Origin: Polytrichum commune
Lineage: Eukaryota; Streptophyta; Polytrichopsida; Polytrichales; Polytrichaceae
DNA: 64,000 nt
Reading direction: 5' to 3'
Assembly (NCBI GenBank): GCA_950295325.1
Contig: OX485809.1
Location: forward strand, 33,914,001 to 33,978,000
Position 1 is the first letter of the stretch. The number at the start of each line of letters is the position of its first letter. Below the pieces are notes generated by a model, which saw only the letters and a program-made list of their open reading frames with translations, had not been told where the DNA came from and searched no databases. This document shows positions 1-64,000 of this stretch, one piece after another. The translations under genes and the position numbers were made by a program.

Positions 1-640
1 TTTTTTCTTTCTTTTTTTTTCTTAAAGCACCGGTTTCACATCCTCCACTTTCCCAATTCAACCGGACTTTTCACAAAACTAAATACCGGTTCTCCCGGAC
101 ATTGAAGGCTTAGTTTGGGGCATGAGCGGCTGTATTTGAAATAAGTTTGTGACATAAAAGTATTTTTGACATGGGCAAGGGGTTGTTGGGTGGGTTAAGT
201 GCATTTGCCATGTTTTAATTTATTAGCAAGTGTTGACGAGGATGTGGTTTCTAGTGGCATTGGTGATGCTCGAGATGGTACGCTAAATATGATATTTAAT
301 ATCACTATGGTAACTTTTTGGATGACACTTCTTATGAATAAGTGAACAACTTAATGTCATGGATGATGGATGAGTTCATCCATTGGCAAAACCCTACCTT
401 CTCTTGTCGGCCGCTTCTAATGAAATGTTATCATGGATGATTGAAAGTTGGATGAAAAATCACTTGGGAAGTGATAGTAATTGCAACACTGTAAATCTAT
501 AATCCCAAAAAGGATTTACAAGGAGTGACAAGTAATGTTGGGATAACATCTAGTGTTGGTGACACTACACCGCGGTTTACAGTAAAGTAACTACAAATAT
601 TAATGGATGATTGAATATTCTAACCACATGTGCCAGTGTG
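1..640. other. Gene-free AT-rich DNA
   Basis: No open frame with recognisable protein features was seen on either strand. The first 90 bases contain several ACCGG-type motifs, like those of the dispersed ACCGGTT family found elsewhere in the window. The rest is ordinary AT-rich sequence leading into the palindrome array. Confidence 0.5.
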
Positions 641-652
641 TAAGCAGAGGAT

Positions 653-1045
653 GATGGGAGCTAGACAACTCCTAGTTGAAGATGGATGGATTGGAGTTAG
701 ACAACTCCATATTGACAACATGTGCACTAGAGTTAGACAGATCCGCATTTAGTGCATTCACGAGTGCATTGGAATTAGACCATTTCATATTGAGAACATG
801 TGCACATGAGTTAGACAACTCTCAATGAGGTGCACTAGAGTTAGACCACTCCAAAATTGGAAAGATAAATGCTATTCATTGGAGTTAGACAACTCTCAAT
901 GAATAGATAGATCTAGTTGGAATTAGACAGTTCCAACTAGAAGAATGGTTGGATGAATTTAGTTGGAATTAGATAGTTCCAACTAGAAGGAAGGATGGAT
1001 GAATCCAATTGGAATTAGACAGTTCCAATTGGAAGAATGAGATTG
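653..1045. repeat. Array of about ten short palindromes with TTAGAC core
   Basis: About ten imperfect inverted repeats are spaced irregularly at roughly 25-50 bp. The consensus is GGARTTAGACARYTCC: two arms around a conserved TAGAC centre. Units lie near 656, 691, 729, 769, 807, 835, 879, 914, 960 and 1005. The unit near 914 has perfect 10-base arms (CTAGTTGGAA and TTCCAACTAG); the unit near 1005 has CCAATTGGAA and TTCCAATTGG. The arm sequences differ between units but stay complementary, while the centre barely changes. No gene is visible nearby. It could be part of an old LTR element leader, or a satellite built from a hairpin unit. Confidence 0.75.
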
Positions 1046-1729
1046 AGATAAAAGATGGAAGAAGGTACTAAAATAACCAAAGATAGAAGATTCATAGTAG
1101 AACTAAGAGATAGAGCTATGAATAGAATACTTTTACTATATGTGAAAGTAGAAAGTAAAAGTAGTGCTTTTGGCATACGAGGAAGCTCGGGGGGAGGAGA
1201 GAGAATCTTTTTGTCTCTCTCCTATGGTCGGGTGGTTGAGCTTAAACCAAGACCTACTTGGTCTAGGATTGTAATTTGATATTACAAAGAAAATAAATTG
1301 AGTTCTTCAACTCATCATTTTGATTGATAAGTATTAGTGTGAAAATTGGTGATAAACGTGTGAGAGGTTTGTTACAAATATATATGTAGTGAAATATAAT
1401 TAGTATTGAGCGAAGACAATATTGAACAATTAGAATTGGTGAAATTAAATATCATATTTAGTGTAGTTATTTGGTTCACAAGGAAGTGGTTGCATAGTTT
1501 GTTGTGATTAATTGTCTCGGTGTCATCCAATAAACTGAGGCTTGAGGTAGAAAGTTACTTTGTCTCAATCGGCATTTGGAGATCTACGGAAAGTTGAGAA
1601 TGTATACCTCATCGTGTGTTGCATGATGAGGAGGGCTTGGGTGGTGGCATATAAAGGATAGTTGCCATGGTGATTTTTAAGAGTGTGCGGTGACCTCCCA
1701 TTTTGGTGGCTTTGTATGTTGGTGAGGCC
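1046..1729. other. Gene-free segment after the palindrome array
   Basis: A 74-codon frame opens at 1055 but its composition is biased and no domain is recognisable. A further short inverted repeat (GAGTT-CTTC-AACTC) lies near 1300. The segment resembles untranslated retroelement DNA, but no LTR ends could be defined. Confidence 0.35.
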
Positions 1730-1945
1730 AATGTCCGGGGAGATTATTGGTCATAATCGGTGAAGATCCTAGTGTTTCCAAGTCCAACCGCTTACATGTT
1801 GGGACCTTTTGGTATTCATATGTTTATTTTAGGTATATTCCATATATGTTTTTTAAAACGATCGGCAATTTTTATCAAGTCTCAAACTTGAACCAATTAT
1901 TTCTCAAGTTCGATTGGTTCCTCTGTAATTAGCAATTGCTTCTCC
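1730..1945 (+). repeat. Dispersed ACCGGTT repeat, copy 1 (+)
   Basis: This is one of five copies of a roughly 200-bp family. It begins near TGTCCGGGGAGATT, runs through TCCTAGTGTTTCCAAGTCC, and ends in a segment that elsewhere reads CAACCGGTTATTTCTC. The other copies are at 8640-8825 and 28150-28345 (inverted) and 31955-32165 and 39226-39418 (direct). No coding capacity is seen. Confidence 0.6.
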
Positions 1946-1974
1946 CCAACATGAGGCGAGGCTTTTGTATACAA

Positions 1975-2300
1975 CAGAGTTATTTGTAAAGTAAAGCCAA
2001 TGAAACCATGGGTTTGGTCCCAAACCCTAAGTTTATGAGAACGAACATAAAGTTACCCAAGTTTCTTAATGTTTAAATCATCGTATGGCAAAGAGTGGTG
2101 TTGGGCTATGAAAAAACCAGCTTTCTAGGTTGTTCTACTAAGATGGGTGGGCCAAGCTAGCCTTGCATAAGCAGATTCTAGATATAGGACAACGGGTCCC
2201 ATGCGCATACCCTATTTTAGATCTTAAAATCCTTTAATTTTTTGGGGTTGAAAGACAAGGTCCCAAAAGCTTCACCCAATTTTCAAGTTAAGCTCTAATT
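1975..2300 (+). repeat. Dispersed repeat Q, copy 1
   Basis: This segment matches 31325-31640 in the same orientation. Shared stretches include CCCAAACCCT, AAAGAGTGGTGT and CAAGCTAGCCTTGCATA. It is followed by a predicted-noncoding AT-rich tract. Copy 1 lies downstream of an ACCGGTT copy and copy 2 lies upstream of one, so the two blocks are probably parts of one larger rearranged retroelement. Confidence 0.6.
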
Positions 2301-4950
2301 CATGATGAGTGTAATTTAGATTTTGGCTAAGAAAAAAACCCAAGAAAACATTGAAGGAAGAATTAAAAGGTGAATTTTCATCACCTAGGTGTCTCAAATA
2401 AGTTTAATTAGGACAAACATGGATTTACTTCAAGCTATTTAGAATTTCAATTGATAATTCATTCATTTATGCAAGGAAAAGGTGTGGGTATGTCTCAACT
2501 TCAGTGCATGCATTTGTGATTATCACACACCCCACACTATCTACCTAATCAATAGTTTGGCAATAGTTCATCTTACTTGAACCTTGTGCAATGTGCAAGC
2601 ATATGCACAATTCTTGACAATAGTCTCCCATTTTAGTCTCTTCACCAAAGCCAAGGGCACTTTGGTGAAGTCAATCATCCCATATTAATCAATCATTCTT
2701 AATATAATTTGAAATGCTAGTACAACTATCCACTCATGGTGAAGAGTATTATTTGATTAATCCTTATTATGTATGAGTTTGTTGTCAAGCCATAGTTTTT
2801 TTTGTTGAGTTGTAGCCACAACTTCAAAACATGTTCTAAACATCAATTTAATTCAACCCACCATTCAAGTTAAAGAAATACATGGACTTGTTCTTTGGTC
2901 TACCCTTCTTGATTTGTGAATGCAAATTATAATCTCTTCTTCTTAATTTAATATGTCAAATCAAAAATTGTAACACTTATTTCCTAGGATCTAGATTCTT
3001 AACTTTTATAAATAATTTCCCTTCCAAATTAAATAAAAACTCATTAACTCGGAAGAAAAGTATAGAAATGTCTAATGTCATCTATCAGAGTTTCAAACCT
3101 TAACCCTTAGGCAATTAGCCAACTTCAAAGTACCATTTCTAGTATTTCTATACTATCCTCAAAAAATGAATGTTTCAATTTCCTAAATCGTAACATTCAT
3201 CTATTATGTCTGATTATTGCTTCTCCTTGGCAACCAATGGCCTTTGCGATCTTAACCTTTCATCTCTCTATTATACCAAGGGGTACGGAATCCCAACATT
3301 GCTTATCCTTTTAATTGAGATTAATGACATGTTTGACTTCAACTCTATGCTCCCAAGGCTTTATACATAAACTCAATTGAAATCCCTATATACTACAACG
3401 ACAATCTTCTCTTCCTTCTATCAATTTCTCATTGACCAACTTCTTCTTATTTTACTTGGAGTTCATTGCCTTCACATAATTTCAACAATGACTTGCTTGG
3501 ATCATTGAACAACCTGCACTCCCCAGTTCCCAAAGGGAAATTAATTTCCATCTCAATCATTCTAGCATCTCACTTCTCTTTTTCTACTTAAGTCAAAACT
3601 TCAAAAGTAATGTCATTCATTCCACTCATGAGTATCCTCCAACCTCGATGGAATCCTTGAGCACAATTCCTAATCAACTCTTTGATTCCCTCATTGTTTT
3701 GATGAGAAGATTGTCATGCTAGCACAACCACTTTTGCGGATTGTCTATCAACATTTGGAAAAAATTATCGTTATGAATTCTCTTCTCCCATGTGTTACAA
3801 ACTTTAGACTAGAATGAGGTGGTTCAACATCCCAACCCACCATAGAATTTAGTTACAAACTCTTCTACTCGGTTATTCACATGTTTCTCATGCAATTCCC
3901 ATGCAAATCTTATTGCATACACAAACACATACAATGAGAATTATTTCACCCAAACTTAATCCTCCACTAGAATTGAACCTAGTACAACCCCTATGATCCC
4001 ACAACATGCAAGTCTACAACCCAACATACATCCAACTTCTCATAATCAAAAGGTCATCTCTCTCTCTCTCTCTCTACATACATGGTTTCCACAACTACCA
4101 AGCCATCTCTGTGCCATCAATCACATTCAAAATGAAATTGATACAAATGAGTTTACAAAATGCTCCCAAGACTATTGTCTTCCAACATAAACCTCGATTC
4201 TCCAACTTATGAAAATAGATTCAAAGTTCAAGGTTACAACTAGTGTATGAATACTAACAAACAATGGTCAAAGGAATCTCTTCCCTTCCAATGCTTCCAA
4301 AGTCCCCAAAACATGCACATGATGGGGTAATCAACATTGCGAAGGATCAATCCCTATTTCAATATTGAAGTAATCAACTCTCAAAGACTATTGCAAATCC
4401 ATTAGAGGTTTGAGGTGAAGATAACAAGACTAACTCTCCTTCCTTCTATCTGAAGAATGTAGCTTACACATTTACAAGAGTGCACGTGCTAACTCCTAAG
4501 GTTGCACATTCTCTAATCATACATAGTCCTTTCAAACTTTTTCTTTTTTCTTTTTTCTTTTTTCTAATCTCCCATACTATGGACTCCATTAGCACATATC
4601 AATTGAATGTCTAGCTCCTAATTGAGCTTTCTTTACACTATTTTTCCTATCTTGCTCAAATTTGCCAGAAAATTGACTCCACAATGAGCTAACAAGCTCT
4701 TAATGGAACTTTCTCAAAGAAGGATCGAACTCATTGTTTTGTCCCTCTTTGAGGCTCTTTGAGGGACTCATCGGATAACTCTAGTGCCACTAGGCATCCT
4801 CAATTGTTTAGAGCGTCCCATACTTGAGTGGCCATATGATGGGAGGCATGAGTGTACTCCGATCCCAAATTTATCTTTGGGAATCTTGATGAGGAGGTTG
4901 GATGTGTTATGTAGTAAGGTAGAGGGTGCTTAAACCAACACTTTAAGCTA
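2301..4950. other. Gene-free AT-rich stretch with a TC microsatellite
   Basis: No credible coding sequence was seen on either strand in these 2.6 kb. A (TC)n microsatellite occupies 4057-4075. A short segment near 4700-4770 (TCAAAGAAGGATC followed by CCCTCTTTGAGG) recurs near 31675-31740 and inverted near 28565-28615, which marks another dispersed repeat. Confidence 0.5.
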
Positions 4951-5925
4951 TTGCACATACATATAGCAACGTGGTTGATATATATTCATATAAGCCTTTG
5001 TTCTAAACTTAGGTATAAAGAAAGAAAAAATATGTTTAGCCACAATGAGATATTTGATGGATATTCAAAGTCAAAACTTCTAGCTTCCTTAAACCCAATA
5101 TATAGGTCCCCATGTATGACGACCTTGGATATGATGAGGACCCCCACCTTCATTGCCTAGAATGAACACAACATAGTTGGGTACTAGACCCAAGCTAGAT
5201 CAAAGACCAACTAGTGAAGGTGTGCAAAGCCATGTGACCACCTCCATGATCCCACCCAATTTGCTTGCAAAACCATCACCTTGCATCTTGCATACCAACC
5301 CCCTTTGTGCTTTGTGGGCCTACCTCCGTGACTTTGTGAATAGAATGGCTATACCCCCCCCCCCTACAGTGTATAGAATGGCTAGAATAGGCATTGACAA
5401 GCCACCCTAAACCCACCTTGAACCAACCCTAGATAGAGTGGAGCCCGTTACCTACCCTACAAGAAGGTAGTGGAGGTCACTATGAGGTGGCGCCACTAAT
5501 GGCACCTAAGAACGTCACTATGTGGGCCCATACACTCCTACACCATGGGGAACGCTCGAGGTAATAGAGTGTTGGTGATTGGGAGCGTTTATAGAAGTTG
5601 GTTTTGGGTCGGGTGTTGGTTTTAGCACCCTCTACCTTAGCTTACATGCAAGAGTTCATACGAGCCCCCAACAAGTATTTGAGTCAAATTTTTAATAGGT
5701 GTACGAGATTGAAATTATACTTATCAAATCGTATGTGAAAGTGTAACACAACCCTACCTACAATGACATGTAATAATCACAACAAGGCATGAATGCTATG
5801 TGTTTGGAACTAGGGCATGTATGCATGTTCAAATATCTCAATATATCTATGTACATGTATGTATTTTTCGATTGGAACTCCAATTCACCTTGATGACCGT
5901 GGCGTTGTCAAAGATTTGGAGTATA
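4951..5925. other. Gene-free stretch with poly-C run
   Basis: Only short unsupported frames are present. An 11-base poly-C run lies at 5354-5364. No RNA gene or transposon terminus was recognised. Confidence 0.4.
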
Positions 5926-5929
5926 TTGA

Positions 5930-6260
5930 TATTTTATGATTTCAAGTCATTTGACATGATTAAGATTGCAAAGTGGGTGTCAGAATGTGCAACATCTCAC
6001 TAGTTTGTGAACAAAATTGCTCATACTTTTGGCCACAACATCACCCAATAAACGATTTTACCATATTATCAATCCCATGTGCCGGTGAGAACATTCAATG
6101 CCCTATGTAGTATTTGTCATTCCACCCGTTCTTATAATAGTCAATATGCTTGGCAATTTACCAACAAGCAATGAAGTTGGGCATCCTCTACCCTTGAAGA
6201 ATCAAGAGGTTGAACATACCACCATATACTTAAAATTCTATGAGCCTCACCAAGTATTAA
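5930..6260 (+). repeat. Dispersed repeat P, partial copy
   Basis: This block shares GCAAAGTGGGTGTCA, GGCCACAACATCACC and a GCAATGAAGTTGG stretch with 7310-8001 and with 10720-12975. It is a shortened copy of the same roughly 1.4-kb noncoding family. Confidence 0.55.
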
Positions 6261-6629
6261 AGTATATGATTTGTATATTTTTGGGTTTGAAGCTTATTTT
6301 ATATTTAAATGTATGTCAAGAAGAAGTTATAGATACACTTACATGCGATATTGATGATCAAAATATTAAGGAAGTATTTGCATTTAGGGCTACCCAGCCT
6401 ATGCATTAGAAGAAAAATAAAATTCCAACGATGTTTAGGTACTTAGCCCATATGAAAACTTACTAGAATAATGAGTTCATTCTAAGTACCCTCATTTGAG
6501 ATACAATTGGCTCCAAATAGAAGTACGTACTTTACGATGTACACGAAGAGGCTCGGTATTAGGTGAAGTTTAACATGCTCAAGAGTAAGAGGATAATATT
6601 CTTCAAATTTTCACTGCATTGATGAAAAG

Positions 6630-8001
6630 TGTTTCTCCCCCAAGTCGGACTTCAAGATTGTGTCATTTGTTTGAAAAACTATTGTTCAAGCATGCAATGT
6701 TCCAATACTTATAGAGTTGTGTCAATATGGCATCAACCTTTGGCAAGTGCACAATGAGTAAGTGAGTAAGTGAGTGATACTGTAGTTCTCTAGCAGTTAG
6801 GGCATCTTTTTGCCTAATAATTGATTAAATTGCGAAAGTAAGTTAAGCATCCCATAAAATAATATTCTAAAATTGGGCAAATTAAAAAAGAAACTAAAAA
6901 TAAGTTAGACGTTCATTCATGTTTGCTTGTCTCAATCCTGTTTTTATGGTATTGTGTCAACATGACTTGTGGAGCAAATTCATGCTTGTATTGTTCTGAG
7001 ACCACAAGTGAGATAAATGCCGCGTGAAGACACCGTTGAAACTATTTGATGCTATTTTTTCAGATTTCAGTGAATGTCACTTACATTATTGCGATTTCAG
7101 GCACTCTTTGGATGTTTTTTGGGGGACACTCAATGAAATTAATTTCCCATAAATTTAGACACCTTTAAAATTAATTATTTTATGCCCAAGCTGCTAGAGA
7201 GCTACGGTCACGGAGGAGTTAACAATGGTGCTTGTATTTGCATGTAGCTTTGGCTTATCATATCTCCCAATTCACTTTAAGGAAAAAGTTTGGTCCCCGT
7301 GAAGGCTTTGGATTCTCGTGATGCCCGATCATTTGACAAGATGGAGCCTGCAAAGTGGGTGTCAAATTGTGCAGTGGCTCTTCAATATGCGATTGAAATT
7401 GCTATTTATTTGGCCACAACATCACCTCACAAATACGGTCATGCCAACCCACCGCCAATGTGACCATTTGATGGCCACCATCACGAGTGAGAGTATCGTT
7501 GAAACAAAATTAATGGACCTCTTCATCATCCAACAAAATGCATCTTCAACCTATCTAGAATGCATTTTGGATATTCCTCAATCTAGATATTTTGACACCA
7601 CATTATTATTGTCCATAAACTTATAGCGGCTATGTTTCCAACTAACATGGGTGCTTGAGAGGTATGCTTGTATGCCACAATTTGCCCGTATTTTGTCATG
7701 TTTGTCATATCATTGCTACTTATAACAATAACATTGATTATCAATTTCCCAACATGTAATGAAGTTGGACCCCCCCCCCAAACAAAAAAAAACCTCGTAT
7801 CAACCCTTGAAGGTCTAAGTGTCAATGGGTTGAATGCACACCCCACATGCACAATGTCGACAAGTTTACTAGTGTTGAACAAATTTGCATGATAATCTAG
7901 TTTAGTTTGGCACATCTTTTTGAGTTAAGGTAAGCACGCCTCATTTTGTTACTTGTCTTAAACGGACACCTCTGTTTGATTGGCGTGTGGTGTAGGTGTG
8001 G
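6630..8001 (+). repeat. Dispersed repeat P, long copy interrupted by a transposon
   Basis: This block aligns by eye with 9640-12975 once the MITEs and tandem units there are set aside. Shared landmarks are GTGTCAATATGGCA, GGCTTTGGATTCTCGTGAT, GCAAAGTGGGTGTCAAATTG and CCTACTAGTGTTG-like sequence. Its right end is interrupted at 8001 by a 496-bp hAT-like element. No protein is evident, although several short frames exist. It contains a poly-C run at 7770-7779. Confidence 0.6.
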
Positions 8002-8497
8002 CCCAGGGAGTGCACTGTTCAAGTACTGTATTTATACATGTGGGTGAACAAAAGGGGTATTATTTAAAACAAGCATGTACAAAATGTACGTACAAGAGAC
8101 ATATTGCTATTAAGCAAGAAGTAGATATACATGAGGCTATAGAAAAATATATGTAAAGTACGCATTTACGCGTTTACGCGTTCAAGTCAGACCTGGACCA
8201 AGAATCATGTGTTTTTTCATCCACTAAGTAACGACTTTATAACTAAAAATCCATGATTTGATATTATACATATAATAGGGCCATATTTTTGCATTTCCAA
8301 ACATTTGTACACATGTTATATACAATTTTTGTATTTGTTTTTGGACCCTTGTGTGCGTATGGAAATGTATTTTGAAGCAATGAGATTTGTAAGTATATTG
8401 CTTGATTTTAGCAAAAATAAAATGTATACAAGGGTATTTTAATAAGGGGCATGCACGCACGTGATGCTTGGTTTTAATGAATAGTGCACTCCCTGAG
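8002..8497. mobile_element. hAT-like nonautonomous transposon 1 (496 bp)
   Basis: The left end reads CCCAGGGAGTGCACT. The reverse complement of the right end reads CTCAGGGAGTGCACT, so these are near-perfect terminal inverted repeats. Direct 8-bp duplications AGGTGTGG flank it at 7994-8001 and 8498-8505. An 8-bp duplication with CAGGG-type ends is typical of hAT elements. The related sequence at about 12950-12980 continues without any insertion at this point and so acts as an empty site. No transposase is encoded, and internal TTACGCG triplets lie near 8166-8180. A sister element lies at 51744-52459. Confidence 0.8.
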
Positions 8498-8639
8498 AGG
8501 TGTGGATCTAAGAGTGGACGCCATAATTACATATGTTTTAAGGAAATTGATGAACCAAATGCTCACATTGAGTCTAAAATTGTACACTAAACACGGCCCT
8601 CAAGAATAAAACACATGTAACAAGTTTGAAACAATGATC

Positions 8640-8825
8640 GGCGAGAATTGGCCACTAGTTACAAATGAAGTGGTTGAGTTTGAGAAATAACCGGTTGAAG
8701 TCTAAGACTTCAAGAAAATTACCAATCATTTCATAAGATAGAGAATATTCCTCGAATCAAGGAAAACTAAAAGATGTCAAAATGTAACCGGTTGGACTTG
8801 GAAATACTAGGATCCCAACCGGTTA
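8640..8825 (-). repeat. Dispersed ACCGGTT repeat, copy 2 (inverted)
   Basis: This is an inverted copy of the family at 1730-1945. It contains AACCGGTTGAAGTC followed by GACTTCAAG, an internal palindrome, and later GGACTTGGAAATACTAGGA. It is noncoding. Confidence 0.65.
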
Positions 8826-9267
8826 TGCAAAAAATAAATTAGAAAACAATAATAAATAAATAAACCTTTCAGGCCATGGATGGGGTGAATGGCTTGATTT
8901 CATATCAAAATTTACATCATGTGTGATAGAGAACTTACTTAGCCTACTATAACTTAAGATTCCCGAAATATAAATATAACGATCACTCTATATTACTTTT
9001 TGAGTGAGTTATGCCTCTTTGTCAAAGTTTGTTAAAACTCCCACATCTTTATGGTTTCATAAATTGAAAGCAAGCAATTTTGTGACTTCTTTTTGACATA
9101 TTTTTAAAACCCTTCATTAGATTCTGTCACTGTCTCATGAATTCTTGAAGTCACATTTGTTTGATTAAAATTATTAAGCTCGTGAAGATTTTGGAACCTT
9201 GTGATTGTATGAATGTGACCTAGAAATACTCTTATGTGAGATGTGTTGTGAAACCTATAAATTCATG

Positions 9268-9600
9268 TTAAGGTAGATGGATCTTAAATGGTTACTTTTT
9301 CATTCTAGCTCACATCTCGTAGGTTATAAAATATGCAATTAGTACGAGATTGTTAGCAAACCCATATCAAATCCTTAGCCACTTTCCTCATAATTTCTAG
9401 AGCTCATACGAATATTGTATTCATTATCAAGTAAAAATTCTCATGCCCATTAAATGGTCATATAGGTCCTCCCAATTTATGTTGACTATTGAGTCTAGGA
9501 TGGTTCTCACATTTTGAGCTCGTAGTCCATCAAACACATCTATTTTGGTATCCATTCTTGGAGCCACACCTAACCATCTACCACTCACATATACGTGTCT
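9268..9600 (+). repeat. Dispersed repeat S, copy 1
   Basis: It starts GGTAGATGGATCTTAAATGG and ends near TTGGAGCCACACC. It matches 38862-39215 in the same orientation over roughly 330 bp. A shorter copy is at 18124-18330, and fragments occur near 27770 and inverted near 30540-30830. It is noncoding. Confidence 0.6.
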
Positions 9601-9688
9601 GATAAAGATAAGCAACCAAATTAGGCACATTTACCTTATATGTACGTGTTTCTCATCCCAAACGAGACTTCGAGATTGTGTCACTTTA

Positions 9689-10094
9689 GGGGTTGTTTAC
9701 ACCATGGACCAAGAAGCCGTCCCAAGGCCCTATAATATTTGTTAAGGCCCATGGCAAAGAAATGATGTTATAAAGAGTCTTTTTTCGGGGGGGGGGGGAA
9801 GAGAAGATGAGGACAAGAGAAGACAAGAGAATGATCAAACTTGAATTTAATTTTCTCGAAACTTCCCTTTTTGGGTACGTATTAAAACAATATCAACACA
9901 TTCACTTTTGGGTGCATGGTCATTCCTCTCAGTCCAATTTCGGTTTACACCTAGTGAGGGGTCCAAAAGCTCTATAAATGGGGGTTTTTTTTTATTTTAA
10001 AGAAATCATACCATGGAAGTTGGACCATCAAGTCAAACCATGGAAAGGCCATCTTCCATGGTCCAACTTCATAGTCCATGGTGTAAACCGGCCC
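9689..10094. mobile_element. Harbinger-like MITE 1 (about 406 bp)
   Basis: The left end GGGGTTGTTTACACCATGG pairs with a right end whose reverse complement begins GGGCCGGTTTACACCATGG. Flanking trinucleotides are TTA on the left and TCA on the right, a one-mismatch match to the TWA duplication of PIF/Harbinger elements. The flanks rejoin into repeat P (compare 6655-6770), which supports a real insertion. The interior has further inverted segments around CCATGG and a 12-base poly-G run at 9787-9798. It has no coding capacity. Confidence 0.6.
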
Positions 10095-10189
10095 TCACTT
10101 AGCAAAATATCGGTCAGGCATGCAACCTTTTGATTCTAATAGAGATGTGTCAATATGGCAACAACCTTTGGCAAGTGTACGGTGAGTAA

Positions 10190-10704
10190 GGGTTGCTTTA
10201 CACCTAGAGGCCAGGCCAATTCGTTGTGTAAGAGGCTTGAAATCTTCACTTGTGATTGGCCAAAAGGTTGAAATCGGCCCCAACCCCTTTACACCTAGGG
10301 GCCGGGCCAATTTTGTGGTATGATTTTTTCAATCAAAAAATGCATGGTATGACACGGCCCAAGCTCATTGAATTGGGTGCACCCAAAATGGAAGGCCAAT
10401 GTCAAATTTCTTTTTTTAAAATATCTTTAAAAAAATATGATTTTTTTAGCGAACCATATCCATTGGATTATGTGGAAATATGAACGGCTCTATGCTAGAT
10501 TATGCTAGATCCGTTGGATTATGCTAGATTTATTGAATCAACCTAGCTTCTTGGCCCTAAGGCCTTTACATATGAGAAAATTGGCCCCCATTATAATCTT
10601 ATTATAATGTGTAGTTGAGGCTGGCCTCCAACCCAAAAGGGGTTGAAATTTCATGCAATCAGCCTCAAGGGGAATTGGCCTGGCCTCTAGGTGTAAAGCG
10701 GCCC
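10190..10704. mobile_element. Harbinger-like MITE 2 (515 bp) with TAA duplication
   Basis: The terminal inverted repeats are about 33 bases long and differ only at two positions near the tip. Both contain GCTTTACACCTAGAGGCCAG, at 10195 and, reversed, ending at 10699. The element begins GGG and ends CCC and is flanked by direct TAA at 10187-10189 and 10705-10707, as expected for Tourist/PIF-Harbinger MITEs. A second diverged copy of the terminal motif (CTTTACACCTAGGGGCCGGG) lies inside at about 10288, suggesting a nested or rearranged element. No transposase is present. Confidence 0.8.
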
Positions 10705-10719
10705 TAAGTACGTAATAAC

Positions 10720-12260
10720 TTGAGGAAGTAACAATGGCAGTTATGTATCTGCACGATGGCTTGGCCTCCTCATATCTCCAAGTCACTCTCGTGAGGGTCC
10801 TGTCAAGGCTTTGGATTCTCGTGATACCTGATCATTTGACAAGTCCGAGCCTGCAAAGTGGGTGTCAAATTGTGCAGTGCTCTTCGATTTGTGTCATTAT
10901 TTCGGCCACAACATCATCGCACAAATAACGATCATGTTGGAGTGGCAATCCACGTGCTGGTGTGAACATTTGATGGGCACTCTCACGGGTGAGAGAGAAC
11001 AATATCTTACAAGCATACCTCTCATTCATCCAACAAAAACGTCATGAAAATATCTTGAACGTATGTTGGCCCCGGGCTAAATCACATTTGTGTTCGGCTG
11101 GGCCCTGCCTCTCCTAAGGTAGGGGTGGCAATTTCCGTCCAAATTTCATATGTGCCTAGTTGGGATGCTGAAATTTTTTTTTATATAAATTTTGAGCGCT
11201 CCGCAAAGCTGGTGCAAGAGCAACTATGAAAAAAATCAAAATTTTCCAGCATGTTTATGATTTCCTACAAATTTTTAAAGAAAACCTTGTAGAGTGACCA
11301 ACACTTGCACATAGGGTACGTGGTATATCCACAGGGTGGATTTCTAAAACCGACCGCTGGCAGCATTAAACCGACCGCTGGCAGCCAATGAAATGTTGGC
11401 AGCGCTGTGAACGGTAAAAACACCTTGATAGGTGCTTCCGACATAGGGGTCGACTTTAGGACCCGCACGGAAATTGCCACCCCTACCTTATGTCTCCTTC
11501 ACTACTTGGTCTTCCTGCCCTCAACATCAATGCACAAGTAACGATCATATCGGACTGGTAATCCACGTGATGGTGTGAACATTTGATGGGTACCCTCACG
11601 GGTGAAAGAGAACAATTGCTTACAAGCGCACCTCTCATTCATCCAACAAAAACGTCATGAAAATATCTTGAACGTATGTTGGTATGGGGTAAATCACATT
11701 TGTTTTCGGCTGGGCCATGCCTCTCCTATGTCTCCTTCACTACCCGGTCTTCCTGCCCTCAACATCACCGCACAAGTAACAATCATGTCGGACTAGTAAT
11801 CCATGTGCTAGTGTGAACATTTGATGGGTACACTCACGGGTGAAAGAGAATAATTGCTTACAAGCGTACCTCTCATTCATCCAACAAAAACATTATGAAA
11901 ATATCTTGAATGTATGTTGGCCACGGGCTAAATCACATTTGTGTTCGGCTAGGCCCCACCTCTTCTTGCCCACAACATCACCTCACAAATAACGATCATG
12001 TATGACTGGCAATCCACGTGTTGGTGTGGACATTTGATGGGCACCTTCACGGGTGAGGGAGGAAAATTACTTACAAACCGTACCTCTCATTCATTCAACA
12101 AAAATGCCATGAAAATATCTTGAACGTATGTTGGCCCTGGGCTAAATCACATCTGTGTTCGGCTAGGCCCCGCCTCTCCCACGCCTCCTTCACTACCCGG
12201 TCTTCCTGCCTGCACCTATATGAAAACTCTTCCTCGTTGGGAACCAACGTGACAATACTC
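10720..12260 (+). repeat. Repeat P copy containing a ~234-bp tandem array
   Basis: After a P-type lead-in (GGATTCTCGTGATACC, GCAAAGTGGGTGTCAAATTG) the sequence repeats a unit about four times, starting near 10907, 11520, 11755 and 11965. Each unit contains GGCAATCCACGTG-like sequence, TTTGATGGG, CTCATTCATCCAACAAAAA and CTTGAACGTATGTTGG. The period is about 234 bp; the first unit is lengthened by a MITE at 11117-11488. Short frames in it are not conserved between units, so it is treated as noncoding. Confidence 0.7.
11117..11488. mobile_element. TA-duplication MITE (372 bp) inside the tandem array
   Basis: Perfect 22-base terminal inverted repeats begin AGGTAGGGGTGGCAATTTCC and are flanked by TA at 11115-11116 and 11489-11490. 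The neighbouring tandem units read CTCCTATGTCTCC without interruption, so the empty site is visible and the duplication is exactly TA. A TA duplication suits Tc1/mariner (Stowaway-type) MITEs, although the terminal sequence is not the classic Stowaway CTCCCTCC. There is no coding capacity. Confidence 0.75.
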
Positions 12261-12515
12261 AGTCAAAATTACAAATATTTAAGTTGACATCAAATCCATT
12301 ATTCCCAAGTTAATTAATGGAGTTCTTTCACATGCCAAAGGAGGTTAATGGCTTAAGTGATTAGGTACTGTCACATTGGTTCCCAACAGGGAAGAGTTCC
12401 CACGCAAGTGCGGACATGAAAACCAGGCAATGAAAGAGGTGTGGGAGGTGCGGGTCCCAACCGAACATAGATGTGATCTAGCACAGGGTTGTATGTTGAA
12501 ACTTACAAATTTAAG
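12121..12515. repeat. Large fold-back: inverted copy of the tandem unit
   Basis: The segment 12366-12515 is, reversed, a diverged copy of 12121-12259, with about 107 bp between the arms. The best-matching parts are GTTGGGAACCAA and GGGAAGAGTT-type stretches close to the spacer. Farther out, the right arm reversed still shows the GATCACATCTATGTTCGG segment of the tandem unit. This is an inverted duplication at the end of the array, not a gene. Confidence 0.6.
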
Positions 12516-12619
12516 ATTTTTTGACATGAAAAATATGTTCAAAGACCTTGACTTAGACTAATTTGAGGAAAACTTATAGTTTAATGACGGGAAACTTGTA
12601 GTGATGTTGTTTTTAACAT

Positions 12620-12975
12620 GGATGGATAAGAGGTATGCTTTCATGCAACAATCCCCCCCCCCAATGTATTTTGTCATGTTTGTTAAACTACCATCAACTA
12701 TAATAATAGACATGATCACCAAGTTACCAACATGCAATGAAGTTGGAAATCCTAGAAAGAAAACAACTCACATTAACCCTCAAAGGTCTAAGGGGCTCAA
12801 TGCACAATCCATATGCACAATGTCTACGGGCCTACTAGTGTTGGACTAATTTGCATGATTGTCTAGTTTATTAGGCACATCTTTTTGGGTTTAGGTAAGC
12901 ATGTTGTGTTCGGTCACTTGTCTTAAAGGGACACCTATATTTGATTGATATGTAGTTTAAGTGTTGATCTAACAA
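12620..12975 (+). repeat. Repeat P tail, uninterrupted copy
   Basis: It matches 7658-8001 plus 8506 onward: GTATTTTGTCATGTTTGT, GCAATGAAGTTGG, CCTACTAGTGTTGGAC and GGCACATCTTTTTGGGTTTAGG. It has no insertion where the 8002-8497 element sits in the other copy. A poly-C run lies at 12653-12662. Confidence 0.6.
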
Positions 12976-13968
12976 CAGATGAGCTCCCAAGATATATGAA
13001 AAAGTGGATACGGTCTTGATTTAGATTTGCCAACCATCTTGCACTAATTGTGTGTTTCATACAAATGACGCTTCTCTAAATTGCTAAAACATAATAGAAA
13101 AATGAATGCAAAGCTAAAAGTGTTCATAATATGCATGCTCATCTTAAGTTGTTTTGAGCTTATACTAAGAAGGAGAATGTCATTGTTTTTACCAAGTGTA
13201 TTATTTTTGTGTTTCAACATGTGCATGCTCATTGTTTGTATTGATATTTTTTAAGTTCGCAACTACACCAAATATGGTACACATTCATTGTGTGTATACA
13301 AACTTAGAGAGTGGCTGGGGGTTTGTCATGTCTAAGGTAGAAAAATAAAAAATGATGAATGGCCACTAATGGTGCAATAAATTAGGAGTAGAATGGTTCT
13401 TGTGCAGACCCAAAATGACTAATTATAAAAGTGGTGGAAAGGATGCATTGATAGGTTGGATGCAATGATTGACCGGATAGATGTTGTTTCACACCACTTA
13501 GGATCACTTATGGGTGTCATTGAGTTAATTGTTTTGTGTGCATTCATATGCAAACTAGGATAGTTAGATGCTCAAATTAGGGAGACTCTATTGTACAAGT
13601 CGGGGGTTTGACTTACTTGTTCTGTGGGAGAATGGATCTAATTATTTACATGATCTAAAATTACAAACACAACTTGCATTCGTCATCATTTCCTCTACTC
13701 CATCTCTGAAAATTGTTGCACAAATTCCAAGATATTTTTTCTAGCCAAATCTATCCTTTTTCACCATTTTCCATTATTTCTACCTCATGTATAAACAATA
13801 CGTGCTTTGGCCATTGATTGATAAACCCTCAAATGTCAATCATTGATAAATGAATTTGGTGGCCTTTCCATTTAACTAACAATTAGCCCAATATCATTAT
13901 AGAACCTTTTGTTGCTATGATGTAATTGATGGCACATGGTTGGGTTTTTTCAATTAGTATATATTTAT
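12976..13968. other. Gene-free stretch before the copia element
   Basis: No coding sequence, RNA gene or transposon end was recognised. Part of it (13015-13065) resembles repeat S in inverted orientation. Confidence 0.4.
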
Positions 13969-14232
13969 TGGAATCATTAAGAGACAAGATTGCACAAGCA
14001 TAGGCACCTATACAAAGGCATATGAACAATACTTGGAATGAGATAGTCTCATGCTCTCCTGGCTTTGCCTTTTATTCTTTTTCTTCTCTTCATTGGTTCA
14101 CAAAAACAATATGAGATAAATTTTATCCCTCTTCAGACTAGAATAATAGCCTTATTCTAACATTGTTCTTTCTCATACCTCTTTCATTATATTTTTATTA
14201 ATTATGAGCAATCTAATGCTCTACCTTCTACA
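13969..14232 (-). repeat. 3' LTR of the copia element
   Basis: On the plus strand it begins TGGAAT and ends TTCTACA, giving TG...CA ends. It aligns with 17424-17686 throughout, sharing AAGATTGCACAA, ACAAAGGCATATGAA and CAATCTAATGCTCTA. Confidence 0.85.
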
Positions 14233-14243
14233 CTCTCACTTTG
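14233..14243 (-). promoter_or_regulatory. Polypurine tract
   Basis: Read on the minus strand this is CAAAGTGAGAG, immediately upstream of the 3' LTR. A purine run at this position is where plus-strand synthesis is primed in LTR retrotransposons. Confidence 0.6.
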
Positions 14244-15705
14244 CGAGTAGTCAAAGGCTTCTAAACCCATCGTCTTTGTTAATGTTTGATGCCTATCATT
14301 TGCAAGTGGTTTGTTTAGCACGTCCGCTATCATATCCTCCGTTGAATAATACTTCAAACATATCTTTTGGTTTTCTAGTTTCTCTCTAATGAAATAATGT
14401 TGTACGTCGATATGTTTGGTGCTAGAATGGTGTGTGGGATTCTTTGAAAGTGCTATGCATCCTTGATTGTCACACATGATGGATGATGGTCCTTCTTGCA
14501 CATATCCTACATCCGCCAAAAGTTGCCTAAGCCAAACCGCTTCCTTAGTACAATGGCTAGTATCCATGTACTCCGCCTTTGTCGTAGACAATGTAGTGGT
14601 TGTTTGTTTCTTGCATTTCCACAAAATGACTCCAACGCCAACAAAAAACACGTACCCTGTGGTGGATTGCCGGCCGTTTGTCTCTCCCGCCCAATCCACA
14701 TCACAAAAACATCTCAAGATAGTATCCTTACCTCTGAGGCATAATTTGAAGTCCAAAATGCCCTTCCAATACCTCATGATGCGTTTTACGGCCATCCAAT
14801 GTGGTGGACCGGCCTTCTACATGAATTGGCTCACCGTACTCACCGCAAATGCAATATCGGCCCTCATGGCCACCATTGGATATGTGAGAGATCCTACTCC
14901 GGTTTTGTATGGAACACCTTTCATTTCCTTCTGCATATTCATAAATTCCTCATCCGAAAGTTTTAGCAATTTTGAATTCACATTGAACGGAGTTCCGACC
15001 GGTTTGCATTCTTTCTTGTTAAAACGCTTGAGGACCTCTTTGATGTAGCTCCTTTGGTTCATGCTGGTGGTACATGCTTCTCTATTCTTCTCAAATTTTA
15101 CTCCTAAACAATAATATAATTCTCCGAGATTGCTCATCTCAAATTCTTTCTCAAGCTCTAATTTGAGTCACTTCAATTGGATCACATTGCTTGCCAATAT
15201 GATCAAATCATCCACATAGAGGATTGCCACCAACAAATACTTACCCATTTGTTTAACTTACAACGAATGATCCGCTTGGCTCCTACAAAAGCCCTTGTTA
15301 ATGAAGAATGAGTTGATACGGTGGTACCACACCCTCGGCAATAGTTTGAGCCCGTACAAAATTTTCTTAAATTTGCACACAAGATTTTTTTCCCCCCTCT
15401 TCTATAAAACCCTCCAGTTGATCCATATAAATCTCCACCTCCAATATTCCATTCAAAAACGCCGTTTTTACATTCATTTGGTGGATCTCCCAATCCATCG
15501 CCGTTCCTAATACAAGAATGCATATAATGGTGATAACCTTAGCCACGGGAGCAAAGATCTTAATAAAATTCACTCTAACCACTTGAGAATATTCTCTTGC
15601 TATTAAATGTGCCTTATATTTAACACTTTCACCCAATACATCATTCTTGGTACGGAATATCCATTTGCATCCTACATTCTTGCAATCCTTTGAAGGGTTG
15701 GTCAA
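14240..15705 (-). pseudogene. copia reverse transcriptase and RNase H, broken
   Basis: Three minus-strand frames together carry a copia-type reverse transcriptase followed by RNase H. Visible landmarks are VKTAFLNGILEVEIYM (about 15420-15480), LYVDDLI, the catalytic motif (about 15205-15225), GSLTYPMVAMRADIAF (about 14840-14890), an RNase H start FCDVDWAGETNGRQSTTGY, and KAEYMDTSHCTKEAVWLR with the acidic residue of the second catalytic site. The CDNQGCIALSKNP segment and TKHIDVQHYFIRE follow in the usual order. Frames are broken near 14800, 15140-15200 and 15370, so no functional polyprotein is made. It is confidently Ty1/copia. Confidence 0.9.
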
Positions 15706-15969
15706 TTCTTACGTACCGTTGGCTATGAGCGAGTCATATTCTTCTTGCAATGCGGCCTCCCATTTGCTTGCATCTTCATATCTGAACGCTTCGTAAACAT
15801 TCAAATGAACATCCTACAATGTCACATTGACTCGTTATTCGCCATGTTGGGGTAGAATGTGATTATTTCACCACTCTCCAAGCAAAGGCCGCTCCTTCTT
15901 AGGATATATTACATTCTTCATGGGAATTTTGATTGCCTCTTCATTTGCAACCTAGTGATCTCTCACTTG

Positions 15970-17225
15970 CTACTCGCGTTTCTCACCATCATCACATGAA
16001 GATGATTTGGAAGATTTGTCTATAACAACTGTTGTAGGACCTTCATTTCTTCCACTTTGATGCATTTCTAAAGCGTTTTCAATGCTCGTGTCATCTTCCA
16101 TGATTACCATGTCTCTACTTTTCATGATTTTTTTAGTTTGTAAACATATTAGCCTATAGTCCTTAGTTCTTTCACAATAGCCTAAAAACAAACATTTTAT
16201 ACCATTTGCATCGAGCTTACCTCTTTGTTCATCCGGCACCATTACATAGGTGACGTACCCAAACACACACATGTATGCAATGTAAGGCCTTCTTTTGCTC
16301 CACGTTTCCTTCAGGTGTAATGAAATCCAACAATTTTATTCGACAACGGTTTCATGTGTAAACCGCATTAATCATCGTTTCCGCTCAAAATGATTTGTCG
16401 AGGTTTTGAGCATAAAACATGCTCCTTTCCATCTCTATGTTGATTAAATTCCCATGCTCTGCCACTCCATTTTATTGAGGCCTATACGGGGTAGACATTT
16501 GCTTCTCGATACTATAATTCTTTAAAATTTTGTTGAATGTCTTAAAGAAGAGATTTCCCGCCATTGTCTGACTGAAATGTTTTGATTTTGCACTATGATT
16601 GCATCTCTATGAATGCCTTGAATTCTTTGAGCTTCTCAAAGCAATTCCCTTTGGATTCAACACATACAACCACATATTCTTTGAAAAATCATCAATGAAA
16701 GTTACCAAATACTTTGCACTGCCCATGGATGTAATCCTCATGGGGCCACAAACATCGGAATGCACAATTTCCAAAGGCTTGCTCACTCGCCTCCCACCTC
16801 GTTCGGAAACGCAATCCTATGTTATTTGCCTTAGATGCACGCTTCACAAAGCAACGGAGACATGAGGTAAAATTTTTTGCCAAGATTCATATTACTCACT
16901 ATGTTTTGGAGGATATGAATATCTTTTATGTTCAAACGGGCAAGGCGGCGGTGCCAAAGCTCTAGCGCATCATCTCGCGTCCACGATTGCACCAAGTTAG
17001 CCACTTCCGCTTTGTGTACCTTCACAAAATTGATTTATGTACAAGTTGCATTCACGTGACGCAATCGCAATGGCTTCACCATTGCAAGTTTTGACAATAT
17101 ATCTATTTGGAATATATTTGACTTTGATACCGTTTGACATGAGTTTGCGCACCGAGAGCAAATTTGCATGCAATTTGGACACGTGGAGCACACCTCCAAA
17201 CCTCTTAAATAAATCTCTCAACACT
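15970..17225 (-). pseudogene. copia integrase and GAG-pre-integrase, broken
   Basis: The minus strand shows the GAG-pre-integrase linker (LHVSKLHANLLSVRKLMSNG, about 17130-17190; LWHRRLARLNIKDI, about 16940-16980), then a CEAC-type zinc-finger half and the integrase core around HSDVCGPMR and TFIDDFSK (about 16690-16770). The usual TPQQNGVAER motif survives only as TPYRPQ, a stop, then NGVAE near 16440-16490. The conserved FGYVTYVMVPDEQRGKLD segment lies at about 16210-16270. Stops and frame changes make it nonfunctional. Confidence 0.85.
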
Positions 17226-17405
17226 CAAGAAACTCAAATCACATGCTCTTGCATCAAACATACATTCAAGCAAAAATTAAAACAAAGAAATACTTACAAC
17301 AATAAAATGCACCCTCGAACACCTCCAACACTCCGAAGCACTAACTTCTCAAGATTCACTTCATAACCTCAAATGCAATCAAATCTCTAGGCACTTCACT
17401 TAAAT

Positions 17406-17422
17406 GGTGGACCCATAACCTA
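17406..17422 (-). promoter_or_regulatory. Primer-binding site, internal initiator-tRNA-Met type
   Basis: One base inside the 5' LTR the minus strand reads TAGGTTATGGGTCCACC. From general knowledge of the plant initiator tRNA, the complement of its anticodon-loop region is TGGGTTATGGGCCCACC, a match at 15 of 17 positions. Priming from this internal half of the initiator tRNA is known for Drosophila copia and some relatives. Confidence 0.6.
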
Positions 17423-17423
17423 T

Positions 17424-17686
17424 TGGAATTAATAAGAGATAAGATTGCACAAACATAAACACTCTTACAAAGGCATATGAATAATGCTTGGAGTGAGATG
17501 GTCTCATGCTCTCCTTGCTTTTCCATTATTATTTTTCTTCTCTTTATTGGTTCACACAAACAATATGGGATAAATCTTATCCCTCTTCGGACTAGCATGG
17601 TAACCTTATTCTAACTTTATTATTTCTCATGTCTCTTCCATTATAGTTCTATTGACTCCGAGCAATCTAATGCTCTATCATCTATA
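17424..17686 (-). repeat. 5' LTR of the copia element
   Basis: It aligns with 13969-14232. The plus-strand left end is TGGAAT; the right end is TCTATA where the other LTR has TCTACA, so the terminal CA has mutated. Confidence 0.85.
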
Positions 17687-17689
17687 TTG

Positions 17690-19701
17690 TTTATAGACTA
17701 GTATAAAATGTGCATATTGTGTGGCGATTATGTTGATTTGTTTGAATTTAATCTTGTTTTTCATAACAAGGAGTTTAAGTTTAGTTTCCAAAATTTTCAT
17801 TGATAGGATGTGTATTGTGGTTCTTGCACTTGCAACTAAAACCATGAGTGGGGCTACGTTCCATCCTCTTGTTGTAATGTTGTTAATGAGCGGTTGATAT
17901 TTTGTAGTTTTCCTATCGAGAGATTTTGCAACAAATCCATCATTGCATTATGTAAATTCTATTAATTGTATGGTGAGTTATGGTGTAAGGGCTTCTAATA
18001 GGGGGTGGTTGTATGGGTGGTCTATGATGGCCAATGAACAACATACAATGGAGAGGCCGCCTAGGGAATTGCTAATTGGGCATGAGTCCCACATTCCATT
18101 ATATTTACAAAAGTTCAAGACTACTTAAGGTAGATGGGTCTTAGATGGTTATTGTTTCAAACTAACCCACTTTTGGACTAGGAAATGAAACATTGGATTA
18201 GTACGAGATGATTAATGTGTTCAAATTTAGGTTGTAGCCACTCTCCTCACAAGTTTCAAAGCTCGTTTGAAATTTTTTGTGCTCATTAAGTGTGAGTTTC
18301 CATGTAGGTTGCTCACCCACTAGATTCTAGTGGAATTAAGGACAAACCCGCCCAAATGTAGATGGAATATGGTGGGTTAGGGTTCGCTTGTGGCCAACTA
18401 GCCACTCTATTCTTCTCATCTTATTATTGCATTTTGATAAAGCATGTATTGAATCACACAAGATATCCAATCCAATGACCTCTTATTTGTCAAATACAAA
18501 ACTTGAGTATAAGATATTGAGCAATGCCTTAAAAACGGATGATGATTATAGTAATTACAATAATCATAATCATGATCACAATCATAATAATAGTCATAAA
18601 ACCGTCATGTGCATACAAGGACTATATCTTTTTAGCCATAATTCATAGTCAAATAAAAAGTTGTAATTTAATACATGATAATGGACAAGTTAAAAAGGTC
18701 GGGGAGCATGTGAAATCATCATAGAGTCATGCGATAGGATATGGATATTTTTCATATCATGATAATCAATACAATATGCCAATTTGACCTCTTAATAGTA
18801 AAGTTAAAGCTCCTTATCATAAATGCATGATTAGGTCCTTTGATTATTATTTGCACACCCCTGCGTATTATTTAGGACTTTTGTCATCTGGGCCAAGAAA
18901 CAACTTGTGGTCAATTGTGAGGCATTTATAAGTTATCAAAAAAAGTAAAATTTGGAGTCAGTACCTTATATGAAGACATGTAAAAAGAGCGCATTGATTA
19001 TCTAGAGCCAAGGATTCGTGGTGTCTTCGTAAACTCGTCCTTTGCAAAGGTGAAAACATAGGGAATGTACATGATGTAAGAGCCTATTTTAAGACGATTG
19101 ACTCATAATATAGCTTCAAAAAATCCAAATTTGTCTAGTGAAGTGTAGTTGCAATGAAACAACCCTCAACCGTGCAAGAGACTTGTCTTTACTAAAGCCC
19201 CTTTACCCACAATGAATGAGTTGACATAGATAGATACCACGAATCCCTAGCCATTGTCCACCATGTCTAAATTAGTAAAGTCCATAATTTAGAATTAGCA
19301 CGGACCACAACATCCATCATTGGCCTACATTGACTGGCGTGCAATCATGTACTTTATTTAATTAGAAAAATAGTCATGGTGTGAGGCTATGTTCGGGGAA
19401 AACCGACGGCTAGTTCATTATCAGCCGATTGATTTCCCCTTATGGCCGGTCCAAATTTCCAACCATTGGATGGCAATCCGACTGTAATTTCAATCCTCCG
19501 GCAATTAGCCGATGGACCAGAAAATGTCCCGGAAATGTAGTTGATTCTTCTTGTGAGTTACTGGATTTCAGCCGGAAGCACCCACAACGCTATTTGTCTG
19601 GGGCATCTGATGATGCACTTGAGGAAGTACCCTAAACCTTAAACTTTTTGAAATATGCAACCTTTCCATGACCAAATCCAATTGCTTCTATGAAGAATTG
19701 G
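17690..19701. other. Gene-free stretch with a short repeat S copy
   Basis: The stretch 18124-18330 matches repeat S (GGTAGATGGGTCTTAGATGG, GTACGAGATG). A low-complexity ATAATCATAATCATGATCAC tract lies at about 18540-18600. No gene was recognised. Confidence 0.45.
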
Positions 19702-19706
19702 GGGAC

Positions 19707-21190
19707 TGTGAGGCCAATTCCACCACCCTTAAGCGTCCTAGTCCGGGTGATGGTCTTGAGAATCACATGTAGTGTATGTAACGTGAAAATTGGTCTCTTC
19801 ACATCATTAAGCATTTATGTTATTTTGAATCACTTTGTTTATTAATGGTAGCCTCTTGACTTGTAGCCGAATTGGCTTTCTCAAGGGTCCAACCGGCGGC
19901 CTTGGCAACACAAGCGCTCAAAGATATTCCCCTTTGGCCCTTGATTATCCTCTCCTTCCCATTGCCTTTGCTAGAGTCTTCCATTTTATCCCTTTTTTTT
20001 TATAAGCGATTGATTTTTACCACAAAGGTGTAAGTGTTGAAAAACACTTCCTCAATGGTTAACCTCGAACACAATTGCTTGTAAAAACCACACACCCTCC
20101 TAGCTATCTAATCACACAACCCACACATTGTCTGATCTAAGTAAGCCATCTCCCTAAGTCCTACTTCTAAAGTCACCCATATCACTCATTAGGTGATGGT
20201 TTCACTAACTTAGTCTCTAGCTAATTATCGGGTCTACTCATCTCAGCTCGGCTTGGTTTACCCTTGTTCCCTAATCGTCTGGTCCAAGGCCGCAGCTCCT
20301 TGTATGCTGGTCACCCTTCAGTCTGCTGGGCCGAGGACGTAGCTCCTTGTATGTTGGTCGCCCTTCAGTCTGCTGGCCGAGGCCGTAGCTCCTTGTATGT
20401 TGGTCACCCTTCAGTCTGCGGGGCCGAGGCCGTAGCTCCTTGTATGCTGGTCACCCTTCAGTATGCTGGCCGAGGCCGTAGCTCCTTGTATGCTGGTCAC
20501 CCTTCTCAACTACAAGCTAATTTGGTGACCCTAAGCCCCTAATTAGATACTTGACTACTTGATTTCGTGATTTAAACTAATCAATCTAAACTAACTCTCT
20601 AACATCACTAAGGGCTAACTAATCCACACACGTGGCTTCCAAGCTATAAGAGCTCACTCCCGTGGGAGAACTTGAGAGAGAGAGCTTAACTAATTAACTT
20701 CACTAAAAACTAATAACCCACACACGTGGCTCAAGCTCTCAAGAGCTTGCTCCCTTGAGAGCGCTTGATGGAGAGAGATGAAAATGAGAGAAAAAAACCT
20801 TAAGTAGCAAAGAGGGAGAGAGGGAGAGAGGGAGAGAGGGAGAGAGTTAGCACCTCCAATCACAATCCTTTAACCCTCTCCTCCAAAGTAGGGACTAACC
20901 CCCATCCACCAAGCTTCCTTCTTCCTAAACTAACAAAGTGGATCCAAAAGTGGGCATTTAACCCGCGGAGCTCACCTTGCTTCACCTTACCCCCTACTCG
21001 CATTATCAAGGCATACTCTTATTGAATTCAACCTTGAAATAATCACACAACACATTCTAAAGCCTAAACTTAAATCCAAACCACACTTCACTCTTTTTAT
21101 GTTTTGTGAATAATCATAACACATCAAAGTCAAACTAAAATTGGTTTCGAAGAGTTAATCACCACACGTGGACACCATTTTGGGCTCACA
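19707..21190 (+). mobile_element. LTR-like element A (1484 bp)
   Basis: It begins TGTGAGGCC and ends GGGCTCACA. GGGAC is duplicated exactly on both sides (19702-19706 and 21191-21195). Near the left end it has CACCCTTAAGCGTCCTAGTC, shared by all members of the family except for changes in E. It then has a hairpin AAGTGTT...AACACTT at 20032-20049, an internal minisatellite (20285-20503) and a GAGGGAGA purine tract (about 20810-20850). TG...CA ends with 5-bp duplications and no second copy of either end suggest a solo LTR. No protein domain is present. Confidence 0.85.
20285..20503 (+). repeat. Minisatellite of element A (about 47 bp x 5)
   Basis: About five units of the type GTAGCTCCTTGTATGCTGGT followed by CACCCTTCAGTCTGCTGGCC. 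Units vary by a base or two in length and sequence. A 92-codon frame across it simply reads the repeat and is not considered a gene. Confidence 0.85.
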
Positions 21191-21199
21191 GGGACCCTT

Positions 21200-24100
21200 G
21201 GCCTTCAAGCGGTGAAGGCATTGCTAGGTTCAATTCCTGCCAAGGATATTAACTCTTCAAATTTAAAGTTTTGAACATGCCTTTCTTTTCACTTATTCAA
21301 GATTTTGTACTAAGAAATGATTTCTAATAAATTTTCATACATTTTTTAAACAATTAGTGCCAATATGAATTCCATTTAATCGGATATTGGCCAATGAAAA
21401 TATGAAAATATAGGCAATTGGCCGATTGATTTCACAAAAGACCGGCTGTTGCCGATGTAAATTGGAAAAAATTCGACCCTTCGTAGCAACTACCGGCAAT
21501 TAGCCACTAAGGCTTCAAAAACTTCCCGAACTCTGGTGTGAGGTGAGTATGCTTGGATTGTGAGTAATTTGTGACCCATCAACTGCACCTATTTGTATGG
21601 GTGTTAAGGTCACAAAGCGCTTTGTTCAGAATTAGCACTTAGGGCCACTGTATATACTAGAGCCAGTGTGTATTTTTGAAACAAAGTTTTTGCAAGTTTT
21701 TGAGATTTGACACGCGAAAACTTGCAAAAAAAGAAATGCACATCAATTGACACGCACGATTTAGAATTCGATTTGTAGTGTGACTTGTGAAGAAAAAACA
21801 ACCACACATTGATTGACATGTTAGAAATTGAAATGACACATAGATAGATAGATAGAAACTCCGGTTCCTTTTTAGCAAGGGGCCGGCGTGAATAAAGTGC
21901 CCGTTCGTAATGTCAATGACCCGATGCCCACTGGACAAGGGGACATTGGGGCAATACTACTTTCCCCTTTCGAGGATGGGCACTATAGTGACACACAATA
22001 CTAGTTCCTAGCTAGCCACTAGTGCCTTGAAGATACCGGACATGGTATCCCCCCAAAGGGCTTTGAGGTACCCATACAACAAGGTCCATAAATGACACAT
22101 ACTACTAAGCATGTGGCATTGAGGTGACATTGTAGATGTCAATTGAATTTCATATATGTTATTTAAAACGTCACATGACACTTTGGGTTTGAAGTTGAAT
22201 GTCAAGTGAAATTTGTCAAACATACACACTGACGTATGCCTCTTGATTTTATAGAAGGGCACATGTAATACATGTAGCATTAGAGGAAAGAACAAAGGAT
22301 TGGCAATCACATTCTAATTGTCCGCAACTTAGTCATTACTTGGAAGGGTAGGCATGAGATGAGCATTATTTCTTGATTTCCACTTGAGCTACGTTGTTTC
22401 GGCCAGGTTGGTTGTATTTTGGGTTCTTTTTGCAATTGAATTTTCAATTTGTGCACGAAAAAAAAACACACATTCTAAATTTCCTCTACATTTCATCCAA
22501 GTCATATCACAACCCCACCTACCACTAAATCAATCGGGTCCTCGAGGTCCCAAATTTTTGTTGACATATTTTTGGCAATACTTGCTTCCAATTTGCAAAA
22601 TTCATAGGGCACAGTCGGGGGTCAACAAACACATACGCATGCCAAAAATGTCTACAAAAATAAGCTGGAAGGGGGGGGGGGGTAGACTCGTCGTTGAAAA
22701 CCTACATGATGTGCATGGGTTACTATGAAATTTAACCTTCTTTATATGATAAGTTTATAGAGAATAAGAATTGTATACATACTAGTGGCATGCTAGAAAA
22801 TGGACTCGTGTATTTATATCAAACTTTTCACTTTTAATGTGATAAATGCCTCTACTACATATCACAAATATAGATATGAAACAAATAGGCCTTTATGACA
22901 TATAGACCACTTTCACTTTCCAACAAGAAAGTCATTGAACATTTTTTTCATTCATAGCATGTAACTCGACAATTGCATGAAATAAACAAAGACAAGAGCA
23001 CAATAACTTAGCCACACTCTGGAGAGCAAAACTCAAGTGAGCCCATGAGCGCTCCAAGAGCCTCTAGTTTATAAAAACCTAGAAGCCAATTGCAAACCCA
23101 ATTAATAATGGATAGTATAGTCATTAAGGACTATTACCATATGATAACAATGGATGAAAACATGAATTGAATGAAACTAACATATATCTACTATCAATGT
23201 TGTCTAAATCTTGGAACCCCCTTTTATGTATCTACCTTCACTTCAAAAATCTTAATAGCATGTTTAAATGTACAAACTAAAAAAAAAAAAAAAAAAAAAA
23301 ACAATACCTCTCCCTTAGGTATATTATGTCACTAATGCCTCAACTGATACCCACCCTTACACTCTCGTTAGTTCTTACACTCATGTTAGTTTGTACACTC
23401 ACATGGTATGAAGAGTACACCCTTGGTGAGGAGGAGAGGGCATTTGCAAGTAACATAGAAAATAACAAAGTGAGTTGAGCAAGAGGTCATTAAATAATCT
23501 ACTTCAAGTTAAAACAAAAAATCATCAAGTGAGTGCATCCTAATTGCAAAAATACAATTATTTGTAACAAAGCGATTTTTAAAAACACATAGATTTTCTT
23601 CACTAATGTAATATAGGGTTAATGAATGTCCCCAAACATTGCTAGTAATGTTCCTTGAAATGTTCTCACTTTTGGATTTGCAGTAGGAGTATTAAACATT
23701 AATTTGGGTGTCAATATAAAATTATGGATGAATTGTAGTATGTTGTAAATCTGATGTGGCATGATCATACTTTCTCAAAGTAGAGCTTAGGTTTTCTCAA
23801 CACTAAAGGAGAACAAAGTTTAGCCTTACATGTTGGAATCTACTACCATTTGATTGTCATGTTTATGTAAACATTTTTTGGAGGTGATTATTGGAATTTT
23901 AGAAAACCACATGAGATGAAAAAAAATTAGAGTCAATTTAATTCATTTAGGGTAAAATGTTATGGAATGGAATGGTATGGAATGTTTGTTGAAACCAAAT
24001 GAATGACAATCTGAATGGTATGGAGTGTTTGTTGCTCACAAAGTCGGTTTCGCAATGCTATAGTATTTTGTCCACTATTTTGTACTTGTACAATTTATTA

Positions 24101-24490
24101 CAAAAAAAATTGTGCCAAAAATTAGACTCTCTAAACAATTACAAATAAATATAAGGTGCTAAAAAACATGTCAAGGTAGTTTTTTTTATCTACGAATAGG
24201 GGGGGGGGATTGAGAGGTGCATAAATATCCCCTCATTAAATTACCCCATTATCGCATGTAGTTACAAAATGTATGGGGGTGTGATCACCCCAAGGTAAAC
24301 ATGTTTTTTTTTGTTTTTTCTTGGGTAAAACCTCATGCTTGCTACCTTGGCGTTGATGTGTGTTCAATTTATAAATTGATTACACAATTTTGAAGTTGTG
24401 ATCAAACTTTTCTCGGTCTTTGTAAGAACATTGTATGCTAGAGAAACCAAAAGGCCCATAATTTATAAATAATCTATAGGTACTCATCAA
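21200..24490. other. Gene-free stretch with homopolymers
   Basis: No convincing gene was found on either strand in 3.3 kb. Features seen are a tRNA-like segment at 21199-21240 (see findings), an ATAG tetranucleotide run near 21840-21855, a 12-base poly-G at 22671-22682, a 23-base poly-A at 23279-23301 and a 10-base poly-G at 24199-24208. Confidence 0.45.
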
Positions 24491-24497
24491 TTGTCAC

Positions 24498-25040
24498 CAT
24501 TACCAACGTTGGTTTATAATGTTTATTGTCCAAACCTTTATTGGGATCATGATGGACTATTAATTTGAATATGAGGTTGGGGAGGGGACCCCAAAAACCA
24601 CGGCCATCGACGGCCATGTATTTTGGCCTTCCTTCCCATCATTGGAAACGACCCTGAGCATTACCAACGATGGTTTATGGCGTTTTGGTCCAAACTCTTT
24701 TGGGGCCTTGGAGGATTGTTAACTTGAACATGAGGTTGGGAGGCGACCCCAAAAAAAAACACATGGTTGCTGGCAACCATACATTTTGGCCTTGCTTCCC
24801 AATGTTGGCAGTGGCCTTTAACACCAATAACAATGGTTTATGGTGTTTTGGTCCAATATTTTCAGGGGTCTCTATGGCTTTAGACATTGACTGTGATTCT
24901 AGAGGGGACCCAAAAAAACATGACCGCCAACATCCATATACTTGTGCCTTTCCTCCCAACGTTGTAAACAACCCTCAACACTGCAAACATTGGTTTATGG
25001 GGTTTTGGTGCAAATGCTTTTGGGTGAAAGTAGATTTAAA
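24498..25040 (+). repeat. Tandem repeat of about 160 bp, three and a third units
   Basis: Units start near 24503, 24664, 24829 and 24986. Each carries TTGGTTTAT or ATGGTTTATGG, a GTCCAAAC-like segment, a GACCCCAAAA-like segment, and TTTTGGCCTTCCTTCCCA-like sequence. A 180-codon frame starting at 24670 runs through it and shows a repeated GDPKK motif. Frame conservation over only two units is weak evidence for protein, so it is called a repeat. Confidence 0.7.
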
Positions 25041-25842
25041 TTTTAATATGAGGGATGTATTATTTTTCCTTTTTCAAATTTGTACTTTTTTTGATGACAT
25101 GTTTTATTTTTATTGGAATATCACCTTCAAATTGTTGGGTGGATTTAATTGTATCTTTTTTCCATATGTGTTTCATGAATCTATGTCTTGGATGCTTATT
25201 AACTTGGGCTAGAGGTAAGGCCATGCATTGGGAGGGAAGGAAAATTTTTCATGATGCCTGGTAGCTATACAAAATATGTCCCCCTCTCAAGGGTTTCATA
25301 TGACAAGAGAGGGGGGCATGAGATTCAAGATTGTTGGGTGAGGTAGTAATCCTACATGTGAACTATGAAGAGTTGGGAATTTTGGTGTGGGTGATTCTCC
25401 TTCACATTCACTACCATATTGGTATGGAGAATATCCACTATGAACTCAACACCATTCCATTGTGTTGCTTTAGACCATGTGTGAGGCCAAACCACCCACC
25501 CTTAAGCGTCCTAGTCCGGGTGAGGGAATGGGTATCACATTCGTTTCACATAGCTCCCTCTTACCAACGTCGTGAGAATTCATCACATGTCTCATCAATC
25601 CGTACACACCCATTTATTCCATAACAAGATTACAAGTGTTAAGAAAGACTCTTCTCTATCATGGCGCTATTCGCGTGCTCAAGTACAATCCCACACAATT
25701 CAATTACAACTCTAATGAACTAACTCTTTCCTTTCTTGCTTGAAACCCAAACTATGTACTAACCTACTTGACTACGCTACATTTTAGTCTAATGTGACCC
25801 CGTGACTGCTGCCTCAGCCTTGCAAGCTTCTGTCCTCCTAAT

Positions 25843-26135
25843 GCATGCTGGTCTCGGCCAAGCAGCCTCTATCCACCTAAATGTTGTTGGTTTCGGCCAA
25901 GGTGGCTTGCTGGTCTCGGCCAACAGCCTCTGTCCACCTAAATGCTGCTGGTTTCGCCAAGGTGACTGCTGGTCTCGGCCAACAACCTCTATCCACCTAA
26001 ATGTTGCTGGTTTCGCCAAGGTGACTGCTGGTCTCGGCCAGCAGCCTCTGTCCACCTAAATGCTGCTGGTTTCGCCAAGGTGGCTTGCTAGTCTCGGCCA
26101 GCAGCCTCTGTCCACCTAATGCCTGCTAGTTTCAA
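25843..26135 (+). repeat. Minisatellite of element B (about 59 bp x 5)
   Basis: Units contain CTCGGCCAGCAGCCTCTGTC, CACCTAAATGCTGCTGGTTT and CGCCAAGGTGACTGCTGGT. Five units are recognisable, with small length changes between them. Confidence 0.85.
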
Positions 26136-26275
26136 CCTTATAAGCCCCCCCTAATCACTACTTTTATAAGCTTCCCCTAATCACTACTTTTATAAGCTCC
26201 CCTAATCACTACTTGTATAAGCTTCCCCTAATCAACTCTAATTCTAACACTCTTCATAACACACACTCACTCTCC

Positions 26276-26345
26276 CACACACACACACACACACACACAC
26301 ACATGAGAGGGGGAGAGAATGAGAGAGAGGAGGAAGGAAGGAGGG
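26276..26345 (+). repeat. (AC)n microsatellite and GA-rich tract
   Basis: An AC dinucleotide run at 26276-26302 is followed by purine-rich sequence to about 26345, inside element B. A purine-rich tract in this position is shared by elements A, C and D. Confidence 0.8.
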
Positions 26346-26747
26346 AGGGCACCCAAACCACAACCTCCTTAGCCATCTCCTACTTAGTAGGACCTTATCC
26401 TATCCATTAACTCCTTACCCCCCTAAACTAACAAGAACACGTTCTAATTCAAACAATTAACTCAAAGGCTCTTCCTCTTGCCTCCTCAAACACTACTCCT
26501 CTAATCAAAACACTCCCTAATGTCACTAAGCTTCTAATTCACCACACAAAATGGCTTAAAGCCTAAAACATAAACCACACCAAGCCTCACTCTTTTTATA
26601 CTTTTGATTGTTTTAACAACACTCCAAATGCAATTCTAAGTAGGTCCTAAACATAAAACAAATATGAGCACTCATTTTGGGCTCATACCATGTGCCAATA
26701 CGAATTTGAACCACGGTAACTTTTACATACAAACTTTAGACAAACAT

Positions 26748-26826
26748 AATTTAAATGTTTGTCATTAGAAATTGAAAGTGGTGTGTTGGAACTCACTTTC
26801 AATTTCTAATGACAAACATTTAAATT
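26748..26826. repeat. Perfect 33-bp inverted repeat with 13-base loop
   Basis: The left arm 26748-26780 and right arm 26794-26826 are exact reverse complements; the arm ends in GAAATTGAAAGTG. The loop is GTGTGTTGGAACT. No coding sequence overlaps it. It may be a recent snap-back duplication, the core of a tiny fold-back transposon, or a small-RNA precursor; the sequence alone cannot separate these. Confidence 0.9.
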
Positions 26827-26829
26827 TTT

Positions 26830-29800
26830 AACAATCTTATGTGCACTCTAGAGCATGATTGCAGGTGGACATGAAGAGCTACGACACGTGCATTGACGGC
26901 AAAGCCTTTGGGAGGTCCCTTGTTAGTTCTAGGCTCCTCCTTGTTATGCAATAGTCATGAAATCTTGTCTTTTGCTAAAAGTGAAGGTAGAAACTCCTCA
27001 GCCAATGGCGAGAGGACGTTTTGGCAATTTTAGGTGTTGCAAAATAGCATAGAAAGCTACTTTTACTATTGAGATTCATCATATGGCAACTAAAACCTCA
27101 CGCAAGACCCTTGAGAGGTAGTAAGTTAGCTTACATCATGGTATTAGGTAATATACCCTCCGCTAGGGTCCAACATAATATTAATTACATCCATAACAAT
27201 CTTATGTGGAACTGACAATATTCCCATGGAGTATTTCCATATTTCCACGTTCCGTTTGAATGTGGGGATTATTCTATGAAAAATTGTCAATCCCATAGAT
27301 CATTGGTTTATGGATTTGAATAATGTTATGAAGTGAAGAGAGACCTTTATAATAAGCTATACTCAACGTTGAAAGGGACGGGTTTTAGCATTGTCAATCC
27401 TGAGGTTGCAACCCTAAACTTGCAAGCTCAAAGATTGAAAATTGAAAGTGTGAACCGTGTTGGTTTCCTTTGCAATTGATTTTCTCATTTTGTGCCAAAA
27501 GAAAAAGAAAAAGAAAAAGTGTGAACCGTGAAGGGAGACGTTCATTGCACAAGTGTACTATCAAAGTGCATATTGAGAGTCCTCTCCGTCTCTTTACAAA
27601 CTTGTACAAGGGAGAATGTTCTATGCCTTGTAACTTAGGTACTGTGGAGTAGGCCCTCCCTTGTCCATCATGAGTATGAAAGCCATCAAGTTGAAAGAAT
27701 ATTTATTCCTTCTAGGAGCTTCAAATTTATAGGTGGGTAGAAATCCCAAATTCAATAGGATCAAATGTAAGTAAGGTAGATGGGTCTTAAGTGGCTCACT
27801 TTCTTAATTGGACCCCTAGATTTTGATTGGTATATGGTTTAGTGAGGATTAAAGAGAAAACATTGTAAAGTCACATGTTTAAAAGAGATTGGACTATGTC
27901 TTCAAATATTATTAACAACTTTATAATCAATAATGAACATGATTGGGAGGACTTACGTATTCAGTTAAGAAATCAACAAACGTGCACTTCCAATAACCAT
28001 AATGAAATCAATGGAGGCCTGATTTTCAATCCGATTTTTGCATATGTTTCATTGTAGATTTGGTAATCAACACAACTATTTTTTTGTGAATCTAATCAAT
28101 AGAAGTTGGAAATCGTGAAAATAAACATGATACCTACTCACACCATATCACCAATTAACGTGGAGAACCGATTGCTAGTTACAAATGAATTGGTTGAGTT
28201 TCAGATATAACCGGTTGAAGTTCAAGGCTTCATGAAAATTACCTCTCGTTTTGAGGTATCTATTGAATTGGCCTCATATTAGCAAAGAAAAACCGAAAGA
28301 TCACAACATAAGTGGTTGGACTTGGAAACACTCGGATTCCGATGCCCAAAATTCTTCCCGGACATTGGATATGGCCAAAATTCTCTAAATGGCATCCTTC
28401 CAAACATGAATGATGAGGCTACCAAGATTGTGAATTCCATCCTTTAGCCATACCTAGAAATTGTTGTTGAAATCCATGTCCCCTAGATCTCCATCTACTA
28501 TGTGGAATAAAGTCCAAGAATGTCATAGTTTTCTTTACATTAGGATTATTTGTAAATGTCTCTCAAAGAGGGACGCACTCGTAGTTGATCCTTCTTTGAG
28601 AAACTTTCTATGAAGAGTGTGTTCAGTTCTTGTGTTTTGGAGCTTATTTTGAAAGTTAGGTGTTTTTTTTTGGGGGGGGGAGGGATTTCCTCTTACCATC
28701 TTAAATGGTTTTAGAGAATTTTAAGATTTAAAATAGAACCCGCCATCTTAAATCTTAGATAGATCTATGCAAGGTTAACTTGGTCCACCTTGGTAGAATT
28801 AAATAGAAAGTTGGCTTTAATACCCGGACAACATTTAAACATTTAGTAGGGTAATTTAAGCATTAACAAACTTGAGTGACTTTATGCTTGAGCTCTCAAA
28901 CTCATGTTTTAATCAACTCAACGGGAGTTTGATGTGAAGACTTCACAAAGAACTCTATTGACCTTAACAACTACAAGACAATATTGTCAATGCTGGTTCA
29001 ATTGGAACCAACTTTTGGTTGGCTTCTCAAGTAGATGTGCCTAATTTGCTTACTAGTCTTGATCAAACACATAGTCGAGTAGAGAGCGGCAATATGGCGA
29101 GATTGATGTAAAGTTTGCTACCACTTGTGATGAGGGAGTAATAGACTTTGAACTTATGAAATAGTATGGAATGTTGTTGCATATATAAGTGGATGTATGT
29201 TGAAGCGTTAGCTATAATCAAAAACTTAAGTGATTGAACAAAGTTTTTGAAATAGAAAGACGTAAGTGTTGGAAAATGATTGAGCGAGAGCAAGTGAAGC
29301 TACCTGAACAAACTAATGAAGGACTTTAAGTAAGTGCAAGTTGATGGAACCATAAGCCTAGTAAGTGCATAAGAATAATAAGAGATGAATTGGGCTATAG
29401 TCTGAAATATAATAAAGATAAGGAATAAGAGCATATGCAAAGAAAACAATGAGATCAAAGTGGGAGGTATAAATTAGCCGAGAGGGTTAAGAATGCCCAC
29501 AATTGTTGGCAATAGCCTATTTGAACAATTTGGAAGAGATATGCATAGGAAGATGAAGAGTTTGAACAACAAAGGCCATAGTAGCAATGCCATAATGTTG
29601 GATAATAGACGTGTATTCGATGGAGAGGCAAGTAGGGTCAAAGAGCTCTAAAACTACCATATGGTAGTGATAGCCATAGACAATTGCCCAGTTACAATGC
29701 CGCATAACAATAGTGAAGTGGTCATAGCCAAAGTGATACCACCACTAGCTTGTGAGAGGTGAGGTGAAGGAGAGAAGGCAATTTGCCCGAGCCATAATGG

Positions 29801-31320
29801 AAGGACAAAGAGGTTGTTTTGTGAAATAGAGGAATCAACTCATGATGAGCGACCCATTCCGTCAAAGTATAGAAGTGCAACCGGGGATATTTAGGAGGCT
29901 ATGGTTGTAGATAGTCTAGGTCAATAGGCTATATTTCTACAGCCAAACGGTTGATCCTATAATTATGATTGGATATTACGTTTGTTTTAATGATGTGATG
30001 AAGATTAAGCCAAATAAGTTTTATGCTAACTAAGAATATAGCCTATGCATTTGTATGTTTACTGTGGATGTAATTACTCGTGTAATTAATGTTTAGTGTA
30101 GGGATTGCAGTCCAAGACGCTATATGTGTATGATGATTCATGAATGAGATAAGTTCATGAGAATTTGAAGGAAAAAAACTTATCCTTTAGCAATGCAATT
30201 TGGTTCATGATTGATGGCATTAAATGATCATTTTAATTAAGGAATAAGATATTAACCCCAAAATGATGACAATATATTGGAAGACCATGGCCACATGTGA
30301 CAAAGACAATTGGCAATCAAAAACACTATTGCCATCATGATTGACATAAAAGCATGTCATTGAATTTTTAGGAGTCGTCAGATAGAATAGAAACACACAT
30401 AATTGAAAGATTCACAAATGAGCCCTAAGAGAAAAATTTGAATTTTGAACCCTATTAAAATGGAAAGCTAGAAGTAAGAACCTTAGAGTAGTCCTTAAAC
30501 TAGTGTGACATTAATCCTCATAGACACTAAACCAATCTTCCTTGAGATTTAGTATTCTAGGTTGTTTGTGGTTTCATTGTAACTATGGTGTGGCTCCGAG
30601 AATGGAGATCAAACAAAGGTTTCAAAAAGATTGGACTATGTGTCCAAATTACAATACTCATTTTAGACTCATTACTCAATAACCAGAGGGGGGGGGGGGG
30701 GCGGGAGGGGGCTATATGACTACTCAATGAGTACATGAATTTCACTTTGATAATGAATAAGATATTCATCAAGTTGGATTTGCTAACCATCTTGTACTAA
30801 TCGCGTGTTCCACATCCTAGAAGAAACGGGCTAGTTGGAGAAGTGACCATTGATGACACACCTACTTGAAAGTTCTAAGTTTTCATTGGGGCTTGGGTCC
30901 AAAGCTATGTCCAATTAATTTTTTGAGTTAAATCCATTCATTGAAAAGTGTACTCGGATATATTATTGTGATTGGAATTTTTTTTCCCTTTGAACATGAG
31001 TAGCATGGCGTGAACACAATGCTTTAACATGGACTGCATCACAACATTTGAGGGTATACAACCTTTAAATTGTTTTTGGGCAGTGATGAAAATTGAACCA
31101 TCTAATTTACTTTTGTATGTTTATCCCACTTCTTTGTTCATTTAAAAAAAAACATCCAAGGTGTTTTGTTTTATAATCACCATATCCATCTACCTTTAGG
31201 AAAGCCGAACAAAAAACGTACACACATCATAACCAAACATACACCCACACGCGCGCACACACACACACACACAATTTTGCCACAAAGATAATTGATTGTG
31301 TCCGTTAATTTTGTTTGAGA
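26830..31320. other. Gene-free stretch with one ACCGGTT copy
   Basis: No gene is supported in 4.5 kb. The stretch 28150-28345 is the third ACCGGTT family copy (inverted). Poly-G runs lie at 28672-28680 and 30688-30701. 30540-30830 resembles repeat S inverted. An (AC)n run with GCGC lies at 31246-31273. Confidence 0.45.
28150..28345 (-). repeat. Dispersed ACCGGTT repeat, copy 3 (inverted)
   Basis: It contains AACCGGTTGAAG, GGTTGGACTTGGAAACACTC and neighbouring sequence matching the inverted copy at 8640-8825. Confidence 0.65.
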
Positions 31321-31324
31321 ATGA

Positions 31325-31640
31325 AGTTATGTGTACAATAAACAAGATGAAACCATTGGTTTAGTCCCAAACCCTGAGTTTATGGGGATTATCACAAAGT
31401 CACTCAAGTTTTTTTAATGTTTAGAATACTTCACACAAAGAGTGGTGTCAGGCTACTAAAAACTATCTTCCTAGCTTTGCCTACTAGAATGGATGGGGCA
31501 AGCTAGCCTTGCATAGGCCAATATGGGATTAAAGACATCAGATCCCATACACATACCCTATTCAAGATCTTAAAATTCTCTCAATGTTTGAAAAGTGGAA
31601 AGAAGAGGTCCCAAACGTTTCACCCAACTTTCAAAAGAGG
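31325..31640 (+). repeat. Dispersed repeat Q, copy 2
   Basis: It matches 1975-2300 (GTCCCAAACCCTGAGTTTAT, AAAGAGTGGTGTC, CAAGCTAGCCTTGCATAGG). An 89-codon frame at 31584-31853 begins inside it; copy 1 does not preserve that frame, so it is not called a gene. Confidence 0.6.
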
Positions 31641-31954
31641 CCAATGTACGACGAGCTAACGAGCTCCCTAGAAAGTGTTGTCAAAGAAGGATCAAACACA
31701 CGGTCTCACCCCTCTTTGAGGGATTTAATGGACAACTCCAATGCTCAATTCAAAAGAAGAGGCTTAGGTAGGATTGCACATAATATACTATATCTACGAT
31801 TTGACGTTGAAAGTGATCCTAAAGAAAGCACGTGGCTCGAAGGAGCACTTTAGATTACTACATAACTCGGAGTCCTCCCTTGCGTGCACACCAATAATCT
31901 AGAATGTAGCATTTTGATTTACTTTGCAAAGTCATTGTTATTTCATGAGGCAGA

Positions 31955-32165
31955 TCAGTGTCCGAGGAGATTTTGGGGCGTAATCGGTCGATGTCCTAGT
32001 GCATCCAAGTGCATTCAAATGCATGTTGACGTTTTATTTTTCTTTATTGAATTAGGGTAAATTATAAATTCTTCAAAAATGATCGGTAATTTTTCTGAAG
32101 TCTTGAACTACAACTGGGTATTTCTCAAACTCAACCGATTGATCTTTAACTAGCAGCTGGTTCTC
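31955..32165 (+). repeat. Dispersed ACCGGTT repeat, copy 4 (+)
   Basis: It begins TGTCCGAGGAGATTTTGG and contains TGATCGGTAATTTTTCTGAA and CTCAAACTCAACCG, matching 1730-1945 and 39226-39418. Confidence 0.6.
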
Positions 32166-32253
32166 CCTATGTAATTGAGGTAGATGCCATTCAGATTCTC
32201 AAGATTCATGAAATTTCAATGGAATATCAATAAATCCTCACGCTAGCTTTAAA

Positions 32254-32486
32254 GCCACTTCGCACACGAGCCAAGAGCCGTGACCATGAAATTGTGACAG
32301 CCCAAAGAAAGTGTTCAAAGGCCATCCCAAGACACCTCCAAAATCATGTAGTGTGGTCATGGATTCTTAAGTGTAGTGTGAAGTCATATGTGATTGGGCC
32401 CTCAACCAAATGCTATTTCAATGAATTTCTATTCTTGTGGGTCCTCACACATGATAAAATAGAATAAATGAATAGTTGTGAGCGTT
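32254..32486 (+). repeat. Truncated copy of Harbinger-like MITE 3
   Basis: It matches the left half of the element at 38102-38600: CACACGAGCCAAGAGCCGTG, AAATCATGTAGTGTGGTCA and TCCTCACACATGATAAAATA. Its right end is not found nearby, so it is truncated. Confidence 0.65.
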
Positions 32487-32599
32487 GAAAATTAGGGTGG
32501 TTTATAGGCCAACTAGATATTAATATTAAATGAAAATGATAAAATGATTGACATGTTGACAAATCATTGATATTTTTGACATAATAATGATATAACATC

Positions 32600-34560
32600 T
32601 TCCAATAACCAATAACTCATGTTGGTGTAAGAATATTGATTCCATATTTCTAGCATTGAGCAAATAATATCATGCGTTTGAAATGATGTGGATCAAAAAT
32701 TACATTGACTAAAATTATTGTGGTATGTCAAAACATAGTAGACCACAATAATAATAGGTGTAAAAAGTGTAGTGTCATATGAACTTAATTGCTTGCACAA
32801 ATCATCATTTTTTTTAATGATTTTTCTATGCTTACTAAAGAAATCAAAATTTCCAAATTTCCAAAAATAGAAGACATGCTCAAAGTATTAGAAATTATAG
32901 CAAGGCGCAAAGATATAATTGTCCATAAACTTTCAAACCCGCAATTACTATGTTGAGTCAATTTGCACCCGCATGTTTAATTGTTTTAACTCTATGGTGA
33001 GCCTGTGATAGGATAACTTTGCACCATAGATATCACGTCAAACTTTTGGTGTTAAGTGTTTGTGTTTGTATATCAAGGTTGGTGGTAGATGTTTAGATGC
33101 CACAATAGGGAGAGAAGGAACTATCATAAATGAGTGTACCTCTTATTCATCTAACATAAAAGCCTTGAAATGGTATACAACAAGGAGTTTTTTTTTTTTT
33201 TTTTGGTTCTAGTTTATGTGACACCACAATCAACTTTAAAGACAAGATAAGGCATGTTTACACAAGAGCCACTAGGCCATGGCTCTTGAGAGTCCTTGAA
33301 TTCTCATTGGTTGAGAGTGTCACATGCCCCCTCTTTAGGCTTACACGAGGGTAGTTCTAGACCACAACCCATAACATCTTTAATGAATGAAAAGTCCACA
33401 TGGAATCCCACACAACAAGTACGGATAATGTTGGCCGGGATTGTAGGGGGATTTTTCCGGACGGCTCTTGAAGGTACGCATGATGGAATTTGCGGCGGGA
33501 ATTTGGATTTACACTAAGGGCTTGTGCCCTCCCAAAGACTTTGGGCTACAGTCCATGGACTTCTCTATGATCTATGCTATCATATGGAAAATCTTTCAAG
33601 GAAAATACCTTTTGAAAGTGCATGTCAACTACTAAGGGCATGTGCTTATTAAGGGAGTTATGGAGTTTGTTCTTCGAGAAAACTCAAGCTAGAAAAACCA
33701 CTTTTACCTTCTAGAGACTCCCTAGGACATGGACAACTACAATCTCCACAAGCTTCACAAACTTTGCAATAGAGTGGGTTAAGAGGCGACTAGCAGTCAT
33801 TGTCCTCCATAATCAAGTCAAAGGGTTCACATTGTTGCCTAGATATTACACTTCATGGCCATCCTGAACATGCCTTGTTGCAAATTGAGCTCCCAACGAT
33901 CTAACAAAAGCATGAAGTGCTTTGTGCCATCCCCCACGTTTGTTGACTTCACTCACAATGAACCCCTTCAAAATATAAAGGTGTTTACCAAAAGATTCCA
34001 CGCATCCCTCTTGCATCCGATATTGTGGGTATACAACACTCAAAGCACCAAATGCCAATTTTGTTGTGGGAAATGGTCATCCAACTCAACGATGAACTTG
34101 GATCTCACTTGAATATGATGGTGCCATTGAAATGAGGCACTCCATGCCATCCTCCATAGCCCCCCCCCCCCCCCCCCCCCATGGTGCTCTCTCATCAAAT
34201 CCCATTACATAAGTAGGACAAGCCCCCCACAACATAAACATTGGGCCGCCATCGCCACTCAAATTCAAAAGCAGGCCATTACGGTGACAAGGACAAGGGG
34301 ACGGAATGGAGGGCATGCGATGTCAACAAAAGGATGTGAGAAAGTGTTGGACTCAATGATCACTCAGTGATTGCCTTCATTGGCCCCAAGTGCGGCTAGG
34401 ATTAGGGCTTGGGCCCCATCAACAATCAGGTTGGGAACGAGGTGGCTAAACCCAACAACTCCCGGCAACATGTAAGGATAGGCACTGGCCCCAAGGCATG
34501 GAGCAATTGGGGCAGGGTGGCCCTAGCAAGCCAACTTGGTTGTACAAGTCCCCCCCCTGC
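32600..34560. other. Gene-free stretch with poly-T and poly-C runs
   Basis: No gene recognised. A poly-T run lies at about 33190-33207, and the longest poly-C run of the window (21 bases) is at 34160-34180. Confidence 0.4.
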
Positions 34561-34565
34561 ATGCC

Positions 34566-36199
34566 TGTGAGGCCAAACCCACCACCCTTAAGCGTCCTAG
34601 TCCGGGTGGTGGTTTTGAGAATCACATGTGTCATACCAAAACTCGCGGTAACATGGAATGTAACTCCCATCTCAATGAACTCCCAACTTACTTAGAATCA
34701 TGATGTTTTATTGATGTTAGCCTCTTGAATAGGTAGAGCATTGGCCTTCTCAAGGGTCCACCCCGCGGCCTTGGCTACACATGCCCTTAGTGATATCCCT
34801 ATTGAGACCTTGACATTAGCCAAGACCTTCTCATTAGTGATCTTAGCCTCTGTGAGGCTATGGCTTGTCGACTCCATGTGACAATTAAATTTCTAATACC
34901 TTAATCCGCAATCGTCACCCAAGGCCGTCCTCTTTGTGGGGAACCACACAACTCACCCTGGTGCTTTACATCAATTTTAGCACATCAATTCATTCCATGA
35001 TAAGGATACAAGTGTTAAAAACACTTCTCTCTCTCTTATCACTATCTTAGCATTCCTCTATTGCAAGTCACTTCTAAATTCACTCACAAGTTCACTCCCT
35101 AACGTCAACAACCTCCAACTTAAGGGGTTCCTAATTGTAACTCCAATGCTAACCCCGCTAACTTCCTAAATTCTACCTAGCTACCCCCCTTAACTCATAA
35201 CCCAGCTCCTACCTAAGCCCTAGTTCAAATGGCTCCCACTCCTTATTGTGGTTGCTACCCAACAACCAGCTGCAGTGACCGGGACTGCTCAACCCCAGTC
35301 CGGTGGCTGGCTAAGCCTTCAACCCAGCTGCAGTCTCGTCCAGGGGTCGGCTAAGCCTTCGGCCCAGCTGCCGTTTAGTCCAGGGGTTGGCTAAGCCTTC
35401 GGCCCAGCTGCCGTTTAGTCCAGGGGTTGGCTAAGCCTTCGGCCCAGCTGCCGTTTAGTCCAGGGGCTGGCTAAGCCTTCAATCCAGCTGCAGTCTCGTC
35501 CAGGGGTTGGCTAAGCCTTCGGCCTAACTGCCGTTTAGTCCAGGGGCTGGCTAAGCCTTGCATGTGAATACTCAACTTAGCTAAACCACCATAAACACCA
35601 TTCAAACTAAACTAAATCAAACTAGATTAAACTATAAGCCTAAACAACTAAGGACTAACAATCAAATGACTAACGTTCCTTTTGGGTATCACCCACAACC
35701 CACACACACACCTCTACACACAAGAGAGGGAAGGGTTGAGAGTGAAAAGACAAAGAGAGAGAGCATTGAGAGAGAGAGGAAGATTTTGAAGAAGAGAGAA
35801 GAAAAGGTAAAGAGAGGGAACTTAAGGAGAAGAGAGGATAAGGGAGGAAGAGGAGAGAAAGGGCATCCAATCACAACCTCTTAAACCTTCTCCCCCTTAG
35901 TAGGACCTCATCCGCTCCGCTAACCCTTCAACCCCTAAACCAACAAGAACACGTTCTAATTCAAACAATTAAATCAAAGGCACTTCCCCTTGCCTCATCA
36001 AGCACTACTCCTCTGATCAAAACACTCCCTAATGTCACTAAGCTTCTAATTCACCACACAAAATGGCTTAAGGCCTAAACATAAATCCACACCAAGCCTC
36101 ACTCTTTTTATACTTTTGATTGTTTCAATAACACTCCAATTGCAATTCTAATTAAATTCTAAACATAAAACAAATATGAGCACTCATTTTGGGCTCATA
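34566..36199 (+). mobile_element. LTR-like element C (1634 bp)
   Basis: Ends are TGTGAGGCC and GGGCTCATA; ATGCC is duplicated at 34561-34565 and 36200-36204. Close to the left end CCACCACCC and GGGTGGTGG form perfect 9-base arms around the shared TTAAGCGTCCTAGTCC. A hairpin AAGTGTT...AACACTT lies at 35010-35026. A minisatellite and a purine-rich tract (35730-35865) follow, with the shared TTTTTATACTTTTGATTG near the right end. It has no protein domain. Confidence 0.85.
35305..35563 (+). repeat. Minisatellite of element C (40 bp x about 6-7)
   Basis: Units of the type GTCCAGGGGTTGGCTAAGCC followed by TTCGGCCCAGCTGCCGTTTA. Two units carry a TGCAGTCTC variant in place of TGCCGTTTA. Confidence 0.9.
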
Positions 36200-36204
36200 A
36201 TGCC

Positions 36205-37465
36205 CTTGCCAATTGTCATTATGGGCCATCCATTGGGGTGTTTAAGTAAGGTTGGTTATTTGGGGTGATTGGGTGGGGCTTTTAGGAAATGTTAGCTGAT
36301 TTTGTACATTTTGAAAATGTGTGACACTGAGTGGTGGGATGTCGTCAAGTGAATTTGTTATTATTTGGTTTGATATCATCATGTAACAACTAGTGAGAGT
36401 CAACGAATGGCCACATAATTTGTTAACATGACCATAGAGACGTGTCACACAGTCACATGACCTGTCAAAGTTTGATTTGCATCACACATATTAAGAGGAG
36501 CAAGGTATTCATTATGTGTCAAAATCAATAAACTTGATCAACTTGGGTAACAAGTCAAGGCCTAATTGACACCTTACATATTGATTGTGGCCATTTTAAC
36601 CAATGTGTAGTTGATTTAAGAATCATATGTATGAATGTATGTCTAAATGTTTATTTCAAAGAGTCTAAGGGGTGTTGGTAGACCTCTACCATACCATGTT
36701 ATGCAACTTTGGGGATTTGGTAAGTTTAATGGGTTGTCCTCATGTGGGTGGGACATGGCGTATTAATTTGGGAGAATTTGGGGGGTGGGGGGAGGGGGAA
36801 GGAGGAATTTATTGATGTGATGAGTGAATCTTATAGATTTTCTTGGGTGGCTATTTACTTTGGTTGGGCTATTGTATGTAGACTTGAGTTGGTGATGGCA
36901 TCCCTCCCCAAAGTACATGTACTTCAAAATTAACTCCACAAAATTGCCCTTGAATCATTCTCTACACTCATTTTAACAAAAAGAAAAAAAGAAAAAAACC
37001 AAAACTCATCCCTCTCAAACACTCGCCTAACCCCTATGCTAGACAAAACCCACACATACATTGATAGACGACCAACCTTCCGCCACTTGAACACATATAA
37101 AGGAAGTTGTTTAAGGGCAACACTTGCTTCTAAGGGCCTCACATGGTTGCAAACCCGAACCATTGGTAACTTTGGCTTGGGATAATGGTCAACCAACCAA
37201 TGCATCCTTACGGTGCCCACCTTTGAAACACACCTCCGCCCATTGTGAACCCATAGTGAGGTGATTTTATTTTACATTCCTAAACACAAAGTTCACCCAT
37301 GAAAAAGGGTAAGTAGCATGAGGATAAATATTAAAAAAAGTCTAGTTGTCTAGTTGTCCAATATAAATATTTTAAAATTAAATATAGTTTAATTATTGTA
37401 AATTGATGTTTTTGTGCTTGCTCCTATGGAAGTCAATGTTTATATCCGTCTGACATTTATTTTGT
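36205..37465. other. Gene-free stretch
   Basis: Only short frames; the 96-codon minus frame at 36930-37220 shows no domain. No transposon ends were recognised. Confidence 0.4.
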
Positions 37466-37770
37466 TGTTGGGAAAGGGAGGAATCCCAACAATAACGGAA
37501 CAACGGATGTATATTGGTAGAGGGTGATGGTCCATGGGGATTCTTGCAAGTATGATACTAAACTCGGGGGAGTTTGGCAGTGGATGAGTGCTTGTGTTGG
37601 TGGAAAATATGGGAACTTAGGGGACTACCCTTGGGTATATAGGAATTGTCCATGATCTTTGAATAAGGCAACACAATTTAGGGTTCCTCTAGTTCTTGTG
37701 ACACATGTTTCACGATTCCCTATTAAATTAATTAGATTAACTCCGAGATGAAGCAACACCACAAGTCACA
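37466..37770 (+). repeat. Possible solo or 5' LTR
   Basis: It begins TGTTGGGAAAGGG, with TCCCAACA shortly after as a short inverted repeat, and contains a TATATAGG box near 37640. It ends near CAACACCACA, followed by TTGGTGGTGACATTAGAGTC, which loosely resembles a primer-binding site for initiator tRNA-Met. No second LTR was found, so the call is tentative. Confidence 0.3.
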
Positions 37771-37831
37771 TTGGTGGTGACATTAGAGTCATATCATTCT
37801 CTTCTTGTAACTACATGCATCGCCTAAACAA

Positions 37832-38095
37832 ATGGCAACGTCGTTCTACTTAGAAAATCACAAGAGCGACTCCGAATTAGTGACAAATTTACTAGTAACT
37901 TGGACGCGCATGTGGCAAGAGGCATGCCATCATGATGATGGTGATGAGGAGAGGGAAATTTGTTGCCCAACTAAGTTACTCGACTCATGTATTGGAGTCC
38001 ACCCAACCACCCATGTCGAGAACAAGAGGTCGACATGGTTCAATTCCATCAAGAACGTTCACAACTTATTTCGTTTGAGCCATATCAAAAGATGA
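37832..38095 (+). CDS. Unrecognised 87-aa frame after possible LTR
   Basis: The frame starts ATG at 37832, about 60 bases after the possible primer-binding site, and stops directly before the MITE at 38102. Composition is protein-like, with charged and tryptophan residues (for example LLVTWTRMWQEACHHDDGDE), but no known gag motif such as a zinc knuckle is present. It could be the start of a retrotransposon gag that lost the rest of the element, or chance. I do not recognise the product. Confidence 0.25.
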   Translation: MATSFYLENHKSDSELVTNLLVTWTRMWQEACHHDDGDEEREICCPTKLLDSCIGVHPTTHVENKRSTWFNSIKNVHNLFRLSHIKR

Positions 38096-38101
38096 CAATA
38101 A

Positions 38102-38600
38102 GGGCCTCTTCACACAAGAGCCAAGAGCTGTGACCATGAAACTATGAGAGCCCAAAAGAAAGTGTCCAAAGGCCGTCCCAAAACTTCTCCAAAATCATGT
38201 AGTGTGGTCACGGACCTTCACGTGTAGATTGAAGTCATATGTGATCGGGCTCTCAACCAAATGTTATTTCAATGAATGTCTATTCTTACGGGTCCTCACA
38301 CATGATAAAATAGAATCAATCAACGGTTGTGAGTGTTCGGAGTGCCATGGTCTCCCGGTTTTGTGTCAAGCCTGCCTCCAAGAGGTGGTTCTTAAAATTA
38401 GTCCGATTGACCATGAAACATGATCCATTTGATGCCATGTAGGAATCCATGTAGACTTTACATCCATCTTGCATTCACATACTCCGGTGGTCCCTCAAGC
38501 GTAGTGTGAAGCGAACTTGGACCGGCTCCGCCTTTTCCACCAATGAGAGTGCTTGAAGTGTAATGGTTGTGGGGTCTCAGTCTCGTGTGTGAAGTGGCCC
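38102..38600. mobile_element. Harbinger-like MITE 3 (499 bp) with TAA duplication
   Basis: The left end is GGGCCTCTTCACACAAGAG; the right end reversed is GGGCCACTTCACACACGAG. Direct TAA flanks lie at 38099-38101 and 38601-38603. Ends and duplication match the Tourist/PIF-Harbinger type and resemble the two MITEs at 9.7-10.7 kb. A truncated relative is at 32254-32486. Short frames inside are not supported as genes. Confidence 0.75.
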
Positions 38601-38861
38601 TAATTCTCTACAAGCCATGCTTCATACTGTTGTGTTCATTAATTTCTTTCAAAATGGTCCCAAATCTTACATTTCTTGGTCTCGGACACGTATCCAAAGT
38701 GGCCACCTCTGTGTGTAATATCAAGAATATCCCAAAACCACTTGAACCATGAGAGAATAGTACACTCAAGGTAGTTGAGTACCTAGTAGCCCCCCCCCCC
38801 CCCCATCCCCAAGGCACCCTCTTACTTCTTATATGAGTAAGAAGCTCCACTAATTCTACAT

Positions 38862-39215
38862 AATGTAGATGGGCCTTAAATGGTTACGTGTTTCCCCCCG
38901 ACTATCACACTTCTCCTAGGATACGAAACAACCGATTGGTACGAGATGGTTGGCAATTCCAAATCGAGGCCGTAATCACTTTCCTCACGCTTTATGGGGC
39001 TTATATGCAGCTCATATGAATACCTTATTCATTACCGAATTGAAGATTCTTGTGTTCATTAAACAGTCACATAGATCCTCCCAATTATGTTGATTGTTGA
39101 ACCTAGAATAATTATCACATTTTGAACATGCAATCGAATTTCTTTGAAACATATCTTGTTTTGATTCTCTATACTTGGAGCCACACCAACCTACGTACCA
39201 TTCAAATATAAGCGT
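38862..39215 (+). repeat. Dispersed repeat S, copy 3
   Basis: It starts GTAGATGGGCCTTAAATGGT and ends near TTGGAGCCACACC, matching 9268-9600 along its length. A 15-base poly-C run lies just before it (38790-38804). Confidence 0.6.
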
Positions 39216-39225
39216 TTTAATACAA

Positions 39226-39418
39226 TGTCCGGGGAAATTTTTGAGTGTAATTGGTCAAAATCCTAGTGTTTCCAAGTCCGACCATGTTGCAACCTTTTGG
39301 TTTTTCTTTATCAATTTGGGGCATATTCCATAGATTCCTCTAAAATGACCGGTGAATTTCCTGAAGTCTTGGACTTCAACCGGTTATTTCTCGAACTCAA
39401 CCGGTTCATCCGTAACAA
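39226..39418 (+). repeat. Dispersed ACCGGTT repeat, copy 5 (+)
   Basis: The best-preserved copy: CTTGGACTTCAACCGGTTAT and CTCAACCGGTTCATCCG near its end. It is followed directly by a poly-G run at 39419-39429. Confidence 0.65.
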
Positions 39419-39688
39419 GGGGGGGGGGGTATCCCCCTTACTTGACTTAGGAAGAAAAGTAACCGAATAAGGGTCGGCTCCCTTGCACAAGACTAAAGAA
39501 ATGGTCCCATGCCTAGACCGAGTGCCTACCTACACGTGGTTCGTAGACTGCGTAGAGTAGCCATTGCTCCCCTGCTTCCCTCCTTGGGTCCCTTTTCTAA
39601 CCTCCTGCGCTACCCATCATCAGCTTTGAAGCCTTGCATTCTTCCTCTACTTATAAGAATGACAGACATTACATGATCTCCCACTTTT

Positions 39689-40350
39689 CGCTCGCCAAAG
39701 ATTCTTCTGCTTCCTCCGTCGTCCCAAGATTGTCTCCAAACAACGTTGGCAATGGCGTCCAAACATTGAATGAAGCTGTGCTGCAATAGATGGTAGCAAG
39801 TAAGCAGCTCAACTCCAACATTATACTCCAACATGTCCCCCTTCTTGTCTCCTTCGTTTGCAACTGGGCCACTCTCACTACCTATTATTAGCTACGTCTC
39901 ATTACGCACTCATTCTCGTGTGCAAAGATTCTGAGTCCTGAGTGTGTTCCGTGTTTCTTTCATTCATGAAGGTAACGCTCCCAAGATTGTGTTGGACGGA
40001 GCCTCAGCGTTGCTCCTGCCGCCATTGGGGGCGAGAAAACGACGCTGTCACGGCGGTATGGATGGTTTCTTCGTCTTATTTGTGTGTCTTTCTGGATGAT
40101 TTAGCTCCAGAGAGCATATGGAGCTCCCGGGTTGAATTTGGCTTTTGGGTAGGTAATATGAGGTTTGAAGTCATGTTGGGATACTTTAGGCAGGTGTGAC
40201 ATGGTCATTGGTCAACTATTCTCCCGCGCGAAGATTCTGAAATCTCATTTTGTGCTTCTCTCATATGTGAAGGGTAACGCATCCCAAGATTGTGTCTCCG
40301 TATTGGCATTGGTGCCGGAACAATGAAGCCGTGGCCGTATGGATGGTACA
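39689..40350 (+). repeat. Three related segments upstream of the DNMT3-like gene
   Basis: Segments near 39690-39780, 39917-40065 and 40228-40350 share AAGATTCT, then CCCAAGATTGTGTC-like sequence, and the last two also share GGTAACGC and GTATGGATGGT. They lie between the repeat-rich flank and the gene start and may form the promoter or untranslated exons. A small frame at 39942-40199 lies across one of them; no domain is seen. Confidence 0.55.
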
Positions 40351-40438
40351 GAGCTCCATACCGGCCTCTTTAACTCACTTTTAAACCTAGTGTTTGTGCT
40401 GGGTTCCACTGCTCCTGATTGAATGAAATCAATATTAT

Positions 40439-40461
40439 GAGAGAGAGAGAGAGAGAGAGAG
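40439..40461 (+). repeat. (GA)n microsatellite, probable 5' UTR
   Basis: A 23-base GA run about 460 bp upstream of the proposed start codon. GA/CT runs are common in plant 5' untranslated regions; whether it is transcribed here is unknown. Confidence 0.6.
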
Positions 40462-40917
40462 TTGTTTCTCGAGCAATTCCAGTGCTGGAACTCTCTTTTT
40501 GCTTCTGGCTCATCTGATATGATCAGTCAGTATGTGTTGTATTTTTAAATTGCTTCACCCATTTCGTACTGGTTATAACCTGCTGGAATGTGACCTGGCG
40601 AAAGTCGTGCTAAGAATTTGTTTGGTCACAGGATTGCTGACATTATTAATTACTCGATGTCAATCCTGATGATATGTCTTTTCCCGCTACTGGATTTCAC
40701 TTGAATCAATCCAGCACTCATGACCAACATCATACCGTATGTGAAATTTATTGACCCAGTCCATCAAATCACTATGACGCGGAGAGAGCTATGGACACTG
40801 CCATGGTGTCTGATCATATGTCCCAGCGGTAAATATGATCACGTGGTGAGTGCAGGTGAATCGACGTCTTTCTGAGGCCTGCATAGGTTATCCTCAGTGT
40901 TGGAGGGCTGTATCACA

Positions 40918-43900
40918 ATGGACTCCTTCCTTAGGCAGCTTCAGGAGCTAACTAAAGAGGCTGAGAAAGCGCATCAGGAACTTGAAAGGGAGAAAAAAGA
41001 ACTTCAGAGGGAGAGGGAGGCATTCCAGAGGGAGACTCCAGAATTTCAAAGTCCCAGCAGAAAGAGAGCAAGGCGAGATCATCGCTCCGGTGGCTCTCCG
41101 AAAGTGGTTACCTATAATTTGCCAACGGATCCTGCAACCGTGAAGGTGCTCCCTAATGACCTGAACTCCGATCCGAAATTCATCATGTCCAGCTATTCCA
41201 CGAGTGGCAAGAAGCATTGAAAATCAATGACAAAAATAGTAACCAAAAGCCATCAATAAACGTCTGAAAGTTCTCATCAGAAGCATAACATTGAATTATC
41301 ATATGTTGATGCTGGCGAACATCCTAACCCTGGTGCATTATGTAGTTTCCATGCGACAAGCTTGGGCTGTTTCTTCAATTCAAGATTTGCATATGCACAT
41401 ACAAATGATGGACGCTGATGTCTACTATGAGCCCTTGTCCAGGGCTGAAGCTATTGATATATTCTTAGCATTTGAATTTTCTTGAATATCGCAATACAAT
41501 TAAGTGTATAAAGAAGCGGCAGAAATTATCGCAGGCAAATTTCGAAGGAGATGGAGATGGTGATTGGGTGGCTGCCTTCAAAGCCCAGGATGGGCCATGG
41601 ACCGGTAAGAAGCTGGTGGTACTTAGCCTGTTCGATGGCATTGGGGGGATCTGGCAAGCTCTCAATCGGCTGGGCATTCCCTTTATTGGCTACAGCTCTG
41701 AAGTGGTAAGTAGATTACGCTACCAGCTTTTAATAAACCTATGTGTGATGCATTTCGCTTAGAAGTTCACCGATGAATGCAGCACAATGTCGCACCTAAA
41801 AGCCTCCCTATAGCATGTCAGATATGATTCCTCTCAAAGTATCACCTGAAGCACAACACAAGCCCTTAACTTTTCAAGAGGGGACTATGTATTGCCTGCA
41901 CATACACTCTTGGAGTGATGTCAGGGTTCTGCTCCTTAGAACGGTGGGTGATATCTTGAAGTTATTCAGGTTGAGTATGGATGTCATTAGGAATGTGGTG
42001 AATTTTGAGTAAAAGAGAGGAATTCATGTTCTATGCTTCGTATTCCTGATCATGACAACTCCCTAGTTCTTTGTTTATGCTCAAGTTTAAATCATTCCTC
42101 ACCTGAAGATAAATCTATTGGCCAATTATGTTTTAAACTTTGATAAAAAGGACGAAGGGTTGATGGTTTCCACGGTTTGCTTTTACAAAACTATAGATTG
42201 TACTAGGGTTGGTTTGTACTGGCGGTAGTGAGTGTATATGTTGAGACTTCTGGTTTCGAGCTGTTCCTAAGGACATTATCACCGAGGGCATCAAATGCAG
42301 GGTCTCGGATTGACAACAGAAAACCCGCAACATGACCTTTAGTATTTGAAGGATGTGTTTATTTGTATGTATTGTTACTTGCAGAGCAAAGCGGCAATAC
42401 AAGTGGTGAAAGTGCGCCATCCCCAAGTCAAGCATGTGGGTGACGTGAGGACATTGGAGAAGTCTGCCATCCTTGAGAAGGTGGATCTTGTGGTTGGGGG
42501 CTTCCCCTGCCAGGACTTAAGTGCCATGGGCAAAAAGGAGGGGTGACGCTTCTAACTACATTCCAATCTCCAACGCTGTGTCTAAAACCTGCAACTAATC
42601 CGAGTGACACTGAGGATATACTCCATAGAGTAGTGATCTTGCCATACTGGATATTGGGTTCTCTGCAAAGGAACACACACCTATGCATGACCAATTTGTA
42701 GGTTATTGGACATTCTTACTCCAGTGGAGGAACTATGGATCTCTTTTGGTGACGTCTGTTTACGTGTCATTCCAGAGTGACTATGTGTGATTGAGGATTG
42801 TGAGGAATTTTATATTATTTGCTCTGAAACTTTATTGGTTGCTGCTGGATTGCTACTCTCTGAGTGAAGAAGACACTGAAACTTTCTGAGCATGAACTTC
42901 TGATTGCTATTGACAGGCTCCACGGTAGCAGAAGTAAACTCTTCTTTGACCTCCTCCGTGTGATAAAGATCTTCAGACCGAAATGGTAATTGATTACACA
43001 TACTTGTAAAGGTTGAAATTTTGATTGAACTTCTGATCGCTTTGGCTGAAAATTGATAACCTGATTGTCATTGCTAGTGTGGATGGACTGCTTGTACTGT
43101 CAAAGTTGTACAAAACCAACCAAATCGACTTTTGTGTCTTATTTTTGTGGTGGAAAAGGGAAGCAAACGTGAGTTTCTTTTGGGTTACGACCATGATTGT
43201 AGGCTTGGTTGTGATTCATCATCCATGACCACTTTCTGTGAATCTGTCACAGGTTTTTGGTGGAGAATGTAATGTCAATGAATTGGGTTGACCGGGATGA
43301 GATCTCCAGGCACCTAAGAGTTCCTCCCTTCGAATTAGACTCCCAAGAAATCACAGCGAGTAAGCGGAGACGGGTATATTGGACTAATATTCCACATCCC
43401 GAACGTCTGCCGCGCTTACGAGACCATCCATCGACATCCCTTCAAAGTTGCCTCCAAAATGCATATGCACTAGAACAAAAGGCTGGGGTAATGTTTTTCA
43501 GGTTTCAAATTACTGTACATACTTGAAGAATTCAGTGTCTCATTGTCAATATCTGAAAACATGTTGACCTTAGTACTTATACTTGGTTGGGGGTGCAGGT
43601 CATTCTTTGCAGCAACCAGTACAAGGGTGGTACTGCAAGGTTGGGACATGTACTGGAGAAAGACACATATACACTTCGATATGTCAAACAGGCCGAGATT
43701 GAGATGCTCATGGGCTATCCCGCAGACTATACCAATGTTCTACGCTGTGATTCTGATAAACCTGAAGGTGTTGGGGTGTCACAGAAGTAAGGCACTGGTG
43801 CATGCTTGAGCCCTGCATTGTGAAATTGAGAGGTCCTTTCTTCATCAGACAAACGACCCTCTGGATGTTGGTCACCTTTTTAAGCACATCTGATTGAAAT

Positions 43901-46900
43901 TCTATTTTTCTTTGTTTAAATTTGTAGGCAGGAGTCAGAGTATGTTACCAAGTGTAGTTAGGCATTTGAAGCTACAGGTCTTGACACTTTTCTTAGTACT
44001 TGGGAGTGTAGTCAAAGTGGTGTGGAATGGGTACCCTTGTCTGAAGGATTATGCAGAATGTAGGCTTCTTGTTGGCCTTTGAATTTGTACACCTTAGTAA
44101 TGAGGTGGCGATGTACATTCTATGTGGTTGGAATATGTTTAGCAACATTTGTGCATATCAATGTGTGCAGTGTGAAGCATGAAGCCACTTTGTTAACATT
44201 GTCTTGTGACTCAACAACGAACCTTGTGGTGGGTCATTCATGTGCTCCAGGAAAGGGAAGGGTAAACTAGAGATGCCAAGCCCAGCATCTCACTCAAGAA
44301 ATCTACGTCAGAATCGGCAGACTAGGATTTTGTACAACCAAGGCCCGGCACACAAGTCACAGCAGGAAGCACTGACGGAAAATGAGAGGTGGTATTTAGT
44401 GGGCAACTCCTTCTCAGTATGATTCTTGACCTTCCACTTACTATTCAATGTAGTCCTTACTTCATGAAAAAGAAATCAATGTTTTGTTTACCTTGCTTCT
44501 TCCCTACGTTTTGATTGGAGCAGCAAACTGTAACTGTTCTCTGCAAGGTCTTTCAATCAATCAAATTTTCAAGATCCTTCATTGTGGTATGGCATCTGCA
44601 TAGGCAATCATATTGTACAGGAGAATGCATGTCCAATTTTTGTATTGGTTTTCAGAAGTATTTCTCAAACACAGGTGCCTGCTGTTACCTATCTGATCAG
44701 CCCACTGCTGAAGAGTAGCGTGCAATCAACAGGAAGGCCTGTGACGATCCCTGGCCCTGTGAAGGAGGAAGAATTGTCAGCTATGGAACCTGGTGATGTA
44801 TGTACCTTTTTACTCTGTTGTTAGCTTCATGTCAATGAACAATTTAGGTGGACTTTAGGATTGTCTTCTCAATTTGCTGACAGGTTGTAACAGATTATTG
44901 GCAGCTGCTTAGTTGTTTTAAGTTCTTATGGGTGCTTGAGAAAGGATAATGAAGACCATTGCACTTTAAAATGAAGTCTTCTTTCTGACTGATTTCAAGA
45001 ATTCTGGTATCTTTTTCCATCTCACCTGTCAGTTTGTGATATTTGATGTTAAGGTGAATGTCCAAAAAGCACTAATGTAATTGAAATTCTCTTATCCTTT
45101 GCGAATTTAAGGAGATCAAAGTATAATTGTTCCAACTTCCCTGTTGCACTTGCATAAAGTAGGTGGGCTATGTGGCAAATACCAACAGTTTTGCTATTTA
45201 TTTTTGACAAGCTGAGTGATATTTAAGAGCTGACACAAATGTGTTTGGCAGTTGTGGGCATTATTCAATGAGCATGGGCGACCAAATTGGTATGCTGTTA
45301 TTCATTCCAGGACTGGGGACAGGTTCTCAGAAATTCCGGATGCTACTGGGAAACGCAATGTCACAAAGACCCCTCTTCACATTGAAATGTACATAGTATT
45401 TATCATCAGCCCTCTTTCTTTTCTAGTACTTAAGCACCAAAACTACAAACTAAATTTCATGGCAATATGTTATATTAGGAAGGTAGAATGTCTTAAATAT
45501 TTGCACCCAAGTTGTTGCAATTTTGAGGTTCTTCAGATGTCAAATCTTTTCACTCGTTGCAATTAATGGCCTCTGTACTGTAGGTTGTTGGAAGCTTGGG
45601 ATCTAAGCTAGTAATTCTTTCATATTCTTTGGTCAGTCCAGTTAAATAGGAGCAGCTGAAGAATTCGTTGTAAAGTTTGTGGCAACATATTGTCTAGGGT
45701 GCTCTTTACCTAAACAAGCAAGGATGTACGTTGTTGAATATCTCTTCATGTTTCAGGAGATACCTGGAAATGACTGAAGAGTACCTAAAAGATGAACAAG
45801 ATCAATGGAACCCCAATCGTGGGACTGGTGTCCTGAGGATAAGGGAAGCGATTGATATCCAGACCTCATGGACAGCTTTTTCTCACAGGTGCCTGCCTTG
45901 AGATTCATTACTCACTAATTTGTAATAATAACGTGCCAACAAGAACTTCCTTTTTCCTGTGATACTGTGTTCTTTTACTTTGTGAAGAGTATTTGTGTGT
46001 TTATCTTTGTTCTTTCACTGTGTGCTTCACTGAACTTCCTCTATACTGGAGGTCAGAGTTGTGCAGTGTAGGAATCTAACACTTGAGTGCTCAGACTTAT
46101 TAAAACTATTTATGAAGTTATTTGCCTTATTCAGCTTGTTGTGGTTCTTTTAATACAGGGTGACAAGCTTTGTGAAGTTTGAACACGGTTATTTTGTATA
46201 CCCAGGAAAGCATGAGGTGTGGGCAGTTTATAATATGGACACATTGACTCGCTACTTTGTGGTAAGCTTACCATACATTCTGAACCATTTTCTAGGCTAG
46301 GTATTTCTGAATTGTCATCAAGGGAGTGTCACAATCCTTCCAACTTGTCAAATGTAAAAACAAGATCAAGAGAATTTTCTTTTTATGTGTATTCAGCATA
46401 CAACACGAACTTGCTACTCAGCTTTGATTACTTTTGGATGCTGAAAATATGATCTGATTGTGGACGGCCTCAATTCTTCTCTGCAGTATGTAACAGGAAG
46501 TACAATAACTGTCCAAAATCTCGAAAATGCAAAACCAGGGGCTGAGGGTTTCTTTGCAACTTGTCAGCTCTTGCAGAGAACAACAGACCACGAGGTTTTC
46601 CGGTATATCTTTTAGACATTATTTACTTATTCACTTGTTCCTGGTTTTTGTTTGCTTGTTTACAGAAAAGATATATTTCTCTTTCATGGTAGGAGTGTAA
46701 ATTAAATGAGTAAACCTTGCTTCTGAGGCTAGTGCTACAAGGATAGTGTTGATAAACAAGATTGTGTAGGCATTGAATTTACAAGTGGAGCATGTTGTTT
46801 GTTACATTCTGGGTTGGTTCCTTGACCCTCCAGTTTTAATGTCTTTATGCAAATTCTCTCCAGGAAATTAGACCTGACGTTGAAGTTCACGAATCTGAAA

Positions 46901-47305
46901 GATTTTTGCTTCCAAGTACCATATTACTTTAGGCATGAAGCGAGCCTACTGAAGGCAGAAGTAGCAGGTGTTAAGAGTCGAAAGAGCTTAGCTTTTGACC
47001 GTCAGACGAGACCAAGGCGTAAATGGAAAGGAAAGCGGAAAAGTGGAAGGGGCCAATACATTTCTTCTGATGAGGATGAGGATGAGGATGAGGCTGAGGC
47101 TGAGGTTGAGGTTGATGACGTGGAGGAGGAAGAGATTGATGATGTTGTCAGTGTGGAGGAAGCCTTGGGGGTTGAGGAAGGCATACAGGTTGAGAACCTG
47201 GCAGGCGTAATTACTATCCTCGGTGATAGTGATGCAGATGAAGAAGGCAATCTTGATGATAATGGTTCTGGACAGGGAAGTGGTAGCTCCACCCTGGAAA
47301 CTTGA
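40918..47305 (+). CDS. DNMT3-type cytosine-5 DNA methyltransferase fused to DUF3444-like domain
   Basis: Thirteen coding exons are modelled with GT/AG borders and consistent phases: 40918-41145, 41469-41705, 42385-42542, 42917-42985, 43253-43487, 43599-43786, 44251-44416, 44675-44797, 45252-45388, 45757-45888, 46159-46261, 46487-46602, 46864-47305 (777 aa). Residues 1-45 are a charged coiled coil followed by a basic stretch (SRKRARR). The methyltransferase has motif I LSLFDGIGGI (128-137), IV GGFPCQDLS (194-201, catalytic Cys197), VI ENV (235-237), VIII KRRRVYW (268-274), IX around MLMGYPADYTNV (about 345-356) and X GNSFSVPAV (423-431). This canonical order excludes permuted DRM enzymes, and spacing fits DNMT3. 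Residues 465-655 resemble DUF3444 (PGDLWALF, AFSHRV, YPGKHEVWAVY, FQVPYY). The tail is basic, then acidic, with VITIL before acidic residues. No PWWP or ADD domain is seen. The ATG context is ACAATGG. The first intron is the weakest part; exon 2 could start at 41538. The product is expected to methylate DNA de novo in the nucleus. Confidence 0.88.
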
Positions 47306-48480
47306 TTGAGGCTATCATACCTCAAGGGCAATCAGGCAATCACGTCTTTTCGTTCAATATGCGCCAATGAGTGGAAAGGATTAGGAACCCACATGGAAGG
47401 AAATCCCACTGGTAGGTGGAGTGTGGTAACTCTGGGATGCTGTACAAGAAGAGATGGATCATCAAGAAGATGAGAAGATCCAAATTTCCCAGAATTGCTG
47501 CTGATGAAGAATTTATCAAGAATTGATTGCACCCACACCCCATTGTCATGGAGCATGAATGATCTTTCTCCTCAGCAGCTCCCTGATTGGTGAGGACTCA
47601 ACTTTGACCTGAGTAGGAGAGTTGTGGTCTCAATTGATGACAACCTTCTGATCAGCCTTCTTGGCAAGGATTATTCATTGTTTTGTCACTTGTAACCTCA
47701 TTCTTAGAATATGAGCAGTTCTCTTTAGCAGGCTTCTCACCTCAGTTATGTACCCTATGCTCGCGATATGAGGACATGGCTAAGTTAGTAGTATGGAGTG
47801 GACTTGTGTCAACTGAGCAAATTTTTCTATAGGGTGAGAAAAGGAAAACAAGAACACTGATTGCAACTCTGTACTATGGCTTTGGGTTTCCCTGTTGCCC
47901 AAAAACCACTTAGTGTGCAGAGTATCAGTTGTTACTATTGTAGCTGGTGAGGTGGTGTTTCAAATTGTGGCAGCATAACATTGATATGCAGACTTATTCT
48001 TTGATATTGTCTGGGCCACAAAAACCAGGAAATTTTGTATAATTGTAGTTTTTCTACCATTAAGCTAACTACTGTAGTTTACAAGGTTTCAGATACCCCT
48101 TTTCTGCAACTTATGTACTATGTCTGTTTCCTTTGCTCGATGTTGGGGTACCGTAGGTAGATAGCCAGTCCAGCACTAGGTAATCTGAAAATAGATTCAA
48201 AATTATTCTTGAAAATGTAGACATTTTTTTATTTTATTAAGTTTACTTTTATTTACTGTACGCATTTGCAGAAATATGGTAAAATTCTCCCTCTACACAA
48301 GATTATGTAGACTGGTATGTGCAAAGGCTGGGACAAACCAACCCGTACAATGGTTCCTTGGAGGCAAGGGTTTAGGCATCATACATGCATGCATGCATGG
48401 TTAGCTCCTCATACCAACTTCCAAGCTCATAGCTTGGTTACCAAACCCTCTTACACATGCAATTCGGGACTCTATTCGTA
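47306..48480 (+). other. 3' flank and probable 3' UTR
   Basis: Sequence after the stop codon keeps the compositional style of the gene region for several hundred bases (CT- and TG-rich tracts), but no clear AATAAA signal could be assigned. A short ATGC tetranucleotide run lies at about 48383-48399. No further gene is seen. Confidence 0.4.
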
Positions 48481-49950
48481 GTAGGTAGCCAATGGTTAGA
48501 TGTGGACTTCCATTCATGAAAGTCCAATCTTTAGTTGATCATCATTTTGTCAAAGCAACATTACAACAACCCGAAGCATACTTGGAAACTTTGCCCCCAT
48601 GTTGGGCCAATGCCTGTAGAGGCCGTGTTGTTCTGCAATGGGCGGGGTCGGTCGGCAATGCCGCCTCCCTATATAAGCCTCTAGGACTTTGGGTATGGCC
48701 CCTATCCCACTGCCAAATAACTTTTTGTCTCTCCCTGAAGAGTTGGGGCTAGGTAGACATTTTCCTTTGCCATTAGGGCTAGAGGCCCCCATCAGCTTCA
48801 AACCTCCATAATCTTTGTCACCTAATCTTTGATTCTATCCAACAACTAGTCCATCGACATCTACTCTTACTCCTCACTTACCCCATTCGGGCAAGTATTG
48901 TGGGAGTTATGATTGTTTTGGGTGCCACTCCTAGGTCATTGTCGTCCCACCACAACACCCCATGGAGTGTTGGGCGATGTCTCTAGCTAGTGCCCCACTC
49001 AAATTGTCATATCTCCTAACTCACATATATGATTGGAGAGTTCTTGAGCATTTTAGAATTTGGACGCCATAAGCTATCTAATGCTTATGGCCTTACCCTT
49101 GTGACTCCTAGTTTCAGTGGGTGGGAGGCATTCTCAAAGCCCGGGGCCCTCACCTACACTAGGATGACTTGGGCCCTTTCACCTATGGCATCACAAGTCC
49201 CGAGTGTCACTCCAAGATTCCCCTTGTGCCCATGGTGTTGCGGGCACTCCTCATGGAGAGGTACACGACAAAGGTATTCGAAAAGGGTGCTATGCCTTTA
49301 TCTTACAATTTAAAATGGTACTGGTTTGGATTTGGATATTGCAATAGCATGTCTATGCTAATATTTGGTGGATATGACATTGTCCGATAATGTTTGTGCC
49401 TTAAGTATTATGAAACATGTTGACATTATGGCTTGTTGCGTGTGTAATCACATGCCATGTGCTCCAAATGGAATCGACATCATTGTAACTATGAAATACT
49501 CATACTACGTTATGAAAAATAGTGTGATCAACATTACAATCAATTTAATGATGTAAAGAATAGAGAGTACTCGATCAATAATATGTGGTCCACCAAACTG
49601 AATGATACCATTCCCCATGATTGCGACGTGGATGAGTGATTGTATTTCCACAACTCATATTGTGCTTTGATATTGACAACTACTGTGGTCTTCCCTATTG
49701 TGGGGCCTGTAGATTGGCACAATGTTCTTCCCAATTCCATGCAACACTTAAAGTTGTCTCCTAAGGTGTATGCGATAAACATTGGACAAAATGACAATAC
49801 ACCACAAATATTATCAGAGTTCCAGTGGAGTTCTTAGTGAATAGAACTCACATCATATTTTCATGTTATATACAACTTTATATAGCATATTTCAATGTCC
49901 CCTTTACTATGAAAACCACTAACATTATTTTATTTTGCTTCTACCCTGCT
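48481..49950. other. Stretch without a recognised gene
   Basis: Short frames occur on both strands but none shows a domain. The minus strand at 49540-49800 may continue the decayed region that begins at 52.7 kb, without recognisable motifs. Confidence 0.35.
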
Positions 49951-50099
49951 TTGCATACATGCACGTTTTTCAAACTACAGGTTTCTCTTGCTCCTTTAGC
50001 CACGAGGGTCTCTTAAAATTTGATAGCACCATTCTTGCAATTGTGTTGTCTTGCATCTCCCGAGGAGTAAAATATGGCACTGTGTTATGTGTTGTGAAG

Positions 50100-50770
50100 C
50101 TTCATATAGGGGCTCCCTTGTTCTTCATGCGTAGCAAGTATGGCTAGAATGATCATGAAGTAATCCACAAGAGAGCTTGGGTTCTCCTCTTAAAAAAAGG
50201 GAGGTTGGACCCCATTTGAGAGATCATTCAAAAGATTCTTCATTAGACTATCATCAACAACGACAATGTTTTTAGTGTTGGCCCCTTGCACATGTTTGAA
50301 CACAACGTTGAGATCTTAAATTATAAATACACATACGGCTTCTTCGGATTTCTATATGTTGAGTCCTTGCAATGCTCTTGTGAAAGTATAAATGGTAGCT
50401 TCCTCTACATGAGAAGGTCAAAGTGACAATGTGCTGACAAGGATTGCATCTCTTATTGTGAGCATGTCCGTAGAGTGACTGTGAAATTGTATAATAATGC
50501 GAGGAAGAATCCCCTCATCCTCACTATGAAGGTTATTAATGAGTTGATGTACTTCTTCGCATTGTTGGTTGTGTTTGGACACGTTCTTAGTAGCACCCCA
50601 CTGACATCCAATACAATGTAGTGAGTGTTGATTTTGGGAGTCTTGTGGAAGTCTACATTCAAAGTTGCATTCAAAGTATACAAGTTGCAAAAATTACATA
50701 GTGAGCTCTCGTCTTCAATGATGAGGATGATGTCATACGTCCCATTTTTATAATCACATTTCACATTTAT
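50100..50770 (-). pseudogene. FCP1/NIF-like HAD phosphatase domain, decayed
   Basis: Read on the minus strand across several frames, this segment shows ordered landmarks of the NLI-interacting-factor/FCP1 type of HAD phosphatase. These are IVLDVSGVLLRT (motif I region, about 50600-50635), LALLYNFTVTLRTCSQ (motif II region, about 50455-50505), SQEHCKDSTYRNPKKP (about 50335-50385) and FKHVQGANTKN followed by IVVVDDSLMKNLLN (motif III/IV region, about 50240-50305). The order and spacing fit the family. Stops and frame changes separate the pieces. Motif I lacks the DxDxT form, having DVSG, so the parent may already have been catalytically inactive. Family assignment rests on motif reading alone. 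Confidence 0.6.
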
Positions 50771-50849
50771 TTGTGAAGCACATACACATCACATAATGTA
50801 GAATTCCATTTCAATACTTGAAATTATCCATGGCTTACATCACATAGAG

Positions 50850-51185
50850 TGCATTACATACATTTCAATAGTCAATATCGCACATACTATCCGTTCTAAT
50901 TTGCAGTACTCCAATTTGGTGTTGTACAAAACCATGTTCCAAAACTACAAATCTATCATTGTTTCTTTGATCTCTTCTTTTACCTCCACTACCTTGTAAA
51001 CTCCTCCTAGGGAGCAACTTGAAGTAGACTCGTTGTTTTTTACGTTTGTTTTGTTGGAGGATGTCTTCCTCCTTTGCAATTCCAATCACAAATTACTAGG
51101 TGCTTCAACATGGGTGATGGACTTTGGTACTAAAATCCAATGTGGTTTTGGTATATCCCACGATGCACACATCTCCCAAAAAAAT
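50850..51185 (-). pseudogene. Decayed coding block, unrecognised
   Basis: One minus-strand frame reads protein-like sequence (for example WDIPKPHWILVPKSITHVEA, and later SSCSLGGVYKVVEVKEEIKE) with two stops. It lies between the upstream block and the HAD-like segment in the same orientation, so it is probably the middle of the same dead gene. I recognise no domain. Confidence 0.4.
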
Positions 51186-51743
51186 TCACATATTGCAAGT
51201 CTCATGCTTGCATGTGTTTAAGTGGATGACCATGTGACTATGCTCATTTGACCTCCATCCTTGGGTTTGTCCTCTTCCATCTCATTGTGAGTTCTTTTTC
51301 TTGGACTGAAAGATGTACATGTCCAATTGACTACATGTACCTACTATTCCCTTGCGTTTCCCATGTTGGTGCAACAAATATGATGTCATCATGCATATGG
51401 AAGTCTACAACGAGCACGTTGACAACATCAAGTGTGGACAACACATAGTGATTTCCTCCCGGTATGTTGGCTAGCTTGGTCTTTACAAATCGAATATTTG
51501 CATGGCCTTTAGAAATATGAGGATGATCTGCGACATGTAGGTGTGTGGTGTTCGATTCTGGCACAACTCCACCTAGGAAAGGGACCTCGAAGATGTTGGG
51601 CTCATTGTTTGCACCAAACTGTCCTTCTAGGGTCTACCCCTTGGGTGATGGTGGAAGTGGAAGACTTTGCACATTGAGAACATCTACTAGGTTTAATGTA
51701 GAAGCTTGCATATGTATTATGTGCAAGTTGGGTGACTCTACTA

Positions 51744-52459
51744 CTTGGGGGGTGCACTGTACTAAACATGTACGAGTATACGTGAGTGCACAAGAGGGGT
51801 ATTGATTTGGACCTTGCCGTATTACGTATACATATGGTATACATGTTATAATTTATAATTACGTACATATATGGAAGGCCTTTAAAAAGTATACAATAAT
51901 TGTACTTGTATGGTATTGTTACTATACTACATATCATAAGTTTTCATATTGGATGCGGAGGAAGTTTTGTAATCGTTGGGTGGAGTATAGGGATCCAATT
52001 CACTTGATGGACCGTCCATCAAACGTGGAGATTGGTTTATGTTGGTATCAAAAAGGGGCTAACAACAAGTGGACATATGATCTTACTTATCATTTGATGG
52101 TAGACTTAGAGACAATAATTGCATTGGCTACAATGACATATATTGGTGAATCAAATGTTTATGAGTTACATCCGGGAGATGAAAAAGTTTTCAACGATTT
52201 TGCTAATGAAAGCTAGGATATTTTGTTATACATATTATAGGGGTTGATTATTGTTCAAAAGTATATTTGTATACTTATGTTAATGACTATATATGAATGG
52301 ATGTTCTTTTGTGTATACATATTGTCACTTGTATATTTATTGTTGCAATTGTATGTGTATTACTTCATTTCACAAAAAATAACTTGTATATAGGGGGTTT
52401 TTAGAGTATGCAGTGAACGCACGTGATTCTAGGTTTTAATGAAAGGTGCACCCCCCGAG
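51744..52459. mobile_element. hAT-like nonautonomous transposon 2 (716 bp)
   Basis: The left end is CTTGGGGGGTGCACT; the right end reversed is CTCGGGGGGTGCACC. An exact 8-bp duplication CTCTACTA lies at 51736-51743 and 52460-52467. Ends, duplication length and a subterminal ACGCACGTGAT segment (as CACGCACGTGAT in the element at 8002-8497) place it in one family with that element. It sits inside a decayed coding frame and carries one intact 87-codon frame. Confidence 0.8.
51953..52216 (+). CDS. 87-aa unrecognised frame inside hAT-like element 2
   Basis: The frame runs ATG to stop within the transposon. Landmarks are RWVEYRDPIHLMDRPSNVEI, GLCWYQKGANNKWTYDL and NVYELHPGDEKVFNDFANES. It has no resemblance to a hAT transposase that I can see (no BED finger or dimerisation motif). 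The shorter sister element at 8002-8497 lacks it. It could be a captured host exon or a remnant of an unknown element protein. Confidence 0.35.
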   Translation: MRRKFCNRWVEYRDPIHLMDRPSNVEIGLCWYQKGANNKWTYDLTYHLMVDLETIIALATMTYIGESNVYELHPGDEKVFNDFANES

Positions 52460-53179
52460 CTCTACTATAGTCTCATGTAGTGGCGAGGATTCGCTCCTCA
52501 CGTTCATGTTAGTAGTCTGCTTGCCACCTACAACTATTGCCTTTGCTTTTATATCCACATGGACACTTGCCTATACATAGGATGAATGTTTGCTTGCAAA
52601 CGAGGATCCTTGGCTTGAAAAGAAATCAATATGCGAAGTTGTGATTATTGAAGTGGAGGTGTCCTCCACCTTGGTGAACTTCACCACCTTGGACGCATGT
52701 CTTAGTAAATAACAATGATTATAAGTCAGAAATTATTTGCAACATTGGCCACTACAACAAACAACTTCCATCTTCAACAAAAGTATGAATTTGACAACTT
52801 ACTAGACCGATGTTTGTAACGTTGTTTCCACTCTACATATTTAGCAGTAGGATTTTGTTAGTCAACATTGGTTGTAAAATCTTATTGGCAACCTCTAGAT
52901 TTAGGTGACACATCTTGTTGTCTCAATTATGGGAGAAACCAAAGCATAAACCATGAAGAATAGGTGGAAACTTAGAATTAGATTGATTAAATTGTTTAAA
53001 TGATTCGAAAGTATCGTGTTCTTGCCCAACCTTCATCTCATAGCTATAGGAAATTATGATTGAAAATAAAGGACTTTTATGAATTGGTAATGGATTGAAA
53101 CCGTCAACATACTTTGAAGCATAGATTTATTTATTTTTCGAAATTAATTAATTTTATTTATTTTTGGTTCGAATTACAG

Positions 53180-53690
53180 TTATTATGCAACCTTGTAATG
53201 GTTGTAGAGATCAGTCATCAACATAGCAGTACCAATTGGATACCCTTCTTTGTCTGTTATCATAACATGTATGTGCACAATGTCATTTTCTCCAAGATCA
53301 AGAGAAGATCCCATCATCTTCAAAGCCATAGATCAAACTCGTGCAGGTCCTCCATTCTGCATTCAACTTCCACAAGATGTGTTGTTGTCACTGTCCTACA
53401 AACATACCTCTTCCCAAGTCTTGTGATAAATGATCCTAATTCATTTTCCGTCAATAATTGTGAAAAATCAATCCCTTTTATAGCCCTTATATCTTGCAAT
53501 ACAAAATTGAAGATATTTGGAGTTGGATTTTTCATAGCATTAGTGAGTCTCAACATGTGTACTCGCCGTTCCATCCACTCCTACCCTATGCTTGATTTTC
53601 GGATATCTACTTTGATATTGGCTATGACTTCTCTTGTAAACCAACAGTCCGTCTCCACCGCTAACCACTTCTACTCTATATACTTATTAT
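53180..53690 (-). pseudogene. Decayed coding relic, unrecognised
   Basis: The minus strand reads, in two frames, protein-like blocks: WLAVETDCWFTREVIANIKV, then after a stop RVHMLRLTNAMKN and IRAIKGIDFSQLLTENELGS, then after a frame change SSLDLGENDIVHIHVMITDK and GYPIGTAMLMTDLYNHYKVA. It lies upstream of, and in the same orientation as, the 50.1-52.7 kb pseudogene and may belong to it. I recognise no family. Confidence 0.35.
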
Positions 53691-53864
53691 AGTCCAAACT
53701 CTTTGAGGGAAAAAAATTATTTTTTAGTTTGTATATAATTTCAATCATTACAACCGGTCCATCTTTGTATTGTTGCACCACTCCTTTATAACTTGGAGTC
53801 CTTCATTGCATTCAAATACACTATGCTTTCCACAACCTCCTTGGCCAACAACCTCATGTCCTCG

Positions 53865-55569
53865 TGTGAGGCCAAACCACCCACCCTTAAGCGTCCTAGT
53901 CCGGGTGAGGGAATGGATATCACATTCATGTTTCCACAACTCCATTTGACCAAATTCGTGAGAATCCATTACATCTCCCATCAATCATTGCACACCAATC
54001 CATTCCACGATATTATTACAAGCGTTGACAAACGCTCTTCTCTATTATCCCAATCATAACACCCCCTATTGCTACCTCAATATCATTCGCACCCCAAATT
54101 CAACCGCTAATTCTACCATCCAATACTTCTTGTTTTCCTAGCTTACCAACGAACTAATTATTTAAACTAATATTAAGTGTCAACCTAATTAACTATCTAT
54201 TACCAAGTCCAATGTGGCACCACGGCATTCCCATGTAAGGCCGGCAGCTGTCTCCTTATACTAGCTAACCCTTGAAGCTACTGTCCCACTGCCTCGGCAG
54301 CTGCCTCCTTATATCAGCTAACCTTGAAGCTACTGTCCCACTACCTCGGCAGCTGCCTCCTTATATCAGCTGACCCTTGAAGTTGTTGTCCCACTACCTC
54401 GGCAGCTGCCTCCTTATATCAGTTGACCCTTGAAGCTACTTTCCCACTGCCTCGGCAGTTGCCTCCTTATATAAGCTAACCTTGAAGATACTGTCCCACT
54501 GCCTCGGCAGCTGCCTCCTTATATAACCTAACCTTGAAACTGCTGTACCAACTGCCTCCTTATATCAGCTGACCCTTGAATTGTTGTACCAACTGCCTCG
54601 GCAGCTACCTCCTTATATCAGCTAACCTTGAAGCTACTGTCCCACTGCCTCGGCAGCTGCCTCCTTATATCAGCTAACCTTGAAGCTACTGTCCCACTGC
54701 CTCCTTATATCAGCTAACCTTGAAGCTACTGTCCCACTGCCTCGGCAGCTGCCTCTTTATATCAGTTGACCCTTGAAGTTGCTATCCCACTGCCTCCTTA
54801 TATCAACTAACCTTGAAGCTATTGTCCCACTGCCTCTTTATATCAGCTAACCTTGAAGCTACTGTCCCACTGCCTCCTTATATCAGCTAACCTTGAAACT
54901 GCTGTACCAATTGCCTCGGCAGCTGCCTCCTTATATCAGCTGACCCTTGAACTGCTGTCCCACTGCCTCGGCAGCTGTTGCCTTATACTAGCCAAATATT
55001 CAAATCCTAATTAACCACACTAATCCCCTACTTGACCTCACTAATTTCCACAAGACCCTCTTACTAATATTCCTACCTAATCACACTAAATCTCCTAATA
55101 ACCTCTTCCTAATTCACACATGTTTTCTAACTCTAAGAGCTCAAAATCCTAGAGAGGAGGGGGAGAGAGAGAGAGGAGAAGAAGAGAGGAAGAAGAAGAA
55201 GAGAAGAGAGGAGAGGAGGAGGAGGAGAGGGCACCCAAGACCACAAACCCCTTAACATTCTCCTACTTAGTAGGACCTTATCCTATCCACTAAATCCTCA
55301 CCCTCTAACCAACAAGAGCATGTTCTAATTCAAACATTTAAATCCAAGGCCCTTCCCCTTGCTTCATCAAACACTACTCACTTAACCAAAACACTCCCTA
55401 ATGTCACTAAGCTTTTAATTAACCACACAAAATAGGCTTAAGGCCTAAAACATAAACCACACCAAGCCTCACTCTTTTTATACTTTTGATTATTTCAATA
55501 ACACTCCAAATGCAATTCTAAAGAAATTCTAAACATAAAACAAATATGAGCACTCATTTTGGGCTCATA
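53865..55569 (+). mobile_element. LTR-like element D (1705 bp)
   Basis: Ends are TGTGAGGCC and GGGCTCATA; CCTCG is duplicated at 53860-53864 and 55570-55574. It has the shared CACCCTTAAGCGTCCTAGTC segment, a hairpin AGCGTT...AACGCT (54021-54036), the longest minisatellite of the family, a GA-rich tract (55150-55230) and the shared TTTTTATACTTTTGATTA segment near the right end. Element B is its closest relative at both ends. Confidence 0.85.
54248..54985 (+). repeat. Minisatellite of element D (about 52 bp, 14-15 units)
   Basis: The unit reads CTCGGCAGCTGCCTCCTTAT, then ATCAGCTAACCTTGAAGCTA, then CTGTCCCACTGC. Several units are shorter by the CTCGGCAGCTGC block, giving two length classes. The order of long and short units suggests repeated unequal exchange. 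Confidence 0.9.
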
Positions 55570-55574
55570 CCTCG

Positions 55575-56539
55575 TCTTTTATATCTATTGTGAATGAGAG
55601 GTTGTGCTTAACAATGAGCTTAACAATAGTTCTATATGACAAGTCATCTTTTGAATTAGACAATTGACTAGAATTCTAACCATTGAAAAAATTCTTCTAG
55701 ATATTCCATGTGGAATCCTCTATAATTAAAATGCCATACTTGTCACTATTGTCCCTTCTTGTGAATATATGTACAAGGACGTTTTTGAATGCCTGACATG
55801 ACAAAGCATACCGTTTTCAATACAACATAGATAATGCACAACAACATTGATAGTCAAGCCTCTTAAACCTATCGTAAGATCCTACGGTAGGATAGAGGGT
55901 ACACATGTTATGGAGAAGAAACATGTAGTATACATACATAGAAGATAAAGATAATAGTGACATTACTATAATATTTGGCATGTGCTTTCCATCGCATTCA
56001 CTAGGAACGAGATTGGTCATTTGGATCCAAATATATGGGATTCATAATACTTACAAATGACCTAAGGGTTTGGGGTTGGAATTTTCCTTCAAATGACAAA
56101 TCATGATTATCTTTAAAATAATACCTAAATATGCAATAAATTATTCCCTACAACACTCATCAAAAACAACATTCAATGTTTGGAATTCTGAATACTGACC
56201 TGGTGTTCCCAAGTGTAAACACTTGGACAATACTCCAAACTCTATGCATAGCTCAATTTGAGTTGATGGAGCGTGATGTAGAGGAAATTGAACTTGTGTT
56301 GCAAAGGACATCACAATTGATTACACGGGGGGGGGGGGGGGGGGGTTGTTCTTCCATATCTATAATGGTTATATCAATTAGTGAAGGCGGTACTAATTCC
56401 TGAAGCATACATTATTGAGCCCTTGGAACCTTTGAGATGTGGCTAAATATTATCATTGAATTCATGAATACATGCTCATTTACCATAGATTTCAAGACAA
56501 TTAATATATGATAAGGTTAGAGCGATTAAAAAACATTAT
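55575..56539. other. Gene-free stretch with poly-G run
   Basis: A 19-base poly-G run lies at 56327-56345. A segment at about 55960-56100 resembles 59650-59760 (dispersed repeat). No gene is recognised. Confidence 0.4.
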
Positions 56540-56602
56540 ATGGAAACACATGCTTGTCAGTGAATACACTATGTGTATTCATTGACAATCATGTGTTTCC
56601 AT
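56540..56602. repeat. 30-bp hairpin with three-base loop
   Basis: The arms 56540-56569 and 56573-56602 are complementary at 28 of 30 positions; one of the two exceptions can form a G-U pair. The arm begins ATGGAAACACATG and the loop is TAT. No coding sequence overlaps. It could be a tiny fold-back element or a small-RNA precursor. Confidence 0.85.
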
Positions 56603-59600
56603 TTTTTATTTTTAATATATCAATTTAATATTAAATTTTATTCAAAATAAAATAAAATAGTTAAAGTATAAAGATTTATTTAATAAGATTTATTATTTGA
56701 ATTATTTGAATTATTATTTAAAAATTTAATCATTCTACACACACCTTAGCATGCACTTATTATATTGACTGGTCATTGAATAAAATCTATTGGTGGCACT
56801 AATTTAATAGTGTAAAATTTAATAACATCCTCACTAATTTCCCACATTCATTGGATACTCAACTTAATGTATATGAGATACAGTGAATATGAGTTGGAGT
56901 TATTTAATGCTAATGAACTATGCATTAAAATTGTAGGAACACCGTTGTCAAAACTAAACAACTAGGTTGAGAGTTTGGAGAACTGTGTTGATGTGAACAC
57001 ATGATGATGACACCTCAACAAGGCATGCCAAACCCTCTACATAGCTGACTATGAGGACTAATGTGATCGGCAACAAGAATCAAACTTGGGCATCCAAGGA
57101 TGTTGAAGATGCTCAATGGAGTACATGGCGCATGCAAATGTATGGGCAGTTTTTATAAAATTACTTTTGTAGAGAATTATATTTCGTGTAGTCAAACACA
57201 ACCATGTGAATTAACCTAAAAATAACCATAACAAATTGTGAGCCACAATTTTGACCAATTAGCTTAACTATGAGCAGATAGTTAACCTCGGATAAAGTTT
57301 CATCCGAGCAGATGAAAATAGTTGAACTATAGGCTAGGAGGGTAGTTACAACTATAGGCGCGGCCATAGGTGGCCCTAGACGGTTGAGGTAACTATCATC
57401 TCCCCCGCCGAGCTAAGAGGGTTGGCAATGGGGTGGAGAGTAGGCATTTTCTCGTAGACTTTTGAGAGCATTGTTGAACTCATGGGGTCTGTCTCCCTTG
57501 TTGTAGAGAGCGCACGAGGTTACTTGTAGTAAAACTATATTTAGTAAACAACTTAGCAATTGTTGCAGTGATTATGGGATTGGGGTTTTGGGGAAAAGCT
57601 TATTGTTGTTCTGGAATATAAGTGCACAAAGTTGCCGCAGTGCAATTCAAACTATGTTATGTTTTCGAAGTGTGAATACGAATTTTGAAACTATTGTCCA
57701 TTGTTAAATCGGTTGAGTGAGAAGTTGCGAGTACAATTGAGCGAGTACAATTGAGCGAGTTAGAGTGTGAATCGGAATTGATATGAGTGATGTGATAAAC
57801 TATTCTCTATCGTGGGATTGTAATTGACAAAGTCCAAAATTGTGAGTAGTATGGAGTGAGTGTAAATTGCAGAGAGCAATGAGAGTTGAGAGAGTATGAA
57901 TGTGTAAGGAATTAGAGGAGGAATTCAAGGTCAAAATACTATAATCGGAAGAAGAGTGAAATCTTGTGTAACAATCGTCCAAGTGGAAAGATCCTTTTGA
58001 AGTTCAGCCATTGAGAGAGGGAGGACCATAATGAGTAACGTGGCTATAATATACATTTGAGTCAAAACTATGGACAGAAAGTCCAATTGATTTAGGAGCA
58101 TCTGTAAAATCTTTGGCCGGAGAAGGCAGTAGAACCGAGAAAAGTGAGAAAACTATCATCTCGGAGTGAAGTCAGATGAATTATAGGCAGGAGTCATCGA
58201 AGAGCAGTGATCCGAGTGACCAGGGCACATTGAGGGGCAGGCTATGAGAGTCGAGCCCTAGGTTAAGCCCATAGTTAAGTACATTTATTGAATTCCCTGT
58301 GAGAGGGTGAACCAAGAGCGATGGAGGGAGAGAGGGAGAATAGGCCAAGAGGCCAAGTGTTAGTCCGTGAGTGAAACGATTGACGATTGTTGAGCCTGAG
58401 AGGGGTAGAGAGAAATGAATGAGTAAATTGTTTAGTCGAGTGAGACTATAGTGAAAATACAAACTATAGGCTGTTAGAAGTAAAATCTAATAAGTCAGTT
58501 TAATGAGAGAACCCCTGATCAACTGAAGTGATGAGATATCACTTCTGATCAATTGATTAGCGGTGGATTTGAGGAGTTAAATTTGATTATATGAATTTAA
58601 GTTAGGATAAACTTTGGATTATAAAGGAGATTCAGGCATAAGTTGTCCTTGACTTGATTGGAGTTTGAGGTTAATACCTAGTCTAGAGACGAGATCTTTG
58701 AGTATGAAACGTAGGCTAACCCTGGTTGTTATTGTTGCAGGTTGTGCACGGCGACTAAGACTATAGCTTGACTCTGATAATTGTTGTTAGTTGCATAAGT
58801 TATGAGTAATGATTAAATTTTGGAATTAAAGAATAAATAATTTGTCTTGTATTGGAATCAACATTGACCAATTAATGAAGGAATTGTTATGACTTGAAGA
58901 TGCATTGGCCAATAGTTACAAAGACAATTGTGATACTCAAAGACTATTGTTCTCGAAAGACTATTGTTATACAATCTCATGTAGAGATGGATACTATAGT
59001 TACTGACACACATACCCCACTGTATGAGGAAAAGTGAGAGGAAACCTTGAGAGAAAGAAGAGTAAAAGATGGATAAGTGATGTATTAGAATGAAGATAGC
59101 AACCACATTGTCTGATTAATGAACTATAATCTGACAAATGCATGTAATAGACACTAGTAAAGCCTTCCTTGAGAGTATGTACCCTGGGTTTTGGTTATTT
59201 CAGTCATAGCAAAAACTTGACTACACAAACAATTGAGGGCAAAGAGGACGGAACATCACCATATAGACAATGAAAAGTGTCTTGACTACATCTTCAAAGA
59301 TTATAAAGTACTCTACATTCAATAAACTTCCCATAACCAAAACCAAAACCAAACCTGGGGAGGTCCGATTTTAGCCAATGCATTTTAGATTTGCTAATGC
59401 AGTGTAAGTTTTGTTGCGTAAATCTAATGGGGACAAGTTGGAGAACACAAAAAATGAACCAAATAACATCACATACACGTGCCCATAAAAATATATTGCC
59501 CAAAATAAAACCATTATGGCCCAAAATACAATTTAGGATTGGGAAACCATTATATGCACTAAGTTACTCTGATTACATTAAGTATGCAAATTATGATAAG

Positions 59601-60200
59601 TACGATCCTCAATTGAGCTTAATCAAAGAAGGGCTTCACAACCAATGTTTTTACAATGATTGAAGTACACAATCTTAGTAAATTGAAATGACCAAAGGAT
59701 TTGGGGTTTGTAGCTATAATTCCTATAATTTCCTCCAAATAACAATCAGGATTCACCAATTTTGAATGAGCTTTGGGATATGCAATTAGTTTGCCTTCAC
59801 AACATGTCGCATGTTCACACATGGAAATTAGTGAAGGTCAACATCAGATTGTATAACAAAGAGCTTGGAGTGAAAACTTAAAACATACAACATAAAAAAA
59901 AAAAAAATTTCGGTAACAATTATCTAAAGTACTATGGAATGCATACAAATTATAGTGTTTACAATGTCATTGCACATTTTGGGGTAGATGGTGGATGGAA
60001 AGGGGGTCTGAATTAACAAATCTAGAGGCACCACATTAAAATTATCATGGTAGAGAATCACATAGTGGTATTAATACATGAATGAGTTGTAGTATGTTTT
60101 TGCGTCATGCAATCTGGAGGTGTGAGAATGGCACATCATTATTTGGCGAAGGGACACATAACAAGTCAAGGGTCACAACATTTTAAATGAGATATATAAT
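56603..60200. other. Gene-free stretch
   Basis: It is AT-rich to about 56750, then purine-rich repetitive sequence (GAGTGAG and similar) from about 57700 to 58450. A minus frame at 59619-59822 reads protein-like but shows no domain. A 13-base poly-A lies near 59894-59906. Confidence 0.4.
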
Positions 60201-60239
60201 GACACATAGACTGCTTGGGATGGAAACAATGAGGGGAGA

Positions 60240-61262
60240 AAGAAACAACCGTCCAATTTAAGCAAATGGTAGGTAACAAAGAAGCCTCACATTGTTCTAC
60301 CACTCAAGTTGGCAGGAATTCATGGAAGGTTGCTATAGTGACAAAAAAAAACCAGTGGGTAGAGCCAACAAGAAATTGGAAGTATATTGGCACATCTCTT
60401 AAATAACAAATTGGAATCAAGTTAAAAGTGGCCCAATACCAAGTAATTTTCCAGTCATCATTGTTGTTGTGGTCAAGCGCGTTCCAATCAGGTCCACTAT
60501 GTGGTAAATTTTAGAAATGATATCCAATGAGGGCCAAAATTTTAGGGGGGATTACCTTAATGTTTGTGATGTCGCAAACTTCAAGCTAGCATAGGAGTTG
60601 GCACATATAATGCCCTCACAAAAGGCAAGTTGTTTGTCTTGTCGATGTGTACCTGGCATTACATCCCAAATGTGCTCGCATGTTGGCACCATTAGTAATA
60701 GTTTCGAATGGAGAAACTCAATAGCCATATCAATTGTCTCCGAGGTGCAATGGGGTATATTTAACGTCTAGATCTCAATGGCATTATCCAATGATTCAAT
60801 GTAATGTTTCATTGTCACCCATCTTCCATACCAAAACACATCCAAAGCAGAGGTATTTACAGAACGTGATATGACAACAACCCCCCATTCAACACTGCTA
60901 GCTTCAAGTTGCCCTCTTGATCCCCTGCGCCCACTCCGGCATCGCTAAGTGTGCCTAATATTGATGGTGACAACGTGGTGGTGAGAATCTTGACATTGGT
61001 GGAGATGTTAAAGGAGACTCAAACCCATAGAAAAATGAACTTCATCAAGAATCTAGACTTTGATAATTTGCCTCGACAATTAGTCAAGTTTCTATCATAT
61101 TCAAGTTGCCCTTTCCTTGAGTACGGCCCACCTATTCTTTCCATGAATCTACTATCTGGTATGGGCATGTGTTTGATGGGCACGTCTGGATTGTCACCAA
61201 GGCAAGCAATATCAAGAATAACCACAACCTCATATTTTGATATGCAACTTGTGTTGGTCACT
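60240..61262 (-). other. Possible coding relic on the minus strand
   Basis: Minus-strand stretches read somewhat protein-like (for example VVVILDIACLGDNPDVPIKH near 61150-61235, and WNALDHNNNDDWKITWYWAT near 60420-60480), with many stops and frame changes between. I recognise no family, and chance cannot be excluded. The LTR-like element E begins just beyond. Confidence 0.2.
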
Positions 61263-61336
61263 TGATTTGCCCCAATAGCTTATGCACCTACCTTAAGTTG
61301 CACAACTCACCAAACATGACTCTCTGGGTGGGAGCC

Positions 61337-63741
61337 TGTGAACAAGATCCTCCCCACCCTTAGTTGCGTCCTAGTCCAGATGGGGAATCCTCTTCTCACG
61401 GTTGCTAATCAATCATTCACCACATGTGTTATCATTCGCATCAATCAAGGTGGAGTGGTTTCCATGACAAATTAAGACATGCAAGCATTTACAAATACTT
61501 GAGTCATACACACAAGATACATGAGTTACCCACGATGTCCAATGCAACCCTCAACCTAATTGCCTCACCCTCTTGCTACATCTAATGGCACTACCTGTAC
61601 TCTTTGGCCACCTCTAACCAATGTAGTACCCTCCCTATCCTAATGGCCAAGCTTCTCCACTCGTTGTAGAGTTGTTGACTTGTCGACGGTGAGTTGGTGG
61701 GCCTTCCCACTCGTTCTCTAGCCACTCCGTCTCCACCTCCTCTCCACCTGAACCACTCACCTCAGTGTGCAATTGCGGTGACTTGCTAACCATCTCCTCG
61801 ACAACAACCCTCGTCTCCAAAAAGTCCCCCTCTTCAGTTGCCTCGATGATTCACAACTTGTCTCCCTACACTTTAGTGCAGGTACTCAACAACTCTCGTT
61901 GCAATCATCAGTCAAACATAAATTTGCCCCTTGAGGTGAAACTCTCTTAGCTGTTGTTTGCAGTGCCATAGGCGAGCTCACTCCACTCCTCTACAAGAAC
62001 CTTGAAAGATTGTGCCTTGCTTGCTCAATGCTCCATGCAGGTGGAATAGTGCAGTCTGAAGTAACACCTATCAAGGTTGTCTCCAACAGTACCACTCACG
62101 CATCAAAAATTGAACCCTAATAGGAGTAGTGCAATTCCTTGACTACTCACCACAACACATCATGCCAACCTCTTACCACAACATACAATGATGGGGCCCC
62201 TCAAAAATTGGTGACGACCCTCACTAATGCCTTTTCCCCACATGGTTTCAACCCCCCTACCGATCAATTCTTTCTCTTTCTCCGATGAAACCCAACCCCA
62301 AGTTCCTTGGATCCTTCTTCCTCAGAGCGAATCACGATTACTGTTTACTACTCCTAGCCACATAAAGAAGGCAAAGGAAATAAAATAAAAATAACGGGAC
62401 GAAAAGGCAAGAGAAAACCAGAATGGCCCAAGGCCCGCAGCAAGTGGGGTACCACTCTCCCTGTTGCCGCAGCTACCCCTGCAGCGCGTTGCTCCAGACC
62501 CGTTGAGTCACAACCACTTTCCTTTGCGCTCCCGCTGTTGGGGTGGCTACTCCCGAGAAGCTACTAGAACGTTGTCGTTGGGACTCTCTTTGCATCTCCC
62601 CATGCGCACACATCTTGCCCACTGCTTGTGGATCAACTCAGAGAACCAAATGAACAAAGGGTCTATCCTTCGCCACTCCTGGTTTCTCTGACCCATTCGT
62701 ACCCCATAATCAAGCAGAGTCAACCACTACCCTCTAGCCTTCACCCCAAGGTGCCTACAATGCTGTCGGGTTCAAATTTCTCAACACTCCCCCCCCCTGA
62801 GTTGCTACCCTCAACCCCGATCAAGGTGTCGCAGATCTATGAGAACCTTCAAGCCTCGATGTGCCACCTCGAGCTCGAACCTCCCAACCCTCTGTGGCTT
62901 CCAAAGCCTTGAATCCAAAAATGATTGATGTTCCTCAATCCTTCTCAACTGAGTCTACTTCTACCAATCCACTAGATGTAACTCTCACCCCCTGGCTGGC
63001 CCTGAACCCCAAGACTTCCTCAATCAAATCCAACACTAGTTAACCTCCTAAACTAGAAAGGTAGTACATCAACTTGGAATCGACCATGAGTCACTGTGAA
63101 CCACTGCATAATCGCTCCCTTTTCTCGACCACCAATCACTCACACTTTACTAATGGTCAACTAATGCTCCCTTGAATCTCATCCTCTCCTCTTAAATCTT
63201 GAGCCTTTAAATCTACATGATGAATTCCCCTGCAGGGTCGCTTGAGAGTGCCACACTGGTGAAGCTCTCCACCACAGCAACGCTTCTGCCTGGCTCTCCT
63301 CTTTGTCTAATGAGCCTTTTTCTCCTCTACGACCACCAACATTTCTTTAATCCGTCATGTTGTTACTGCAACGGCATAGCCACTTCATTATTTCTACACC
63401 ATAGCAGGGCATCTGCCTTCCACCTCGAGTCTCGCTTCCGTCTCTACCTAATGAGCCTCTCCTCATTGGACTCCTGAGACCCCTCCAACTCTCCCTTTTT
63501 TTTTCTGCACTGCTCAACATCTTTGGGGCAACCCAAAAATAACGAGCTACCACTTGACTTTTTCTCTTCTCCCTCTTCCTTATTTCTTTACTTAACTTTT
63601 TAACTTAGCTTACCTCAACTTACCTTAACTTAGGTTCCTCTTATCTTTTGAGTGCTACTTAAGTTCTCAAATGTGTTTTCAACCCCAAGATTACATTACC
63701 CTTAGATTAATTAAGCATGTGGGCACAATCTTGGGCTCACA
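61337..63741 (+). mobile_element. LTR-like element E (2405 bp), diverged member
   Basis: Ends are TGTGAACAAG and GGGCTCACA; GAGCC is duplicated at 61332-61336 and 63742-63746. The left-end motif is changed to CACCCTTAGTTGCGTCCTAG and is flanked by TCCCCA...TGGGGA arms. A hairpin AAGCATT...AATACTT lies at 61483-61500. It is the longest member and has no minisatellite; its interior is C-rich with several short frames that show no domain. Its right end (TGGGCTCACA) is closer to element A than to B, C and D. Confidence 0.75.
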
Positions 63742-63746
63742 GAGCC

Positions 63747-64000
63747 ATAAAAAACCAGCCTCACACTACATCCAGAGATTCGGTGAAGTCAACACTTGCT
63801 TGTAAGCATTGTTTGACCAAGCTTGAGTGTGTTAGTCATTGCTAAATTAACCTATATTGTGAACTGCATGTAATATGTGAATAGGGCTTGTGTTCATATA
63901 GGTGAACACAAACACCCCTTTGGCTCAAAGAGAACGTAGGGAGACAGTGGACAACACGAAGAAGTTGGTTTAGGAAAAGGTCTACCATTCTCCTAGGGCA
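63747..64000. other. Window end, nothing recognised
   Basis: No gene or repeat end is seen in the last 250 bases. Confidence 0.4.

Follow-up and report, generated by a model that had tools for sequence, protein, structure and literature searches.

Yaari et al. (2019; PMC6453930) have stated that the DNMT3 methyltransferases of non-flowering streptophytes carry a C-terminal DUF3444 domain, which is named once in the main text of that paper, and the available text of a 2025 survey (PMC12344493) repeats the statement on DNMT3 domains. According to the available text of Yaari et al., Physcomitrella genetics revealed that de novo methylation in CG and CHH contexts requires PpDNMT3b, as does nearly all CHH methylation, most of it located in H3K9me2 heterochromatin. 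The link to H3K9me2 was considered likely to be indirect, since a chromodomain is absent (PMC6453930). These proteins mark the question of how plant DNMT3, an enzyme that flowering plants have lost, is directed to heterochromatin although it lacks PWWP, ADD and chromodomain.

Here, a gene of the moss Polytrichum commune is compared with these systems. It lies in a window of 64,000 nucleotides (C7:33914001-33978000), which is the whole stretch of DNA that was analysed. The initial annotation had presented the fusion of DNMT3 with DUF3444 as new; because the C-terminal DUF3444 is already given in the available text of Yaari et al. (PMC6453930), novelty was dropped, and the architecture is already known. 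Very probably, the locus is a moss DNMT3 gene that appears intact and is orthologous to the Physcomitrium pair, with an N-terminal linear methyltransferase and a C-terminal, duplicated, all-beta DUF3444 domain.

Gene Structure and Surroundings

Direct reading of positions 39500-49000 yielded a plus-strand gene of 13 exons at 40918-47305, encoding 755 amino acids in a reading frame that is open from end to end. Every donor is GT and every acceptor AG, the exon phases agree, and the GC content of the exons (0.417-0.544) lies above that of the introns (0.345-0.416). Exon 1 (40918-41145) provides the ATG start, a predicted N-terminal helix and a basic stretch. Relatives have a similar N-terminus, which supports the ATG at 40918, and the helix has a counterpart in helix 2-23 of the predicted structure of the Physcomitrium relative P0003.

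The least certain boundaries are the exon-1 donor (after 41145) and the exon-2 acceptor, with 41535 or 41469 as first base. The initial annotation had proposed a 777-residue protein, which starts exon 2 at 41469 and is indeed open; the acceptor at 41535, however, gives the equally open 755-residue form, and the relatives are divided, the shorter form scoring better in global alignment to four of six and the longer one in two (P0003, P0007). The 22 additional residues of the longer form have no good match among 34 relatives, the best local score being 29 versus a self score of 116. Both domains are left untouched by this choice.

The methyltransferase domain (PF00145), with motifs I-X and limits set by us, spans 41535-44719 on the plus strand, from exon 2 to the first part of exon 8. 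A linker (44720-44797), encoded by the exon in which motif X ends, leads to MEPGD, the phase-0 end of 44675-44797. The domain junction is occupied by a phase-0 intron of 454 nt (44798-45251), after which LWALF starts in phase 0 at 45252. The DUF3444 domain (PF11926; 45252-46966), which appears to consist of two homologous halves, is encoded by exons 9-13 (45252-45388, 45757-45888, 46159-46261, 46487-46602 and the start of 46864-47305). A low-complexity C-terminal tail, first basic and then acidic, closes the gene with the stop codon (46967-47305); the matching region of P0003 has pLDDT < 50 in its predicted structure.

Outside the gene, the window is repeat-rich, with tandem arrays and dispersed repeats. 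A broken Copia-like polyprotein was recognized by ORF reading on the minus strand at 14202-16335, its largest piece (204 aa) being without a Pfam family. An imperfect tandem array with units of ~40-53 bases and the words CTGCCTCCTTATAT lies at 54242-54977, and a 275-base repeat at 26413 recurs at 35925 (92%) and 55295 (64%). tRNA and Rfam searches of the window found nothing, four other window ORFs gave no Pfam family at E up to 0.1, and no second DUF3444 or methyltransferase was seen by eye among window ORFs of at least 100 aa.

Domain Content and Enzyme Class

Both families are present in one protein, PF00145 preceding PF11926. In the Pfam search of the 755-residue protein, PF00145 matched at 2.9e-28 (99.7 bits vs a cut-off of 22; best stretch 105-218) and PF11926 at 1.1e-7 (32.2 bits vs a curated cut-off of 26.1; best stretch 437-562), the latter over only positions 19-129 of the 211 in the profile; the C-terminal part searched alone gave 2.1e-8. 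A chance match is excluded, because PF11926 passes its cut-off and the three closest moss relatives among the matches listed share 56-61% identity with the protein across 87-97% of its length. Weak Pfam matches to DUF4770, Myc_N, Cep57_CLD_2 and OmpH all stayed under their cut-offs.

The sequence words that we take to be the methyltransferase motifs follow a linear order: I (FDGIGG), IV (GGFPCQD), VI (ENV), VIII (KRRRVYW), the IX region and X (GNSFSVPAV), with Cys175 in the PCQ of motif IV. Enzymes of the DRM type have a permuted motif order and a UBA domain; given the linear order, and with no UBA found in the protein by Pfam, a DRM was excluded. The solved structures nearest by sequence are DNMT3A/3B (DNMT3B, 105 bits), with lower scores for HhaI (55 bits), the best DRM chains (44-47) and DNMT1 (22). 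Judged by its sequence, the protein is a DNMT3-type, linear C5-cytosine methyltransferase, and family knowledge suggests that methyl transfer would be performed by this Cys175 enzyme. The initial annotation had read the same motif order and enzyme type, an absence of PWWP and ADD (none in Pfam at E up to 1) and an in-frame DUF3444; all of this is borne out, as are the matches to the two profiles that it had named.

Relatives and Shared Architecture

Of the 7999 candidates scored in the protein search, 871 reached an E of 0.001 or less, and 120 of these are listed. PF11926 occurs in 34 of these 120 relatives, 33 of which also carry PF00145 (for P0015, the precomputed domain column gives just PF11926); the other 86 lack PF11926. 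Among the matches listed, the named carriers comprise mosses (Ceratodon, Physcomitrium, Sphagnum), liverworts (Marchantia, Riccia, Calypogeia), ferns (Adiantum, Ceratopteris), lycophytes (Diphasiastrum, Selaginella) and the alga Closterium. The architecture that the initial annotation had suggested looking for in mosses, ferns and lycophytes is thus found there, and in liverworts and Closterium as well.

These relatives bear on whether the locus might comprise two adjacent genes, one for a DNMT3 that stops after motif X and the other for a DUF3444 protein, which only the model has joined. Exon joining rests here on genomic sequence, an intron of several hundred nucleotides separates the two parts, and a DUF3444-only protein of 187 aa exists elsewhere (P0121). 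However, both families share one protein in the 33 listed relatives, two of the fused proteins bear transcript-assembly names, and several lie on short contigs (e.g., 660 aa on 2214 bases) that are taken for cDNA. The MEPGD/LWALF junction is conserved, being ungapped in the alignment with 14 of 34 relatives from mosses to Closterium, and both flanks of the intron are in phase 0. The junction intron contains no AATAAA or TATA-like word, which says little because the flanks of the gene are likewise devoid of them (no TATA in the 500 bases upstream of the start, no AATAAA in the 1095 bases downstream of the stop). In view of the fused relatives, the conserved junction and the phase-0 intron, the two-gene model was rejected and is left with next to no probability.

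In a tree of 29 rows (the window protein and 28 of the 34 relatives, without animal DNMT3 or DRM rows), the predicted fused protein groups with known plant DNMT3s, as sister to a group made up of a Ceratodon chromosome-4 protein, both Physcomitrium rows and one further row (100/99). Three Sphagnum rows form a second moss clade with a Ceratodon protein named as U chromosome. The name of this DNMT3 (P0005, M758_UG166500) suggests the U sex chromosome. The deep forks are unsure because of long branches (Closterium, Selaginella and three other rows). As far as sequence comparison goes, the gene is an orthologue of an already described family.

DUF3444 Copies and Internal Duplication

A PF11926 search of the genome (408 Mb, 64 contigs) listed eight matches, spread over six places that do not include the window gene; since the exons of that gene are short and divergent, this count is a lower bound. 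Four other copies were compared, which are accompanied in frame by DnaJ and a zinc ribbon (L004), a zinc ribbon (L002), XRCC4 (L001) or nothing. They form one family with the DNMT3-type DUF3444 (hhalign probability 98% over 97 columns of the first part). Between the two types, the second halves align well over 15 columns only.

When the DNMT3-type domain was split before KFEHGYFVYPG, a point picked after repeated WA[LV]Y words had been noticed, its halves aligned with an hhalign score of 46.0 over 76 columns (probability 95%). None of 200 column shuffles reached this value (best 20.3), and the score fell to 13.4 when the second half was reversed. Across types, the DNMT3 first half against the second half of the other copies gave 39.9 (90%) and the reciprocal comparison 26.1 (43%), and within the four other copies alone the duplication is weak (21.6, 7.9%). 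DUF3444 thus looks like a duplicated unit of ~100 residues that is clearest in DNMT3.

The L001 copy (L001:4-2196, C7 near 28108232) belongs to a 730-aa open frame with an XRCC4 N-terminal domain (PF06632, 1.1e-11) and DUF3444 (7.8e-59) in Pfam. All eight proteins found in a database search with the L001 protein, one from Ceratodon purpureus, contain both, in a search that admits only 0.55-1.75 times the query length and would therefore miss any short XRCC4 lacking DUF3444. L001 appears to be a moss fusion of an end-joining repair factor with DUF3444. It shares contig C7 with the DNMT3 gene, ~5.8 Mb away, and the Ceratodon relatives of the two genes have chromosome-4 style names (4G012300, 4G015600; two annotations). 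The entries P0122-P0128 and P0129-P0133 (labels lgn, ena, jgi) include proteins with short stretches 70-98% identical to DUF3444 of this moss (14-23% of the query) and proteins 90-98% identical to its XRCC4-DUF3444 protein, so that those data sets contain this moss or a near relative.

Possible Roles of the DUF3444 Domain

An obvious candidate part for heterochromatin targeting is the duplicated DUF3444, in which several aromatic positions are invariant. In the window protein and its 34 relatives, the W of WALYN and the W and Y of PNWY are present in 35 of 35 rows, and LE in xFLE is preceded by an aromatic residue (F, Y or W) in all 35. The NW of PNWY, SRxGDRF and the R of RGxG are conserved in the DNMT3 type and missing from the four other copies compared. 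DUF3444 might serve as a chromatin-docking or control part, standing in for PWWP and ADD of the animal enzymes, and a plausible means would be contact between a histone tail and the conserved aromatics in the first half of the domain. A role as a chromatin reader or docking module is slightly favoured. The enzyme would place CHH methylation in H3K9me2 chromatin, as others have shown for PpDNMT3b (PMC6453930, available text).

One specific form of this role would be a divergent tandem BAH-like reader that brings DNMT3 to methylated-histone chromatin. EBS has PPYVARV and RWYYRPEE, which form its methyl-lysine cage, on strands that we take to correspond. In maize CMT3 (ZMET2), the BAH domain helps bring the enzyme to methylated-histone chromatin. 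However, the Z scores are weak, with Tudor/Spindlin rows reaching 4.8, and the second half is barely covered, its two rows being EF-P-like. Sequence profiles lend no support either: a four-sequence BAH profile scored 8.6 in hhalign against the DNMT3-type first half (128 of 150 shuffles equal or better), 13.3 against the first half of the other four copies (26 of 150) and 9.6 against the joint DUF3444 profile (103 of 150), and Pfam placed no BAH family on the DUF3444 part. A PDB sequence search with a six-row DUF3444 profile gave a single chance-level match (E 0.5), and a fold search with the full-length model returned only methyltransferases among the 50 rows listed. In open-licence papers, no DUF3444-BAH link was found, nor anything on plant DNMT3 with BAH and 'C-terminal domain of unknown'. 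A BAH-like fold is a tentative proposal, recruitment to methylated-histone chromatin by such a tandem reader is similarly doubtful, and its narrower version, in which the enzyme is taken directly to H3K9me2 or H3K4me0 nucleosomes, is unlikely. If true, plant DNMT3s would be the C-terminal-reader counterpart of BAH-bearing MET1/CMT and of PWWP/ADD-bearing animal DNMT3s, and a direct reader would explain heterochromatic CHH methylation, whose H3K9me2 link was termed likely indirect (PMC6453930, available text).

DUF3444 could instead be a protein-protein or chaperone-adaptor module as in DnaJ-type proteins, with DNMT3 reaching heterochromatin through CMT or H3K9me2-binding partners. The company of DnaJ plus a zinc ribbon in L004, and of a zinc ribbon in L002, is consistent with such a module, and Yaari et al. 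favour an indirect link in the available text (PMC6453930). The conserved stretches that are missing from the four other copies nevertheless suggest a specific job for the DNMT3-type domain, and an adaptor function falls a little short of an even chance. As DnaJ-type plant proteins share the domain, a function found for DUF3444 in DNMT3 could apply more broadly.

Comparison with Known Systems

Like the window protein, PpDNMT3a and PpDNMT3b of Physcomitrella have a linear DNMT3 methyltransferase followed by a C-terminal DUF3444 (PMC6453930, available text). The window protein shares 59-65% identity, varying with the method, with the Physcomitrium rows P0002 and P0003, and the moss studied here branches outside the Ceratodon-Physcomitrium group of the 29-row tree. 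The Marchantia proteins MpDNMT3a and MpDNMT3b, as the source names them, have the same two domains at 48% and 45% identity, but represent a liverwort lineage with its own duplication. Animal DNMT3A/3B carry PWWP and ADD upstream of the methyltransferase, whereas the window protein has DUF3444 downstream of it, and its motif IV reads PCQ rather than PCN. With DnaJ-type and other DUF3444 proteins it has the family PF11926 in common, the four other copies of its own genome being 21-23% identical to the window copy.
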